Assembly (NCBI GenBank): GCA_022579005.1
Contig: MU401486.1
Span: 62,266-126,265 of the forward strand
Source: Poronia punctata
Taxonomy: Eukaryota > Ascomycota > Sordariomycetes > Xylariales > Xylariaceae
DNA: 64,000 nt
Direction: 5' to 3'
Position 1 is the first letter of the stretch. Every line of letters starts with the position of its first letter. The translations under genes and the position numbers were made by a program. Positions 1-64,000 of this stretch are shown piece after piece. The notes below the pieces were generated by a model. That model worked only from the letters and a program-made list of their open reading frames with translations. It was not told the origin of the DNA and did no database searches.

Positions 1-1544
1 CAGTCCCCTCGGACCAGGATTCCACGAGAGCTTCGTTGGCTGCCTTACAGCCCGAACCGTCACGTTTGCATTCTTAGGAGCCAGTGGTATCGGCAACGTA
101 ATCTGTGGCGGCGGGCTGACCTTTGGGCTAGCCTTTTGGGTAACGGTGGCGTAAGATATACTGGTCGGACGCTCAGAGACCGAAGTTGCTGTAGAAGATC
201 CTGACTGTCGTGACTGTACAGAATGATTGGAAACCGTGCGGCGATCTGTCAATTTATCCGACCGAAATATGTTGTTAAACCTGATGATGTCGGTGCCAAT
301 CGCGGCAACGGCGCGCACCGTAGGACATCCCTCAAGCACAGTAATCCGCTCTTGTTTATCCGCGTTGCCCTGGATAATTTCGTCTAGGATAGGTCCAAAG
401 GTGGCATCGTGTGACACCCCCATGATAACTTGCCTGCAGCTCGGGTTTTGCATATGGTAGATGGCATTTTCTAAGGGAACTGTCAGTGACACAAACAAGT
501 TTCACAGGCGGCAGTCGGAATATAAATGATTCCCGCCCGGTATAAAGAAACGCGTCAGACGATGGATTCCACAGCCATCACCACAGTTGTGCCAATATGA
601 TAGGGCGCCGCCGAAGCCTCCTGTCTACCACTCGTTTCCCGGTGGTGTAACTTAGGCTTCTGGGAACGGAGAGGCGGAGGGGCAAGAAAGCATGTGTGTA
701 CCTTTTAGTTTCATGTTGGCGCTTTCTTTTTGTGTGCCCATGTCGACAAATTCGAAGAATGATGCTTGGTTGAAGCCCGTCACAAAATTCAACAAGTCGC
801 TTTCTGATTCCACTGAGCCATCACGTTCCAATGCTTTATTTAGGCTTGTCATATTGGCAAACACTTTAACGAATATTTCGCAATCGGCCGCCCGAGCAAG
901 GGATTCGGCAGCAAGGGCTCTTCGGAGTTCACTAGCAGCCTTCTTGCCACCTTCAATGCCTTGTTTGATATAGTCTTGTCGGAACTTGGGACAACGTTAG
1001 AAGATTCGAGGAGCGTGTCTAAAATCGGTTCGACATCGTGAGTGGGCTTACAATCAGACCATCCCCGTCGATCAGGAGCAATACGTATGGGTTTTGGTTC
1101 TGCATTGCGAGGTACACATTATTAATTGTCATTCTAATTCGAGATCAAGCGTAAGATAAGGTATTTGTGCCAAAGGTACCTTCAACTTGTCGTTATCAAC
1201 TGAAAAAACCTCCATTTGTTGTTCAACACTTTGCAGACGGTGCTGAAGTAGTCGTCTAGATGTGGTAGCATCGTCGAGGTCCATCTTAAGCTCTCTCATC
1301 TGCTGATTATGCAGAGTATTCTCGGCACGTATGGTAGTCTCGAGTCTTTCGGCATATATCATTAAATCCTATAGTCGGGGGAAGCAAGATCATCAGCCAG
1401 GCATGCCGACAAGCCAGGGAGTAGCCGAAGAAGGCCGGGACGTACTCTAATGAGTTGGTGAGTCGCATTGTGGTTCAGTTCGAATTCTCTGTACCGAGGA
1501 ACGAAGTCCATAATGGACACAGGCCCTTGTTCCCCCATCGCCAT
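1..1544 (-). CDS. DUF7923-domain protein (CCCH zinc-finger-associated family), 3' end outside window
   Basis: Five exons join in frame: 1544-1446, 1368-1180, 1099-1052, 984-702 and 470 to beyond base 1. The introns are 1369-1445, 1100-1179, 985-1051 and an unusually long 471-701. Translation starts with MDFVPRYREFELN-type sequence, then a coiled coil (about residues 34-95), then NPYVLLLIDGDGLI and the stretch with GIEGGKKAASELR. It continues with FVDMGTQKESANMKLKE, CRQVIMGVSHDATFG, and ends in view at FRSDKLTDR. This series of motifs is what I know from the fungal DUF7923 domain, which is often followed by CCCH zinc fingers. No zinc finger is visible before the edge. The start is the first ATG after an in-frame stop upstream. 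The biochemical function of the family is not known to me. The 231-bp intron and the weak acceptor at 985 are the least certain splice choices. Confidence 0.75.
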
Positions 1545-4500
1545 GGCTACGAAGTGATGGTGTATTTCGGCGTCGGCGAGGTAGTCAGATGTTGTAAGTG
1601 CGTACGTTTGTACGTGGAGGTTGTATGCTCCGGACAAAAGCACGGAGACGAGTTGTATTGTAACTTATAAGTCGTGTTGAACGTGTCTGCCAATTTACCA
1701 GTAAATACCTAAACTGGGTACGCAACGCACGTAGAAGTACGTGTTTAGTCTAGGAACTGGAAAATAAACTGGGGAATTACCTACCTACGAGCCACCAATC
1801 CCCTGCAGGAAGGCTCAAGGACCTACATGTAGGTATGTACATGTAGGTAATGTAGACGGTGGGCCTGTACAAAGGTTAGGCTATGTACCTAGTGTTCGAA
1901 GTACCTACTCGCATAATGATACACGTACGTGTAGGAGCTGTAGCACCTCGGTTAGCGTCCATTTTAGGTATACGTATGAAATACAGCGGGCAAGGGACAT
2001 GTATCTAGTCGCCGGTCTAGCGGCAATAAAAGCGTAGGAAAGCTGGGATTGCATACCAACATACATACACCTTGTACAGATGGGTTTTATGATGCTGAAC
2101 GGGAATACAAAATTCAAATAGGAATCTATACTGAGCCATGCCGCTTTTAGCCCGAGCCTGGCGTTAGTTGAGCCTACACGTGAGAGCGCCCCACCTTTCT
2201 ACTGGATATGATTGTACGTGTAGACTAAGGTAGTCCTATAATGGAATTCAACATTGTACTTGTATCCAATGTGTACGTACGATACGTTTGATATTGTCAT
2301 CTTACCATATTTATAATTTATCTGGTATTGCAGAACATGCTGATTTATTTAACTGTAGCTAGATACATGTAACATACGGATTATTTAAAATATGAGAGCA
2401 AAAACATAGGGCGTGACTGTGATATTGAGGAAGACACAGTCATTGCAGCTCTCCTTAATTTGTTGGATCGCAGCCAAATGAATATTAGCCAGATGGCTAT
2501 CAAAATGCGCGTCGAGACTCTCGACGCTCAATGGTCCGAATGACGCAACAGCAGGAGAACAGAATCAACGTAACGCTGCCACGTACTGTGGAGACGGCAA
2601 CTGAAGTCCGACAGTTTCTACAATATACAAATTTGCGGCGCAAACTGTATTTTCTAACTCAAATACGCATTCCCATCCCACCCAGTTTATCTTTTCGTCG
2701 TGATACTCCCAACATATTAGGTTAGTGGTCAGGCGTATTTAGTAGATACCTAACTCTCACGTCATAGTCTGGGTTGTTTCAATATTCGTCACGCGATTGC
2801 TCTCAAAAAGTAGCCGACCTACGTCTACCTTGAAGAATTCCTACATCCAATGAGTTTCTCCACTTAGTGCACGTTAGCCCTCTCCTTTTGAATGTTTCTA
2901 TGGTACAGCGCCTTAGCATGTACCTTTAAAATTAATGACTTCTAATTAACATAGGTAGTACCTACAAGGAGGTATGTATACATGTTTAAAAATAACATAA
3001 AGTTAAAGTATAGGTGCAGGCGAGCAGTTATACTAGCAGGTATAGCAGGTATAGCAGGTATGGCAGGTATAGCAGGTATGGCAGGTATAGCAGGTATGGC
3101 AGGTATAGCAGGTCATGTCATTTTTCTTTTGAATACTTAGGGAAAAGACGATCTGCATGTTGGCGTTGAGTATTGGGACCTAAGTGGGGAACTCCTTAGA
3201 TGTAGGAATTTTTCAAGGTAGACGTAGGTGGGCTATCAAAAAGTACTGAATAGTCTAGGTACTAGATAGTAGGTACCTGGTAGTCAAGTAGTTTGTCGAC
3301 GGTCGGTTTCCTGTTGAAGCCGTTCACCCGTTTTGGGGTCCGTTTCTGCCCAGGTACCGAGAAATGAGATTTATACGATACACGTAGATAGTGTACGTAC
3401 CTAGCCCAATTCTGCCCAGCCGCTCCATCTCCCCAACTTTACTGGGTGATCTGCAGTAGGCCCGGAAGTGGGTCGGACGCTTGTTCCAAAAACAGAATTA
3501 AATTGATATAATTTATGTTTCTTGGCATTAGCGTCAGTTCCCCAACGGCGCCAACACGGGGAAAATGTTTCAGGTCTGCCTGATAGGGGTCATTGCTGCC
3601 AGCTCTTGAAAGGTTGAATTGATTCGGGATCTGTTCGTCTTCTTTTCCTGTCCGAAACCCGTGGAGACGGAAACATGGGCACTCTTGATTCTTACGGACA
3701 TGCATCTCTACGTCTAGGTACACGTACGTACGTACTCGTAGTAGTCTAGAAGATTAAAGACCGTTACGGTGGTACTATTTATTGATTCATATCACATGCT
3801 ACGGCCGATCCACAGCGATCAGTGGAATTATGAATACAAGTCTATAGTGCAATTCTCAAACGCGTGGTAGCTGGTTCTACAGTATATGAAGGGACAACTA
3901 CCAGGTTAACTACCCGACACCCGGTCCGCGTCATCGTCCACAGTGTCTTATCATTATGGTGTGAACCCGGAAATAGACGCACCGTCCCTTTCCAACGCAA
4001 ATACCTACACACCCGGTTAGAAGCGGTCGTCTAGCACATCGATGAGTCGCACGCAGGAATAACCCCCAATATGAAGAATACCATCCTGGCTAGCCCCTGT
4101 CGAACCCACATTAACCCGGGCAGTATGTGCGGAACCGGACGGTAATCATGCAGGGGAGTGCCGACATGGCTAGAGATACCTATGGTGGCGAGGCGGGGCC
4201 GAAAACACCGGCTCGGGCTTGGAAGCTAGACAATGCCGGGCTTATGCAAAAGGTGGTGTTTTTCAATGTAAACTGCCTCGATAGGCCTTGCGCTACCCGT
4301 ACTACGACAGCCACCCGTCTCCGTCCTGAGCCGGCCGTTTGGTACGTTGTCCTAGCTCCGCGCAATAACAAGTCTCTAGACTTACCTGCGTGCATGTTAC
4401 AGAAAGTGTGTTCGCGTAGTCTACTATATAGTCTAGTCCTTTAATGTTGATATCATGGCTTTATGCGCGTAATCCCGATCCGAGTCTAGCTAATAAAAGG

Positions 4501-5461
4501 GGTAATGTTGTGTTACCCTTTGGTTTTTCCGATTTCGTACATAGCAAGGCAGCATGGCGTTATCTACTGGAAAGGCTGATACGTCGGTACTTTACCTAGT
4601 ACCTCAAGATGTACGTACCGTGCATGCTACGCCGTACGAGCAAGGGGGCTGGCCATGTTTGTGAAATATGGTACGAAATACTGACAATGCCCAACTATGG
4701 TGTTTTTCATAAATATGAACTGCCAAGAAAATGCTACGGGTGTCCCCTTGCCTGCCCGCGAGCGAGCGGGCAAGTAGTCAGTTTTGATAAAAGGAGCAAA
4801 GACAATCTTGCCTTCCCTTATGTTGGCTGGCAATTTGGCTGTGGGGTTGAAAATACGAATGGTGAAATTCGCTAGCAGATATTCGCCTCGTAGCTTGAAC
4901 ATTGGAGATGAATAGGACAACTTATCTAAGACATTCCCGAATCCCATGGGCTGAATACATGAAGACGGTGCTTGAGTGCCCCTGAGTCTGGTAAAATATT
5001 TCCCCTATACCCTGTGCAAGGGGTAGATACGAAGAAGCCCCGAAACCGGCGGGAAAAGCATAACACCAATAGTCCAACCCGAGTACAAGGTAGCAGCAGC
5101 TGTGAGGATATGAATGTTTCAAAATACAAATAAAGTTTTGTACATTGAAGAGTAAATAATTAGCTGTACACTTTAAAAAGGAAGAGCAAAGTAGAAATAG
5201 CAAGAGAAAGATACCCCTTGAACTCCAGTCAGCAAGTTCCCCATCCACCGCCCACCCTGAGAGCTGTTGGAACTCACAAATCAAAAGATTACCTAGAGCC
5301 GCCTCTTATGCTATCACGCCCACCCAATGCCACCGGACAAAAGAAAAATAAACAATTAGGCGAGCACGAGGCCAGCAAGCCAGTAAGATGATTTAATATT
5401 CCGTTATCACCGATGCCTCACAAATCCAGTCGACCCCCCAGACGCCGAGATACTTCGATGA
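1545..5461. other. Intergenic, no supported gene
   Basis: I see no convincing gene. The stretch is AT-rich and holds many short TACCTA, GTACGTAC and TAGGTA motifs, a 14-bp palindrome at 1821-1834 and an inverted repeat with about 9-bp arms at 2509-2527. It also holds a CGTACGTACGTAC run at 3723-3735 and the 9-bp minisatellite listed separately. A short open stretch at 2415-2543 reads like protein but has no start and no recognised similarity. The overlapping frames around 4127-4444 and 4627-4947 look fortuitous. Confidence 0.6.
3035..3114. repeat. 9-bp minisatellite
   Basis: About nine tandem copies of a 9-bp unit, AGCAGGTAT alternating with GGCAGGTAT. The later copies alternate almost regularly, so the higher-order unit is 18 bp. 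No reading frame of note runs through it. Confidence 0.9.
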
Positions 5462-6540
5462 CTAGTTGCTCTTGCGTCCTTTCTTCGCTTTTGCAATGCC
5501 GGCGGCTTTTCTCATCTGGACGTCACCCTCAGCAAGCCACTTGCTTGCCTTGACGAGCTGGACGACATTGAGAATATTCTTGACAATCATGACAGGGGCG
5601 CTAATTCCCGCCAGAATCCATGGCCAAGTCGAGTCCATCTTGTTGGCTCGGGCCATTTCTAATGCGGCAGCGCTATAGGGGTTGGTGAACAACTGGCGGA
5701 TGATAGAGCTGTTCAATTGTGCACCGCCCTGGATAGCCGCGGCCGTCTTGGAGTCGCCCACATTTTGGAGAAGCTGCGGGGATAGGAGAGGGGAAGAGAA
5801 GGACAACAGGTAGAGGGCGATGAAGAAGAGCTCGTTTAGAGCGCATGTAACGAACAAGACGGTCTAAACACGTACCAGGTTAGCTTAGTCGACCGACGAG
5901 CACTCCTATAGAAAGTTACGAACCTTGTTGGTATAGTACAAGTTGAGTAGCCAGCTTCGCGACTTATCCACATTCTTGTGGCTTTCGGCCGAGCCTCCCA
6001 TGGCGAGAGTTGCATACATATGTATGTAGTGGCTGGCAAAGTCCAGAGAGATGAGTCCCTGGAACACGATGGCCCATCTTGGGAAGGCTGAGGACAAGAA
6101 CACGAGTAGGCAGGACGTGGTACAGCGATCGGTGACCATATCGAGGACGGCGCCAAACCTGGTGGATTGGTTGAAGTAGCGCGCGGCGTATCCGTCGAGG
6201 GCGTCTAGGAGGCACGATATGCTGTAGAGCAGCGAACAGGTTCTCGGATGCAGGGGCATGTAGTATAGGGATGCGATCGCTAGCACGATGCGGAAATAGC
6301 CTGCAGAGCCGACGAAGTCAGTCACTTGGAGTGCTTAGGTTGGGGGACCTTCCAGCACCGACCGATCACGTTAGGCCAAAATGTGAATATGTTTTCGGCT
6401 GGGCCGGAGCTTGTTATGTCTCTCGGAGTGGCTTCATGAGCGCTGCCGTTTCCGTTAGGTTCGCTAACCGCACGGGATTTCGTAGGCGTTTCATTTGCTG
6501 CTGCCAAAGCAGCTTGCCGTCGGGTCCTTCTTTCGGACAT
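5462..6540 (-). CDS. PIS1: CDP-diacylglycerol--inositol 3-phosphatidyltransferase (phosphatidylinositol synthase)
   Basis: This enzyme makes phosphatidylinositol from CDP-diacylglycerol and inositol in the ER membrane. Three exons (6540-6363, 6300-5924, 5863-5462) give 318 residues; introns are 6301-6362 and 5864-5923. The CDP-alcohol phosphotransferase signature D-x2-D-G-x2-A-R-x8-G-x3-D-x3-D is complete in the second exon (LDALDGYAAR ... GAVLDMVTD). After the second intron the frame resumes as TVLFVTCALNELFFIALYLL, as expected for the fungal enzyme, and several hydrophobic segments follow. The N-terminal 50 residues are basic and Ser/Ala-rich, usual for filamentous fungi. The start MSERRTRR was chosen over an upstream ATG at 6657 because of that family pattern. 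The first donor (GTCGGT) is unusual, but it is the one that gives a continuous NVIGYFRIVLA. The end is basic (KAKKGRKSN). Confidence 0.93.
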
Positions 6541-9500
6541 GATGGCTCTTCGTCGACCAGTTTTGGCTCGATGCGTGCGCACGGGACGGCAATGGGCGAT
6601 GATGTAGCCTCGAATATTTGGTGGGGACCACGATTTATTTGGTATGTCGACGATCACAGGTCGGAAGAGTAGAATGCGAAGGTCGTCCGATTATCATATA
6701 AGCCTGCTTACGAATTGTAAGTAGGTTGGTTCCAGTAGTCGCATGCGCAATGTGGTAGTTACAATTTGTTGTTGTTGTTGTTGGCAATGAGTGCGAATAA
6801 AAGCAAAAAAGCTGCGCCTTGACGTGGATACAGGGAGATTGGCGACCGAGGCCCTTGTAATTTAAATTTGGTACTGGTTTGGTACGCAACCTCTCCGCTA
6901 CTAAGGCTAAAGGAGGGATCCGATAATCGAGATCATCAAACCAATGATTTCACGTTTGTCTATTTTGTCAATTCTTTGATAGGAGAACAGCTGGGATTGA
7001 CAGTTGGATTGACAGTTGGATCGACAATATTCTATTGGCCAACTTGATCAAGGCCAAACAGTTTTCCAATGATTTTTGAAAGTACCTACCTACGTATGAA
7101 GTAATATATAGAAAATTATTAGCAGCGTCTTCCAAACCTCGAGTAGGTAAGTATCTGTTGGCCTTCCAAGTTCCCATTGCTAGCTACTGATAGTGCTCGC
7201 AAGCTCAGTTACTACCTAGTACTAGGAGGTAATAGCAGAGAGATAAGATAAGATCATGGCAGCTTGCCCCGCAAATCATCTGCATGGGCATACATACATA
7301 CATGTAGGTAGGTATTAGGACTTTCATTGCCATGGCAGTCCTATACTTTGCTACGACTCACGAGGCCAGACCTACAAGTAACGATAACTGGCGGGTTTGC
7401 GGTTGAGTCTCACTGTTTGTTATATCCCTCGTCCCAGATGGGTCGTCCCAGATACACGATATGGTTTCATGTTCTTGTACCTACATCCTTGTCGGGCCAA
7501 AAGGGGCATGTCTACCTCCTACTCGTACGGTCGTACCTTTCGCATGTTCAGATAGACGGGTAGGCTAGGTCTAGGCTACGAGTAGGTTATTAGGTTAGGT
7601 ATTACGTGTAGATGTCAGATCAAGGTGACCCCGCCGAAAAGCCGGTACACCAGCAAAAGATTAGATAACGCGGAGGCCCGGAGGTCTGGTTGGTAGCTGT
7701 CCGATATGCATATAAATGAGAATGTAAAGCATGCGTGATAGAAAACCGGCGAAACCTTTAACTATCTTACTCCTTTTTTTGCTTTATGACCTGTCTGCCT
7801 CCATAATCCCATCCAGTGAAGGGTTGATAGGATGTCAATGCCAACTTGAGTCGGGACGTGTCAGGGTCGACTGCATGACACTATGCCCTTTATAATCGAG
7901 GCCGTAACCGCTAGTCCGGTGCAGCCCCAGTCGTGCCAGTTCAACTTCTTGATGCGCCCTAGTCGAGTATGTATACCGACCTCTAACAAGTCGAGTTGTT
8001 CTAGAAGTTTTACAATCGCATCACTCTTTACTATGTAGGCATAATAATATATGGTATTATATTACCTACCTACCTACTTGGCACTAAAGACCGCCCGCAG
8101 AGGCGCTCTAGCGCGCTGCACTTGGTAAGTAGCCGTATAACAAATTAATCTGCTACCTTAGCGCTCTAGAACTAGATATGCGATTTGTACAAGGTTATGT
8201 GCACCAACGGGTTTCCGGATTAACTTGGGGGATGTCTGCAGAATTTAGGAAGTGCTACCTAACCTAGGTAGTAGATCTTACTTGCGGTAGGTCTTTGCAA
8301 TTGAGGCTCCAATTCTAAGACAAGTGGCAATAGGGGGTATGGATGTTAGGTGTTGTCTTGCTACGGACAATCCTAGATGTTGCTTGGCTAGTGAATGCAT
8401 GGTAGATATCCACATTTATGCACATATGTCGTTAGGTATGCGCCTCTTGTCTCTGTTGCTACAGACCAGAGCAGAGGGCATGTTTGTGTATCAGTAGTTA
8501 TTCCCCGGCCTGCCCCGGCAGACTGACATCTTGAGATGTCCTTACCAGTTGTACCCAACTACCTACCCCAATCTACAAACGAGACAAGCACGAGCGCAAA
8601 GCAGCAAGGAGCCTTAAAGGACTCGGCACCGATGATCTGTCCCTACGAGTACAAGTACACCACCTAACAGTTATTGGGATACATACATACATAGCGAGGG
8701 GTGTATACCTCCATCAGGGTGCCAACGGCGCTACGAGTATATCATAGACATCACGTACGCGAGATTCTACTAGGTAGATACGACGTGGTCCTTACGTCTG
8801 TCTATAGTTACCTACATGTAGCAGACCAAATATTCACATACTGATATACTGTACATAACTCCAGTCGAGGTTTAGGGGTTGCAGGCTTAAAGGTTGTACG
8901 GGTACCTATTACCAGGAGTTAGAAGACAACTAAACGGCGGTGCAAAAGTGCTCTTTGGTTCTATGTATCTGTGCCCCTCACTTGGCTCCGATTTATTGAA
9001 TTGCATCAACATTAAAACATCCTATTTTGTGCGTGTCCCTCGGAACAATCACTTATTTTATTCCTAATCTGTTTTTATTTCGTGCCGAGCCGATATATAT
9101 TCCTAAACTGAGCAAGATGGGTGTCCAATGCATCTCTTTTAATACCTGCAATAACATAAAACACCACACTCTACGTCCTAAGTACTTGTATATACCTTAC
9201 ACAAAGGTACTTTTATGAATTACGACTAAAAGGAATATTTTGACCTAGGTACCTACTAACCTTAGGACCTAGGAGGAGATACGCCTTACCTTAGGTAGAC
9301 ATATGCTGTTGTACGCACCACGATCTCAACTCTGACCGACAGGCCCGGTTCTCTTATGCTTGTTATCTCTTCTATTTTGTTTTGTTTTGCTGGTTCCCTA
9401 TCCTCTGCGTTTCCGGTGGAGAAGATTCATTTAACGGTGTTGCCGTTGCCCGATTAGCAGGTGACGCATGCCGTGAAACTGTTCGAGACCCATCCCTTTG

Positions 9501-11185
9501 CACATCCATTGGCTTTGGTTGTGCCCAGCACTACCCCAAAGCTCTGGAAAGGCCCGAAAACCTCTCAAACTTACAGCCAACTTACCTACCTCATATCCAT
9601 AGTCAGCAATATGTAAGTAGTCGTTCTGTCGGTATAGGGCCGTGACGGAGAGATTCATGAACAGCTCCAGAACGGTGTCGGAACCCGGGTACCACACACG
9701 TTCTAATTCCAAATCCCCCAGTGGAAAGAATTGGGAGGGGGGAGCTCTGAATAGCCGACAATCCTTAGAATTTAAGATCCTGACGGGAATTTTGAGTGTG
9801 ATCTGGGGTAAGCCAAGAATTCCTATATTCCTTTCAATAAAAATAAGTATTCCTGCCCCTCACAGTCTAGTCAGCATTGGCAGCTTCTCCGTCTTTACCT
9901 CTATCTCTGCGTCTACGTGTCCGCCTGCCTTCCTGCCGCTGCCCCCAAATATTAGCTACTTCTCTCTACTTGTTCCTCTGCTCCTTGTCTGTGCCGCGCG
10001 TGTCTCTCACCAGGCGGCCATAAATAGGTGTTGGCGTTGTAATAAATTTTGAAGCCCAGAGGTAATGCACCTAACCTAGTGGAATTGTTAGACGAGGGAG
10101 ACTAGACTAGAGCACCGACGGTTTGGGTTGGTATTCATATACACACACACTAGACCACGGTACACGTTCACTAGTCGGTCTCTTCGACTAGAATACTTTG
10201 GCGCCTCGGTTTGCAACCACCAAGACTCTAGTCTGTATACTTCACTTTACCGTGCCTTACCCAGCCTAACGCAAGGTACCTGCTCCTTTTCCCATCATAC
10301 TTTGTAGCAGGTTACTATAATTACACCTATCTTTGGTGCGGGTGGTACCTACGAGTACTTGTACAGGTACCTACCTATTTTTCTCTGTTGGCTCGTTACC
10401 GTACAGTGTCAACTGCGCACCGCATTCAGGAAAGATTCTCTCTCCGAGTTGCCTCCCCTCTCGAACCATTATCGCAACCTTGTGTGACAACCACCAAACC
10501 TACGAGTACCCAACTCACCGTCTCTCTTCAGATTCCTCGCCGGTGTAACGAGACCGACTTGGCTTTCGCGGGAGCTGGGCGCAATCGGACGATCGTCTTC
10601 TCCCACAACTTCAATGTGAAGTTTACATCATTCCAGCTCCACAGTGCATTCGAGGCTCTTCTTCCTCAACTTGGTATATCCTCACATTTACCTTCGGACC
10701 TACCAAACTTTGAACCGCCGATCATCGCTCGCCAGTCTTCGTTGCTTGCCAGTCTTCGCTTCTTTTCGACGTTCCCACGTTGTCGCGGACAACACCCTAA
10801 CTGGAATATTGAGAGGCATAGTTCGTTCGTCGCTCGGCTGCCTTGGACCACGCAGGTACAAGTCAAAAAAGCTTCAGGGTTCGCACGGCCTATCGAGTAT
10901 GAGCAATTGATTACGAAACCTTATAACCTATCTTGTGTTGCCCTACCCAACACAGAGAATAACTCGTCCGACAAACGTACGAGCAGACAATTATATATTT
11001 TCCAGGTTACCCTTGTGGAATCTCGGCTCCCGAGTCCCTGGTATAAATTTGATCCGCCTTCCTCTTCAATCCATACCCTAGTCAGTCGCGAGCCGTCCAA
11101 TCCACCGGTAGCCCACAAGTCACCGCGGGTTCCAGCCTCTCCTCCCACCATTCGACTTCCCTATTAACGACGAACATATTCCGCA
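6541..11185. other. Long intergenic stretch, no supported gene
   Basis: No gene is supported over about 4.6 kb. The stretch holds a short direct repeat (GGATTGACAGTT twice plus a variant, 6994-7027), a (GTT)n run near 6763-6781, a CA run near 10139-10150, and many TACCTACC/TAGGTA motifs. Two opposite-strand open frames overlap at 9382-9712 without recognisable similarity. A 260-codon open stretch at 10388-11167 directly before the decarboxylase contains no ATG and is treated as 5' flanking sequence. Confidence 0.6.
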
Positions 11186-12409
11186 ATGTGCGCCTCTCGG
11201 GAGCAACACCCAACCTTCAGGGCCAAATTTGCCCAGAGGGCAGAAAAGGCCACACATCCTCTTGCCAGCTATCTCTTGCGCTTGATGGAATTAAAGGAGT
11301 CCAATCTCTGCCTGAGTGCCGACGTCTCGACCGCCCGGGAATTGCTTGCTTTGGCCGACGCGATTGGCCCTTCCATCGTGGTTTTCAAGACACATTATGA
11401 TCTGGTCGCTGGCTGGGATTACCACCCCAAGACAGGCACGGGCGCTAAGCTTGCCGCACTAGGGAGGAAACACGGTTTTCTTATCTTCGAGGATCGAAAA
11501 TTCGGCGACATCGGCCACACTGTCCAGTTGCAGTATACCGCGGGGACGGCCCGTATTATCGACTGGGCCCATATTGTCAACGTGAACATGATTCCTGGCA
11601 AGCCTGCTGTCAAGGCACTTGCCGAAGCGGCCAAGCATTGGCGGTCGCGAGTGAATTATGAGGTGAATACAAGCGTGACAGTCGGAACTCCTGTTTCCGA
11701 GAGCTTTGACGAGAACGGTGAAGACGACGACGACGACTACGAAAACGAAAGGGGGGCCGAGTCGGACGCCGGGAAGGAGGGTAGCGGGGGGGCTGGTAAG
11801 GGGCTTGAGAAGGAACCCGAGGCGACAAATAATGTGCGTCGTTCATCTCGGCCATCCCAGAGCCACGACTCGAATGGTAGCTGCAGAAAGGGTAGCATCG
11901 TGTCCGTCACCACCTTGACACAAACTTCCGAGCCTGTCGACTCGCCAAGGTTCCCGAATATCATCGCCGAGGGAGACGAGTTGGTGTATGCAGGCATCGA
12001 GGAGCCTCCATGGGAGCGCGGGCTGCTCATATTGGCACAAATGTCAAGCCAAGGCAATTACATGACACCCGAGTATACGCGAGCTTGCCAAGAAGCGGCC
12101 CGCGAGAACAGAGATTTCGTCATGGGCTTCATCGCTCAGGGTACCCTCAACACGGAGGCTGATGACGATTTCATTTCAATGACCCCGGGCGTCCAACTAC
12201 CGCCGGAAGGCGACGAGGAGAAGGCCATTGCAGGAGACGGGCTTGGACAGCAATACAATACGCCCAACAAACTTATCGGAGAGGCTGGTAGTGACATCAT
12301 CATTGTTGGTCGCGGTATTCTGAAGGCGGGCGCGCCACGCGCGGAAGCGGAGCGGTATCGGAGGCGAGCATGGAAAGCATATTTGCAGCGCGTAGAGCAA
12401 CGGACATAA
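11186..12409 (+). CDS. URA3/pyr-4: Orotidine-5'-phosphate decarboxylase (pyrimidine synthesis)
   Basis: This enzyme decarboxylates OMP to UMP, the last step of de novo UMP synthesis in the cytosol. It is intronless and 407 residues long. The substrate-binding and catalytic core is clear: [25 protein letters not shown], then [17 protein letters not shown] with the Asp-Arg-Lys-x-x-Asp catalytic motif. The C-terminal phosphate-binding part follows, with [11 protein letters not shown] and [10 protein letters not shown]. Between about residues 165 and 265 lies a long insert, very acidic at first (a run of Asp codons near 11722-11745) and then Ser/Gly-rich. Yeast Ura3 (about 267 residues) lacks it; Sordariomycete pyr-4 proteins (about 400 residues) have it. 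This insert is the best lineage marker in the window. Confidence 0.97.
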
Positions 12410-14280
12410 CAAGTGGAGAATTATATACGTTGATTTAGTTCATGGAATGATGCAGGTCACCATGGTCCATCGTGCTATGGCATCGTCTTACCCGCGTTTC
12501 AGATCATTTACCGGTATAGAGCTGGCAAGGGAAAAGACTGTCTAACATTTTCGAGGAGCCCGGAGTCACGGTTTGTGAAATGAATCTACTGGTAGACTCT
12601 TATCTACAGGTAGGAAGGATTATGAAGAGCAACACGATAACCCAATGTAGGATGAGCACAGACAATTTCAGTATGACCAGTTAGCCACTGGCGCTGGTGG
12701 TAATTAAAAGGCAATGATTGGATGGATAGGTACAGAGTACTGGCAGACTGGGTATATAGGTAGTCTTGATGGTTTGTTCCAAATGTTGAAGCTGAATGCC
12801 CCTACTTTTTATCATGGTTGGCTCTTGTTACCTTGGGTAGGTATTTATAGACCACAATAGCCAACCAAGAATAGGCGTCGTCCTTCTCTTGTCAAGATCA
12901 GTAAACCAAAAATAGCACGTGCATATTACCTACCTACCTACGTGGTGGGTTGCCTAAAAAAGGGCACCTGGTCAGGTCACTGTGCTTAGATAAGCGATAA
13001 GGTTATACCTACAAAAGTAATGATCTTCCCTCCTGCTACCTAGACTTTGTATCTTGTTTCTATTGCCGAAACAAGTACTGCGGCCTGCCAAGAGTCCTAT
13101 TTGCCTGTGGAGTTTTGGCCCAAAATACTTGACTAGGTGCCCTTTTTTACGCAACCCACCACGTACATATACATGTATGTATTCGGATCGGGCATTGATA
13201 TGTCTGCATACGTGTACGCTGTACATGGGATCAGGATACATGGATGCTTCTAGGTATCTTATATTGGGTGTGGAATCTAGAGCGGCGTACCGTACGGACT
13301 AACCAACATGTTTCTCATATCAGGCAAACAAGAAGTAGGTAGGTAGTAGGTTATGTAGTCAAAATTCATCCAAGTAGGTACCTACCTACCAAACTTGAAA
13401 CGGAGAATAAGGTTTGTACATACCTAACCTACCCGGGGCCTACCTACTTACAAACCCGTTGAGAGCAAATACAAGGCATTCTCGGAGACAACCGTGCTAG
13501 TTTTTTGAGGGGAAATCCGGATAACCAACCGGACCGGATCAGGGACGACGGAACTTGGCAAATGATAATATATGCTCCCTTGCTCAGGCTAGGTAGGCGC
13601 CTAGAAAGCACTTGAATGAGACTAGAGGGCTTTACTGATAGCCCGTGATAGGTGAGGGGCTAACGACCGGTTGACAGGGAACTTGAAGGACTCTAATTGC
13701 CAAATACAAGCTAGTTTGGCCAACTGAAATGCGCCGCTCTTACCTTGAATTGAATTACCTAACACCAGATTCGATCCTGCCGCTCAGGCGCAAGACTCCC
13801 CCCGTACCCTAATGCTATCTTTTTACCTTTTACATACTTAGGTTCATCACAATCACTTTCACATCGATCCTTCGTACCAACAACAACGGTGGAACTACTG
13901 TCAATCTCTCAACGCCTTCAAAAACTATCCATCGGAACTCATTTGACTTTTGTACAGTCTCGTCTACTTATACTACACTAACATAGGCTCTACACATACA
14001 CAGACAAAAGCCCACCTTCCAAATCACCACCGCAGAGCTCCGACCCAGAACGAGAGGCTCGGTGCAGGGTTGCATTGACCATGCGATTCTGTTGGCTGTT
14101 GATTTGATTTAGACTGGTTGATTCAATACATACGTGCATATTTACTTTGACTTCATCCATTTCTTTCATCGAAGCCGATCCCCGCCTTTCCATCGTCTCT
14201 TATTTCCGAAAGCGAATTCCTGCTCTGCTGGTAGCACCGGTTGGCTTCCGCTTTTCCGTCTCTGTCAAATTAGCCTCATC
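12410..14280. other. Intergenic, including the leader of the Zn2Cys6 gene
   Basis: I see no gene. The stretch has several TACCTACC/GGTAGGT clusters (about 12925-12945 and 13336-13445) in direct and inverted orientation, including AGTAGGTACCTACC near 13372. The last 400 bases before 14281 are C/T- and A/C-rich, as in fungal 5' leaders. Confidence 0.6.
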
Positions 14281-16883
14281 ATGGCGGCTCCAGAAAACCC
14301 AGAGCCCGTGTCTGGTGCTGAAGACCGACCGACTCCAGAACAAGAGATAAAGCCACCACCGCGTAAGCGCAGACGGATTGTCATCAGCTGCACCGAGTGT
14401 CATCGGCGCAAACAAAAGGTTGGGAGCCAAAGTGTTTTATTGTCAGAATGTCACGGTTGTGTATGTGCGCATGCTTATTAGCAGTCGCCTGTGCAAGCCG
14501 ACTTCCCCTTGTCTTTGTCTTAATCTTCTCTTGATGCCAAGAAATGCATGCTAAAACTGTCATGTCCGCTGTGCAGTGTGACAGGAAATTACCGTGTACC
14601 AACTGCGAGTCGAGGAATAAAGAATCGTCCTGCCGATATGAGACGGGTGCGCCGGTTATTAAACAAGAGTCCAAGACGCCGCCGAGCAGCTCCCGACAGA
14701 AAGAACAGTCCCCGCCCGAGGCCAAATCCAAATCGAGGCCATCCGCCGATTTTGGCTATTCTACTCACGCCACGTCCACATTAGGTATATTGCGCAGGAT
14801 AGAGGGTGCCAGCGCGCCACTCGCTGGCATGCCCTCCGAGATCCCGTCCGAGGAGAGCAACGAGATGCGAGAACACTACAAGTCTCTAATCCGTCAGCTC
14901 CCCGCAAGAACCTATGTTGAGAAGCTCATTGACGTCTACTTCCACGACGTGAACTGGCTGTATTTTGGCATAGATGAACCCATGACGAGGGACTTGATGA
15001 ATAAGTGGTACAGGCTTCCGTTCAACGTGCTGTCGGCTTCGGGTCCCATGGCCCTCGACCCCAGTTTGAGGGCACTTCCAGCTCTGCTATTTCAGATGGT
15101 CGCATGTGCGTTGCTATACCTCCCGCACGACTCACAAAAGACCTTCGAGTGTATCAAATATACAACCGGCATGACTTTTGACGACCTGTCGGTCGAATAT
15201 AGCGAGGCCGGAATGGCAATCCTAACCCTCCTGGGTAAACGACAGATGTCTGTTGTGACTGTTATGGCGGGCTGGTGCCGAGCCTCTCTACTCAAGTTTA
15301 CGGGTATGGTAACTGAAGCTGTAAGTGCCCCCCTCTGAAGACCGGCCACGTCCCTTTACTCTCTTTCTCCCTCCTGCGTCTAACTTTCGCACTAGTGGCA
15401 TCAAGTGGGAACTTGCATAAGGGATGCGCAGGGCATCGGGTTGCATAGAGACCAAATGGACCCCCAACCTACAGCAGAAGACTCTAGCGAAGAAGCCATA
15501 GAGAAGATGTGGGCGGCACAACAGCGCCGCAAGATGTGGGTCATCCTCATGGGCTGGGATTTACATACCGGGGCCGTGCTGGGGCGACCTACTAGTATAG
15601 ACCACCGCAACATCCCCCGGACTTCCCCGGTCGATGCTATATTGCCAAAGTCAGGCAAGAGAGTGCCTCTTGTGCCACGCACTGCCGACGATCCGCCAAC
15701 GCCACTAACAAGGACTCTATGGTCATGGCAAATTATGAAAACCCTGAGAGAGATTCAGGATCTAGAGAAGGAGGGACCCTTCCCTAAGGATTTCTCCAGA
15801 GTCGAGCAAATCCACGCGGAGATACTCGATACCAAGTCTCGCACACCTCCGCCATTTCGACAGACCAACCCCGATACCCGGTTTGACAAGCTGCCAGAAT
15901 GTTGGTGGCTCCCTTATGTCCGGTGCCAGTTGCCACAGCTGCATGCCTTCAACATACTCGCTCTTCATCGGCCGTACGTCTTCACGCGCGCTGCGAGTAG
16001 GCACGCCGCCCTCGGGGCGAGCCTAGACATGTTGGAATCTCAAAGGCAGCAGTTCGCTGCGCTTGAGCCGTCCCAACATAGAACCTACTCATTGTTCTTT
16101 GGCACATTTGACGCCGTCGTTATGGTGGCTTCTATTTTCATCTTGTTCCCCAAGGAGCACCCCGAGCTGCTAGAGCAAGCACAACAACACTTTCGGTGGG
16201 CTGTCGATCGGTTCGAACTGATGGCAGCTCGTAATCATTTGGCCCGCTCTGCCCTGGGCGTCCTGCAAGCCATCTGGATCCGCTTTAAGAAAGCTGTCGG
16301 TTATGGATTCTTGTCTAATGATTGTTGCAGCATGACAGCACGTGCCGAGACCGAAGCGGCTACACGTTGGCTCACATCGCAGGCCGAGACCCACCGCGGC
16401 AGCCACGACTCTACAACTACACCTACTGCCACGACGACTTCTGCCCACTCGTCATCCTCGGCCCAACCGACACCCAACACGGAGGCCACGGCGCCGCTCA
16501 GCGCAAGCAGCAACGGTCCCTCCCCCCAGAGCGCGCCAGCGGACCCCGCTCTCGTAGCGCCGGAATGGACGTTGCCCACGGACTTTGACTTCGGCACCAT
16601 CGTGCCCATGTACCCGATGGGTGATATAGCGTATAACGACCTGACAGGTGCCCTGGGGACAATGCCCGAGGGAGTCCGACACCCGACGTCGACGGCGAAC
16701 TGGGTGGGCGGCATGAGCGCTGCTACCGAATCTCCTGATCACACCGGGATGGCGGCCGGCGGCTACGAAATGGCGGGTATGCTTCCGATGAACATGATGG
16801 ACCAGAACGCTCCATGGCAATTCAATGGCGAGTTCGGCAGTGACACTATCTGGAATGTGTTAAACCAATTTCCTTCGTCCTGA
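14281..16883 (+). CDS. Zn(II)2Cys6 fungal transcription factor
   Basis: A nuclear DNA-binding regulator of 789 residues from three exons (14281-14418, 14577-15320, 15396-16883); all junctions are phase 0. The zinc cluster is C-x2-C-x6-C-x5-C-x2-C-x8-C (CTECHRRKQKCDRK, then LPCTNC ... SSC). It is interrupted by the first intron, a common place in this family. A basic PPPRKRRR stretch precedes it and may be the nuclear signal. The fungal-specific regulatory domain starts around YVEKLIDVYFHDVNWLYFGI and continues past the second intron through GTCIRDAQGIGLHRD, which is typical of the middle homology region. The C-terminal third is Ser/Thr/Pro-rich, then Met/Gly-rich, and probably carries activation function. 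Its targets cannot be told from the sequence, and its neighbours do not suggest a pathway. Confidence 0.93.
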
Positions 16884-18011
16884 TATTCCTTTCGAACAGC
16901 ATCCGCTACGTAACGAGGCCAGTTTTCTACGATATAGAGTGCCGGGTAACATGCCCATCTATAACGCAAGTGTGTCTGGTAAAGCTTGTCTGTGCAACCC
17001 GAGCCTGCATTTTCCCCGCAGCCATATATATGTTTTGTTCGGTTGGGAAAGGAATTGTATTCCGTGTTTCTAACATGTCTCAAAGTAATGGAGTTTTGGC
17101 TGGTACCTTTTTTTTGTTATGACAGGGAAGGAAGTATATGAATGAATGAGGCAAATATAGCAAGCGAGTAGAACGGGTGGAGAGGCGGTCAATCCATCCA
17201 TGAATTAAAAAAAAATGAAATTGAAGTTATTTCTTCCGGACTAGATACTATGATGCTTCTGGTTTCTGTTGCCTGGGCTGTTCAGTATGACGTGTTTAAA
17301 GTTATTGGACAGTATGTGAGGTAAGGCAAAGAAAGTATCTGGAATATCAGATTCGCTTTTCCTCCTTTTTAAGAGCCGTCTGTCATTGGCTGTGCCCATT
17401 TCACGACCAAAGCATTTAGTCTAGTAGAAACGAGAAAACCGAAAAAGTAAGCGGCCACTGTCATCTGAGGTTTGGACGGGTTATATGAATGTATTAGGTT
17501 GATTATTGATTTAGTTTGACCCGGCTACCCAAACATTCGAGAAAAGGGGAAGGAAACCGCGCATGTCGGCTCACTATAACAATGGAGATGATGTCGTGGA
17601 GAAAAAAGATGTAGACGGCTGACCTAGGTACGTAGTGTCGTTGGTTAGTTAACTGGGTGGGTTCCAGCCGAATGCAATAGGTATTTATCTTTTTCTCGTC
17701 TACGGGAGGGTAATAATTGCGTAAGGCCATGATCTGGTGGATAATTATAATAAATACAATAAAATAGGCGTACGTGTATTTATATGGACAGGCGCAGAAC
17801 TCGGGGAAGGGCGTTCTTGTGGATGGGTTTAATGCGTCGTGATTCGTATGATGACAGAGTGTTGTATTGATGTTGAGCGAATCTGGAGAGAACGAATGAA
17901 TGGATAGCGGTGGCGTGTCGAGATAGCGAGGGAGACGAGTAGCTCTTGCTGGCGTGAGAGAAATGGAACTCCTAGAATTGTGAAAGCGAGCAGGTTGATG
18001 TCGTCTTGGAT
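16884..18011. other. Intergenic
   Basis: There is no supported gene. A 211-codon minus-strand frame at 17503-18138 begins at TTG and is low-complexity; I do not accept it as a gene, although part of it could be transcribed with the putative small gene next door. Confidence 0.5.
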
Positions 18012-18723
18012 TCAAGACGGCGAGTTGCAGCGATACACCGAGGCAAACAAAATCATCGTGATGGTTGTCCAGTACGCCATCACAGCTGCTAGAACTGTCT
18101 TGATGCGACCGAAAGATGACAGGCGAGTATCCATCCAATTTCGGTGCTCAATATTGGTGACGAGATGGGAATGTTTCTTCTTTACATCGAGCGACAAGCA
18201 CTCGGCTGCAATGAAAAAAAAAGATGTGGAATAATGCCTGTCAGACTTCCACCAAAGCCCACCCCGCCCGCGCGCCCGAAGGCAAGACCGCGAAGCGGGG
18301 TCGAGATCATCACCACTCTCTATACAGTCGATGGGAGCAAAGTCCCAAAGACCGCCATCCTTGCGGACAGGGCGAGAGTAAAGGGTAGCCAGATCCGAAG
18401 ATGTGGAACCCCGTTATGAGAAAATTTTCACTCTAGGGCAATGGGGATTTTCGATCATCAACCAGGGTGGGATCTGTAGCTCCTTTAGGGAACACAGAGT
18501 GGGACGAATACTATAGAAATGATTCTCTGAAGTCTGTTTGTTGAAGAAGGGAATGGTTAGTGACCTGTTGATTGCAATGCAAGAGTGAAGAAACAGATCC
18601 AAACTGCCAGAAGAATCGAGGCGAGAGTGGAAATGTTAGGGGGTGGTGGTGAACTCACATTGTCGTGTAAGGAAGAAAAGAAAAAGAGAGGGAAGAAGGT
18701 GTGGGAGGGCAGCCTTTTATAGA
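18012..18723 (-). other. Putative small minus-strand transcription unit
   Basis: On the minus strand a TATA-like box (TATAAAAG, about 18713-18722) is followed by a pyrimidine-rich leader. Next comes a textbook intron at 18604-18658 (GTGAGT donor, CCCTAAC, GGCAG acceptor). Downstream, a minus-strand frame stays open for about 130 codons and ends at 18012. Its last 45 residues contain a hydrophobic segment (TVLAAVMAYWTTITMILF) just before the stop, which would suit a small tail-anchored membrane protein. I cannot fix the start codon: one possible reading splices an ATG-led first exon near 18312 to the segment beginning ECLSLDV. No family is recognised. Confidence 0.3.
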
Positions 18724-19684
18724 CGAAATCCATGGCCCTGCTAGGCGGTGAGTGAAACTTTTTTGGCGGGTACTGCCGGCAGAATCGACCCTTACAGTGG
18801 GGCCCCAACCACCGTATTCTCAAGGGACCATTGGTAAATTCTCTAAATGGATACCTACCGCTCCACCTAGAGAATTTTTGATTGTTAGTTTACGTCCTCT
18901 GGCCAATCAATAGGCCTAAAAGTTTTTCAGGGTCCTGTCCACCAGCCGTGCGTCAGAGGCTAGAGAGAAAAGCTTCGACCTCAATATCAGTACGAACCAA
19001 TAGCACCGATTTCCATTACATTACGATCCATCGTAGCAAACATTTTTTCATTTCAAAACCTCTCTTCCGCTCGGGCAAACAGAGCTTTGATGTGATAGAA
19101 CCAATGAAAGCGAGAGACGTTGAAAACTCTGTCTCAAGTAGCGAAATTTCTACATCCCGATGCGAGATTGCATGCGGCTACCGGCATTGTCTAACCTAAT
19201 GAAACTCTTGTACGAGTAGGTACGAAAAAACCAGCTGCCTCTCTACTCGAGCATTTTGATACGAAGGTTCAATCACCGGCGTTCGCATCCGGGTATCGGT
19301 GTTTGTGACAGGTACTGGACAAAGTCACGAAGAAGGCGCCTTGAGGCCCATGATTGCCTTGGGGTAGCCATTTCCACTGTCCAGGATCAATATACATGAT
19401 AACAATTGGTATGGTATAATATAGGTATCCTCGTGTTCGTCTATGAAATGCTCAAATAGGTATAAACTATAGAGTCAATATTGATGAAAGATGTACAGTA
19501 CTCCCTTCTAAAGCCATGACTTCAGCATGGGAGAAAAACAGAAGATTGGAAACATGCAACGTGCTAGAAAATATCACCATGACACGAAATCTCCATCATA
19601 CATTGCAGCTTCTTTCGGGGCAGGAATGAAAGGGCAGCCTGCTAGACCTCGGGAAACACTCCATCCATATGGTCCCCGAGCGCT
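18724..19684. other. Intergenic
   Basis: I see nothing beyond small fortuitous frames and the likely promoter of the putative minus-strand unit next door. Confidence 0.5.
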
Positions 19685-21012
19685 TCAAGCAGCAACAGCA
19701 ACATAAGTCGGTCCGTCGGGGAACTGACTCGCGGCAATATTACATTGGCGAAACAACCTGACCTCGTCCTCGGCGAACGCGCCCACGACACTGTGCAGCA
19801 CGCCGCGGTTATGGAAAAGCACGAGATCGCCCTGCTGCCAATCATGCGGATAGACGAACTTGGGCGCGATAGCCGGCCGCTGTAACCTGTGCACGATGTC
19901 GCGGACCTCAGCAAGGTCATCGATTACCGTCCCATCGGCAAGATGCAGCTTTCGCACCGCCGACGGATGGATCTGCAGCGCCAGCTTGCCCGTGAGCGGG
20001 TTACGCCAGCACATCGGTAGGATCTGCACCTGCGTCGGATCATGAGGGGGTAGCTCGTCGAGCGGCGCCTCGAGACCTTGGGATAGGAGGCCGAGGCCGT
20101 CGGACCGCGATTTGGCAGCGCTCATCCAAACGTACGGGTGAGGCGCGTATTCGACGCGACAGCTGCGCGCGAACTCCTTGTCTGTCTCGGACAGGTTGTC
20201 GTACATGGCGTACCCGGAGACAAAGGCCGTCGTGCCGAGCGGCACATCGAGTTCCTCGCCCGACCCATCGTCGTACCGACACGTCTGCCGCCGACCACCG
20301 GGCACTTGCACGGCGAGCAGGGTGGTGACGACGGGGGGCGCCAACGCGCCGTATAGCGCGGCGTCGATGTGCCACCGGTAGAAACGCGTGTAGTCGAGGT
20401 CCTCGTCTTCGGGCACGGCAGTGGCGTGGAAGGTCTTGTGGTGCGGGTGGCGCAGCGTGAAGTCCTTCAGTCCTTCGTACTCGGCTACGCGGCCGTTGCC
20501 GATGACCTGCACTTGCGGCTGGTGCGGGATGGTCTTGAGGTCCGGGTGGAGGATGCTGCGCTTCGCCGCGTCGGCGATGGTCTTCCCGTGTCCGTACGAG
20601 GTGCCGCCCGACGGGTCGAAGTGTTGTGTCAGTTTGAACTGCGCCTTTGGGGTCACATGGCCTTGGTCTTTGAATACGAGGACTTGATGCGTGAACAAGG
20701 CTTTTTCAATCACGGCGATATCGGCGTCTGGGTAGAAAGGGGGGCTGTTAGCGAACGAGCTTCTCTCTTGTGGTTGTGGTTGTGGTTGTGTAATACAACC
20801 GGGGATACTTACACCGAGAGGTTACCGATTTATACGGGTATTCTCCCTAGGTTTTGTAGCTTCACATCATCACATCGCAATACTTCTTCATCAAACATGT
20901 TCTTACCAGTCAAGTTCTCGACGTCGGCGTGGGAAACAATGGCTCCAAAGTCAATGCCAGAGCCCTCGCCCTCCCTGAAACGGAGCGGCTCCACTGTGAT
21001 CTTGGACGTCAT
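19685..21012 (-). CDS. xanA: TauD/TfdA-type Fe(II)/2-oxoglutarate dioxygenase, xanthine dioxygenase-like
   Basis: The predicted role is hydroxylation of xanthine to uric acid using 2-oxoglutarate and O2, a fungal alternative to xanthine dehydrogenase. Two exons (21012-20907 and 20727-19685) encode 382 residues; the intron 20728-20906 is phase 1. The iron-binding HxD lies in FYRWHIDAALYG, the distal His in LVLFHNRGVLHS, and the 2-oxoglutarate-binding Arg in VRLFRQCN. The sequences HPDLKTIPHQPQVQVIG and YGHGKTI are, as I remember the family, closer to XanA than to taurine or sulfonate dioxygenases. No other purine-use gene is adjacent. The assignment to the family is firm; the substrate is inferred. 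Confidence 0.85.
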
Positions 21013-23571
21013 ATTTTACTTGCTGTGCTGTGTCAAAAGATGTAAATAAAAGTCCGATAATCGTTTTCGAGAAGTAATTATTGGTAGATTGTTCCAAGAT
21101 GTGATGAACAAAAACAAAGCATTCCTGCTCAACGGGACATCGTACGTGTTATATATATGGGTTCAATGTCTATCTTCCCCTTTTCTTTCCCCCTTATCTA
21201 CAAATACCGATAGTTGGTTGATGTGGCGTGTGACGTGATAGCTACCGGAGCTAATAAAGCTCACGCCGGCTTCGCCCGTTGAGCGTCATCGGAACACCCC
21301 GCGTCTTGGTAGATATCATAGGATTTGGCAAGGCTTCACTGATAACAACAGCCGGAGCCGGACGATGCCTATCTCATCTCATTTCATTGGCTTTCAACTG
21401 CATGTCATCTTCATTACTAAACCGGGCTTTATTGAGTGTTGGCGATATTGTTACCAGCTGTTTGCCCAGTCGTGGTAGGTATATTGTTACAATCACACTC
21501 CTCTAGTTTTCTATAGGTAGATTCGATGGCCTGTTTATATCTATTTTGATTTTTCTTCGTAGACGATGGTTTAGCAAGTCGAACGACCCTGGGCCATCAA
21601 GGAATGATGATAATGACGTGAATAAACTGTCCATGACGATTGTCCTCTACGCATCTATCATCATAAAGCCAAACCAGATCCGATCATGCATCTATGACCT
21701 ACCCTATCCTTTTCAGCCCTCCTGACCAAACTACCTACCCATTCAACAATCTCATCCGTCACAGTTACTCATATCCGACATCGACTGTTCATCGTTTGTT
21801 CGTTATCGACATCCTTCGAGATTCTCGTTAATAAACAAGGGGGCTTGTTCGGTTGGTTGGTGCTACCCTAGACATCATCCATAATACATACTCACCTTAC
21901 TCCAGGTACCCGTCGGATGCAAGAAACCGATCATATGATAGGTAGATAATGTTCTCTTACTATTTTATTCAGAGTTCAGACCTTATATAGATTGTATACC
22001 GATCATACGTAGTCGGCGAAAAGAAAACGACATCAAGCTGATCAGCGAATCCATCTCCACGCTTCTCTTTCCGTTTTCCTTCTCTTATATCAAAAGTCTG
22101 TTTACCCGTACTATACAGATACCCTCATCGGCATACTGAACCCGAAATACACCCCAATACACCCCAATACACCCCCTTCTTTCCCTTTCCTATACTCAGA
22201 GAAAGATACCTAATCCCACCGCAAAGACATATTCATCAGTCGTCGCCTACCTAATAATCTCCTTGCAAATACTCGCACCTAAATACCTATCCGCCACAAC
22301 TCACAATCCCACGAATTACAGGGTAACATCCCCCATCCCCACCCCTCCACCACCCAAAACAATTCGCCAAGCGCCTAATCAGGTACCTACTTACCTGTCC
22401 CCCCCGCTCCGACACTGCCTGCCGCCTGCAGTTTGCCACCCCGACCGAAGCAACCCATTTTACCGATGACGACAGGAAACGCAAGGTGGCAGCTTTCGCC
22501 AGCCCTACCTACCTCCAGCTCAGCTCTGGTTTTCAGCTTCTCGGAAAGTCAGGTAAGTTAGGTACTTAATTATACATAAGGTAGTAAGTAATTACGATAC
22601 CCGTCTTGTAGATACATTGAGTACGTACCTAATAGCTTGCGGGTAACAATGGGAAAAGTACGTATACACTACATACAATATACTGTGTGACTGTATATGC
22701 GTTTCTTCCCCAACCCAACGTGACCGTGGTGGCGGAGGAGGAGGAGGTGGTTTTATCCAACAAGAATACAAGTACGAGTACGAATATCATCGGCAGACAT
22801 TATATGAGGATGCCACCCACAGCCCCGGTGAATGGTTTACCATGACACTGTATATAGTCCGCCTCTACTATCTCCTTCACAAGTTTATCTGTCGCTCTAA
22901 AATAACACATGGCGTGGCGCTGTCCTGCTGTAGAAACACGGACCTTTAGGCTATCGAGGGGCAGAACTAATCAACAAAGATAACCACCCGTGCTTGTAGA
23001 TAATTGGATTCCCTTGGAACATGATATATCTGCATACCTAGGTCCCAACAGCGGAGTGGTGCTTTTCAAATTCCCCGTCGCAAGTGGAATCATGCATCAT
23101 AGCATCGTAACTATGTGGACCTCTGGAGAACAGTTTTTAGATTTGGTAAGGGTATTATGTACACATTCTCTTCTTTCATATTTTCCCCTTTTCCTCCGGC
23201 TTTTTGATACGGACACTCCAAAGAATTGTCCATGCTGAAAATCACAGCAACGAAAAGAAATGCGTGCTACATAAACCGGTAAAACGCCGACGCAGAAATA
23301 ACCCTTTCCCTCCTTTTTTTCATTTTTTGGTATCATCCGGGCTTTACTAAATTTGACAACAAATCGGATAAAAAAAAACATTCAGCAGCGGCATAACGTG
23401 CGTCGTGATATCATGCATTCATCGCGGAAAACAGAACCTCAACTCCCAGACGCGATGGCATTGAACGCAGGCGAAGAAAGAAACAGTCAAGGAAGACCGA
23501 GCGGAGAACGACCCGGGAAACGTTGATACAATCAGTGCCGGGGGAGTGCATGGAATACACCTGAAAGACCA
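21013..23571. other. Intergenic, no gene seen
   Basis: About 2.5 kb without a supported gene. There are three tandem copies of AATACACCCC at 22146-22175 and a GGA-rich run at 22731-22750. The part around 22200-22500 is C-rich on the plus strand; the two short overlapping frames there are not convincing. Confidence 0.6.
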
Positions 23572-25550
23572 TTATAGGTTCCGCTTGAACATGTAGCTTC
23601 CGTACATGCCACCGACATTCGAGAATGCGACGGGTATCTTCCGCATTCCCCAGAAGGCGGCACCCATCTTCCAGTCTCTGAAGCCGAGGTCTCGTACTCC
23701 TTCCGGGTTCCTTACTAACCAAGCCCGGTTACCAAAGTCTGTCGCTGTCCAGCCGGCCCGCTTGACAGCTGGAGTGCGAGAGAGGCGTGTGTACACATCG
23801 TCAGCGATCTCCACAACCTCGAGCGGCGCGGTGTGACGGCTCAATAGCGAGGCACTGCCGAAGAGTGCCGACAAGTTCAACGTCGTGCCCACATAGTCTG
23901 AAAGATCGAGGTACTTCAAAGTGTGGGGGACCCAGTCCAGCTGCTCCATATCCTCGTCAGGTAGGAATAGCCGGTTGATATCCTCGACCTTGAGACGGCG
24001 GCCCAGCGAGAGTTCTTCCAGATGCTTTGTCAGTGGGCGTAGCAAGACAATATGCGAGGCATTCATCTTGCTCCCCTTCAGACTGAGCGATCGAAGCGAC
24101 GAAGGCAAGACGGGGATCAGTTGAGTGAGATCCTCTTCATCGAGCAGCTCGTAGCTTCGATAGTCCGCTGCTACGCTCAGGTATACGAGGTCCTTGACGG
24201 CCGGGTGGTGCGTAAGGAAGTCGATGACGGCTGCGCTGGACAAAAGCTTACACTTTGCCAAGTTGAGGTGCGTGATACGGGCCGTGTGCGGGATAGACAT
24301 GAGGGCCTTGTCGGTTATGCGCGTTCCCGCCACATCGAGGTGTGTGAGATTGGTCAGACAGGGGAGTAAGGTCTCGAATACGGCCGACGGCAGATTGATG
24401 CAGCGGTGTAACGATAAGCGGGAAATAGTCAGCGTCTGTGGCCATTCCTCGGCGAGAAGGGCTTCGAAAGCCGATTTGAAGGGTGCGGAAGAACATCCAC
24501 AAAAGTCGACCCCCTGCAATCTCTCCAGACCGAAGAACAGTTTTCGGAGAACGTGGACGTCAATGTCCTCGTCGACGTACTCCTGCGCCAAGAACTCGCG
24601 TAGGTAAGGGGTTAATTCCAGACACTGCAGCAACGTCTCGCGTGTCAAGTTGCGGGTAGTAGCGCGCTCACTTGCAGTCGTGAAGAGCGATGTCGGGTTG
24701 AAGTGGCTGAAGTCCAATCGCCTGACAATTGTGCCAAGCTCTGGGTTCTGGGAGAGATGGGCTAAAAATTTCCGGAAGATTCTAGAGTGGGGAATCGTAA
24801 TGTTTCTGTAAAGTGCATTCAACGTGGCAGAATGCATCGATCTCGATGTCAATAACAATGCCATCAAGTCCGCATTGCGGCTAGCTAGACCCTCCGGCGG
24901 GATGTCTAGTACGAGGTGATCAATGATTTGGTCTGGCTGGGCGTTAGTATCATGTAAATATACATCTCCCAGATCCGCCAGCTGAACGACTTACTCTTGA
25001 TTTCCATGGGCAATTTCTCCAACGGTGACTGTCCCGGAGCTGGTCGGACGGGATCCTGAGGTTTCTTCTTCGGCGCCGTGGGCGGCGTCCAGACCATACG
25101 CAAAGCTTGGAGATCACCATAGCTCCTACTCGCCTGTTTCCCCTTGACATCGATCTGCTTCCATCCGTGGAAATTGTTGGCGGCGACTGCGGGAAACCAA
25201 CAACCTTGGAGCTTGCTGTGTGGTTGGGTCACCGGGGGCATGAACTGGGTTTCGGCCATCTCGAACTTGGGTGAGGCGTCGTCGATGACAGCTTCGTCCG
25301 CCCCTTCTCGGAAGTATGACGAGATCTTAGTACTACTAAACGCCTGGGCAATGTCGTTGTCTACTTCTCTGACGGAGGAGAAGGAGGCGCGGCCAGAATT
25401 AGACTTTGCTGGGGAGTGAGAGATTTGTTGCGGAGAACTGGCGTCACCCATCTCTACATCGACGGTGGGCTGCTGCTCGTCTTTAATAAGCTTCCCGGCA
25501 ATATGCTCGTCCAGGCGCTGGAGGCCAGAGGCGGTCGGGATAGGGTCCAT
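23572..25550 (-). CDS. F-box/leucine-rich-repeat protein
   Basis: Likely a substrate adaptor of an SCF ubiquitin ligase. Two exons (25550-24995, 24932-23572) encode 638 residues; the 62-bp intron is phase 1 and lies inside the F-box-like region. Residues 1-175 are low-complexity and acidic/Ser-rich. SPLEKLPMEIK then joins NQIIDHLVLDIPPEG across the intron, followed by the usual small helical motif ending in NALYRNITIPHS. A row of leucine-rich segments follows (LTHLDVAGTRITD, ITHLNLAKCKLL, LRSLSLKGSKMN, LKYLDLSDYVG). The C-terminal 80 residues are aromatic- and basic-rich. The start MDPIPTASG was preferred over an ATG 114 codons upstream, whose extra part is a Leu/Cys-rich run unlike a conserved domain. 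Confidence 0.85.
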
Positions 25551-28500
25551 GGCCACGAAAAGGAGGAAAGGGCAACCTAGAAAGGGTATGGGAAGGACCG
25601 ACGGGTGCCGGGTTGTGGATGCCAGCAGGCAAGACCCGATCCTAGGTAGCAATAGCGCAATGGGATCCGATATTGAGCAATGAAACAATGATGGGATCCG
25701 TAGGGAACACAAACACAAACACGGTCCTAGTCCCTGCCCCGAGAATGCACGATGCACAGAGACAGAGCAAGCACACAAGCACGCAAGCACCAACCAGGCA
25801 AACAAAATTTGAATCGGCCGATGTGGGAAGTCGTATGCGTGTATGTACACGGTGTAACGACAAGCGTGGTCCAAGTATTTTTCTTTAGTCAAGGATCCGG
25901 AAGTTTAGGTAATGGATATCGTTGGCGCTATGCGGGGAAACACTTTGTTGCGACGAAAGCAACCGAATATCTCAAATGGCGGTAGTATGAGGTGCGATGT
26001 TATTATGATGAAATAGGCAACTCGAGACCAGAGGGTTGGAGCAGGACCAAAGCCTCAGAAATTAACCTTGCCAATAAAAGGGTTGGGTTAGGAACGGGTT
26101 AGACGTGGGAAGAAAACAGTAGACAAGAGGCGCGCGGTGTGATGAGTGGCCGTAAAGATTGGCTGGCCAAGATGGTGTTATAAGGTAATACTTTTAATAC
26201 TACCAGTAGTACACGTAGACTAAGTGGAGGTTGTCGATGGCCGGGCGGATCGAGTAGGCGAAGACTCAAAGTCTGGGGTAGAAAGTCTAAAAACACTGTC
26301 GTCTAATAAAAACCTAAAGCCTGGCTAGACTCTCGGATTTTGTGTCGTGTGCAAGGGAACAACAGCTTTGACAAGAAACAGCTAATGAATTCAAGTGGCA
26401 CGTGAACGGTAAATCAGTGGAGGATAGGGCAGGAAGCTGCTGGACTGGGGACAAGTCAAAGGTTACCAGGAAAGTGCGTCTCCGTAGTTCCATTGATATA
26501 GTATTGATATAGTAAAGCTTACCATAGGGAAATTGCGCGAGTGGCCACATGCGGCTCGTACTGAGGGTCTGCGACCGTTAGTCACAGTTTTCATCATCCA
26601 AGTATTGGGTAATGAAAACAAAGAACCTTGAGTTTCTTGATTATCACCTGACACTCTCAAGCTCTTCTAATTCGCTTGGCAATATCTAAAACCCGTACCG
26701 AAAGACGGTCGGAGCAATGGAATATATGAATAAGAACAATTCAAAAAGAAGTAAATAAATACCAATCTCTTAAGAATCCGTCTACCTCCCCTACTCGTAC
26801 ATATGCTCTATTCTATGCATATTAGACGATTTGGTTACTCTTGAGTGGTTTGAGGTTTTGCCAAGTACCCGGGTACGGAACTGTAAATGCAGCCCTGCTT
26901 GTACCTGCACGTACCTATCTACCTAACCTACCAGCCTATTAAGGTTACTTCTTATCCGTTTCTTGTTGCTCGTGGGAATTTGGAGATCTGACGAAGCGGC
27001 GAAAAGTTACCGAAAATGGAGAAAATCTTTTGCCGTGGGGATGCTGATTGGCCACTCCCTCAAAATTTCTGGCGTCCGGCTAGGTAGCACAGGTCTTTTC
27101 CCTACACGTACTTGCCTGCTGTACACGTAAAACAGGGACGAGTAGGTACATGAGATCTGATAAGGACCCGACCATAACAGGAGGTACCCTTGAGAACCGG
27201 ATTGTCCAATTCTTACCCTGGATGACACGACGAATACATCATATCTCCGTCCTCTTTCGTCAGTCCTGTACCGAACCCGATCTTGGTATATATCCCTGTC
27301 AAACCTGTCTTTAATAGCCGTCTTGCCATCTCAAGAAAGTCTGGGGAAAACAAGCTCATCAAAGTGATACATGTGCAAATAATCTGTCTCGTCGCGGGCT
27401 CTGTCTGACATCCCACAGGGCAAAAGTAACGTATACAGATAAGTGGCTGGTTACCTGGCTCTGCTGTACACCGTTAATGATATCAACATCGTGATTTGAG
27501 TAGACCATCTACACGTAACCTAGGTTCTGCGTTATGTTTTTAGGGGTGTGGTATCCTTTTTGGTCGATGGTAAATTTGGGTATCACTTCGCATTGGGACC
27601 TTGTCATGTCCGAGCCCCGAGTCGCGTCTTCGCCCGACACCGGCGCTGTCATGGCAGTGTACTGCCCAAGGCGAAAAATAGCAACTGAAAAAGAATTTCC
27701 CGCCGCCGAACCGGGGTTCGGCCAATTTCCCGCTGAGTCGGATGACCAGATCGCGGGCGGCCCTAGTCTAATTCATCCACATGTAGACTAAGGTTAGACA
27801 TACATCCTGGTTGATCATTACTCTAAGCCAGGTACGACCTGACAACCAGGGTCGCGCGACACAGCCCCAAGAGTCAGATGCGGTTGTGGTTTTTATGTGT
27901 TTCTTTTCATTCATCCTTCTCATTTGATTGTAACCTCGATTGCTTGCAAACAACATAATAGCACCACCGGGACCCCTGTTTGCGCTTTCTGGCTTCCCGC
28001 GTACCAAGCCGGCGTCGGAGCTGAAGAATTGCTTGTCTGACGTCAACCCATAGAGCCCCTTCAGGCTTGACAAGCCCCTCGAACACACCTCAGCCTTGTT
28101 TAAAGATTTATTACTGTGGGGAAGACGTCGGCATGGTGTTGTCTTGAAACCTGTTGATTTTCTGCACCTTGCATGATATGCAGGAAAAATTGGACACAGA
28201 CACACACATGGTACCCGTCTACTGTGTATGCACTTGCATATAATTATATGTAGCTAACATAATGTTACGTGTATGTTACTTTACTCTACATAGTACAGAA
28301 AACGTTGATCGTCGCTTAGGGGGTTTGCTACGTACGAGTACTCGTACGTGTAATATGTTTACTTCCCCCTTCTTGACACCCGGGGCTAGTCTATATTGAA
28401 TCATCTACAGCAGTTTACCGCCGGGACGGCCGGGATTCTTGTGCCGTATGCCCAGGTATTATACAACCCGCTCCCTGATCTTATACCTACTCCTCTTATT

Positions 28501-29498
28501 ACTGAATACTCGTAATAATAAGTGTATATATACCAGTAGCATAACAAAGAACCGGGCCCCCGCTATATCAAGTTCCCCGTACCCCATAACTCAAGCTCAA
28601 AGGTTGCAGCTATAAACAGGGGTTTGCATATTGTATCGAGGTAAAATGAGACACTATCTACCACCTATATGTAAGATGTTACCCCTCCTGTAACACGGTA
28701 TCTACCTTGCCCAGCTGGCTATGAAATCGCAGAATCTACCTGTGTTCTACGTTGAGGCCAAATAGACGCTTGCCAGAAATAGACGCATGCCAAAAACTCG
28801 TGAATCAGTAAAATACCTACACATACATAGACAAGAATATCTTCAACTACTCAACTCTAACCATGGTATCCACCACGAACAGATAGTTATTTGCTATCGG
28901 TCAGATTAGTTAGTCCGACGTACATATATATGTGTACAGCACAGAGTGAATAACTGCGGCGGATCCTAATAAGTAGTTTTATACATTTTTTTTGCGAGTA
29001 GGACAGGGACTCTCCTGTCGACATATACTCAACCAGTTTTACGTGTACGGCAGAGAACAAATATGGCTTGGAGGTAGCCTGGCCTTGAAACGAGAAGCGA
29101 GGCTTTTTCATTGTGTTTGTAATAATAGTCGTTGTTCCCGCTGATGAAGATATAATATAGAAAAGAGAAGAATCCGGAGGTATTGCTTTTTCCGACCGTA
29201 CATAGCCATCGGCGCCATCCCATCAGTCCGAACGAGAACGCCTCTTCAAAAGCAACGCAAAGCAATGTCATATACTGCACCCAAAGGCTCAAAGCCGAAA
29301 GACGCCGGTGGTTCCCAAACACGAAGTTGAAACACGTTTCCTCAGACCCCGTTCGCCGCGGAGAGCCGCGCAAGCCGTACACCTTATATGTACTCCATGT
29401 ACAATGTCGACCACTAACGCCTAACAACGCATATATGTGTTGGAAATCGCCAGCCCCAAAGCATTTACCCATTCCCCAGAGTGTCGCAGGTCGTATTT
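25551..29498. other. Long intergenic stretch, no supported gene
   Basis: About 4 kb without a supported gene. It holds a perfect 20-bp palindrome at 28330-28349 and numerous TACGTA/ACGAGTAC motifs. A 145-codon minus-strand frame ending at 27768 and other frames near 29029-29512 have no recognisable similarity and overlap each other on opposite strands. Confidence 0.55.
28330..28349. repeat. Perfect 20-bp palindrome
   Basis: The sequence ACGTACGAGTACTCGTACGT is its own reverse complement. It is the longest example of a CGTAC/GAGTAC motif that recurs in many intergenic parts of the window. Confidence 0.9.
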
Positions 29499-31672
29499 CT
29501 ATTTCCCATTGACCTTCTTTCCTGTCTTGATCCGGTCTTTACAATTATCACAGTACCATTTCACTAGTGAAAGCGTTAGCCGACCGTTCTTGCCAGGCTG
29601 GGCGTGTCCGCACTTACTGTTGGATGGTGGGGCCGCCTTCAGGCCAACACAGTCAAGATGGAACCATTCACGTTCGCAATCAGTAGCGTCGCACGCCACC
29701 ATCTCACCGTAACTAACACCGTTGCAGTAGCAATAGAGTGGCTCATCCGCGTCAACCTCGCCGTCTTCTTCGCCACGGCTGTTGCCATTGGTGCCTTCGC
29801 CGATGATCCGTGTGGGAATAGTATGCTGAGACGCGCCCTTTTTATGACTTCTTTTCGCCGTCGTCGTCGATGAGTTTCTTGAAGCCCGAGACCTCGGTGT
29901 CGCATCTGGAAAGCCGCCAAGCGCAGGCGTAGAAGGTTTGCTAGCCCGTCCACTTTTTGTCGTGACCACCGCTGTGGTGGCCGGCCCCTGGTTTTGGCTA
30001 GGCTCTGCTTTTGACAATTCTACATCGTCTGCTTTTGGAGGGTTGTCTTTCTTGTTGCTGTGACTGTTCGCCACGCTAGGTGCATGACTACTTGGCTCTT
30101 CTTTGCTGGCTTCGGTCTTGATAAGGGGAGCTGGTTCTTTCGTGCTTCTGGGTTCGACTGAAGCTCGCGGGCCGTTGGGCAATGGTGGCGCCTCTGGAGG
30201 AGCGGAAGTGATGCCATTTGGTCGATTTGATGCGGACGAAGCAGGCCGTTGCCGGTTGTTCTCTACGTTGGACTGAATAGAGTTCTGTCGTGCCCGTGAA
30301 GAAGCCGGACGCGGTGCCGCGACAGCTGATGGGGCGGGGGAACCGCGTGTGGTAGGTTTGTCTCCCGGCGTGGGTTGTGGGGTTGGGGACGGAACCGATG
30401 GAGAAAGCGCGGCGGAAGCGAGAGCGGTTTTGCTGAGAGGAATTAGCCAGAGAAACAAAGGCACGATTATGGTCAACGAGGGACTAACCTCTTCTTCGAT
30501 GCGCCGTTGGTGGTTGGCAAAGCCTTGCGCTTCTTGGCCGGTTCGGGTGCTGGTGTAGCTCGCGGGCTCGCATTTTTCGGTTTCGGAGCATTATTCCCAA
30601 AGACGGAGCTCATAGCACGTTCCATAGGCTGCCCGCCATTGGCTGCTGCCTTACTATTATTCTCAACCTTTCGCCTCTTGGAAGGGGGGTTACTGTTAGT
30701 GTTGGCTCCCGCGGTAATACCCAGACCCACTGGCGTAGCAGGGTCGGCGCCTTTCCGTGTTTTACCGCCGCCATGTGTCTTCTTTGGGGCCTCGCCCTTT
30801 TGCTTGCCATCATGGTCGTCGGCGTCGGAATCTAGATGCTGGTTCTTGGCGCCTCTTTTTGCTTGAAGAGCTTGTTTCCTAGCGTCACTCCGAGCCGCTG
30901 CCGCTTCCTCGACCTGGAGCTGCTGCGCGGCGGCAGTGATGACGGCGGCTCCATCCCGGCGCGATCGTTCTGCTTGGTTCGCTCGATTGACCCGATTTTC
31001 GGGGTAGGCCCAGTGCGTAGTACTACCCCATTTCGCTTCATCGCTGAACTCGTTTTCGAGGTGTGGCCAGACATCATTGATGCGAGCGAGCTGCTTGGAA
31101 AGCGCTTCATTCGCTGTCGATATGACGTGGTTCTTCTCTTCCAGAGAGACAAGCATCTCTTGAATCTTGTATGCAGTCTGAAGAAAAAGTGATCGTCTTG
31201 GTACGTTACTAGCGTCAAAGACGGTCGAGGCACGGGATTCGTTAAGGGAGCCGGGAGCGGGTTGACCATTCGAGCTGTTCTGGGCGCTCATCGGTGCCGA
31301 GGCTGGCGCAACACTGCTGGAGCCATCGCGGGTATTTCGAGGTTCGGGGGGCTCCGATTTGAGCGTAGCCTCGACAAGCTTGAATAGGACCTCTTCAGGA
31401 GCAAATATTTTGGCGTCGACCTCTTTCAATAACGTAAAATGTCGGACAAGGTCTTTAGGTAGAGAAGTAATGGCGTCGGTAAAATGGGTAATGGCAGGAA
31501 ATATGTCGATAGGCTGGTCATGATTCTGGCCCCCGCCCAGCGGCTCCCGACCAGCATGAGGACGCGAAGGCCCCGACGTCGATCTGGGAGGGTTTGTTCG
31601 TGTCTGGCGAACGGGCTGGGCCCTCCTCGTTGAAGGGCCCGCCTCAGCTTGCGGTGGTTTAGCCGTCTTCAT
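29499..31672 (-). CDS. ING-family PHD-finger chromatin protein, Pho23-like
   Basis: A nuclear histone-tail reader, probably a subunit of a histone deacetylase (Rpd3L/Pho23-type) or acetyltransferase complex. Three exons (31672-30489, 30432-29618, 29563-29499) encode 687 residues. The N-terminal ING domain starts at FPAITHFTDAITSLPKDLVR and continues HFTLLKEVDAKIF, with a second helical block SLFLQTAYKIQEMLVSLEEKN. A long basic, Ser/Pro/Ala-rich disordered middle follows. The C-terminal PHD finger has all C4HC3 ligands: CYC, then MVACDATDCEREWFHLDCVGL, then WYCDNC. The second intron splits the PHD finger. The size and long linker suit filamentous-fungal Pho23 rather than Yng2, but I cannot separate these by eye with certainty. 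An upstream in-frame TTG was ignored. Confidence 0.88.
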
Positions 31673-32895
31673 GCTGGATCCCAAAACCTAATAGCGCGCG
31701 GGTGAAGAGATGGAAGACAACTGTCCGCCTTGACAAAGTTGAGCAACAACGGGGAACACTTAATACAGGGGCAGCACGAGGGTATATTAAGTCGACAGGT
31801 TAAGTGCAAAATAACTACTTCAAATAATGAGGCTTAAGCCATCTTGGACTGGACAGGTGCGGCAACGAAATGTGTGAGAAACGCGACAGAGAATGTAGAG
31901 GCGGAGGCGCAAAACTGTGAGGACCACAGCGGTTTGCAAGAGACTGACGGCACCAGACCAAGCCGACTGGATACCTCCTGGTTGCAAGCTGCACGCTCAC
32001 GCTGTACTAGGTACCGGGTTCCAGTAGGCTTCAGTGGTTTAAATTCGGTACTAATCACTTTTAAGTAGGTCCCGTAGATAAGTACATACAGAGGCACGTA
32101 CCTAGTTTGGCTGACCCCTCTCCATTTTACTTGGTATACCCCCGTTTTGGCTTACACACCTACAGTTCTCTAGCCTCTACTTCTCGTACATATACAAGTA
32201 CAGGCAGGTATGATACTGATAGCGACTATCAGATCTAATACCACACTCGTGGAGTGCAAAGCTGCAACCACAGTGCTTCTGATAAGATAAAAGACGTCCA
32301 GGTCAGGGACCTACCTGCTATAATAAGTCTGATCTACCTTCTGCAGTGTTGTCTTGCCTTATCACGCACTTGGGATACCTGAGAGTTGACCAAGACGTCA
32401 GTGTGCCCCTCTATCTAGGGCTTAAGATATGCCTTACATTAGATGTTGATACGGCATCAGAAATATGAACAGCATGCTCTTTTGGCCCTCTATAAACTAG
32501 ACCTTGTAGTTATTGCATGTTAGTAGAAAGGTCGAAATGTGTATATATCCCCCTACTTATCAAAATCTGCAACTGCATGAGCCCGCCGCTCTCCGGAGTC
32601 CGGAGAGAGTGAATACGGGATACCTTCAAGTAGACTCCAGGTACTAACCATTGACATGGCACGACACTACGTCTGTACTACATCAGCACAGTAGTAGGCA
32701 AATACCAGTGCACCTCGTAGAGCCCAAGCACACTCAACGCCAATGCCCAATTAGTGATGTATATATTATGTAGGGCCTTGGACACAGTAATCGGTCTGAA
32801 TCGCTCAAGCAATGCTGCAACACAAAGAGGTATAAGGGGTCGTCCCATGCCATTCCCAATCTCCAAACCTCCCTCGCGACTTTGGCTCTGCCAGC
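31673..32895. other. Intergenic
   Basis: No gene is seen. A few opposite-strand frames at 31815-32097 overlap each other. Scattered GGTACC/TACCTAC motifs are present. Confidence 0.6.
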
Positions 32896-34058
32896 TTAGT
32901 ATTTCCGCGACCCTGCCTCTTTCTCGAGCAACTTCTTCTGTCTCCATTGCCACTCAAGCAGCACGGGTACGAAATGCCACAGATCGAACTCTGGCCAGAA
33001 ACATTTGAGGAAGAAAATATGTGTATCCTCATGGCACTGCCACAACATGAAGTCGCTCAACCTAGTGACATTGCTGGTTCGGATGAAAATGTCGAGTGGC
33101 GGGCACTCTGCAGTATACATGTGGCTATTGATGGTGTCGGCCGTAATATTCTCTGGGTTGGGCAACCGGATTGGCCTGGCCGTCGTCGATTGCAACGGGG
33201 GTGACTCGGGATCTAGAGCGGTAGTCGAAGACATCGAGTCGTCCAGATCTGAAAGGGCCCCGCTGTCGGGCGAAGCCTCACTGATTGAATCTAGAGACCC
33301 GGCCAACTTTGAGTGTTTTGATCTTATCTTTTGCGTGATCCTCGATTGCGAGAACGGCTGGTTGGAAGGCCGTGATGGTGAAGTGAATTCGTCAATTGTC
33401 GACTTGATCGCGCTGGTCATTTCGGCTCTGGAGGTATATGGGAAGCATATATTAAGAACCGCACTACCAACAGGTTAGCGTCGCCATATTACAAGGTGAA
33501 TGTTGGTGGATATCGCACTCTTTATTGTGTTTTGTCATCTCCACGGCACGGTCAACAAAGGGCAGGACGTCGTCTGGGATGAGGTCTCGCTCCCCCAGCA
33601 CACGGATGCATGCCCCATACCGATCGAGCAATTCTCCATGTTGTACAAGCTGCTCAAGTTTTACTTTTGCCATCGCCATCAAGCCCTTGACCTCGCCACG
33701 AGGCCGGTTGAAATTTTCGATGCTGAAGGCGTAAACTGTCACAACCTTGACGCCACATTTGTAGCAGATCTCGAGTACCTTCCATGCGACATATACGTTA
33801 ATAGGGAGTGGTAGATTTGGAATCGCCAACGCTTACTCTTGCTAGGGCCTCAAAGCCGAGATGGTGACCCTCTATTGTCTCAATTTTATGATTCTTTGCA
33901 AATCGTCTATTTCCGTCCATCTCAAAAGCGACATGTTTAGGAACCGGGCCCTGCTTCAGCGTGTTGATAAGGAGCCCCCGCGCACCATTGATGAACCATT
34001 CTGCCGGAGGGGACTTCCAGAACCAATTTCTAATGCGGGACAGGTATAGGTCAGACAT
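32896..34058 (-). CDS. RER2: cis-Prenyltransferase (dehydrodolichyl diphosphate synthase, Rer2-type)
   Basis: This enzyme extends farnesyl diphosphate with isopentenyl units to make the dolichol precursor used in protein glycosylation, at the ER. Three exons (34058-33837, 33778-33519, 33463-32896) encode 349 residues; introns are 33779-33836 and 33464-33518. All family motifs are present: HVAFEMDGNRRFAK with the catalytic Asp, then GHHLGFEALARVLEIC. Next come TVYAFSIENFNRP, DAVLNICFPYTSRAEM spanning the second junction, and DIFIRTSNVTRLSDFMLWQC. Between the last two lies a Ser/Pro-rich insert of about 95 residues. It is longer than in yeast and probably a disordered loop. The start MSDLYLSRIRNWFW was chosen because it opens with the expected amphipathic segment. 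The gene is divergent from the rhomboid-like gene across a 0.9-kb spacer. Confidence 0.92.
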
Positions 34059-34969
34059 GACGCGTCGTTGGGTACCGCACGGGTTCGCAATTCGCAAATG
34101 CTTGATTTAGGTGCTTTGCAATATGTGACTGGAATGTATGCAGTTCTAGGATGTGCTAGCCAATTGAACGTTCCGTGCCGATGGTTGTATGGAAGGGTTT
34201 GTCTGTGAACCCATGTGGTAGAAGATGGCGATAAGAACGGGAATGCAATTGTGTCGGCAGGCAACGTGATGCTGCGCCGAGAATTATGACGACGACCCAA
34301 TGGCTTCAATTAACTTGATGGACAAGTAATAATAGAGCAATTCAGGATAGCATTTGGACAGAGCTACGTACTCGTAATTTGGAGTATGTCAAGGTTACTT
34401 GTATACATCTACATCAGGTAACCTTTAAGCACCTAATATGTGATTTCGTACAACTTATATACGCAAGTACTTAGTATTCAAGTACATGTGGATATGGCTA
34501 GGCTGACATTAATAGGCCCATACCTCTAATGGTTTGTACTTGTACGAGTATACTCTTGATGTACATTTTTTGGGTCTGCAGATCTGAACAAGGTAGCCTC
34601 AACTGGTCAACTCTTGACAATACACCTTGTTAACCCCTCTTGCAAGCCATTGTCAGTACCTCGAGCTCTGGAATGGGTGATAGGTTGGTTATTATCTGAT
34701 TTTGCGGCCTCCGGATTTCCTGGGCACTATACTACCTACGATACGGCTGCAAATCATCATCTAGTTAAGCCAAAAGGTCAACACACATAGGTTGGCGGTT
34801 AACTATGATCGATTCCACCGCGTTCCACCTCAAGTGTTCTTCAAGCTGCTGAGCGCACTGCGCATATCTCCCTTCCGCAATACAAGCAATACAAACTGAG
34901 ACCGGACCTACCATGCTCCGATGACATCCCTGAACTCCTGAACGCCCTGAAGAGACCATCCTTGTCATC
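34059..34969. other. Divergent intergenic spacer
   Basis: About 0.9 kb between two divergent genes; it should hold both promoters. I see no gene, only repeated GTACTTGTA/CGAGTA-type motifs. Confidence 0.6.
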
Positions 34970-35860
34970 ATGTCGTTTACGAACGCGCCGGTGACGCGCA
35001 GCCTTGTCTATGGCCTCCTCGGCATGTCCATAGCCGCTAGTCTGCTAGATATCAAACATTATTTCTACATTATCGTTGACTTGCACCTCTGGCGTTTCCA
35101 CCAGACCTGGCGAGCACTGGTCTATCAGCTATGCTATACTAACTCTTCTGAGGTGTTATTTGCCGCCATGGCCCTGTATAATATGAGGTCGGTGGAGAGA
35201 CTATGGGGATCGCGGAAGTATGCTGTAAGTGTCTGCCACCCGGCACCTCCTGCAGAAAGGTTGTCTTTTGCTAACAGTAGCCGTCGACCCCAGACATTCA
35301 TATTGGTTACGTTCCTTTTGACGAGCCTTTTGGGCCCTGCTATCCTAGCCCTCCTTCTGAGGCCTCTTACCTTCGGTCTGTTCAATTATCTTCCGGCCGG
35401 TCCAACCCCGGTCATATTTGCCGTTCTCGCCCAGTTCCATGCCATGATACCCCATACCTACAAGTACAGAATAGCCACCTCGATTTCGCAATCGCCCAAC
35501 GACCAGTTCGAAGGTCTTACCTTTTCGGACAAGTCGTACAGATACCTGCTGGCGCTACAGCTGGCGCTCTTTCAGTGGCCCGGCTCTATCCTAGGGGCCG
35601 TGATTGGATGGGTTGTAGGGTATGCATGGCGTATGGAGGTTCTGCCAAGGTCCTTGATGCGCTGGCGCATACCAGGCTGGATCGTAGGCATTCGGTCGCC
35701 TCGAAGAAGTCAAGAATTTGAGGGTCTAAGGCGAAGACTGGAGGATGAAGGCACACCAACCGCAGCAGCAACCGGAGTAGAGGGGCAGACAGGAATCGAG
35801 AGCGGACGGCGGAGGACTATGGGCCAACAGGTCATGGACCAATTTCAAGGAGCTTTCTAG
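34970..35860 (+). CDS. Rhomboid-like ER membrane protein (UBAC2/Dsc2-type)
   Basis: A multi-pass membrane protein, probably a catalytically dead rhomboid that recruits membrane substrates to an ER or Golgi ubiquitin ligase (Dsc2/UBAC2 group). Two exons (34970-35224, 35294-35860) encode 273 residues. The family's N-terminal block is seen: NAPVTRSLVYG, then RFHQTWRALVYQLCYTNSSE, with NMRSVERLWGSRKYA|TFILVTF across the splice. Four to five hydrophobic segments follow, including LFQWPGSILGAVIGWVVGYAW. No Ser-His rhomboid catalytic pair is evident. The C-terminal 60 residues are charged, and I see no clear UBA domain. The intron 35225-35293 is 69 bp, has no stop in frame, and would add 23 residues if retained. 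Confidence 0.8.
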   Translation: MSFTNAPVTRSLVYGLLGMSIAASLLDIKHYFYIIVDLHLWRFHQTWRALVYQLCYTNSSEVLFAAMALYNMRSVERLWGSRKYAVSVCHPAPPAERLSFANSSRRPQTFILVTFLLTSLLGPAILALLLRPLTFGLFNYLPAGPTPVIFAVLAQFHAMIPHTYKYRIATSISQSPNDQFEGLTFSDKSYRYLLALQLALFQWPGSILGAVIGWVVGYAWRMEVLPRSLMRWRIPGWIVGIRSPRRSQEFEGLRRRLEDEGTPTAAATGVEGQTGIESGRRRTMGQQVMDQFQGAF

Positions 35861-37568
35861 AGGGTTTGGGCAATAAAAGATGGGCATAAGTACCCAACTC
35901 ATATTCGCCATGTGATGGTTTATGCCTATGCTTCCTCGATGACGGATGTCTTTGCACCGAGAGAGCCGGTTGATCAATAACCCGGCTCTAGAATCTACTT
36001 TATGCCCGACCAATTCCCACATATGGCGGACCCAACCCACCACGCTTAACACGTCAGACAGGAGCGGGGACACATGACGCTCGGTTGATACAGAGAACGC
36101 GCATTTGCTCCATATTTAGAGAGCAGCTGGGCGGATCTGATAACTACACGTCGGTAGGCTGGTATTTCCGATGACGGTGGTCCGAAGCGACAACGTTTAC
36201 ATGAGGCCCTGGTTCGTATCTGCCGCTGGGATCGAGATGAAAATCCGCTATGTAGGAGGAGTAAGCACAATCTGCGATCCAGTAGTACACGTAGGTTAAG
36301 TAGGTAAAGATCTGTTGATATTATCGCTGAACTTTTGAAATTGGCCCAGAGCAAGTTTGAACACGACGCGTGCTCACATTGCCGACTTTTGATAATGTAA
36401 TCTCGGCACTGATGTAACGCAGCGTTTGTCCCGCGGATGGAGAGCTCATAAAATATCAGTTGGGCTCTATCAGCGCATCTGGACGCGTTAAATAATAATA
36501 TTCAATGATATAGTGGCGTCGCCTCAATCTGGGGGTATACACGTACGGGTACATTCCACCCCCCTTTCGTCTTTTCCCAAGACGTCGCATCATCAAGATG
36601 GAAGTGCCCCACAATATTAAATATTAGGGAATTGGGGTGCTGTGGGAGCATCGTATGCTACCAATATTTTCTTGCCGGCCGTACTGTAAAATCTTACAAG
36701 TGTATACTCGTATTTACTACCTCTTCTCAAGCTTGTACATGTCTACGGGTAAAAGTAAGCATTATACAGGACAGGCCATAGGCAACCATGTACATAGTAC
36801 GCGCACTCATGTCGAGGTTTCAAATTACCGTCAGGACCTCGAAGGAACGTGATATCTCTAAATTCTCAGCTTGCTAGCCACAGCCGCAATAACAAGTACC
36901 CAAAACAATTTAGCAAAATGGAGTAATGAAGCACCGGCTCGACGGAGTTACATGGGGCAGTAGCATCCATCCCGGTCTAGCGTGCCTGTAAGGTCGTGCT
37001 AACCCCTGACATGCTCCTGCGTTTTGTAGGTGGTTGACTGTAAAAAGGGTGTCCACTGATAATACTGTACGAACAACGCTAAAAGTACGTGTCGGGTACC
37101 TGAGGTTAGGTGGGTACAAGGTTTTAAAGTAGGTACCCTTTTTGCAGGCAAAGGGCACTTTAGTCCTCTTCCGTCCTTGCCCAGATCATTGAACTTATGG
37201 CTTCATAAAACTCCTTTTCTTGCGGTTGACTCAGCTTGTCGCAACCCGTCGTCGCTATTATCTCTCCAATCTTGTCCACATCCGGTTTCTTTCCCCTCGG
37301 GCCTGTTTTGGATCGTTGGTGAATTACGAGTGTCTCGTTTCGAGTCGCAATCTCCCGGTAAACTGAGACCTGATCGCATTGATCCGTTGTGCTTGATCAG
37401 ATACCGAGCTACATCGTTCGCAAACATCAACCAGTCTTGTAATTCACATCGACACTACACCACCATCAATTCCCGAATTCTACTCCCACCCGAGATCTTG
37501 CCCGCCTCGACTCTGATTGCGCTCGCTTCGTCATGGTTTCGAGCTAGCAATATCGCAACGCGGCAAAG
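35861..37568. other. Intergenic, including the leader of the Uds1 gene
   Basis: No gene is supported. The last 350 bases before 37569 are pyrimidine-rich, like a leader. Small frames near 36046-36354 and 37177-37572 are not convincing. Confidence 0.55.
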
Positions 37569-40379
37569 ATGATGGATAATTTCACGATGCCGAGCCAAGA
37601 TGGGTTCGAAGTCATTAGACCTCCGAGGCCATTATTTCCCCCAAAGGGCTCTGACCTCGTCGAGTCCTACAGACAGGACGCCTTGAATGGGTTCCAGAAA
37701 GAAAGACCGCGAACGAATCCTGTATGTTCTCCCTCCTACTGTTTGACATCGGCGAGAACCTCGTGGCTCGAATGCTAACAAGTGCTTGGGATAGATGAAC
37801 ACCGACCGCATTCAAAGCTCTGTTTTCGTCAACCTCAAGGATCCCGTTCAAGTACACCTGCTCACCGAGACCGCTTTGTCCGACAGTAAAGAATACGTTG
37901 TTCTGTCCGAGGACGAGGTGGATAACCTGAAAAAGCAATGTCAGTTTCTCACGCAGAGAATAGAGCAGGCCCGGTCCAACCTTGCTATACAGTCCAAATA
38001 CCGCGATGCCGCCATCTCCATGACACGGTTATATTCCCCAACTGGAAAAAGAAGAAGCTTGTTGGGCAATCGCCTCAGCGGGGGTAACGATGCCGCCCGG
38101 GAGGCAGAGGCTGAACGTGATGCGATTCAGAGGAAATGCGAACAATTAGCAACAGAATTATGGTCTCTCGAACAACGCCTTATGGAGCCTCAGAGGAGGC
38201 TTCTCGAACACACAGCGGGCATTCTCCAATATGCCCACAAAATGAGCAAAAAACCGGCGACGTCATCCAAAATCACACTGGTAAATGGTGTTCCCGCAAG
38301 CCCCGAGAGCATGTACACAACATCGAACGGGCGCAATAGCTTGGACTTCCTAGAGGATGGCATCGTGTTTGATGAAGCGAGTTTGTATCGTTCTTTCGAC
38401 ATGACCGACATGATGAATAGCCAAGCACGCCAGAACCCGATCGGGATACCTATCAAGTCTCCGGTGCGGGAGCAGAACAAGCAACTAGTTGAGGAAACGG
38501 ACAAACTGCGCCAAGAGAATGACCAACTTCGAAGTGAGAACGAAGCACTTGTCGCCGAACTGAACTCCCTGCAGCACGAAGAATCAGCCCAGTGGAACCT
38601 CATATCTAATACGGAGCGGAAGCTGGAAACTGTCAACCATCAGCTCCGGGAAGTTATAGTGAAGGCAGACCCGATGAAATATTCCGGCTATGACTCCGTG
38701 CCTACTGCTGCGCAAGAATCTGGAGAAATGCTCAACGGCCAGCTGCAATACTTAGAGACAGGCTTGTCGATAGTCGGTGACAAAATTGGCCATAATTCTG
38801 AAGCCGTTCGCATGATCGAACCGGTCTGTTCACAGGCCAAAGACATAATAAGCAGCTTCCAACCGGATCATCCCGAACCTCCGATCGGCGCCGGTATAGA
38901 GGATCATGTTCAATATCTTCAGGGCTCTCTACTAGCGGTTGACGACGAACTGCGGCGGGCCGCAGATCTGGCTAGGTCCACTTCGCCGAACGACCAGCAG
39001 ACCGACCAGTCCGAGGCTGTACTTATGGGGCTGTGGAATACCATACAGTCTGGTTACGCGGATATTCGCCAACGAAAGCAAGAACGTCGTAGGGCGCGCG
39101 CGGAACAAGGCGTGGAACTGGATGAAGATGACATGTCGGATGGCGAGTCCATTGACGTGGACGAACCCTACTCACTAACCGCCTTCTCATTCAAAATACA
39201 ATGGCTATATACCCAGGCCACTCGACTGAACGAACAAAAGGCCGTATTGAAGCGTCAAATCAAGCAGCAACGGGAGCTGAACAGCAAATCCGACTCTGAG
39301 AAAGACCAGCAACTCCGAGAGAAAATGGAAAAGCTGGAAGAGGCCAACCTGCGGCTGAGTCGAGCAGAACAAGAAACGGATCAGGCACGTTCCCAACTCT
39401 CTCGGGTCTTGGAGGAGCTCGAGAGTCTGCAGAACGGCCACCAGAACGAAGCCGCTGCCCTGGAGGAATCAATGCAAGAGCTGAATCAGCGGAATGCTAA
39501 GATCGCTACATTAGAAGCTGACCTGAGGGATATGCGATCTCGCCTGGCGGAAACAGAAGCTAGTATTGCGCTTGTCACCACGCAACTCCACGAGGCCACC
39601 GAGGCCAAGGACGTCGCGGAGAAGGAGATGGAGGAAAAACAAAATGTCATCAAAGCCAAGGAGCAGGAGCTTGAACAGATGACAGGCATGGTTGCAGAGC
39701 TCAAGATGGAGACGGCCATGACCAAGGCTGAGCTTGACGGGGCCTACGGTTCTAGGAAACAGCGAGCGGCCGAGGCGGCAGCTCTCCAAAATTCGTCCGA
39801 GTCGGCCAAGATGCAGACCCGGGTGGAAACGCTGGAGCAAGAACTTGAGGCCACGGCGAATGACTTGACTGATGTCGTAAGGCAATCGCTCGAGAGCGAG
39901 AAAAAGATTGGCGAGCTAGAGGAAGAACTCGACAAGGTTCGGGCGGAGCGCAATAGGATCCAGGGCGAGCAAGCAAAGGCGAACGAGGATCTCGAAAGAC
40001 AGTTGCAAGAGGCCACGAGCGACCTGGAAGAAAGGATGGAGGCAGAGATCGCCAGATTACGCAAAGAAAAGGAACTTGTTCAGGACGAGCTAGATAAGGA
40101 ACGCCTAAAGGGAGGCAATGGCCTGGCTTCGCCCTCGGGCGCCAGCAAGACATCATACCTGACGGACTCGTACAGGCTGGGCTTGAGAGCAGAACGCAAG
40201 AAGTACGAAGAACAGCTAAGGGTGAGTCCGAGTCTCTTGGGGTCCAGCACAATGAAAATGTTGATTTACTAACCGAGCATCCTTAGGCGGAACAAATGTT
40301 GCGAAGAAAAATAGAAGACGAGCTGAGGGTGCTGAAAAGGGCACAGGGGCCCGGGAAAAGCCCTCTAAGCCCGCGATAA
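37569..40379 (+). CDS. Uds1-family coiled-coil protein (up-regulated during septation)
   Basis: A large coiled-coil protein of a family first described in fission yeast as induced at septation; its exact role is not settled. Three exons (37569-37721, 37795-40221, 40287-40379) encode 890 residues, all joined in phase 0. The Uds1 domain lies at about residues 65-185: VNLKDPVQVHLLTETALSDS, then VVLSEDEVDNLKKQCQFL and RDAAISMTRLYSP. From about residue 270, and above all 530-810, the chain is rich in Glu/Lys/Gln/Leu heptads typical of a long coiled coil. An acidic patch (DEDDMSDGESIDVDE) precedes it. The last exon adds a basic tail (RRKIEDELRVLKRAQ). A second ATG follows directly at 37572 and may be used instead. 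Confidence 0.87.
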
Positions 40380-41414
40380 CGACCATCAATGTTACCTTTC
40401 TTCTTTCTTTTGAGTCCCGGTCCAACATCTTGTATAGAATTCAGATGGGAACCGTCCGAAAGGGCTTGTATTATTTCGAATTTTCCAGGATACCGCGGGT
40501 TGTATTGTTGACAACCTTGTACAAATCATCAACATGATCAGCAAAGCCGGCTATTAGATGGCCAAGCATTGGGCGGCGATTCCTCCGAGTGTAAACCACA
40601 CAGTAGTACTCTTTGGTTCAAGGAAGCTGACTGGTTTGGTTACTTCAACATATGAGAATGCGTGTAGTTAAGTGTTTCTGGGAGCGAGGACAGCAATGAA
40701 AGACATGATATCCGGATGGCCATCTGCCGTTAGCAAGTATAGCAAGTATAGCACTATTTCTGCCCATACTCATATTTTTGTTTGCATTGTGCATTAGGTA
40801 AACATCAATCGAGCAGAGTACGCCGGCCTCGACGACCCGGCAGAGCGAGGTGAGGTCGACCACGCCATTTCGAGTGGACCAAACTGGTTTCCAGTTTGCA
40901 CACCTAACTATTTGCTCCATCTCCCCCTTTGTCTCGGTGTTTGCTTACTACCTTGGGTTAAATGCGCTATTGCATGCTTGCATGTATCTCTGAGCGGCAT
41001 TGACACCCCTGATTGACGGCATTAACAAGCAAACCTAGGTAGCTTCTATTATAAGGCCGCCTCAAGTTTGCTTCAACACAACCATATAATAACGCGATAT
41101 TATCTAGCAGTATAATCAAATCTGGAATACTCATTTGCACGTCATACAGGCTACGACATAAACAAAGCTACAAACAGTCGTCAACGAGGTATTTGTTATT
41201 GTCGGCCCAGGTGTTTAATTATACCGAGAAGCCCACGTCTTCCAAGCTCCATCACTTATCCTCCTCTCTAGATTGCGCAGTCAATCATACAAGCAAGGGC
41301 AGCCTACGCCGCGGCTTATCTACATAAGTACCTCCTAACTTACCTACATGTAGGCACTTACGGAAGGCGACTCTGGCCTTGGAGCAACGCCTTCCCAATA
41401 ACTTACTTACCACA
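40380..41414. other. Intergenic
   Basis: No gene is seen. A CCTACATGTAGG palindrome lies at about 41343-41354, just before the next gene. A short tandem GCAAGTATA duplication lies near 40734-40750. Confidence 0.6.
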
Positions 41415-43340
41415 ATGGCGTTCTTTCCCGCTCTGTAAGTGGACCCATACTATTACAATGACGAGCATAAATCCGTGCTTATACATGACCAGCAGGAAAT
41501 TCCGTACGCTATATAAGAGGAAGGACAGGCCAAACCCTGCTGAGGTTAGTGGTTGTTGCCTTTCTATTGTACCACCAATTGTTCTATAATTGCCAGCCCG
41601 TTCGCAGATGCCACTAGTTTCCTAGCAAGGCAAGACATGTTGCGATTCCTAGCTTCAAGCTACTATCCTAATACTAACAATTTGGTTACAGAGCTCTTCC
41701 ACCTCTTCCGCCAACAGAGTCGATAGTAAACCCAAGCTTCGGACCAAGTTAGATCTGAGAAAAAGAATGGCTCCTTTAGAGCCCCCAATTGGGGTTTCAA
41801 AGAAGATAAGTGGAATGGCTTTGGTCAGGACCGCAACCCGCTGCTATATGGAAGAGATTGATGAGAAGCCGTGTCCAAACACGACCCGCATCGAGACGTT
41901 ACCAGTTGAGATTATCCAGGAAGTCCTCGGCTACTTGGACGACTACAATGATCTTCTAAAGTAGGTCGCTCGAAGTTCATGCTCTTCGAAATGGACGAAA
42001 GGTTAACTAGAGATGACAGTATCATACTGGCCAGCCGCTACCTGCACCACATCTTCAAAGGAGATTGTTTAAGGATTCAAAAGCAGGTTACGCTCAACAG
42101 CATTAATCCCGATCTGCTAAATACGGCCATCGCGACGATATGCGTTAGAAGGGACCGGCCGCCATGCCAACGCTTGCACATTCACCCTAGCAGCATATCC
42201 GCCCATCCCTTCCCAGACAATCCGAGGGGAATGAGCGAGCTCCATTTTCTATACAGAACGGTCCAAAAAGTGGCCGACAAATTCGTGGCTAAGTCTCTTC
42301 TTGACAACCACGAAGAGATGCCAAGCAACGACCCACTTCGGCCCAGTGTGGGTCTCCCATTGACTAGAGAAGAGAGGTCCGGCCTGGAGTGGGCCCTGCT
42401 TCGGTACGAGGTGATGGCACGAGCCATAGGCCGACCCGTCAGCCAAGATTCACCCCTATTACCATACCATAAACAACGCGCACTCTTTAGTGCAATGAGT
42501 GTTTTAGAGCTCCAGCAGCTATTCACGCTCCATGCATGGATGCTGAATGAGTATCGGCAATGGAACCATGAATTTATTCAATCCTTCGTCGACGAAATCA
42601 TGCAAGCAGCCGAAAAGGCGGCCCCCGTACGGCACGCGACGGTATCGACTCTAGAGGTCAATGTAGGGGTGAATCCTATAATGGTCCATGCGCGTACAGC
42701 ATTGGGGAGGGCCGAGCTGCAGCGGGGGATTCCGTACCTATGCCGCGAGCAACAGCGTCGGGGAGGCCGGTGGGAATCGGACCGGCTGCTCTCCCGACTC
42801 CAAGGTCTTGGCCTGCGCTTCTTCCTGAAAATGTGTGAGAAGACACCGGCCCAGCGCCACGCCGCCATGCTCTACGCACATCGGAACCTCGATTGCTTGC
42901 AAAGCGACTTTCTTCTCTCGGGGTTCAGACACCGCAGAAGGCGCGCCGGGTCGACCACGAACCTCTTGTGCAACTATATGAGGTTGCAGCACGGGCCGCT
43001 CCCAAACACTTTCGTCGAACAGTACATCATGATGCTGGACGAGAACCGCCATATTATGCGCAAGGAGGCTGGTTACTTCCTACTACAGACCGGCTGGTGG
43101 TTCTGGGGCGACGCCCGGCTGAAGGCGATGGGGTTCGAGAAGTATCCTACCTTTGATGAGGAAAGGTCGACGGATGAGCAGTTGGATTCCCTCGCGACTT
43201 GGGCAGTTACCTACCGAGCCTCACGCTACGCTAAGCCTTTATTTCCTCGCGACGCCATCGGAGCTGATGTTGAACTTCCGTTCAAGGCCTGGGATGAGAT
43301 CGTCATTAAGTACCGCACTCTCGGCCACCCCCATCATTGA
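41415..43340 (+). CDS. F-box protein
   Basis: Likely an SCF adaptor, with no recognised domain after the F-box. Four exons (41415-41434, 41496-41544, 41692-41960, 42011-43340) encode 555 residues. The first exon has only 20 nt (MAFFPAL). The introns have good signals (GTAAGT...CAG; GTTAGT...CTAAC...ACAG; GTAGGT...TTAACTAG). The F-box is TTRIETLPVEIIQEVLGYLD followed by DYNDLLKDDSIILASRYLH across the third intron, so it sits about 100 residues in. The basic N terminus (RTKLDLRKR) could be a localisation signal. The rest is helical, with many Arg, Leu and Trp, and resembles the uncharacterised F-box proteins common in Pezizomycotina. The shorter start at 41767 is possible, but the upstream exons keep the frame open. 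Confidence 0.78.
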
Positions 43341-45397
43341 AGCCTATCGTACCAGGGCGATGGGGCGCCGAGTTAACGGACTGGCGAAACAACGAACGAC
43401 GCCAGGTCCCAGTTTCACCTTGGCTATTTCCGTCTTTCCCTCGTCTTTCCCGAAATATTCCGACGCTCAGTCAAACCAACGTTTCTCGATGCGCGTACCC
43501 CGGCATTCAATAAGCATTACAAAAGCAAGGAATTTCGCCGACGTACCCTCGTCTTGTATTCTTGCCCAATGTCTTGGCCATCCCCGGGTCGGGCTACCTT
43601 TTCTCTATAATGGAACGTGGAGAATTCACCGATTTCCCTATTTCGCTACCTAAATAATAGACTGGAGCCAGCCGTTGCAGAAACGGCCATAGCCTGTAAG
43701 GATTAAAAGCTACGGCTACTTTTCGCACGCGGGTGCTAAATAAAGGCACCAGGTTGCAATAAAGCCCATGGATGGAACGTTGCCCACTATTGGTAAACGG
43801 CATGCCCGGCGGTCACGTGATGGGACCGGCAGTCACTCGAGTCTTATTACTCACAGAGCCGTGTGTTATTGACCAGGTTAGCGTCATAGGCCGCGACGTA
43901 GCCTCATACCCGGTAGGATAAAGGTCGAGTCGATCAACAATCGTGGTCTTGGCTCTGGGCCTTGTTACTTGTATGGTGGGTTCCTTTGTTAAGTATCTAA
44001 CATAGCTGGACTATTCCCGAGTTGCAGGGGAAAGCTGAGAAAAAGCTGAGGCTTGATCGGCCGACATGATTCCGCCTTGCCGCCCTGCAGGCAGCCCTGC
44101 ATGTTTCTGCACGAGAGAAAGGGCATTAAACTACCCAAAATCTGTCTATAGCTCGACCAAATCATGAAGATACGGCAAGAAATGCAGTCGAATTTCTAGT
44201 AGTCGACAGGCAAGAAATGATGATTCCCACCCTGCCACCCTCCACCCTTTCGCCTTATACCCAAGTGCCAATGCTCTGCTTATTCTGCTTTTTTGAGGCC
44301 CAAACGCTCAAGGGCCAACCTACCTTCGATGACAAGAATTTGAAACAGGTCAGAGACGGACAGAGATATAACCGGCACATAACCCGTGGTCTCAACAGAC
44401 CTGAACATCCCCCAGGGACCCAATCATATTACACCGTTTTCCTGGCTCGCATTCCCATTGAAATATATCAATCACGCGGCAATTACCAACCTCGATGCAG
44501 GTACCGGACTTCTATCGAGGGGTCAAGGCTGCCTCTCCAGCTATCGACACTGCCGCGGGGCACGAACAAGCCAAAGTACGTCATGAACGCCGGTGGGTGG
44601 CGACGGAGGATGCACGGTAAGAAGTTGTTTTCCTTGAGCTGCACCTGACTCCCAAATGGAAACCCAGGCCACAGTACGGAGGGCATCTACGGTCCCGACG
44701 GTAGGGAGCGTGGAGACAGGCTGTCGGTTACCTACCTCGTCCCCTTGCCCTAAAACTCGCATATACCTATCTAAAGCGTGTGGCCCACTATCTACCCGTC
44801 TTAGGTACCCAGCTCACAACCCCAACGGCCGGATCGAGAGTCCCTTCTTTTGTGTGGAGTGACGGCCGTCTCCGTCGCTTGGCACAAAAACACCTACCCC
44901 AATAGTTGCAGCAAGGAAGCCCGCCTACCCCTAAGTTAACCTGAACCGGAGCCCGGGATGGAGACCTACAACTAGCCTAATCATACCTTGGCCCAAATGT
45001 TTTCGTTACACCCTGGACCTCTGGACCTCTATGAGCCCATGTACGTGTAGAGAGGATTTGCAGGTGCATCCAAGGACCAAGGACCACGATAATCATTACT
45101 ACCCTTCCGCTTCTTCGTCTTTAGCTTTGGGACAGACCAGGAACCGGTAATCCATAAGCCTGAACGTGGGAAAGCTAAAGCGGTCGAGCTATTGTACAAC
45201 TGATAAGTTTCACCTGCCAATGCAAAACTCATATCTACCTGAAGTAGGTTAGTCTAGTGACTGGAATATCTTGCTCTTCCCCGAGAAGCAAGAAGTTAGA
45301 ACGGCCCAACAGGAAACCTTTTCATGTTATGTATACTGTTTTGTTAGCACTATACACCACTGTACGATTGCACCTGCAGTCTCCAGTGGACTCTGAC
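43341..45397. other. Intergenic
   Basis: About 2 kb without a supported gene. Overlapping frames of 65-145 codons occur on both strands around 44217-44862, but none resembles a protein I know. Confidence 0.55.
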
Positions 45398-46257
45398 ATG
45401 CGATGGAACCCTGGACCCACCTCGGAGCTGCCCTCCCCCCTTTCAACCTCGTCTGATTCTTATTTCCCCTTGTATTTTCAAAAATGTTTTTCCCCTGCGA
45501 CCAATCCTGACTGACGAAACGAATCGCTGCTTCTAGTATCGGCTGCATTTACTGCCACGAGTCATTCGAGACAAACGTGGAGTTGCAACGACACGGCTCA
45601 GAGGAGAAACATCATCCATATGCCTGCATCTGCGCACATACCTTCAACCGTGTCGACGCCCTGTATCGACACATCAACTGCAAAAACAGAGTTCCCGCCC
45701 ACGTATGTGACCCTTGTGCCGTGAGCCGGGGCAGGCGTACGACGTTTTCTCGTCGCGACCACCTCATCCAGCACTTGCGCTCTATCCACCACAGACTCGG
45801 CGAGCCAGAAACTGAACATGAATCGGAATATGATCAAGGCCTAGCTGAGCCGGGACAGTGGGGTCCAGGTCCAAGAGCTACAGCCGCCGGGTTACCTCTT
45901 CAGGAGACCTCCGGACCGACTACTGAATTCCACGGTCTCGGCACTCAGTTTCTACACGTTCAGCCGCAAGGGGGGCGGCCGTCGTCTGCAGCCGATGAGC
46001 TCTTGCAGTGCCAGCAACCCTATTTCGGTCCGGTGGGATCAATGTCTGTGCCCCAATACGTCTTCCAGCCTTATGGGTACGACTTTACACAATTGAGCTT
46101 TGACCTTGGCTTCTTTTCCCCACAGGCACAGGCACAGGCACAGGCAGGCCCAGCCGGACCCCCCACCGAGGACCCCACCGAAACCCCTGCCACAAACACA
46201 GGGTACTATGTCGATTTACTTGCCTCGGATGATTCAGCCGCTGAATACTATGGGTAA
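45398..46257 (+). CDS. C2H2 zinc-finger protein
   Basis: Probably a nucleic-acid-binding regulator of 264 residues. The second exon (45537-46257) opens with IGCIYCHESFETNVELQRHG, a C2H2-like unit. A degenerate second finger follows (YACICAHTFNRVDALYRHI), then VCDPC ... TFSRRDHLIQHLRSIHH, a third. The C-terminal two thirds are Gly/Pro/Gln-rich with a short alanine-glutamine repeat (AQAQAQA) and acidic end. The first exon (45398-45471) is inferred. It gives a correct phase-2 junction and a branch-like CTGACTGAC in the intron 45472-45536, but its start is not certain. The frame from 45577 alone starts at GTG and would cut the first finger. Confidence 0.72.
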
Positions 46258-47109
46258 ATATACGTACTGATTCAATCAAGGATACGACCCTGATAGTGGT
46301 CGATAAGGGGGATTCGTCTTGGAGCATGCCACGATTACGGAGACCGCCCCTCCTTTCTTACTGCATTCCCGTTTTCGACACCGAGAGGAGGGGTGTCTTC
46401 TGCCAATGACGTACGTACCCTAGCACAAGGCTTTTTGTACCATATATTTGCCTATGTAGTTAGGCACATCGGCTCTGCCGAAAAGCCACGAAATTGAACT
46501 TATACTATCAATATTGCATGGGTTTCTTGTTATTGTTGTCGTCACGCTACCTATGTTTGACCTTTCCCCACCACATGTCTAGCTGATAACCCTTGGGCAC
46601 CGCGAACCATCTATTAAAAGCACTCGTCACATTCATCAACCATTGGCTGGGATAAACAAGACTGTAATGTCGGAACGAGGATAAAATACCAAAATAGAGG
46701 GCATCTGTAACCCCTGATTCAAGAAGTGCGTCCGGATATCTCTTATTAAGCAACCTACAAAGCAGCCCTTGAACAGTCATGTTTATGCAAAAGCCCTTAT
46801 TAAGCTATATATCTGAGATACCAAGCTACCAATACTTAACTTATTAAGCTAAGGATACCTACCTACATAACCAATACTCAACTCGTTGAACTGAGCAGAC
46901 ATAACCAATACTTAACTCATTGAGCTATACAGACATAACCAATACTTAACTCATTGAGCTATACAGACATAACTCCAGTCTCTACTGATCTGTGTACATC
47001 TAAGGCAGAATTGTTTGAAAACCCCTCGAGAACCCTCTTCCTAACAGGAGAGGGAAAAGAAAAAGGAGGGAAAAAACATCGCCCGAATGACCGTCGCTTC
47101 CAATGGCCT
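46258..47109. other. Intergenic with tandem repeats
   Basis: No gene is seen. The right half holds the 34-bp tandem repeat listed separately; a diverged half-copy lies at about 46829-46856. Confidence 0.6.
46865..46976. repeat. 34-bp tandem repeat
   Basis: Three full copies start at 46865, 46899 and 46933, and a partial fourth at 46967. The unit begins ACATAACCAATACTTAACTC. Copies 2 and 3 are identical; copy 1 differs at several bases, so the array grew from its right side. It lies just beyond the 3' end of the protease-like gene. Confidence 0.9.
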
Positions 47110-48813
47110 CTATGCAAGACGTGGTTCTAAACCGGTAAACCGTCGGATGTCGTCCAACACCCATTGAATCGGTGAGGCAAACGTAACGTCTACCCCGGGG
47201 TCTAGGCTCCGTAGCTCGCTAGCGGCTGTTATGGGGGCAGTATCTGGATCGGATTTCTCGCCGGGATGTTTCTTTAGGTCTAGAGGATCTGATACGGCTC
47301 TGAGCTGCATTCCTCGCCAAGTACTCTCAGGCTTGCCATCGGTACTACCAACAACTAAGCCGACGACGTTTCCCTTCAGGTCAAAAACGCTCGAGCCCGA
47401 ATCCCCAGGCGTCGAAAAGTTTCCCTTGTCCCCGACTATCAGCATCTCCCAGGCGTGAGCAGTCTTGCCATCGGGGAAAGCATGCCGAACAACAGCTTCG
47501 ACGCCACTCTTGGTCCCATATGTTAGGCCGCTCGCGGCGCCTCTCTTGGCAACGGGCAATGGGCCGACTTCCATCGACTCGTTCCTTTGTAAACGGAGAC
47601 GGAAGTACTCGTTGAAGTTCAAAACATGATCCCACCGGCCTGGGGGCGTCTCACTGCCGACGTAGACCTCATTTTTGGGACCAGAAAACTTGGCGGAATC
47701 CAGCCTGATGAGTCCCCAATCCTTGAGGTAGCCTGGTTCTTCGGCAGAACACTCTAGTCTGGGGTGGAAAGCCAAGCAGCCAATTGTTCTTTCCTTTTTT
47801 TCCTCCAGCGACCTGACAAGCTTCGTAATTCTGTCGACATAGGCCTTGTTGATCCGGCTACGCAGGAGCGTTTGCTCATCTTCTTCTGTGGGACGCTTGT
47901 GTTTCTTCGTCTCGTCATGCTGATACCATTCCCACTCGGCCATTGCTTTCTCTATCTCAGCAATGACCTCCGATAGGTCCTCTGATATGCGCTCCAGATT
48001 TTCCAGACAGTCGGAATACGTGGTGACACTGGCCCGGACGTGGTATTGGGTGTTCTTGTCCGAGAATTGGTACATTTCCTGCACAGTTCGGTCACCGTCA
48101 ACCACATGACGGCAGGTAAGACAGTAAACAGTCGACTCGTCTTCTCCCAGCTTCAAGTGCAGACCCGCTGATCCTTCCCCTCGCCGATTTTCTTGGTACG
48201 CAATGGGGTGACCTAAAGACGGAAGTAGTGGCTCAATGGCCGCGTTTGTTCGTCCGTATTTGGGCACATCATATTCGATTTGGCTTTCGAGCTGGGCAAA
48301 GGCGTTATGATGTGTGTATCGACCTTCGCGTATCTCGACCTCGACGCCTTTAATATTGAACCGTTGGAGGATGCCACGGCATTCCAGAGCGATAGCGACG
48401 CCCTCATCCCACTGGAGGCTATCTGGTTCTACCCCAATCATCAGAACCGTAGCGACTCGGGCCCGTTCAGCTCGTTCGCCTCGTTCGCCTCGTTCGGTTC
48501 GGGCTCGTTCAGCATCAGCCTCGAGACCGATCCGGACTGGGAAGAAAAAGCACCAGTTGCATCTCTCCAGTACTCGGATGAGTTCCAAGGACAGCGGCTT
48601 TGTCCACGCCATTATTCTTTTTTGGTCCGTTAAAGGCAAATACACCTTGCGACTCTGGACGAGGGTGGCCTGCCAGCCATATTCGTGCTGGGGTGCGGTC
48701 CAGCGGTGGACGCTTGTTCTGGCGACCAGCTTGGGGTTGTGAGCAAGGCCATAGTAGTACCTGTCCCGCTCATAGTCGTCCGGTTTGTACGGCACTGGCT
48801 GTGATGGTTCCAT
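47110..48813 (-). CDS. Trypsin-like PA-clan serine protease-type protein
   Basis: A single-exon protein of 567 residues. The predicted catalytic triad is His in VYCLTCRHVVDGD, Asp in YLKDWGLIRLD and Ser in NFSTPGDSGSSVFD. The last motif is followed by NVVGLVVGS as in chymotrypsin-fold proteases. Between His and Asp lies an inserted charged, probably helical segment of about 110 residues. The first 200 residues match no domain I know; they include a repetitive Arg/Glu stretch (about residues 102-120) coded by 9-bp repeats. There is no signal peptide, so it should act inside the cell. In other fungi similar domains occur alone or joined to NLR-type receptors; a role here in self/non-self or stress response is speculation. 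The triad suggests it is active. Confidence 0.75.
   Translation of the reverse strand: MEPSQPVPYKPDDYERDRYYYGLAHNPKLVARTSVHRWTAPQHEYGWQATLVQSRKVYLPLTDQKRIMAWTKPLSLELIRVLERCNWCFFFPVRIGLEADAERARTERGERGERAERARVATVLMIGVEPDSLQWDEGVAIALECRGILQRFNIKGVEVEIREGRYTHHNAFAQLESQIEYDVPKYGRTNAAIEPLLPSLGHPIAYQENRRGEGSAGLHLKLGEDESTVYCLTCRHVVDGDRTVQEMYQFSDKNTQYHVRASVTTYSDCLENLERISEDLSEVIAEIEKAMAEWEWYQHDETKKHKRPTEEDEQTLLRSRINKAYVDRITKLVRSLEEKKERTIGCLAFHPRLECSAEEPGYLKDWGLIRLDSAKFSGPKNEVYVGSETPPGRWDHVLNFNEYFRLRLQRNESMEVGPLPVAKRGAASGLTYGTKSGVEAVVRHAFPDGKTAHAWEMLIVGDKGNFSTPGDSGSSVFDLKGNVVGLVVGSTDGKPESTWRGMQLRAVSDPLDLKKHPGEKSDPDTAPITAASELRSLDPGVDVTFASPIQWVLDDIRRFTGLEPRLA
48455..48512. repeat. 9-bp coding repeat inside the protease-like gene
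   Basis: Several near-identical 9-bp units (CTCGTTCGC/G type on the plus strand) run in frame through the gene and encode alternating Glu-Arg-Ala/Gly triplets. Copy number could vary between strains without breaking the frame. Confidence 0.75.
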
Positions 48814-49120
48814 GGTGAGATTGTTGACGTGGCAAGACTTTCTTTGCTGGAACTAGAAGTTAATGTGCGGTAATACTTCCTCGGATGCTTGGAAGAGCCT
48901 AAGTCTGAGAAGTGCTGTTGACGTTTCTGCGGCGAACAAGACAAGCAATATCGCCCTATTATACTATTATCCACTGTTAACAGTGTCACGTAGACCTGGT
49001 CTGCACACGTTAGCAGGCTTGCTGAGATCCGAACTGTGACAAACAGAGGTATCGTACTAAGTCCTCGTGTCCAGATCCTGGTTTTTGCTTTTTCCTCTTG
49101 TTAACCGTCTTGGTTATTTA

Positions 49121-49428
49121 GTTGTGATATTGAGTCTGTTTGTATTGTATGCAGAAATAGCAGAGTTTATTCCGTTGTGATGTTGAGTTTGTCTGTATTG
49201 TATGCAGAAATAGCAGAGTTTATTCCGTTGTGATGTTGAGTTTGTCTGTATTGTATGCAGAAATAGCAGAGTTTATTCCGTTGTGATGTTGAGTTTGTCT
49301 GTATTGTATGCAGAAATAGCAGAGTTTATTTCGTTGTGATGTTGAGTTTGTCTGTATTGTATGCAGAAATAGCAGAGTTTATTCTGTTGTGATATTGAGT
49401 TCATCTGTACTGTATGCAGAAATAGCAA
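49121..49428. repeat. 53-bp tandem repeat, nearly six copies
   Basis: Copies start at 49121, 49174, 49227, 49280, 49333 and 49386; the last is incomplete. Each starts GTTGTGATGTTGAGTTTGTC or a close variant. The middle copies are almost identical, the two end copies are diverged, which indicates expansion from the centre. The unit is not a multiple of three and is non-coding. Confidence 0.95.
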
Positions 49429-49670
49429 GGATTGATGTTTAGAAGTAATTGAACTTAGGTACTCCTACGGCTTTTATAAATCCCACTTTACAGTCTCCTG
49501 TTTAACTTTAGGAAAGCATGGTTGACAGTATAGGTGACTTAGCTTTTAAACCTCAAGGTAATACAAGCGGTTAACTTCGACCGAGCTATGCAGGTCCTGC
49601 CAACCTTTTGACGTTCTACAAGCCAGTTAGGTACCTATTAGCAGACTGCCTTGCAAGATCCTTCCCTGCT

Positions 49671-49928
49671 CTACTGCGGCGTAGCTCTCTCCTCTGACAT
49701 AGTCCATCGATATCCTGCTCCCGTTTGGCCGTCTGCCTTCCTTGTTGTAGTCTCTCGGTCCCGGATTGCCCAGGCCAAGGCTACCACTCCTGTCCACAAC
49801 AACGGGGCAAGATAGAGTGTAGTGGCAATCGCTCTTAACATCTGGATTTCGTCAAATGTTGACAGGACAGGCAAGATGAAAAGAGCATGTCCTACGTAGA
49901 GGGGCGCAGGTGCCCGCTTGGCATTCCT
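49671..49928 (-). other. Orphan hydrophobic reading frame
   Basis: A minus-strand frame of about 85 codons follows an acceptor-like ATATACAG. It encodes two hydrophobic segments (LYVGHALFILPVL and TTLYLAPLLWTGVVALAWAI), then a charged tail, and ends at 49671. It has no ATG of its own, so it would be the last exon of a small membrane protein or a relic of one. Upstream minus-strand sequence at 50000-50200 has splice-like signals, but I cannot assemble a full gene. Confidence 0.3.
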
Positions 49929-50339
49929 GTATATAGTATGCGTGCTGCTATAACGTGGCAAGTACTACCTACTTAGCCTGTGCACAAAGTTGAAAGAGCT
50001 AATTAGTGACGGCGAGACGCATGCTGATAGCACTGTCCCAACTTTTCCAGCTTGTCAGTACACGACGAGGAATTGTAGTGGATGTAAGAGCATGTAGGCG
50101 TGCAAAGGTACATGTGTCAAAATAAAACCGTTTGTTGCAATACTTACCCCAATGAGTAGAACACCTACGCCATCGCGTACCTCGCGACTGCATGTTGATC
50201 ACACTCCGACTCCGACTCTACTCCGCGTCCTCAGTGAGGCCCTTAGTAAGGCCCTACGGAGTTCCATTTATGGGGAATGCATTGATTACAATGCATTCAT
50301 GCTCATGACAATGCCTCTGCGATGCACACGGAGGTCCGG

Positions 50340-50765
50340 AGGTAACTAAGTAACCTCTGATTTGCATGTGATTATGACTTAGTTATGACCAGTTGTGTAG
50401 CACCTCCCTTACCCACTCCGTCACTTATGTTAGGCGTGCATATACCCTGCCCTTGAGGCCGTAAAGGCCTCTCTACATATAATTATCTCCCTTGCAAGTT
50501 GCCTTTCTGTGCACCTTACCTCAAAATGGAGAACACGGATGCAACGACTGTCGTATAGCTCTTGACTATTTGCAATAGTCCCACCTTCCCGAGAGCTGGA
50601 GGGCACAAGGCAAGTGGATCAATAAACCTCTTAGGACAGAGCGACAGTAGAGGCTTTATACTACCATTAGGTGGAAGTAGGCAACCGTATACCTCCGGGC
50701 AGCCCCTTCTCTGGAAATATTATCTTAGTTGTACCTTCTCAGGGTGAACAGAAGTACTGAAGGTA
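50340..50765. mobile_element. Possible LTR-like retroelement remnant
   Basis: The stretch has features that remind me of fungal Copia-type LTRs: a TGATTATGACTTAGTTATGA-like start, a TATA-like CATATAATTAT, and an AATAAA at about 50620. No paired LTR, target duplication or internal coding region is visible, so this is a weak call. Confidence 0.2.
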
Positions 50766-51118
50766 GGAACACAATATCCAAGCAAGAAGGAGCAGCAACG
50801 AACTTTAAAATGGAAATATATCTCTCTCTTTGAGCAACATTTCTATCTCCCACTCTTTCTATTCTTCTCTTCTCCATGCTTCCCGTCACGGTTCTGGTCT
50901 CGGTGCCTACGTGTACAGACCAAGTCTACACCAATATGCCCATATAAGTAGATATAGGAGACCTTTGCTCCATAGGGAAACCTTCTCTCTTTGTTCAAAA
51001 ACAACAAGTCATTACGGACCCTCTGGCAGTGTAAACTGCGATACCTCCCCTGCCGCCCAAACAAAAGACAATGGGTGTATGGCCCCCTCTATCTCTCACT
51101 CTTTCTTTTCTTCTCTCT

Positions 51119-51142
51119 ATGCTTCCGCTCAACTCACAATGA
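51119..51142 (+). promoter_or_regulatory. Short upstream reading frame overlapping the micro-exon gene start
   Basis: An eight-codon frame (MLPLNSQ, stop) ends in TGA at 51140-51142 and overlaps the proposed start ATG at 51139. It lies at the end of a long pyrimidine-rich leader. A stop overlapping the main start could allow re-initiation or dampen translation. Confidence 0.45.
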
Positions 51143-52383
51143 TGGTATGGCCCCCTCTACCCCTCTAACAATTTGTTGATTTATTAACGCATTACTACAG
51201 TACATTCAGAGGGTAAGGCCACTCTCTTTTTGGACAGAACTGGATATGGTGTGGACATAACGATTAATAAATCATTAGAAATATAAAGCGGTAAGTGCAG
51301 CAAGGACATTTCTGCCTGTTTTCAAACCCGATCTGTAGTGAAACTGCCTGACATTGTGGTTAGCACAGAGTGGTGTCGGTGAGTCTAGTTCTAAGTCTTT
51401 GTCCTCTATACCTCAGCGATTTTGATTGGCAGTTTAATAACCACAGCAATTATAGACTCCTACCCTACCGGTCCCACAGGAACAACCACCGGCAAACCCA
51501 CCGGCAAACCCCCGGGTGAGTAGACGGCTGAATTGAAAATGATATGCGTGCACTAACAAGCCGTGCGATATGTAGCCAGCTCCAAATACGAAGGAGGTAC
51601 GATCCAATTACGTGCCAGGCGAACAAAGAGCATACTAACATACAGATCAGTTTGCCCAGGAAAAGCCTGAAGTGAGTATATATCCACAAGGAACACTTAT
51701 AATTTGAGCTAATTGTATCTCAACAGGAGGCCTCGCAGCGCCTGAAGGTACGTCATCTAGCCCCTGGGCAGGTAGAAGACACGAAACTCGCTGGATACGC
51801 AAGCTTACCCTTTTACAGATAGCCCTCAAAACAAAGAGGGTAAGTCTCTTACCTCGCTCTGGGGAGTAGTGTCTGCTCTCTGACCATGGGTTGATTGACT
51901 ATTGGTTACCAGGAAGCTGAAATGACCATCAATGTAAGATCATGGACTCTGATAACTCAAGGGGTTACATTGCTCATTACAAATAGCGAGAGAAGGAGAA
52001 GGTTTTGGTTAGTAGAACCTCTTGTCAACTTTTGCCGAAGGCGCTAATTACGTTATAGCTCTGGAGAACCCGAGTGACTGTGCGTACCATTCTGCCTTGC
52101 TTGTCAAGACCAATAGTTGACCTAGCATAACAGGAGTGGGAAGCACTGCCCGTAAGTTCAAAGGTGCCTTTTTCATGATGACGAGTAACTAACGTACTAC
52201 ATTATAGACAATAGATGAAGAATTCGAGGTTAGTAAACAGGTCACAGAAAGGGTATAGCAGGTTCTTGACTAACAAACGCAGGCAATTCTTCAGCCAAAA
52301 GAAGTAAGCTAACTATATCGAAATAACCTTGTTAGCTATGTGCTCTCTAACATATAAACTACTAGACCAATAGAGAAGAGTAA
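51139..52383 (+). CDS. Micro-exon gene: 16 tiny exons, mostly 21 nt, encoding heptad repeats
   Basis: Proposed exons: 51139-51144, 51201-51212, 51279-51290, 51364-51378, 51456-51515, 51576-51596, 51651-51671, 51727-51747, 51819-51839, 51913-51933, 51987-52007, 52059-52079, 52134-52151, 52208-52228, 52283-52303 and 52366-52383 (stop TAA). The coding length is 330 nt, or 109 residues. Nine exons are exactly 21 nt, two are 18, and all are multiples of three. The 15 introns are 51-77 bp, all phase 0, with GTRNGT-like donors and CTAAC/CTAAT/TTGAC branch sites. The N-terminal part is basic, then Pro-rich (exon 5), then a charged helical region: exons 8-15 encode heptads such as EASQRLK, REKEKVL and TIDEEFE. 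There is no signal peptide or known domain. Exons 6-16 are strongly supported by phase and splice signals together; exons 1-5, and the acceptor of exon 5 (51455 or 51479), are less sure. Function is unknown. Confidence 0.75.
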
Positions 52384-52979
52384 ATTTCCCGGGGGTGGGC
52401 GAGGGGCGTTGGTCGTCGCTTAAGGGGATTGAAGGGGATCGAAGGGGATTGAAGGGGATCGAAGGGGATTGAAGGGGATTGAAGGGGATTGCAACGGCTA
52501 CGAAGAACTTGGACCTAGGTTAGGTCCCTAGTATGAAGTGCGTTACCAAGGTTGCCAAAACTGCAAATAGCTTCAAGATCTTCAGGCAAGGGTAGGTAGG
52601 CTGTGCTAGTAGATACGCAGACATACTATCTCAGCTGTTGCCTCCTGTCTTGGCACACACCCTACAGCAGATGCAGCACACCTTTTTCCACTCCGGTATT
52701 TATAATTAAAGCTATGATTGCTTAGCCCAATGAAGTGTAGCTTGTGGGCGAGGATGATTGTGGTCGGACGTAACTGTTGCGTGATTGTTCCGGTAAAGAG
52801 GCTAAGGAGACATATACACGTCGGGCAGGATTTTGGAAACTAGTCAGCTAGGAGACCTGCCCCGTCTGTTAACAAGGGCTCTTTCTTGATATAAAAGGGA
52901 GGTTTATCTGTGTTTGTACTCATAAAGTCATCTTCAAAGAAAAGGAAAAAAAAAAGAAGTGGTTTCTCTTCATCCTCTC
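52384..52979. other. Intergenic with 10-bp repeat
   Basis: The spacer between the micro-exon gene and the converging oxidoreductase holds the 10-bp array and no gene. Confidence 0.6.
52421..52490. repeat. 10-bp tandem repeat
   Basis: Seven units of GAAGGGGATT, with ATC instead of ATT in two of them, directly 3' of the micro-exon gene (38 bases after its stop). The array probably lies in its 3' untranslated region. Confidence 0.9.
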
Positions 52980-54219
52980 TCAACGATGCTTAACAACGAT
53001 CTTGCCCCCAATCGTGGGAGTCGAGCAGGCAATGAGCATCGATAATGTCTTCGTACTCGAAGACCTTGGCAGGGTCCGCGTCCCAGCAGCCGGCCTCGAT
53101 CTTGCGCACAATATCGCGCAAGGGCACGTCGTCGAGTGGAAAGTCGGGCGTGCCAAGCACTTTGCTATGGAACAGACTGAAATGCACGCCCGACTCCATC
53201 TGCACCATCGGGGTTAAACTCGTGCAAGGGCTCGAGTCCACCCAGCCATCCAGCCTGCAGCATACGACCGCCGGGCCGCGTCAGAGCGATGGACTCGAGA
53301 AGTACGCTGTTACCGATTAGATTCAACGTCTTGTCAAACTTCATCCTCTCCTTGCGTCCGTCTCCGTGACTGCCATGCTCTTGTTCCTGCTCGATTTTGT
53401 CCTCCTCATCCAAGAGGCTCGCTTGCTCTCTAACAACCCTGACGGCTCCCATGCTTCGCAACACATCAAACCGCTCCTCGCGACGCGTCGTGGCAGTGAC
53501 GATAGCCCCGACATCCACGGCCAGATGCAAAGCCGCTTGACCAAGGGTACTCGTCGCGCCGCGGATCAACAACGTCTCTCCCTTCCGGAGATCAAGGACG
53601 GTGAATAGACATGACCAGGCAGTGCAATATGTCTCTGGCAGCGCGGCTAGTTGCGCCCAGGATAATTTCGTCTCGGGCTCGTCCTCGAGCGATATCACGT
53701 TTGTAGCAGGGACTGCGACGTACTCGCCATAACTTCCCGGTCGCGTACGGCCCATTCCGCCCATCACGGCCGCTACTTTGGTGCCTGGGCGGAATTCATG
53801 ATTCCGCGAAGATGATGGTGAGGGATGATGATGATATGGATGTGGATGTGGGTATGCTGATGATGATACTATGGTTCCTACGCATTCGAGACCTGTTATG
53901 GGGTTCCATTCGTCCCATTCGCCTTTTCGCATGTCTAATTTTTTAGGGGTTTTTTTTTTGGAAACGTTAGTTTGTCAGTCTTGCACCAATGATTGCGCTT
54001 CAAAGAAACGGGCAAAAGGGGTAAGGAGAAGAAAACGGGCAAATTTTTTTTTTTTAGAAAATGAAATAACTAACGCATTTCCGCATAATTAACCCCGAAA
54101 GCATGAACCCGAATCAATACCTCGCCCGGACCGGGTACGGGTCTCGGAACGTCGCGGTATTCGAGGACTTCCGGCCCGCCAAAGGTCGGGATGACGATTG
54201 CGCGCATTGACTCGGACAT
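52980..54219 (-). pseudogene. MDR-superfamily zinc-independent quinone/alcohol oxidoreductase, two frameshifts
   Basis: The family moves hydride from NAD(P)H to quinones or enones. The first exon (54219-54075) starts MSESMRAIVIPTFGGPEVLE and joins, after the intron 53935-54074, to HMRKGEWDEWNPITGLECVG. The Rossmann loop is degenerate (LLIRGATSTLGQAALHLA). The frame breaks near 53208, where HEFNP should continue as MVQMESGVHFSLF but one extra base intervenes. It breaks again near 53015, where LLDSHD should continue as a GGKIVVK end. Both breaks are single-base insertions. A His/Pro/Ser-rich insert coded by ATG/GAT microsatellite-like repeats lies near 53815-53870. No catalytic zinc ligands are evident. 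This may be a recent pseudogene or two base-calling errors; the assembly gap 200 bases away makes error plausible. Confidence 0.7.
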
Positions 54220-54314
54220 TAATTTTTTTTCCCCCTCTTCTCTTTCTTTCCAATTCGTACTGGATCAAAGTTTGTGCTAAAATAGATTATGCTGTGGACA
54301 GAACTTATGGTAAG

Positions 54315-54415
<101 letters not shown>

Positions 54416-54513
54416 NNNNNNNNNNNNNNNNNNNNNNNNNNNNNNNNNNNNNNNNNNNNNNNNNNNNNNNNNNNNNNNNNNNNNNNNNNNNNNNNNNNNN
54501 NNNNNNNNNNNNN
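54416..54513. other. Assembly gap (98 N)
   Basis: A run of N. Its size may be an estimate. Any frame read across it is meaningless. Confidence 0.99.
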
Positions 54514-55784
54514 GATATCTTGCTATTTCCTGTATCGCGTATAGGCAATCTTACTCGTAAATCCAAGAAATATTATTCCGTACCTATCTAGACTTAACTA
54601 TATATACACGAGTAGATACAGTAGGTATGCAGATACACTTTCTCTCCAACCTGGGATTCATCATCCTCCCTTTTTCTTCCCTCCTTTCTCTCCAAAACTC
54701 CTTTCTTCTAGGTATCACTTCATTCCCCGATTTTGGAAAGCACGATTCCACATCAACGTTTCATTCGTTTGTCCTTCAAGTCGTCATTATCAATGTTCTT
54801 ACTTACTTACTTACTTACTTTCCCGCGCCCTGTCTGTCGTACATGCATGCATAAACGCCCTTCATTTGACCTGCATGCATGCGTCGAGTGATTGATTACA
54901 TAATCGACATGATCAAATTCTGGTTCTAGCAGCCAATATAAACAAAACTCTCAACAAGTCCAACCAATGAACTCACCCCTGAAAAAGTAACAAGCACTTC
55001 TCAGTCAGCAGCGGAGTAACTGATTAATTAATTAATTGCGCAAGGTTATATACCCGTCGAAAAGGCAATATAATACATAAAAGCGTGTGTGTAAGTTGTA
55101 TGCAAATGCAGGAAAACCTGTTTCGGCCTGTGTTTGATTTGATTTGATTTGATACCTCATACCCACCTCTCGCCTTACTTTATGTTCGGTGTGTCGTTTC
55201 TGTTCCTTTGTAATGATATTAGTCATGTGTAGAAAAACAGGGGAAACTTTTAAGGACAGTCTAATTTGCAATTGACCAGAAGGAGGGCAGAAGGGGATCG
55301 GTCCTGCTCAAATGTCTGTAAAGTGACATCTCTGACTTCGGATAACCTACTCGCGTACTACGATTTTCAGTGAGATAGGTACGGTGATCACCACTAAGTC
55401 GGTATGACTATGACCTAGGATATCATAGGTTATGGTGAAATAGGGAGTTGGTATGTTGAATAAGGATCGGTATTCGTTTTCATGTCTCATATTCAAGCCA
55501 TAAACCATGACCCAATCTGACCAACAACAAAAAAAGAAAGAAAAAATGTGCTGCTTCCACCTTTGAAAAACCGATATCCCAAGAACGCCGGCCATGCAGG
55601 GTATATAAAATGTCCCAGGCGTCACAGAGCGCGACACCATGTCCGTTAAAACAACACGTATTTAGTCGTGGGCATTCTGAGCCTTCCGAAGAGACGTCCT
55701 TTCCCTTTTTCCTTGACACATCCCCCTGTTGCCCAAACCGAGAATTATTTCCTCAACGCACGAATGATGTAGGCAAGGGCCTCT

Positions 55785-57344
55785 CTAGTGATTGGTTGCG
55801 ACGCTGTCCGTCTTGTCGTGACCAAGACCAAGTACCTTCTGCAGACTTCTCCTCACGCCTTTGGCGGCGTTGTCGTCCTGTCTGGGTGTTGCCGGGTTGG
55901 CACTCGGATCTCCACCGCCGCTTAACCTTCTCCCTAGGAAGTTGAAACTTAAACGCCTCCCAGTGCTCGTCCGTCTTTCGGCATTCGTATCCCTCTTTTT
56001 CTTGCGAACGGCAACCACAGGCGGGGCTTCCATCAACCGCGGAGGCCACTCTCCGTCACGTTTCCATCCAACGACGCAAGAACGCAGCACGTCGCCGAGG
56101 TTGATTGGGCATGCAGGCGTCAAGCCGTGGACGACGACTTTGTCGTAAATGGCACCATAACCAGCCGGCGTAATAGAAGCACGCATCGGGTTCTCCGGCG
56201 GGAGCAAGGGGGGAGGCACCGGTAGCAATGTCTGAACAGGGTATTGTGATGTCTCTTTAGGTTTAGATTCCTTGGGTACGCTTTCCAATGAGGACACGGC
56301 AGTAATGTCGCCCGAATTCCGAGTTGCGCTCGGGCTAAGTTCGTTGGGCGAGTCGTTGGGCGACGAAGGTGACGAAGAGGCTGAAAAACGCCAGAAGGAG
56401 AGCCTTTTTGCCGTAGGCGACGTCGGCGCAGATGGTGGTTTTGGCCGGACACGAACTACGCGTGCCCCGGTCCAGGCATCCCTCCGAGCGTTGAAACAAG
56501 CCAAACCTTTGTTCCACTCCATCTCGGCCCGCACAGCCCTTCGTCTCTTGGCATTGCGATTCAACTCGGACGCCTTGATAGCCGAACCTACAGCATCTGG
56601 TGTCTCGAAGCGATAGGCTGAGGGAGGGACAGACTCTTCACCTTCGTCGCCAGAAAAGTCGGATAGCCACTCAGCTCTCGGGCAGAAATGGTCGGCATCT
56701 TCCGAGACGGTACTATATATCGACTCTGCGTCCTCATCTTCGCAATGGTAGCCGTCGTCATCGGCATCAAGTGGCGAGCCATCTAATTTCTCATCGTCGC
56801 CTATAGCGGGCTGCGTTTCTGGCGTGGCTTCCGAGTTAGGTCCGGCACCTTCTTCCGCGCTAGGCTTCTCCTCCAGTGCAATTGTAGCCGCGACATCAGA
56901 TACCGGCGGCCAATTGAACACCCAATCATTGCGTATTCTGGCGAGGAGAAAGCGTCGAACGGCTTCTTTCTGTTTCGCCTTATCCCTGCTCACAAGATCT
57001 GGGTCATACTGCCTCTTGATTGCCACGGGCTGCGGTTGCGAAGACCGTCGCAGCCGGGAAAGCGGCAGCTTAGCCGACTTGTAATTGTAAATACCGGAGA
57101 AAAACATGGTGGGCGATGTGGCCGAGGATGCGCTGGGTGAAGCGGCTGGAAGCGTCGGTGAGGCGCCGGGGCCGTGAACATGAGTTCGACTACCAGCAGC
57201 AACAGGACCAGGAACAGGAACAGGTTCCTCGCCCGTTATTATAGACTGGCCAGATCCAGCCTCTTTACAGGTGGGGTGCGGGGAACGATTTTGACTGGCG
57301 GTGGCGGGAACGGCAGCGCCATTTATGGCTTCTGGTGCTACCAT
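55785..57344 (-). CDS. Gag1-like clamp / DUF4050 protein
   Basis: A single-exon protein of 519 residues. An N-terminal block, MFFSGIYNYKSAKLPLSRLR through AVRRFLLARIRNDWVFNWPP (about residues 80-150), and a later block with IYDKVVVHGLTPACPINLGD, then VLRSCVVGWKRDGEWPPR (about residues 400-445), are the parts I recognise from the fungal DUF4050/Gag1-like family. Between them are acidic and Ser/Pro-rich segments. The C terminus is basic with RRLSF- and RRLSGG-type motifs that look like kinase sites. No membrane segment is present. Its role is unclear; family members have been linked to cell-cycle or stress signalling, which I treat as unproven here. The start is the first ATG of the frame. Confidence 0.65.
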   Translation of the reverse strand: MVAPEAINGAAVPATASQNRSPHPTCKEAGSGQSIITGEEPVPVPGPVAAGSRTHVHGPGASPTLPAASPSASSATSPTMFFSGIYNYKSAKLPLSRLRRSSQPQPVAIKRQYDPDLVSRDKAKQKEAVRRFLLARIRNDWVFNWPPVSDVAATIALEEKPSAEEGAGPNSEATPETQPAIGDDEKLDGSPLDADDDGYHCEDEDAESIYSTVSEDADHFCPRAEWLSDFSGDEGEESVPPSAYRFETPDAVGSAIKASELNRNAKRRRAVRAEMEWNKGLACFNARRDAWTGARVVRVRPKPPSAPTSPTAKRLSFWRFSASSSPSSPNDSPNELSPSATRNSGDITAVSSLESVPKESKPKETSQYPVQTLLPVPPPLLPPENPMRASITPAGYGAIYDKVVVHGLTPACPINLGDVLRSCVVGWKRDGEWPPRLMEAPPVVAVRKKKRDTNAERRTSTGRRLSFNFLGRRLSGGGDPSANPATPRQDDNAAKGVRRSLQKVLGLGHDKTDSVATNH

Positions 57345-60127
57345 TACAGCTGGGGTGGCTTGTTAGCTCGGCATGGGACGAGAGGGTACAAGCAGGTATA
57401 GACGTGTACGTGTGAGAATTGGGGAACGGCCAGAAAGAGAGAAATATCAGGGGTCGAGACCAAGTGTGACATCAGAGAGGCTGCTGTAGCGTCGCCGGGT
57501 ACCGCTAGGAAAGTGACAAATAAGGATTGGGATGAGCTGGTATTAACACATGAGAAATAGGTATTAGGATTCATGTGGCAGTTTGGTACAATAGGATAGG
57601 CAAGGGTATGCGCAGGTGGGTAAGTACGAGTACTCTGTCAGTAGGTAGGTGACCCATCAATTGAACCCCGGGAGCTTCAAAAGGCAGTAACCTTTATTGG
57701 CAAAATCGCATCGGAGTCGATGCATGGGGCCGATGCACGGCAAGACACCCTTGGAGAACAAAGCACACTTGCTACCAACCTCCCCCGACACACGTCCGGG
57801 ACAACATATATGACAGAAGAAAGGACGATACATATCAGGCATACAAACGAGATGTTGACGAACAGACTAGGACGTGAGATACTCACCTGAAAGAGGCCGG
57901 TGATACGCGTACCTGTTTGTGATAGGTAGCGTAGGTTAAGATGGTATTTTTGAGATGTCGCGAGAGGAGAGCAAGGTCGAGAGAGACGATCTCCTCTTCA
58001 AAGAATAGTCTGGTTTCTTGAGAGATGATCACCAGCTAGAGACGGACAAGCCCATATCTGCATCCCACATTTAGTCTAGGTTATAACTAGTAATTACCAT
58101 AGATGCAAATTTGGCGGATAACGTAGGGTCTAACGGGGGACCCTGGAGGTCTTGGCTAGTAGTTTTTGGCCAATCCGCCTAGGTCGGACTAGGCAGGCCG
58201 GTCAGAAGCCGGGGTTGTTGGGGTCTTCTGGTGGGCTGGTGAGCAAACAAGACATCCCACATCCCAACAACATTGAAAAGCACGTATAGCGAAAGAGTCA
58301 ATCGTGTACGTGTGGAAAAGGAAAAGGATATATGAGACCTGGGAAAACAGAACGGGTAACAGATTGCAATGCGACTCTAACCCGAAATCGCCTAGGTCAG
58401 GAAGAGACCGAGACACAAATATTATCTGGCTACAACAACGTTGTGACGAATAAAGCACAAGGGGCAGAATTCGGGCGGAACTGTGCGTATGGGCGGGTTA
58501 CATACAGGACACCTTAACCTAACCTTGATGGATTACCCTTGCCGGGGCGGGAGGGCGGAAATGGGTATTCGATGTAGGTATTCTGTAGATACTCGTAGGT
58601 AGAAAACCTACTGTATAATATGCAGTTTGCTATTACCGATACTTGAAGCCTAGACTAGCTCAGATAGACTCCAAGGCCGGAACTCCAAGCAAATAAATAT
58701 CTGGTCTAGACACTTGGCTAGGGTTTTGGTTTTTCCGTCCGATCCTGGATTTGTACTAGTAAGTAAAAATGGGATGTCAAATGATTGTAGAGAACAACGG
58801 CCTGTGTATCAAGAGATTCTATCGAGTCTGTCCCACCTTGGCTTTGCAAGTAAGTTGGGGCAATCGTGCGTATTGTTCCTCCATCTCTTTATTAAATGCT
58901 GAAGAAGGAGGGCAAAAATAGGAAAGACGATTTATCACGAGTCTTGCATGTTATAATGTCCCAATGCGTGATTTGGGGTAATGCCCAGGGTAGATCGGCC
59001 GCGGCTCGCTAATGCTGACGGGGCGTGTAGGTATTTCAGATGAAGATGACGGGAGAGATGACCTACAAATAAAAGCGAGATGAGTATCTTGGTGGGATCG
59101 TCGGGGATAAAATGCTTGATGATAATACCTGGTCGTAATCCTTGGTAATAACTAGCTACCTACATTCCAAATGAACGGGCTATCAAGTGCTAATGATTTC
59201 GATAATTATCTGTTTGGGCAATACACAGAAAACAGTTGGGCTGCTCAAGTGCCACGACACAATACAAGTAGAATTGGCAAGACGAATGTGATTTGATTCG
59301 AGTTTTGTCAAGTCACAAGTGCCCTAGCAGCGGGCCAGGGCTGGTTAGGTCAAGGTACCTACCTGCCACCTTGCAACCTGATCTACTATGTCCACGTACT
59401 TGGGGGTACTGTAGTAAAGTTCAACGATTTTGCCCACATGACTGCATGTCACAGCGTTCACAACGAATTGCTAGCAGGGACCAGACCTTCTCCACCCACC
59501 CACACGGCTTTTTTCGATAGTGGCTTCCCTCCACCAAGGACAAGCTCGATGGCGTGGGGCAAGCTCTGTGACTGTTTGCAAGATGGGTTACAATATCTGC
59601 AACTGGAAAAGTATCATCTCTAACAGGTGGTTTAGGGTGTCTACAATGTAGGTACATTAGCTCTTAGGCAGCGTGGTAGCTCTAGTACCTACCTGGTCCC
59701 ACTAGTCTGCAAGGATAAACCATTTAGAGTGCAAGTTTAGGTAATTAGTGTGTCTTTCCTATCAAGCTGATAATCATCACGTGATATGCACATTGGTTTG
59801 ACATCAGAAATGTCTCTGCTCTTTCAGAGATGATATTGATGATGATAATCCTCAGATTTCTATATACCACGAACACAAACCGTTATCCCATTCCCCCAGA
59901 ACCAGATCCAGTGCTCAAAAACCTAATGACCATCCATTCGCCGTCGCCTTTCTCCTCTCGAAATAGTATCAGAACTTTAGAAAACGCCATCCTTTTCCGG
60001 TCAATCCTGAGTCCCTAATAGCCATCAAATATTCCATCAAGACAAATTGCTTTTTCTGCAAAAGCCACTGAAACCACTAGAAATCCTTCCCCCCCTTCTT
60101 CAAAGTGTGACTTGAGTCTTGACCAGC
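57345..60127. other. Intergenic, no gene seen
   Basis: About 2.8 kb with only short fortuitous frames on both strands. Scattered TAGGTA and GTACGAGTAC motifs. Confidence 0.6.
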
Positions 60128-61312
60128 TTAATATTCTTCGAAGCCGGCTTCAATTATGTCGGAGTTGTAAGCAGAGAGTGGGCTTGTCGGGGCCCGCACA
60201 TGGATTACATCCTCAACGTGTTCGTCGTCACTGTCATTCTCATCGATAACGTCGTCGTCGCCGTCGTCTTGAATCCCATTCGCCAGGCTTGTTGCATCGC
60301 TGGTTTGGTATTCGATACTTTCTTGGATGTCACCATCTATAGTAGGCTCTCTCGGTCGCGAGGGAGAACCTATCATGGGTTGATAGACGCCCTGGTGCAT
60401 CCCATTGTCCTAGATGGAAAGTATGTCAGTCAGAATGATATCTTCTAATTGTGAGGTCGCAGGCGAGGAAGGGAAAAAAAAACCCCTTACTTGATTTGGA
60501 TGGTAGAACACGGGCCCGGGCCTAGAGTTATTCGGCATCTGATAAGTAAATGTCGAGGGTGTCGGGGAAGAGTCCAAGGCCGGATAGGGTATTTGTCTAG
60601 GAGACATAGAGACCGGGGAGGCGTCTGTATTGTTTCCGGCAGTGGGAGGATAAACATCCTCCGGGGGTGGTGTCGGTGGCTGTGCCGGCTGTTCTTCTTC
60701 GATAGCAATACCCGGAAATGGGTTTCGCCCGTCCACGTCACCCCGGACGCGCCTGTTCTCGTGACAGCGGACTACATCTTCTTCGGAAAACGTCGCGCCG
60801 CTTCCCACGATGCAGTCTTCGTTGCCCGGCAGGTGGTTGACCAGGCCGTTTTCGATGACCGTCTGCCGGTGCACATCTAGCGCGGCGATGAAGGTCCTTG
60901 CGGCGCGGTATGCGGCGCGCAAGTCGAAACCTCTGGTGCAGGCGTCGGCAATTGTCCGTTGCATGTGCATGTGGTCCTCATCATGAGGCAGGAGCTCCAT
61001 CGGACGACCGAAAGCAGTGCCGAAGACAGCCATCTCGTCCAAGATGGCATCTCTTGTTTCCGAGATGCCCAGGCCGATCCCGTGTTGCACCCCCAGATAG
61101 AAGGCCCTATCCGAGGGGTCTGCGATGGCGTGCCCCGCCAGGTACTGGTCCAATGCTGCGAATCGCGAGGCAGGGAGACCATCTCCTACCTCGCCCTCCT
61201 GGCCGCGGGCCAACCCAGGCACGTTACCCTGTGAGGCAACGCGACCCGGGCTGGTCACGGTGCCCTCTGTGAGGCGCGGGTCTATGGGCAGGCGATCATT
61301 GTTAGCGTCCAT
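60128..61312 (-). CDS. Uncharacterised fungal protein
   Basis: Two exons (61312-60491, 60409-60128) encode 367 residues; the phase-0 intron 60410-60490 has a CTGACTGAC branch region and a TCTAG acceptor. Residues 35-150 look globular and helical: RFAALDQYLAGHAIAD, FYLGVQHGIGLGISETRDAI, GFDLRAAYRAARTFIAALD. The C-terminal half is Pro/Ser-rich and then strongly acidic (DDGDDDVIDENDSDDE), which suggests a nuclear or scaffold role, but this is inference. I do not recognise a domain. A longer frame upstream begins at TTG; MDANNDRLPID is the first ATG. The 5' leader contains a GTGGAT repeat (61381-61405). Confidence 0.7.
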
Positions 61313-62450
61313 TTTTGGGCAGATAAAGAGACGCAAGGACGCAGGAAGTAGTAATTGGCGAAGAGGACAAGAAGAAGGCCTGGTGTGGATGTGGATGTGG
61401 ATGTGGCTGCAGGGACAAATTGAGGGTGCCAAAAGGCGTGGGGATCAAGAGCGTCAATCAAAAGTGACAAAAGAAGGTGTGCTTGATGATACTGTTAGTG
61501 CAGAAGACTTGTTGTGATGGCTTTGGGAAGCAATCGTGGACAGCATCATGTGGAAGGGAAAAAGAAAGATGGAGGGAGGGGAACAAAAGTGCAGAGCTGA
61601 GCTATGCAGTCACATAAGTCGTCAACAGCGTCGATAAATGTATGCGAAGTTAACCTGGGAGGATTGGATGACATCGTCCACCTTATCGACGCTTGGAAAT
61701 GGTGTATTAGGTACATCTATGATGTCGACGTTCCAAGAAACAAAAAGAAATTGCAATTACCTTGAAAACATCAGAAGACATTGTCAAGATGTGTGCAAGT
61801 GGTGTGTTAAACACATGCATCATCTTAGACAAGTTGACAAATGAACCATGCTTTTGCCATGGTGAATTTGACAATATCGTCAACATGCGTTGTGTGTTGA
61901 CGATATGAAAAGAATTAAAAACAAAATCGGTGGGAAGAGAAGAGGGAACGATACAAAAGGTGGGGAGGAAATCGACGACTTTATAGCCAAAATCCTCTCG
62001 TAAAACCGGCAGAATCACACCAACTTGGTTGCCAGGGCTATCTCAATACTATTGAAGTGGTGTTTTTGCCCATTGGCGATTTCAAAGACCTACATTACTA
62101 AGCTATCACAATGACGGGTGAATGGGAATGGTCAATGGTGCATGGTATTCCTGATCGGCTACAGTTCTCTCCATTGAAAATGGTGAGCTGCCTGTGACAA
62201 TAGAGACCAAGGTCGTCCCTTCATTTACGGGATGCTCATTCAGTTCACTGCTAGGTCCTTAAGTCATGAATATCTGTACTATATGGACACGACCAGCGTT
62301 TGCCAGATATAAGGGTGGTCATGTAACCCTCAAACATCCGGAACTATTATAGGACATAATTAGGCTCTGCGTATTATCCCATATTACTGTACCAGTTGTA
62401 CCCAACATGTGATATCTCAGACGGTTGAACTTTTGTTTTTGATTCGGGTA
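61313..62450. other. Intergenic with a hairpin
   Basis: No gene is seen. The part 61660-61910 has several short TTGACAA/GACATTGTC-like elements in both orientations and a perfect 12-bp-arm hairpin, listed separately. Confidence 0.55.
61874..61906. repeat. Perfect inverted repeat, 12-bp arms, 9-nt loop
   Basis: Arms ATATCGTCAACA (61874-61885) and TGTTGACGATAT (61895-61906). No T-run follows, and no transcript context is evident, so this could be a binding site for a dimeric protein or a chance or element-derived palindrome. Confidence 0.85.
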
Positions 62451-63559
62451 TTAATCTTGTCTCCGTGGCATATATGTTGCATCCTCTGTATAATATGGTG
62501 CCGGATAACGTGATATCCGAGAATTTGCCTCCAATTCTGCTACTTCAGGTCCAGACAGCTCACTCGCCACCTCATGCCCGGGCAGTTCAGGCCTTATAGG
62601 GTCCGGGTAGTCGTACTGGTATTTGTACACTTGGGGATCGTCTGTTTGTAATATGGGCGGTGATGGAACTCTGGACCAAGCTTGGCCTTGGACTTCTTTT
62701 CCAGCTCCCTCCTGCTTCTTCTCTTTCCGATGCTTCATGCATAGGAATATTAGCCCTACTACCAGAATGGCACCCCCTACACCACCACCCACGCCGCCAC
62801 CGATAGCGGCAGAGTTGACCGTCGTGTTGTTGTTTTCGTTGTCGCTGTGGTTGTCGTCGCTGCTGGGAGGAGACGTAAACAACGACACTGGGAGGGCAGT
62901 GGTGCTAGTGACCGTCGACGAAGTGGTGCTAGTGATCGTCGGCGAAGTGATGATGCCAGTGGCACTTGATGCGGGTGTGGATGTTGTAGATGACGTGCTG
63001 CTGACTGAGGATCTCGACGGCATTATGATGGCAGAGTCGGCCTCGGGTAAAAGGTTGATCCAGTGAGAGAGTATCACCGGGAGACCATCCTTTTCGCAGT
63101 CCCAAATAGCGAGGAAGACCACAGAGCCGAGAGTGAGGTTGATGCTCGGATTCAACTTTCCGTCCCAGAGGAAAGACGAGCCGACGTGATCATCATCGCA
63201 TTCTAATTTATAAAACTCATGTTAGCTATGTTAGATTGGGGAGAGGAAAGGTTGCGATAGTGTAATGTTAGATCGGTTGCCGTACGTATAAAGGTCATAC
63301 TATGCGCTACAATTGCGTCGCCTTCTTGGTGCATGCTGAGCGATACATGTTTTCTGCTCGTAACCCATTCGAACGGCTTCTCCTGTTGCCCGAGCGTAAT
63401 GTTCAGGTTTTGCGCATATACGGAGTTATCGCCCTCATACGATGATTCTGTGGGCGGTGGGTAGATGAAGTGGTTCTTGGCATCTACCTGGCCGGTAAGC
63501 TGCGGACTCGCTCCTACGACAAGGAGTAAGAATACGAAGAACTCGTGTAGAATCAACAT
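62451..63559 (-). CDS. Secreted-type single-pass membrane protein with Ser/Thr-rich stalk
   Basis: Two exons (63559-63286, 63202-62451) encode 341 residues; the phase-1 intron is 63203-63285. A signal peptide is clear (MLILHEFFVFLLLVVGASPQ, cut probably after this). The extracellular part has an aromatic/Trp-containing domain (FEWVTSRKHVSLS; SSFLWDGKLNPSINLTLGSV) with N-glycosylation sites (NLT, NIT), then a Ser/Thr-rich stalk of about 70 residues. A Gly-rich transmembrane segment (GGGVGGAILVVGLIFLCM) and a basic stop-transfer (KHRKEKK) follow. The cytoplasmic tail is about 90 residues with Tyr/Pro-rich motifs. Many Pezizomycotina have such wall-sensor-like or adhesin-like proteins; the ligand is unknown. 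Confidence 0.85.
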
Positions 63560-64000
63560 TTTCCAACATTTACAGAACAAGCACCGACGCGGAAGATGGC
63601 AAGTAAAACAGTAGATGTTGTCACTGCCTAGATTGCGTCGTCGGCGGCTGGAAGAGAAGACGCAAGCAAGAACCACAAGTAAGCGGTCTGTCTAACCTAG
63701 GAACTTTGCCGCCTTGGGGCAAAGATAAATTGGAAACTAGGAAACCTACGAGGACGAGTAGGTTTGTCTATGATTACGTGCGTAATATACGCGTAGAGAG
63801 CATCGAGGAAAATGCGACGCTGGACAGTCTAACGGTCTTTTAGGTTAGATTAGTTCCCTCCTAGGGAAGGAGGTGGCAGTATGGTAGACGAAGCGGGTTA
63901 AGGTACTGCAGATCGCTCATGCACAGCACTAAATATAATCCTCACGGCTAGCGAGTTGAGAACGGTTATATTTTGTAGAAATGATCACTCATAGGACTCC
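63560..64000. other. Intergenic to window end
   Basis: No gene is seen before the edge. Confidence 0.5.

Follow-up and report, generated by a model that had tools for sequence, protein, structure and literature searches.

Micro-exon genes in animals and fungi

Ascomycete genes normally contain few introns. Arrays of very short exons have previously been tied to fast-evolving secreted proteins in worms and aphids. The micro-exon genes (MEGs) of Schistosoma contain numerous very short exons in succession, the lengths of most being multiples of three; in the available text of the source, they are described as having few conserved motifs, an N-terminal signal peptide, introns ranging from 100 to almost 5000 bp and exons that mostly measure 15 bp (PMC10526429). 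Aphid bicycle genes have about 17 exons on average, many of them tiny and internal and nearly all in one phase, and encode proteins with poor sequence similarity, according to the accessible part of that report (PMC9168663). A further source, also available in part, gives phase 2 for the internal exons and states that the proteins are injected into plants (PMC13041983).

Several systems have been described in filamentous ascomycetes, here as given in the accessible portions of the papers. In Tuber melanosporum, the NACHT-ankyrin genes, which are NLR genes, contain dozens of frame-neutral mini-exons (3 bp) (PMC9815663, PMC4986451). Xlr2 of Trichoderma virens has a single micro-exon; functional microexons were called previously undescribed in filamentous fungi in that report (PMC11121469). 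CYP621A of Fusarium has a one-nucleotide exon (PMC12940212). In Xylariales, sister stwintrons are proliferating introns which are mutually alike and are found in unrelated genes (PMC12403724). No fungal gene with a constant 21-nt exon was found in the available text of the open-licence literature on fungal micro-exon genes, truffle mini-exon genes and Poronia.

Gene model and exon structure

Poronia punctata is a dung-inhabiting member of the Xylariaceae; its genome paper is said to be that of Franco et al. 2022. Its assembly GCA_022579005.1 is of strain CBS 180.79 (PMC12369201), probably the strain studied here. A 64,000-nucleotide stretch of one contig of this species was analysed (the window; all positions refer to it). 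The splice model reconstructed for 51139-52383 on the plus strand has 16 exons and 15 introns. Exon lengths are, in order, 6, 12, 12, 15 and 60 nt, seven exons of 21 nt, and 18, 21, 21 and 18 nt. The introns are 51-77 nt long and all 15 are in phase 0, between codons; exons have a G+C content of 50% and introns of 42%. The joined coding sequence is 330 nt including the stop and encodes a protein of 109 residues. Each of the 14 internal exons consists of whole codons; ten are 18-21 nt and nine of these are exactly 21 nt.

The 5' part of the gene consists of exon 1 (MM; 51139-51144, 6 nt), exon 2 (YIQR; 51201-51212, 12 nt), exon 3 (KYKA; 51279-51290, 12 nt) and exon 4 (HRVVS; 51364-51378, 15 nt). 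Exon 5 (51456-51515, 60 nt) encodes a proline-rich linker and includes a 12-bp tandem repeat at 51486-51515. These 5' exons are less certain than those of the array which follows.

The array lies at 51576-52383 and contains eleven segments in one open frame; nine have 21 nt and the other two 18 nt. It begins with exons 6 (PAPNTKE; 51576-51596), 7 (FAQEKPE; 51651-51671), 8 (EASQRLK; 51727-51747), 9 (IALKTKR; 51819-51839), 10 (EAEMTIN; 51913-51933), 11 (REKEKVL; 51987-52007) and 12 (LWRTRVT; 52059-52079), each of 21 nt. Exon 13 (EWEALP; 52134-52151) has 18 nt, exons 14 (TIDEEFE; 52208-52228) and 15 (AILQPKE; 52283-52303) have 21 nt, and exon 16 (TNREE and stop; 52366-52383) has 18 nt. A preliminary description of the locus had given all eleven segments an acceptor, a donor and whole codons; this stands for ten of them, while exon 16 has an acceptor but ends in the stop and hence has no donor. 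Its nine segments of exactly 21 nt recur in the 16-exon model, and its exon count, exon lengths, phase and 109-residue product were reproduced exactly and match a public prediction.

That prediction is the GenBank hypothetical protein GGS20DRAFT_584176 [Poronia punctata], to which the spliced 109-residue product is identical. The gene model is thus an earlier, unnamed GenBank prediction; no description of it was found in the accessible parts of the literature searched.

Comparison with known systems

The Poronia gene shares with the MEGs an array of short exons in multiples of three (all 14 internal exons). It differs from them in its introns of 51-77 nt, its exon length of 21 nt and, judged by hydropathy alone and on the less certain 5' exons, the lack of a hydrophobic window among the model's 30 N-terminal residues. 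Unlike those of bicycle genes, its exons are all in phase 0, and there is no signal-peptide-like segment. Bicycle proteins are themselves very divergent; the five-residue-word search described below returned only the identical Poronia record.

Like the NACHT-ankyrin genes of Tuber, the gene is from an ascomycete and has many frame-neutral mini-exons; unlike them, it encodes a 109-residue orphan with no Pfam domain up to E 10 and has 21-nt exons. The primary paper on the truffle genes is reportedly that of Iotti et al. 2012. Xlr2 and CYP621A resemble the Poronia gene in having very short spliced exons in filamentous ascomycetes, but each has one micro-exon in an otherwise ordinary gene, in contrast to the array seen here. 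As with sister stwintrons, there are many introns in a fungus of the order Xylariales; unlike sister stwintrons, the Poronia introns are mutually dissimilar and no copy was found outside the gene.

By analogy, the Poronia gene may resemble the MEGs, bicycle genes and truffle mini-exon genes in the way it works. It is filed under none of them because it lacks a signal-peptide-like segment and has short introns, because its exons are in phase 0, and because it has no NACHT or ankyrin domain. Since fungi have micro-exons elsewhere, the novelty lies in the constant 21-nt array and not in the micro-exon itself.

Splice signals

Acceptors (with branch point) and donors were scored by a generic fungal model drawn from general knowledge, and micro-exons of 9-39 nt separated by introns of 44-100 nt were joined into chains whose frame had to be free of stops. 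Neither constancy of exon length nor phase was imposed; chains were reported from a score of 6, and exons 1 and 5 fall outside the limits on exon size. The array scores 22.6 with 11 chained micro-exons. Exons 2-4 give a second chain (7.7), a partial match to the model. Third-order Markov simulation, scanned on both strands, yielded 142 chains at or above the threshold in 43.2 Mb: 116 contained one exon and 26 contained two, and the highest score was 9.6, for a chain of two. The best chain in the rest of the window scores 11.6 with two micro-exons. In 196 kb of the same contig the best of the six chains listed scores 9.7, also with two, and 40 kb of a further contig have no chain at threshold 6. 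The preliminary description had held chance agreement of length, phase and splice signals to be very unlikely; the simulation agrees with this, and together with codon usage it excludes a chance pattern.

The unconstrained scan prefers 26, 9 and 14 nt at exons 7, 15 and 16, respectively. This is explained by nearby AGs (alternative acceptors at exons 7 and 15) or, at the last exon, a weak GTAAAT donor, which score slightly higher. Once the acceptors of the model are fixed, the donor choice is unique in nine of the ten array exons; the constant 21 nt follows from this, from the open frame and from the public model. The weak sites in the gene are two donors, that of exon 1 (GTATGG, 1.0 bits) and that of exon 6 (1.5 bits), together with the branch point in the intron preceding exon 11 (1.6 bits).

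Coding signal

Codon usage was scored in bits per codon against out-of-frame triplets of ten long open frames in the window. The in-frame score of the array is 0.365, and its two other frames give -0.136 and -0.006; none of 3000 base shuffles reached the in-frame value (stops were skipped in scoring). For the whole coding sequence the values are 0.248 in frame (p 0.0003 against base shuffles) and -0.115 and 0.014 in the other frames. The introns of the gene score 0.021, 0.123 and -0.010 on the same measure. Pieces of 207 nt taken from the long frames, which also trained the score, have a mean of 0.238 and a standard deviation of 0.119. An intergenic background gave an agreeing result. Gene-like codon usage is confined to the predicted frame.

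Predicted protein

AlphaFold2, run on the single sequence, places a helix at residues 48-88, with block mean pLDDT of 95-98 over residues 51-80, and a short helix at 92-100. The N-terminal part is of low confidence and has no secondary structure; for the whole model, with one sequence as input, mean pLDDT is 74 and pTM is 0.37. The proline-rich linker spans exon 5 and the start of the array. From the N-terminus, which is basic, the predicted layout continues with this linker, a single long charged helix and a second, short one. The protein contains no cysteine and no glycine.

In the first 30 residues the highest 15-residue Kyte-Doolittle mean is -0.11, so that a hydrophobic N-terminal segment is absent. 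For this reason we infer that the protein stays inside the cell. As to its role, our best guess is a helical protein that evolves fast and acts within the cell as a partner or adaptor.

An alignment of the residues exon by exon shows hydrophobicity to be highest at positions 2 and 6, a heptad-like spacing of 4 and 3. This register was noticed before it was tested; a common heptad register gave p 0.011 for exons 6-15, 0.015 for exons 7-15 and 0.125 for the helix exons 8-13. A column-variance test of the exon register was not significant (p 0.06 to 0.48), nor was the hydrophobic moment of the helix (p 0.75). Support for a coiled-coil heptad is weak. Because the register and moment tests are weak, we refrain from calling the structure a coiled coil and describe each exon as two turns of helix.

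Relatives and other copies

Protein searches with 103 and 74 residues returned only the identical Poronia record (one of four candidates at E <= 1; one of one at E <= 10). The search requires shared five-residue words. A neighbouring gene at 47110-48813 gave 28 rows including itself in the same protein database (8000 candidates scored); since these rows include several from Xylaria and Hypoxylon and one each from Nemania and Biscogniauxia, the Xylariales are represented there. No Pfam family was found for the 109-residue protein up to E 10, and there was no match in NCBIfam or among PDB sequences. The preliminary description had recognised no similar protein and had proposed a search with the joined product; within the searches made, its view holds apart from the GGS20DRAFT_584176 record.

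At the DNA level the gene is single copy in the genome (one match from one candidate, itself). The protein compared with the genome matched its own exon 5 and gave four weak matches (E 0.18 to 8.9), around which the splice-chain scan reported nothing. The same scan gave no second array in the window, a further 236 kb and short loci, and there was no second family member in the parts of the genome examined.

We think that the protein is lineage-restricted, as far as these comparisons go. "Orphan" here means that no annotated relative was found, because the search depends on five-residue words and because annotation may miss or misbuild genes of this kind. The structure also raises the possibility that fungal annotations lack homologs, such short exons being discarded by gene finders.

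Origin of the array and alternative explanations

We take the locus to be a real protein-coding gene, for which the gene model with its 15 phase-0 introns, the coding signal and the array of splice signals are established. We consider it probable that its 109-residue product is intracellular and helical, that the array grew by unit duplication, and that the protein is fast-evolving. The pre-mRNA would lose its 15 short phase-0 introns one by one, each recognised by intron definition. Each 21-nt exon would add seven residues, or about two helical turns. As every internal exon is in phase 0 and contains only complete codons, the frame survives when an exon is lost, gained or skipped; a change of one cassette would alter the helix by about two turns, making variation in length cheap in evolution and possibly also per cell. 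By analogy with other micro-exon gene families, gain, loss or skipping of cassettes could make the protein fast-evolving. The array itself would have grown as a unit of about 75 bp, made up of a 21-nt exon and an intron of about 54 nt, was duplicated in tandem.

The geometry of the array is consistent with such growth. Starts of adjacent array exons are separated by 75, 76, 92, 94, 74, 72, 75, 74, 75 and 83 bp. Tandem duplication of an exon-intron unit would be expected to leave such a period, of about 75 bp, along with exons that do not vary in length or phase. Codon shuffles give an identity among the array exons of 0.283, and the observed value is 0.300 (p 0.13). For the 15 introns, mean similarity is 13.6 with a null of 13.07 +/- 0.40 (1.3 sd above the null), and for the exon-intron units of the array it is 15.64 with a null of 15.38 +/- 0.65. 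Since exon, intron and unit similarity are all near the null, a duplication origin is not shown by the sequence. One 68-bp tandem duplication survives at 51068-51165 on the plus strand, including exon 1 and its donor; 51068-51097 and 51136-51165 are identical at 25 of 30 positions, a value reached in none of 400 simulations of local composition (best 22/30). An origin by tandem duplication is probably correct, given the geometry and this one surviving duplication.

The main rival to unit duplication is repeated insertion of introns, of an introner- or stwintron-like kind, into a continuous helical coding sequence; the 21-nt spacing would then go back to an older coding repeat of 21 nt or to a minimum size for exons. 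Fungi of the order Xylariales are known to spread introns, according to the available text of two reports (PMC12403724, PMC8469720), and the units of the array have no residual similarity, as insertion would allow. However, the introns of this gene have no other copy in the genome (one match from one candidate, itself) and the 15 are not alike. In addition, the exon ends adjoining them vary, so no common target motif is seen, and a size limit alone would not yield exactly 21 nt nine times. We regard this origin as unlikely. Compatible with the favoured reading of a coding gene grown by unit duplication is a combinatorial use of the array, in which frame-neutral cassettes are skipped alternatively to give many protein variants. 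In its favour is the phase-0, whole-codon structure of all 14 internal exons, and schistosome MEGs (PMC10526429) and truffle NACHT-ankyrin genes (PMC9815663) provide precedents in the portions of those sources available. Against this, the sole public record found is of one isoform, and 12 of the 14 internal-exon donors score at least 2.5 bits (exon 6 scores 1.5), so that most sites look constitutive; such use is possible, though we doubt it.

The remaining explanations dispense with a protein-coding gene. Gene predictors do build many-exon models in intergenic DNA, and the model could be a false one assembled from chance splice signals; with a score of 22.6 against at most 9.6 in the 43.2 Mb simulated, and with the codon usage observed, this is very improbable. 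A spliced non-coding RNA, such as a snoRNA host gene with short exons, is more improbable still. Host genes of this type typically have many introns and short exons, as here, but a search of 50700-52600 against Rfam gave nothing up to E 1, the codon usage is that of coding sequence in a single frame, and at 51-77 nt the introns are short for hosting box C/D RNAs.

Beyond the single gene, it is possible, though in our view less likely than not, that fungi independently evolved a class of micro-exon genes in which a fixed 21-nt phase-0 exon corresponds to a seven-residue helix module, and that this gene is the first member described. If this is true, helix length could be changed by unit duplication or exon skipping. 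An ascomycete gene of 109 codons that has 15 phase-0 introns and a 21-nt exon of fixed length would make it possible to test how micro-exon arrays arise. It would also allow tests of how an intron-definition spliceosome handles consecutive exons of 6-21 nt, and of whether exon size follows protein structure.

Flanking sequence and neighbourhood

A pyrimidine-rich tract at 51088-51138 on the plus strand, just 5' of the ATG, is probably the core promoter. It is partly duplicated, with a second copy at 50842-50888 (27 of 29 positions identical). On the 3' side, a 10-bp minisatellite (AAGGGGATTG x7; 52422-52491, plus strand) begins 39 nt beyond the stop. Just past the stop, 52388-52411 is 71% complementary over 24 nt to the 3' end of exon 5 (51493-51516); in DNA rich in G+C such a match could arise by chance.

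A dispersed repeat of about 160 bp occupies 50885-51043 and ends about 100 bp 5' of the ATG of the micro-exon gene. It has at least 39 other copies in the genome, 79-88% identical (40 of 73 candidates scored, including the copy beside the gene). The repeat looks like a short inverted-repeat (MITE-like) element, since all seven copies aligned begin with TGTCAC and five of the seven end with GTGACA. A link between this repeat and micro-exon arrays was rejected: seven other copies, of the 39 listed, give no chain, and the splice-chain scan returned two single micro-exon hits (6.4 and 6.8) in the same seven.

The neighbouring gene at 47110-48813 is a 567-aa open frame on the minus strand, with a weak match to the trypsin-like peptidase family Trypsin_2 (23.7 bits, below the Pfam cut-off of 27.6); 27 relatives of its product are listed, with 36-57% identity, including Xylaria, Hypoxylon and Diaporthe. 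Between it and the micro-exon gene lies a tandem array of a 53-bp unit (49114-49427, 5.9 copies, 95% matches). On the other side, an open frame for a zinc-binding dehydrogenase or quinone oxidoreductase is found at 53165-53932 on the minus strand (Pfam ADH_zinc_N, E 1.9e-10), and a perfect run of the tetranucleotide TTGA at 54316-54414 (24.8 copies). Elsewhere in the window, 18236-18541 on the minus strand carries a U3 snoRNA gene (Rfam RF01846, 175.5 bits).
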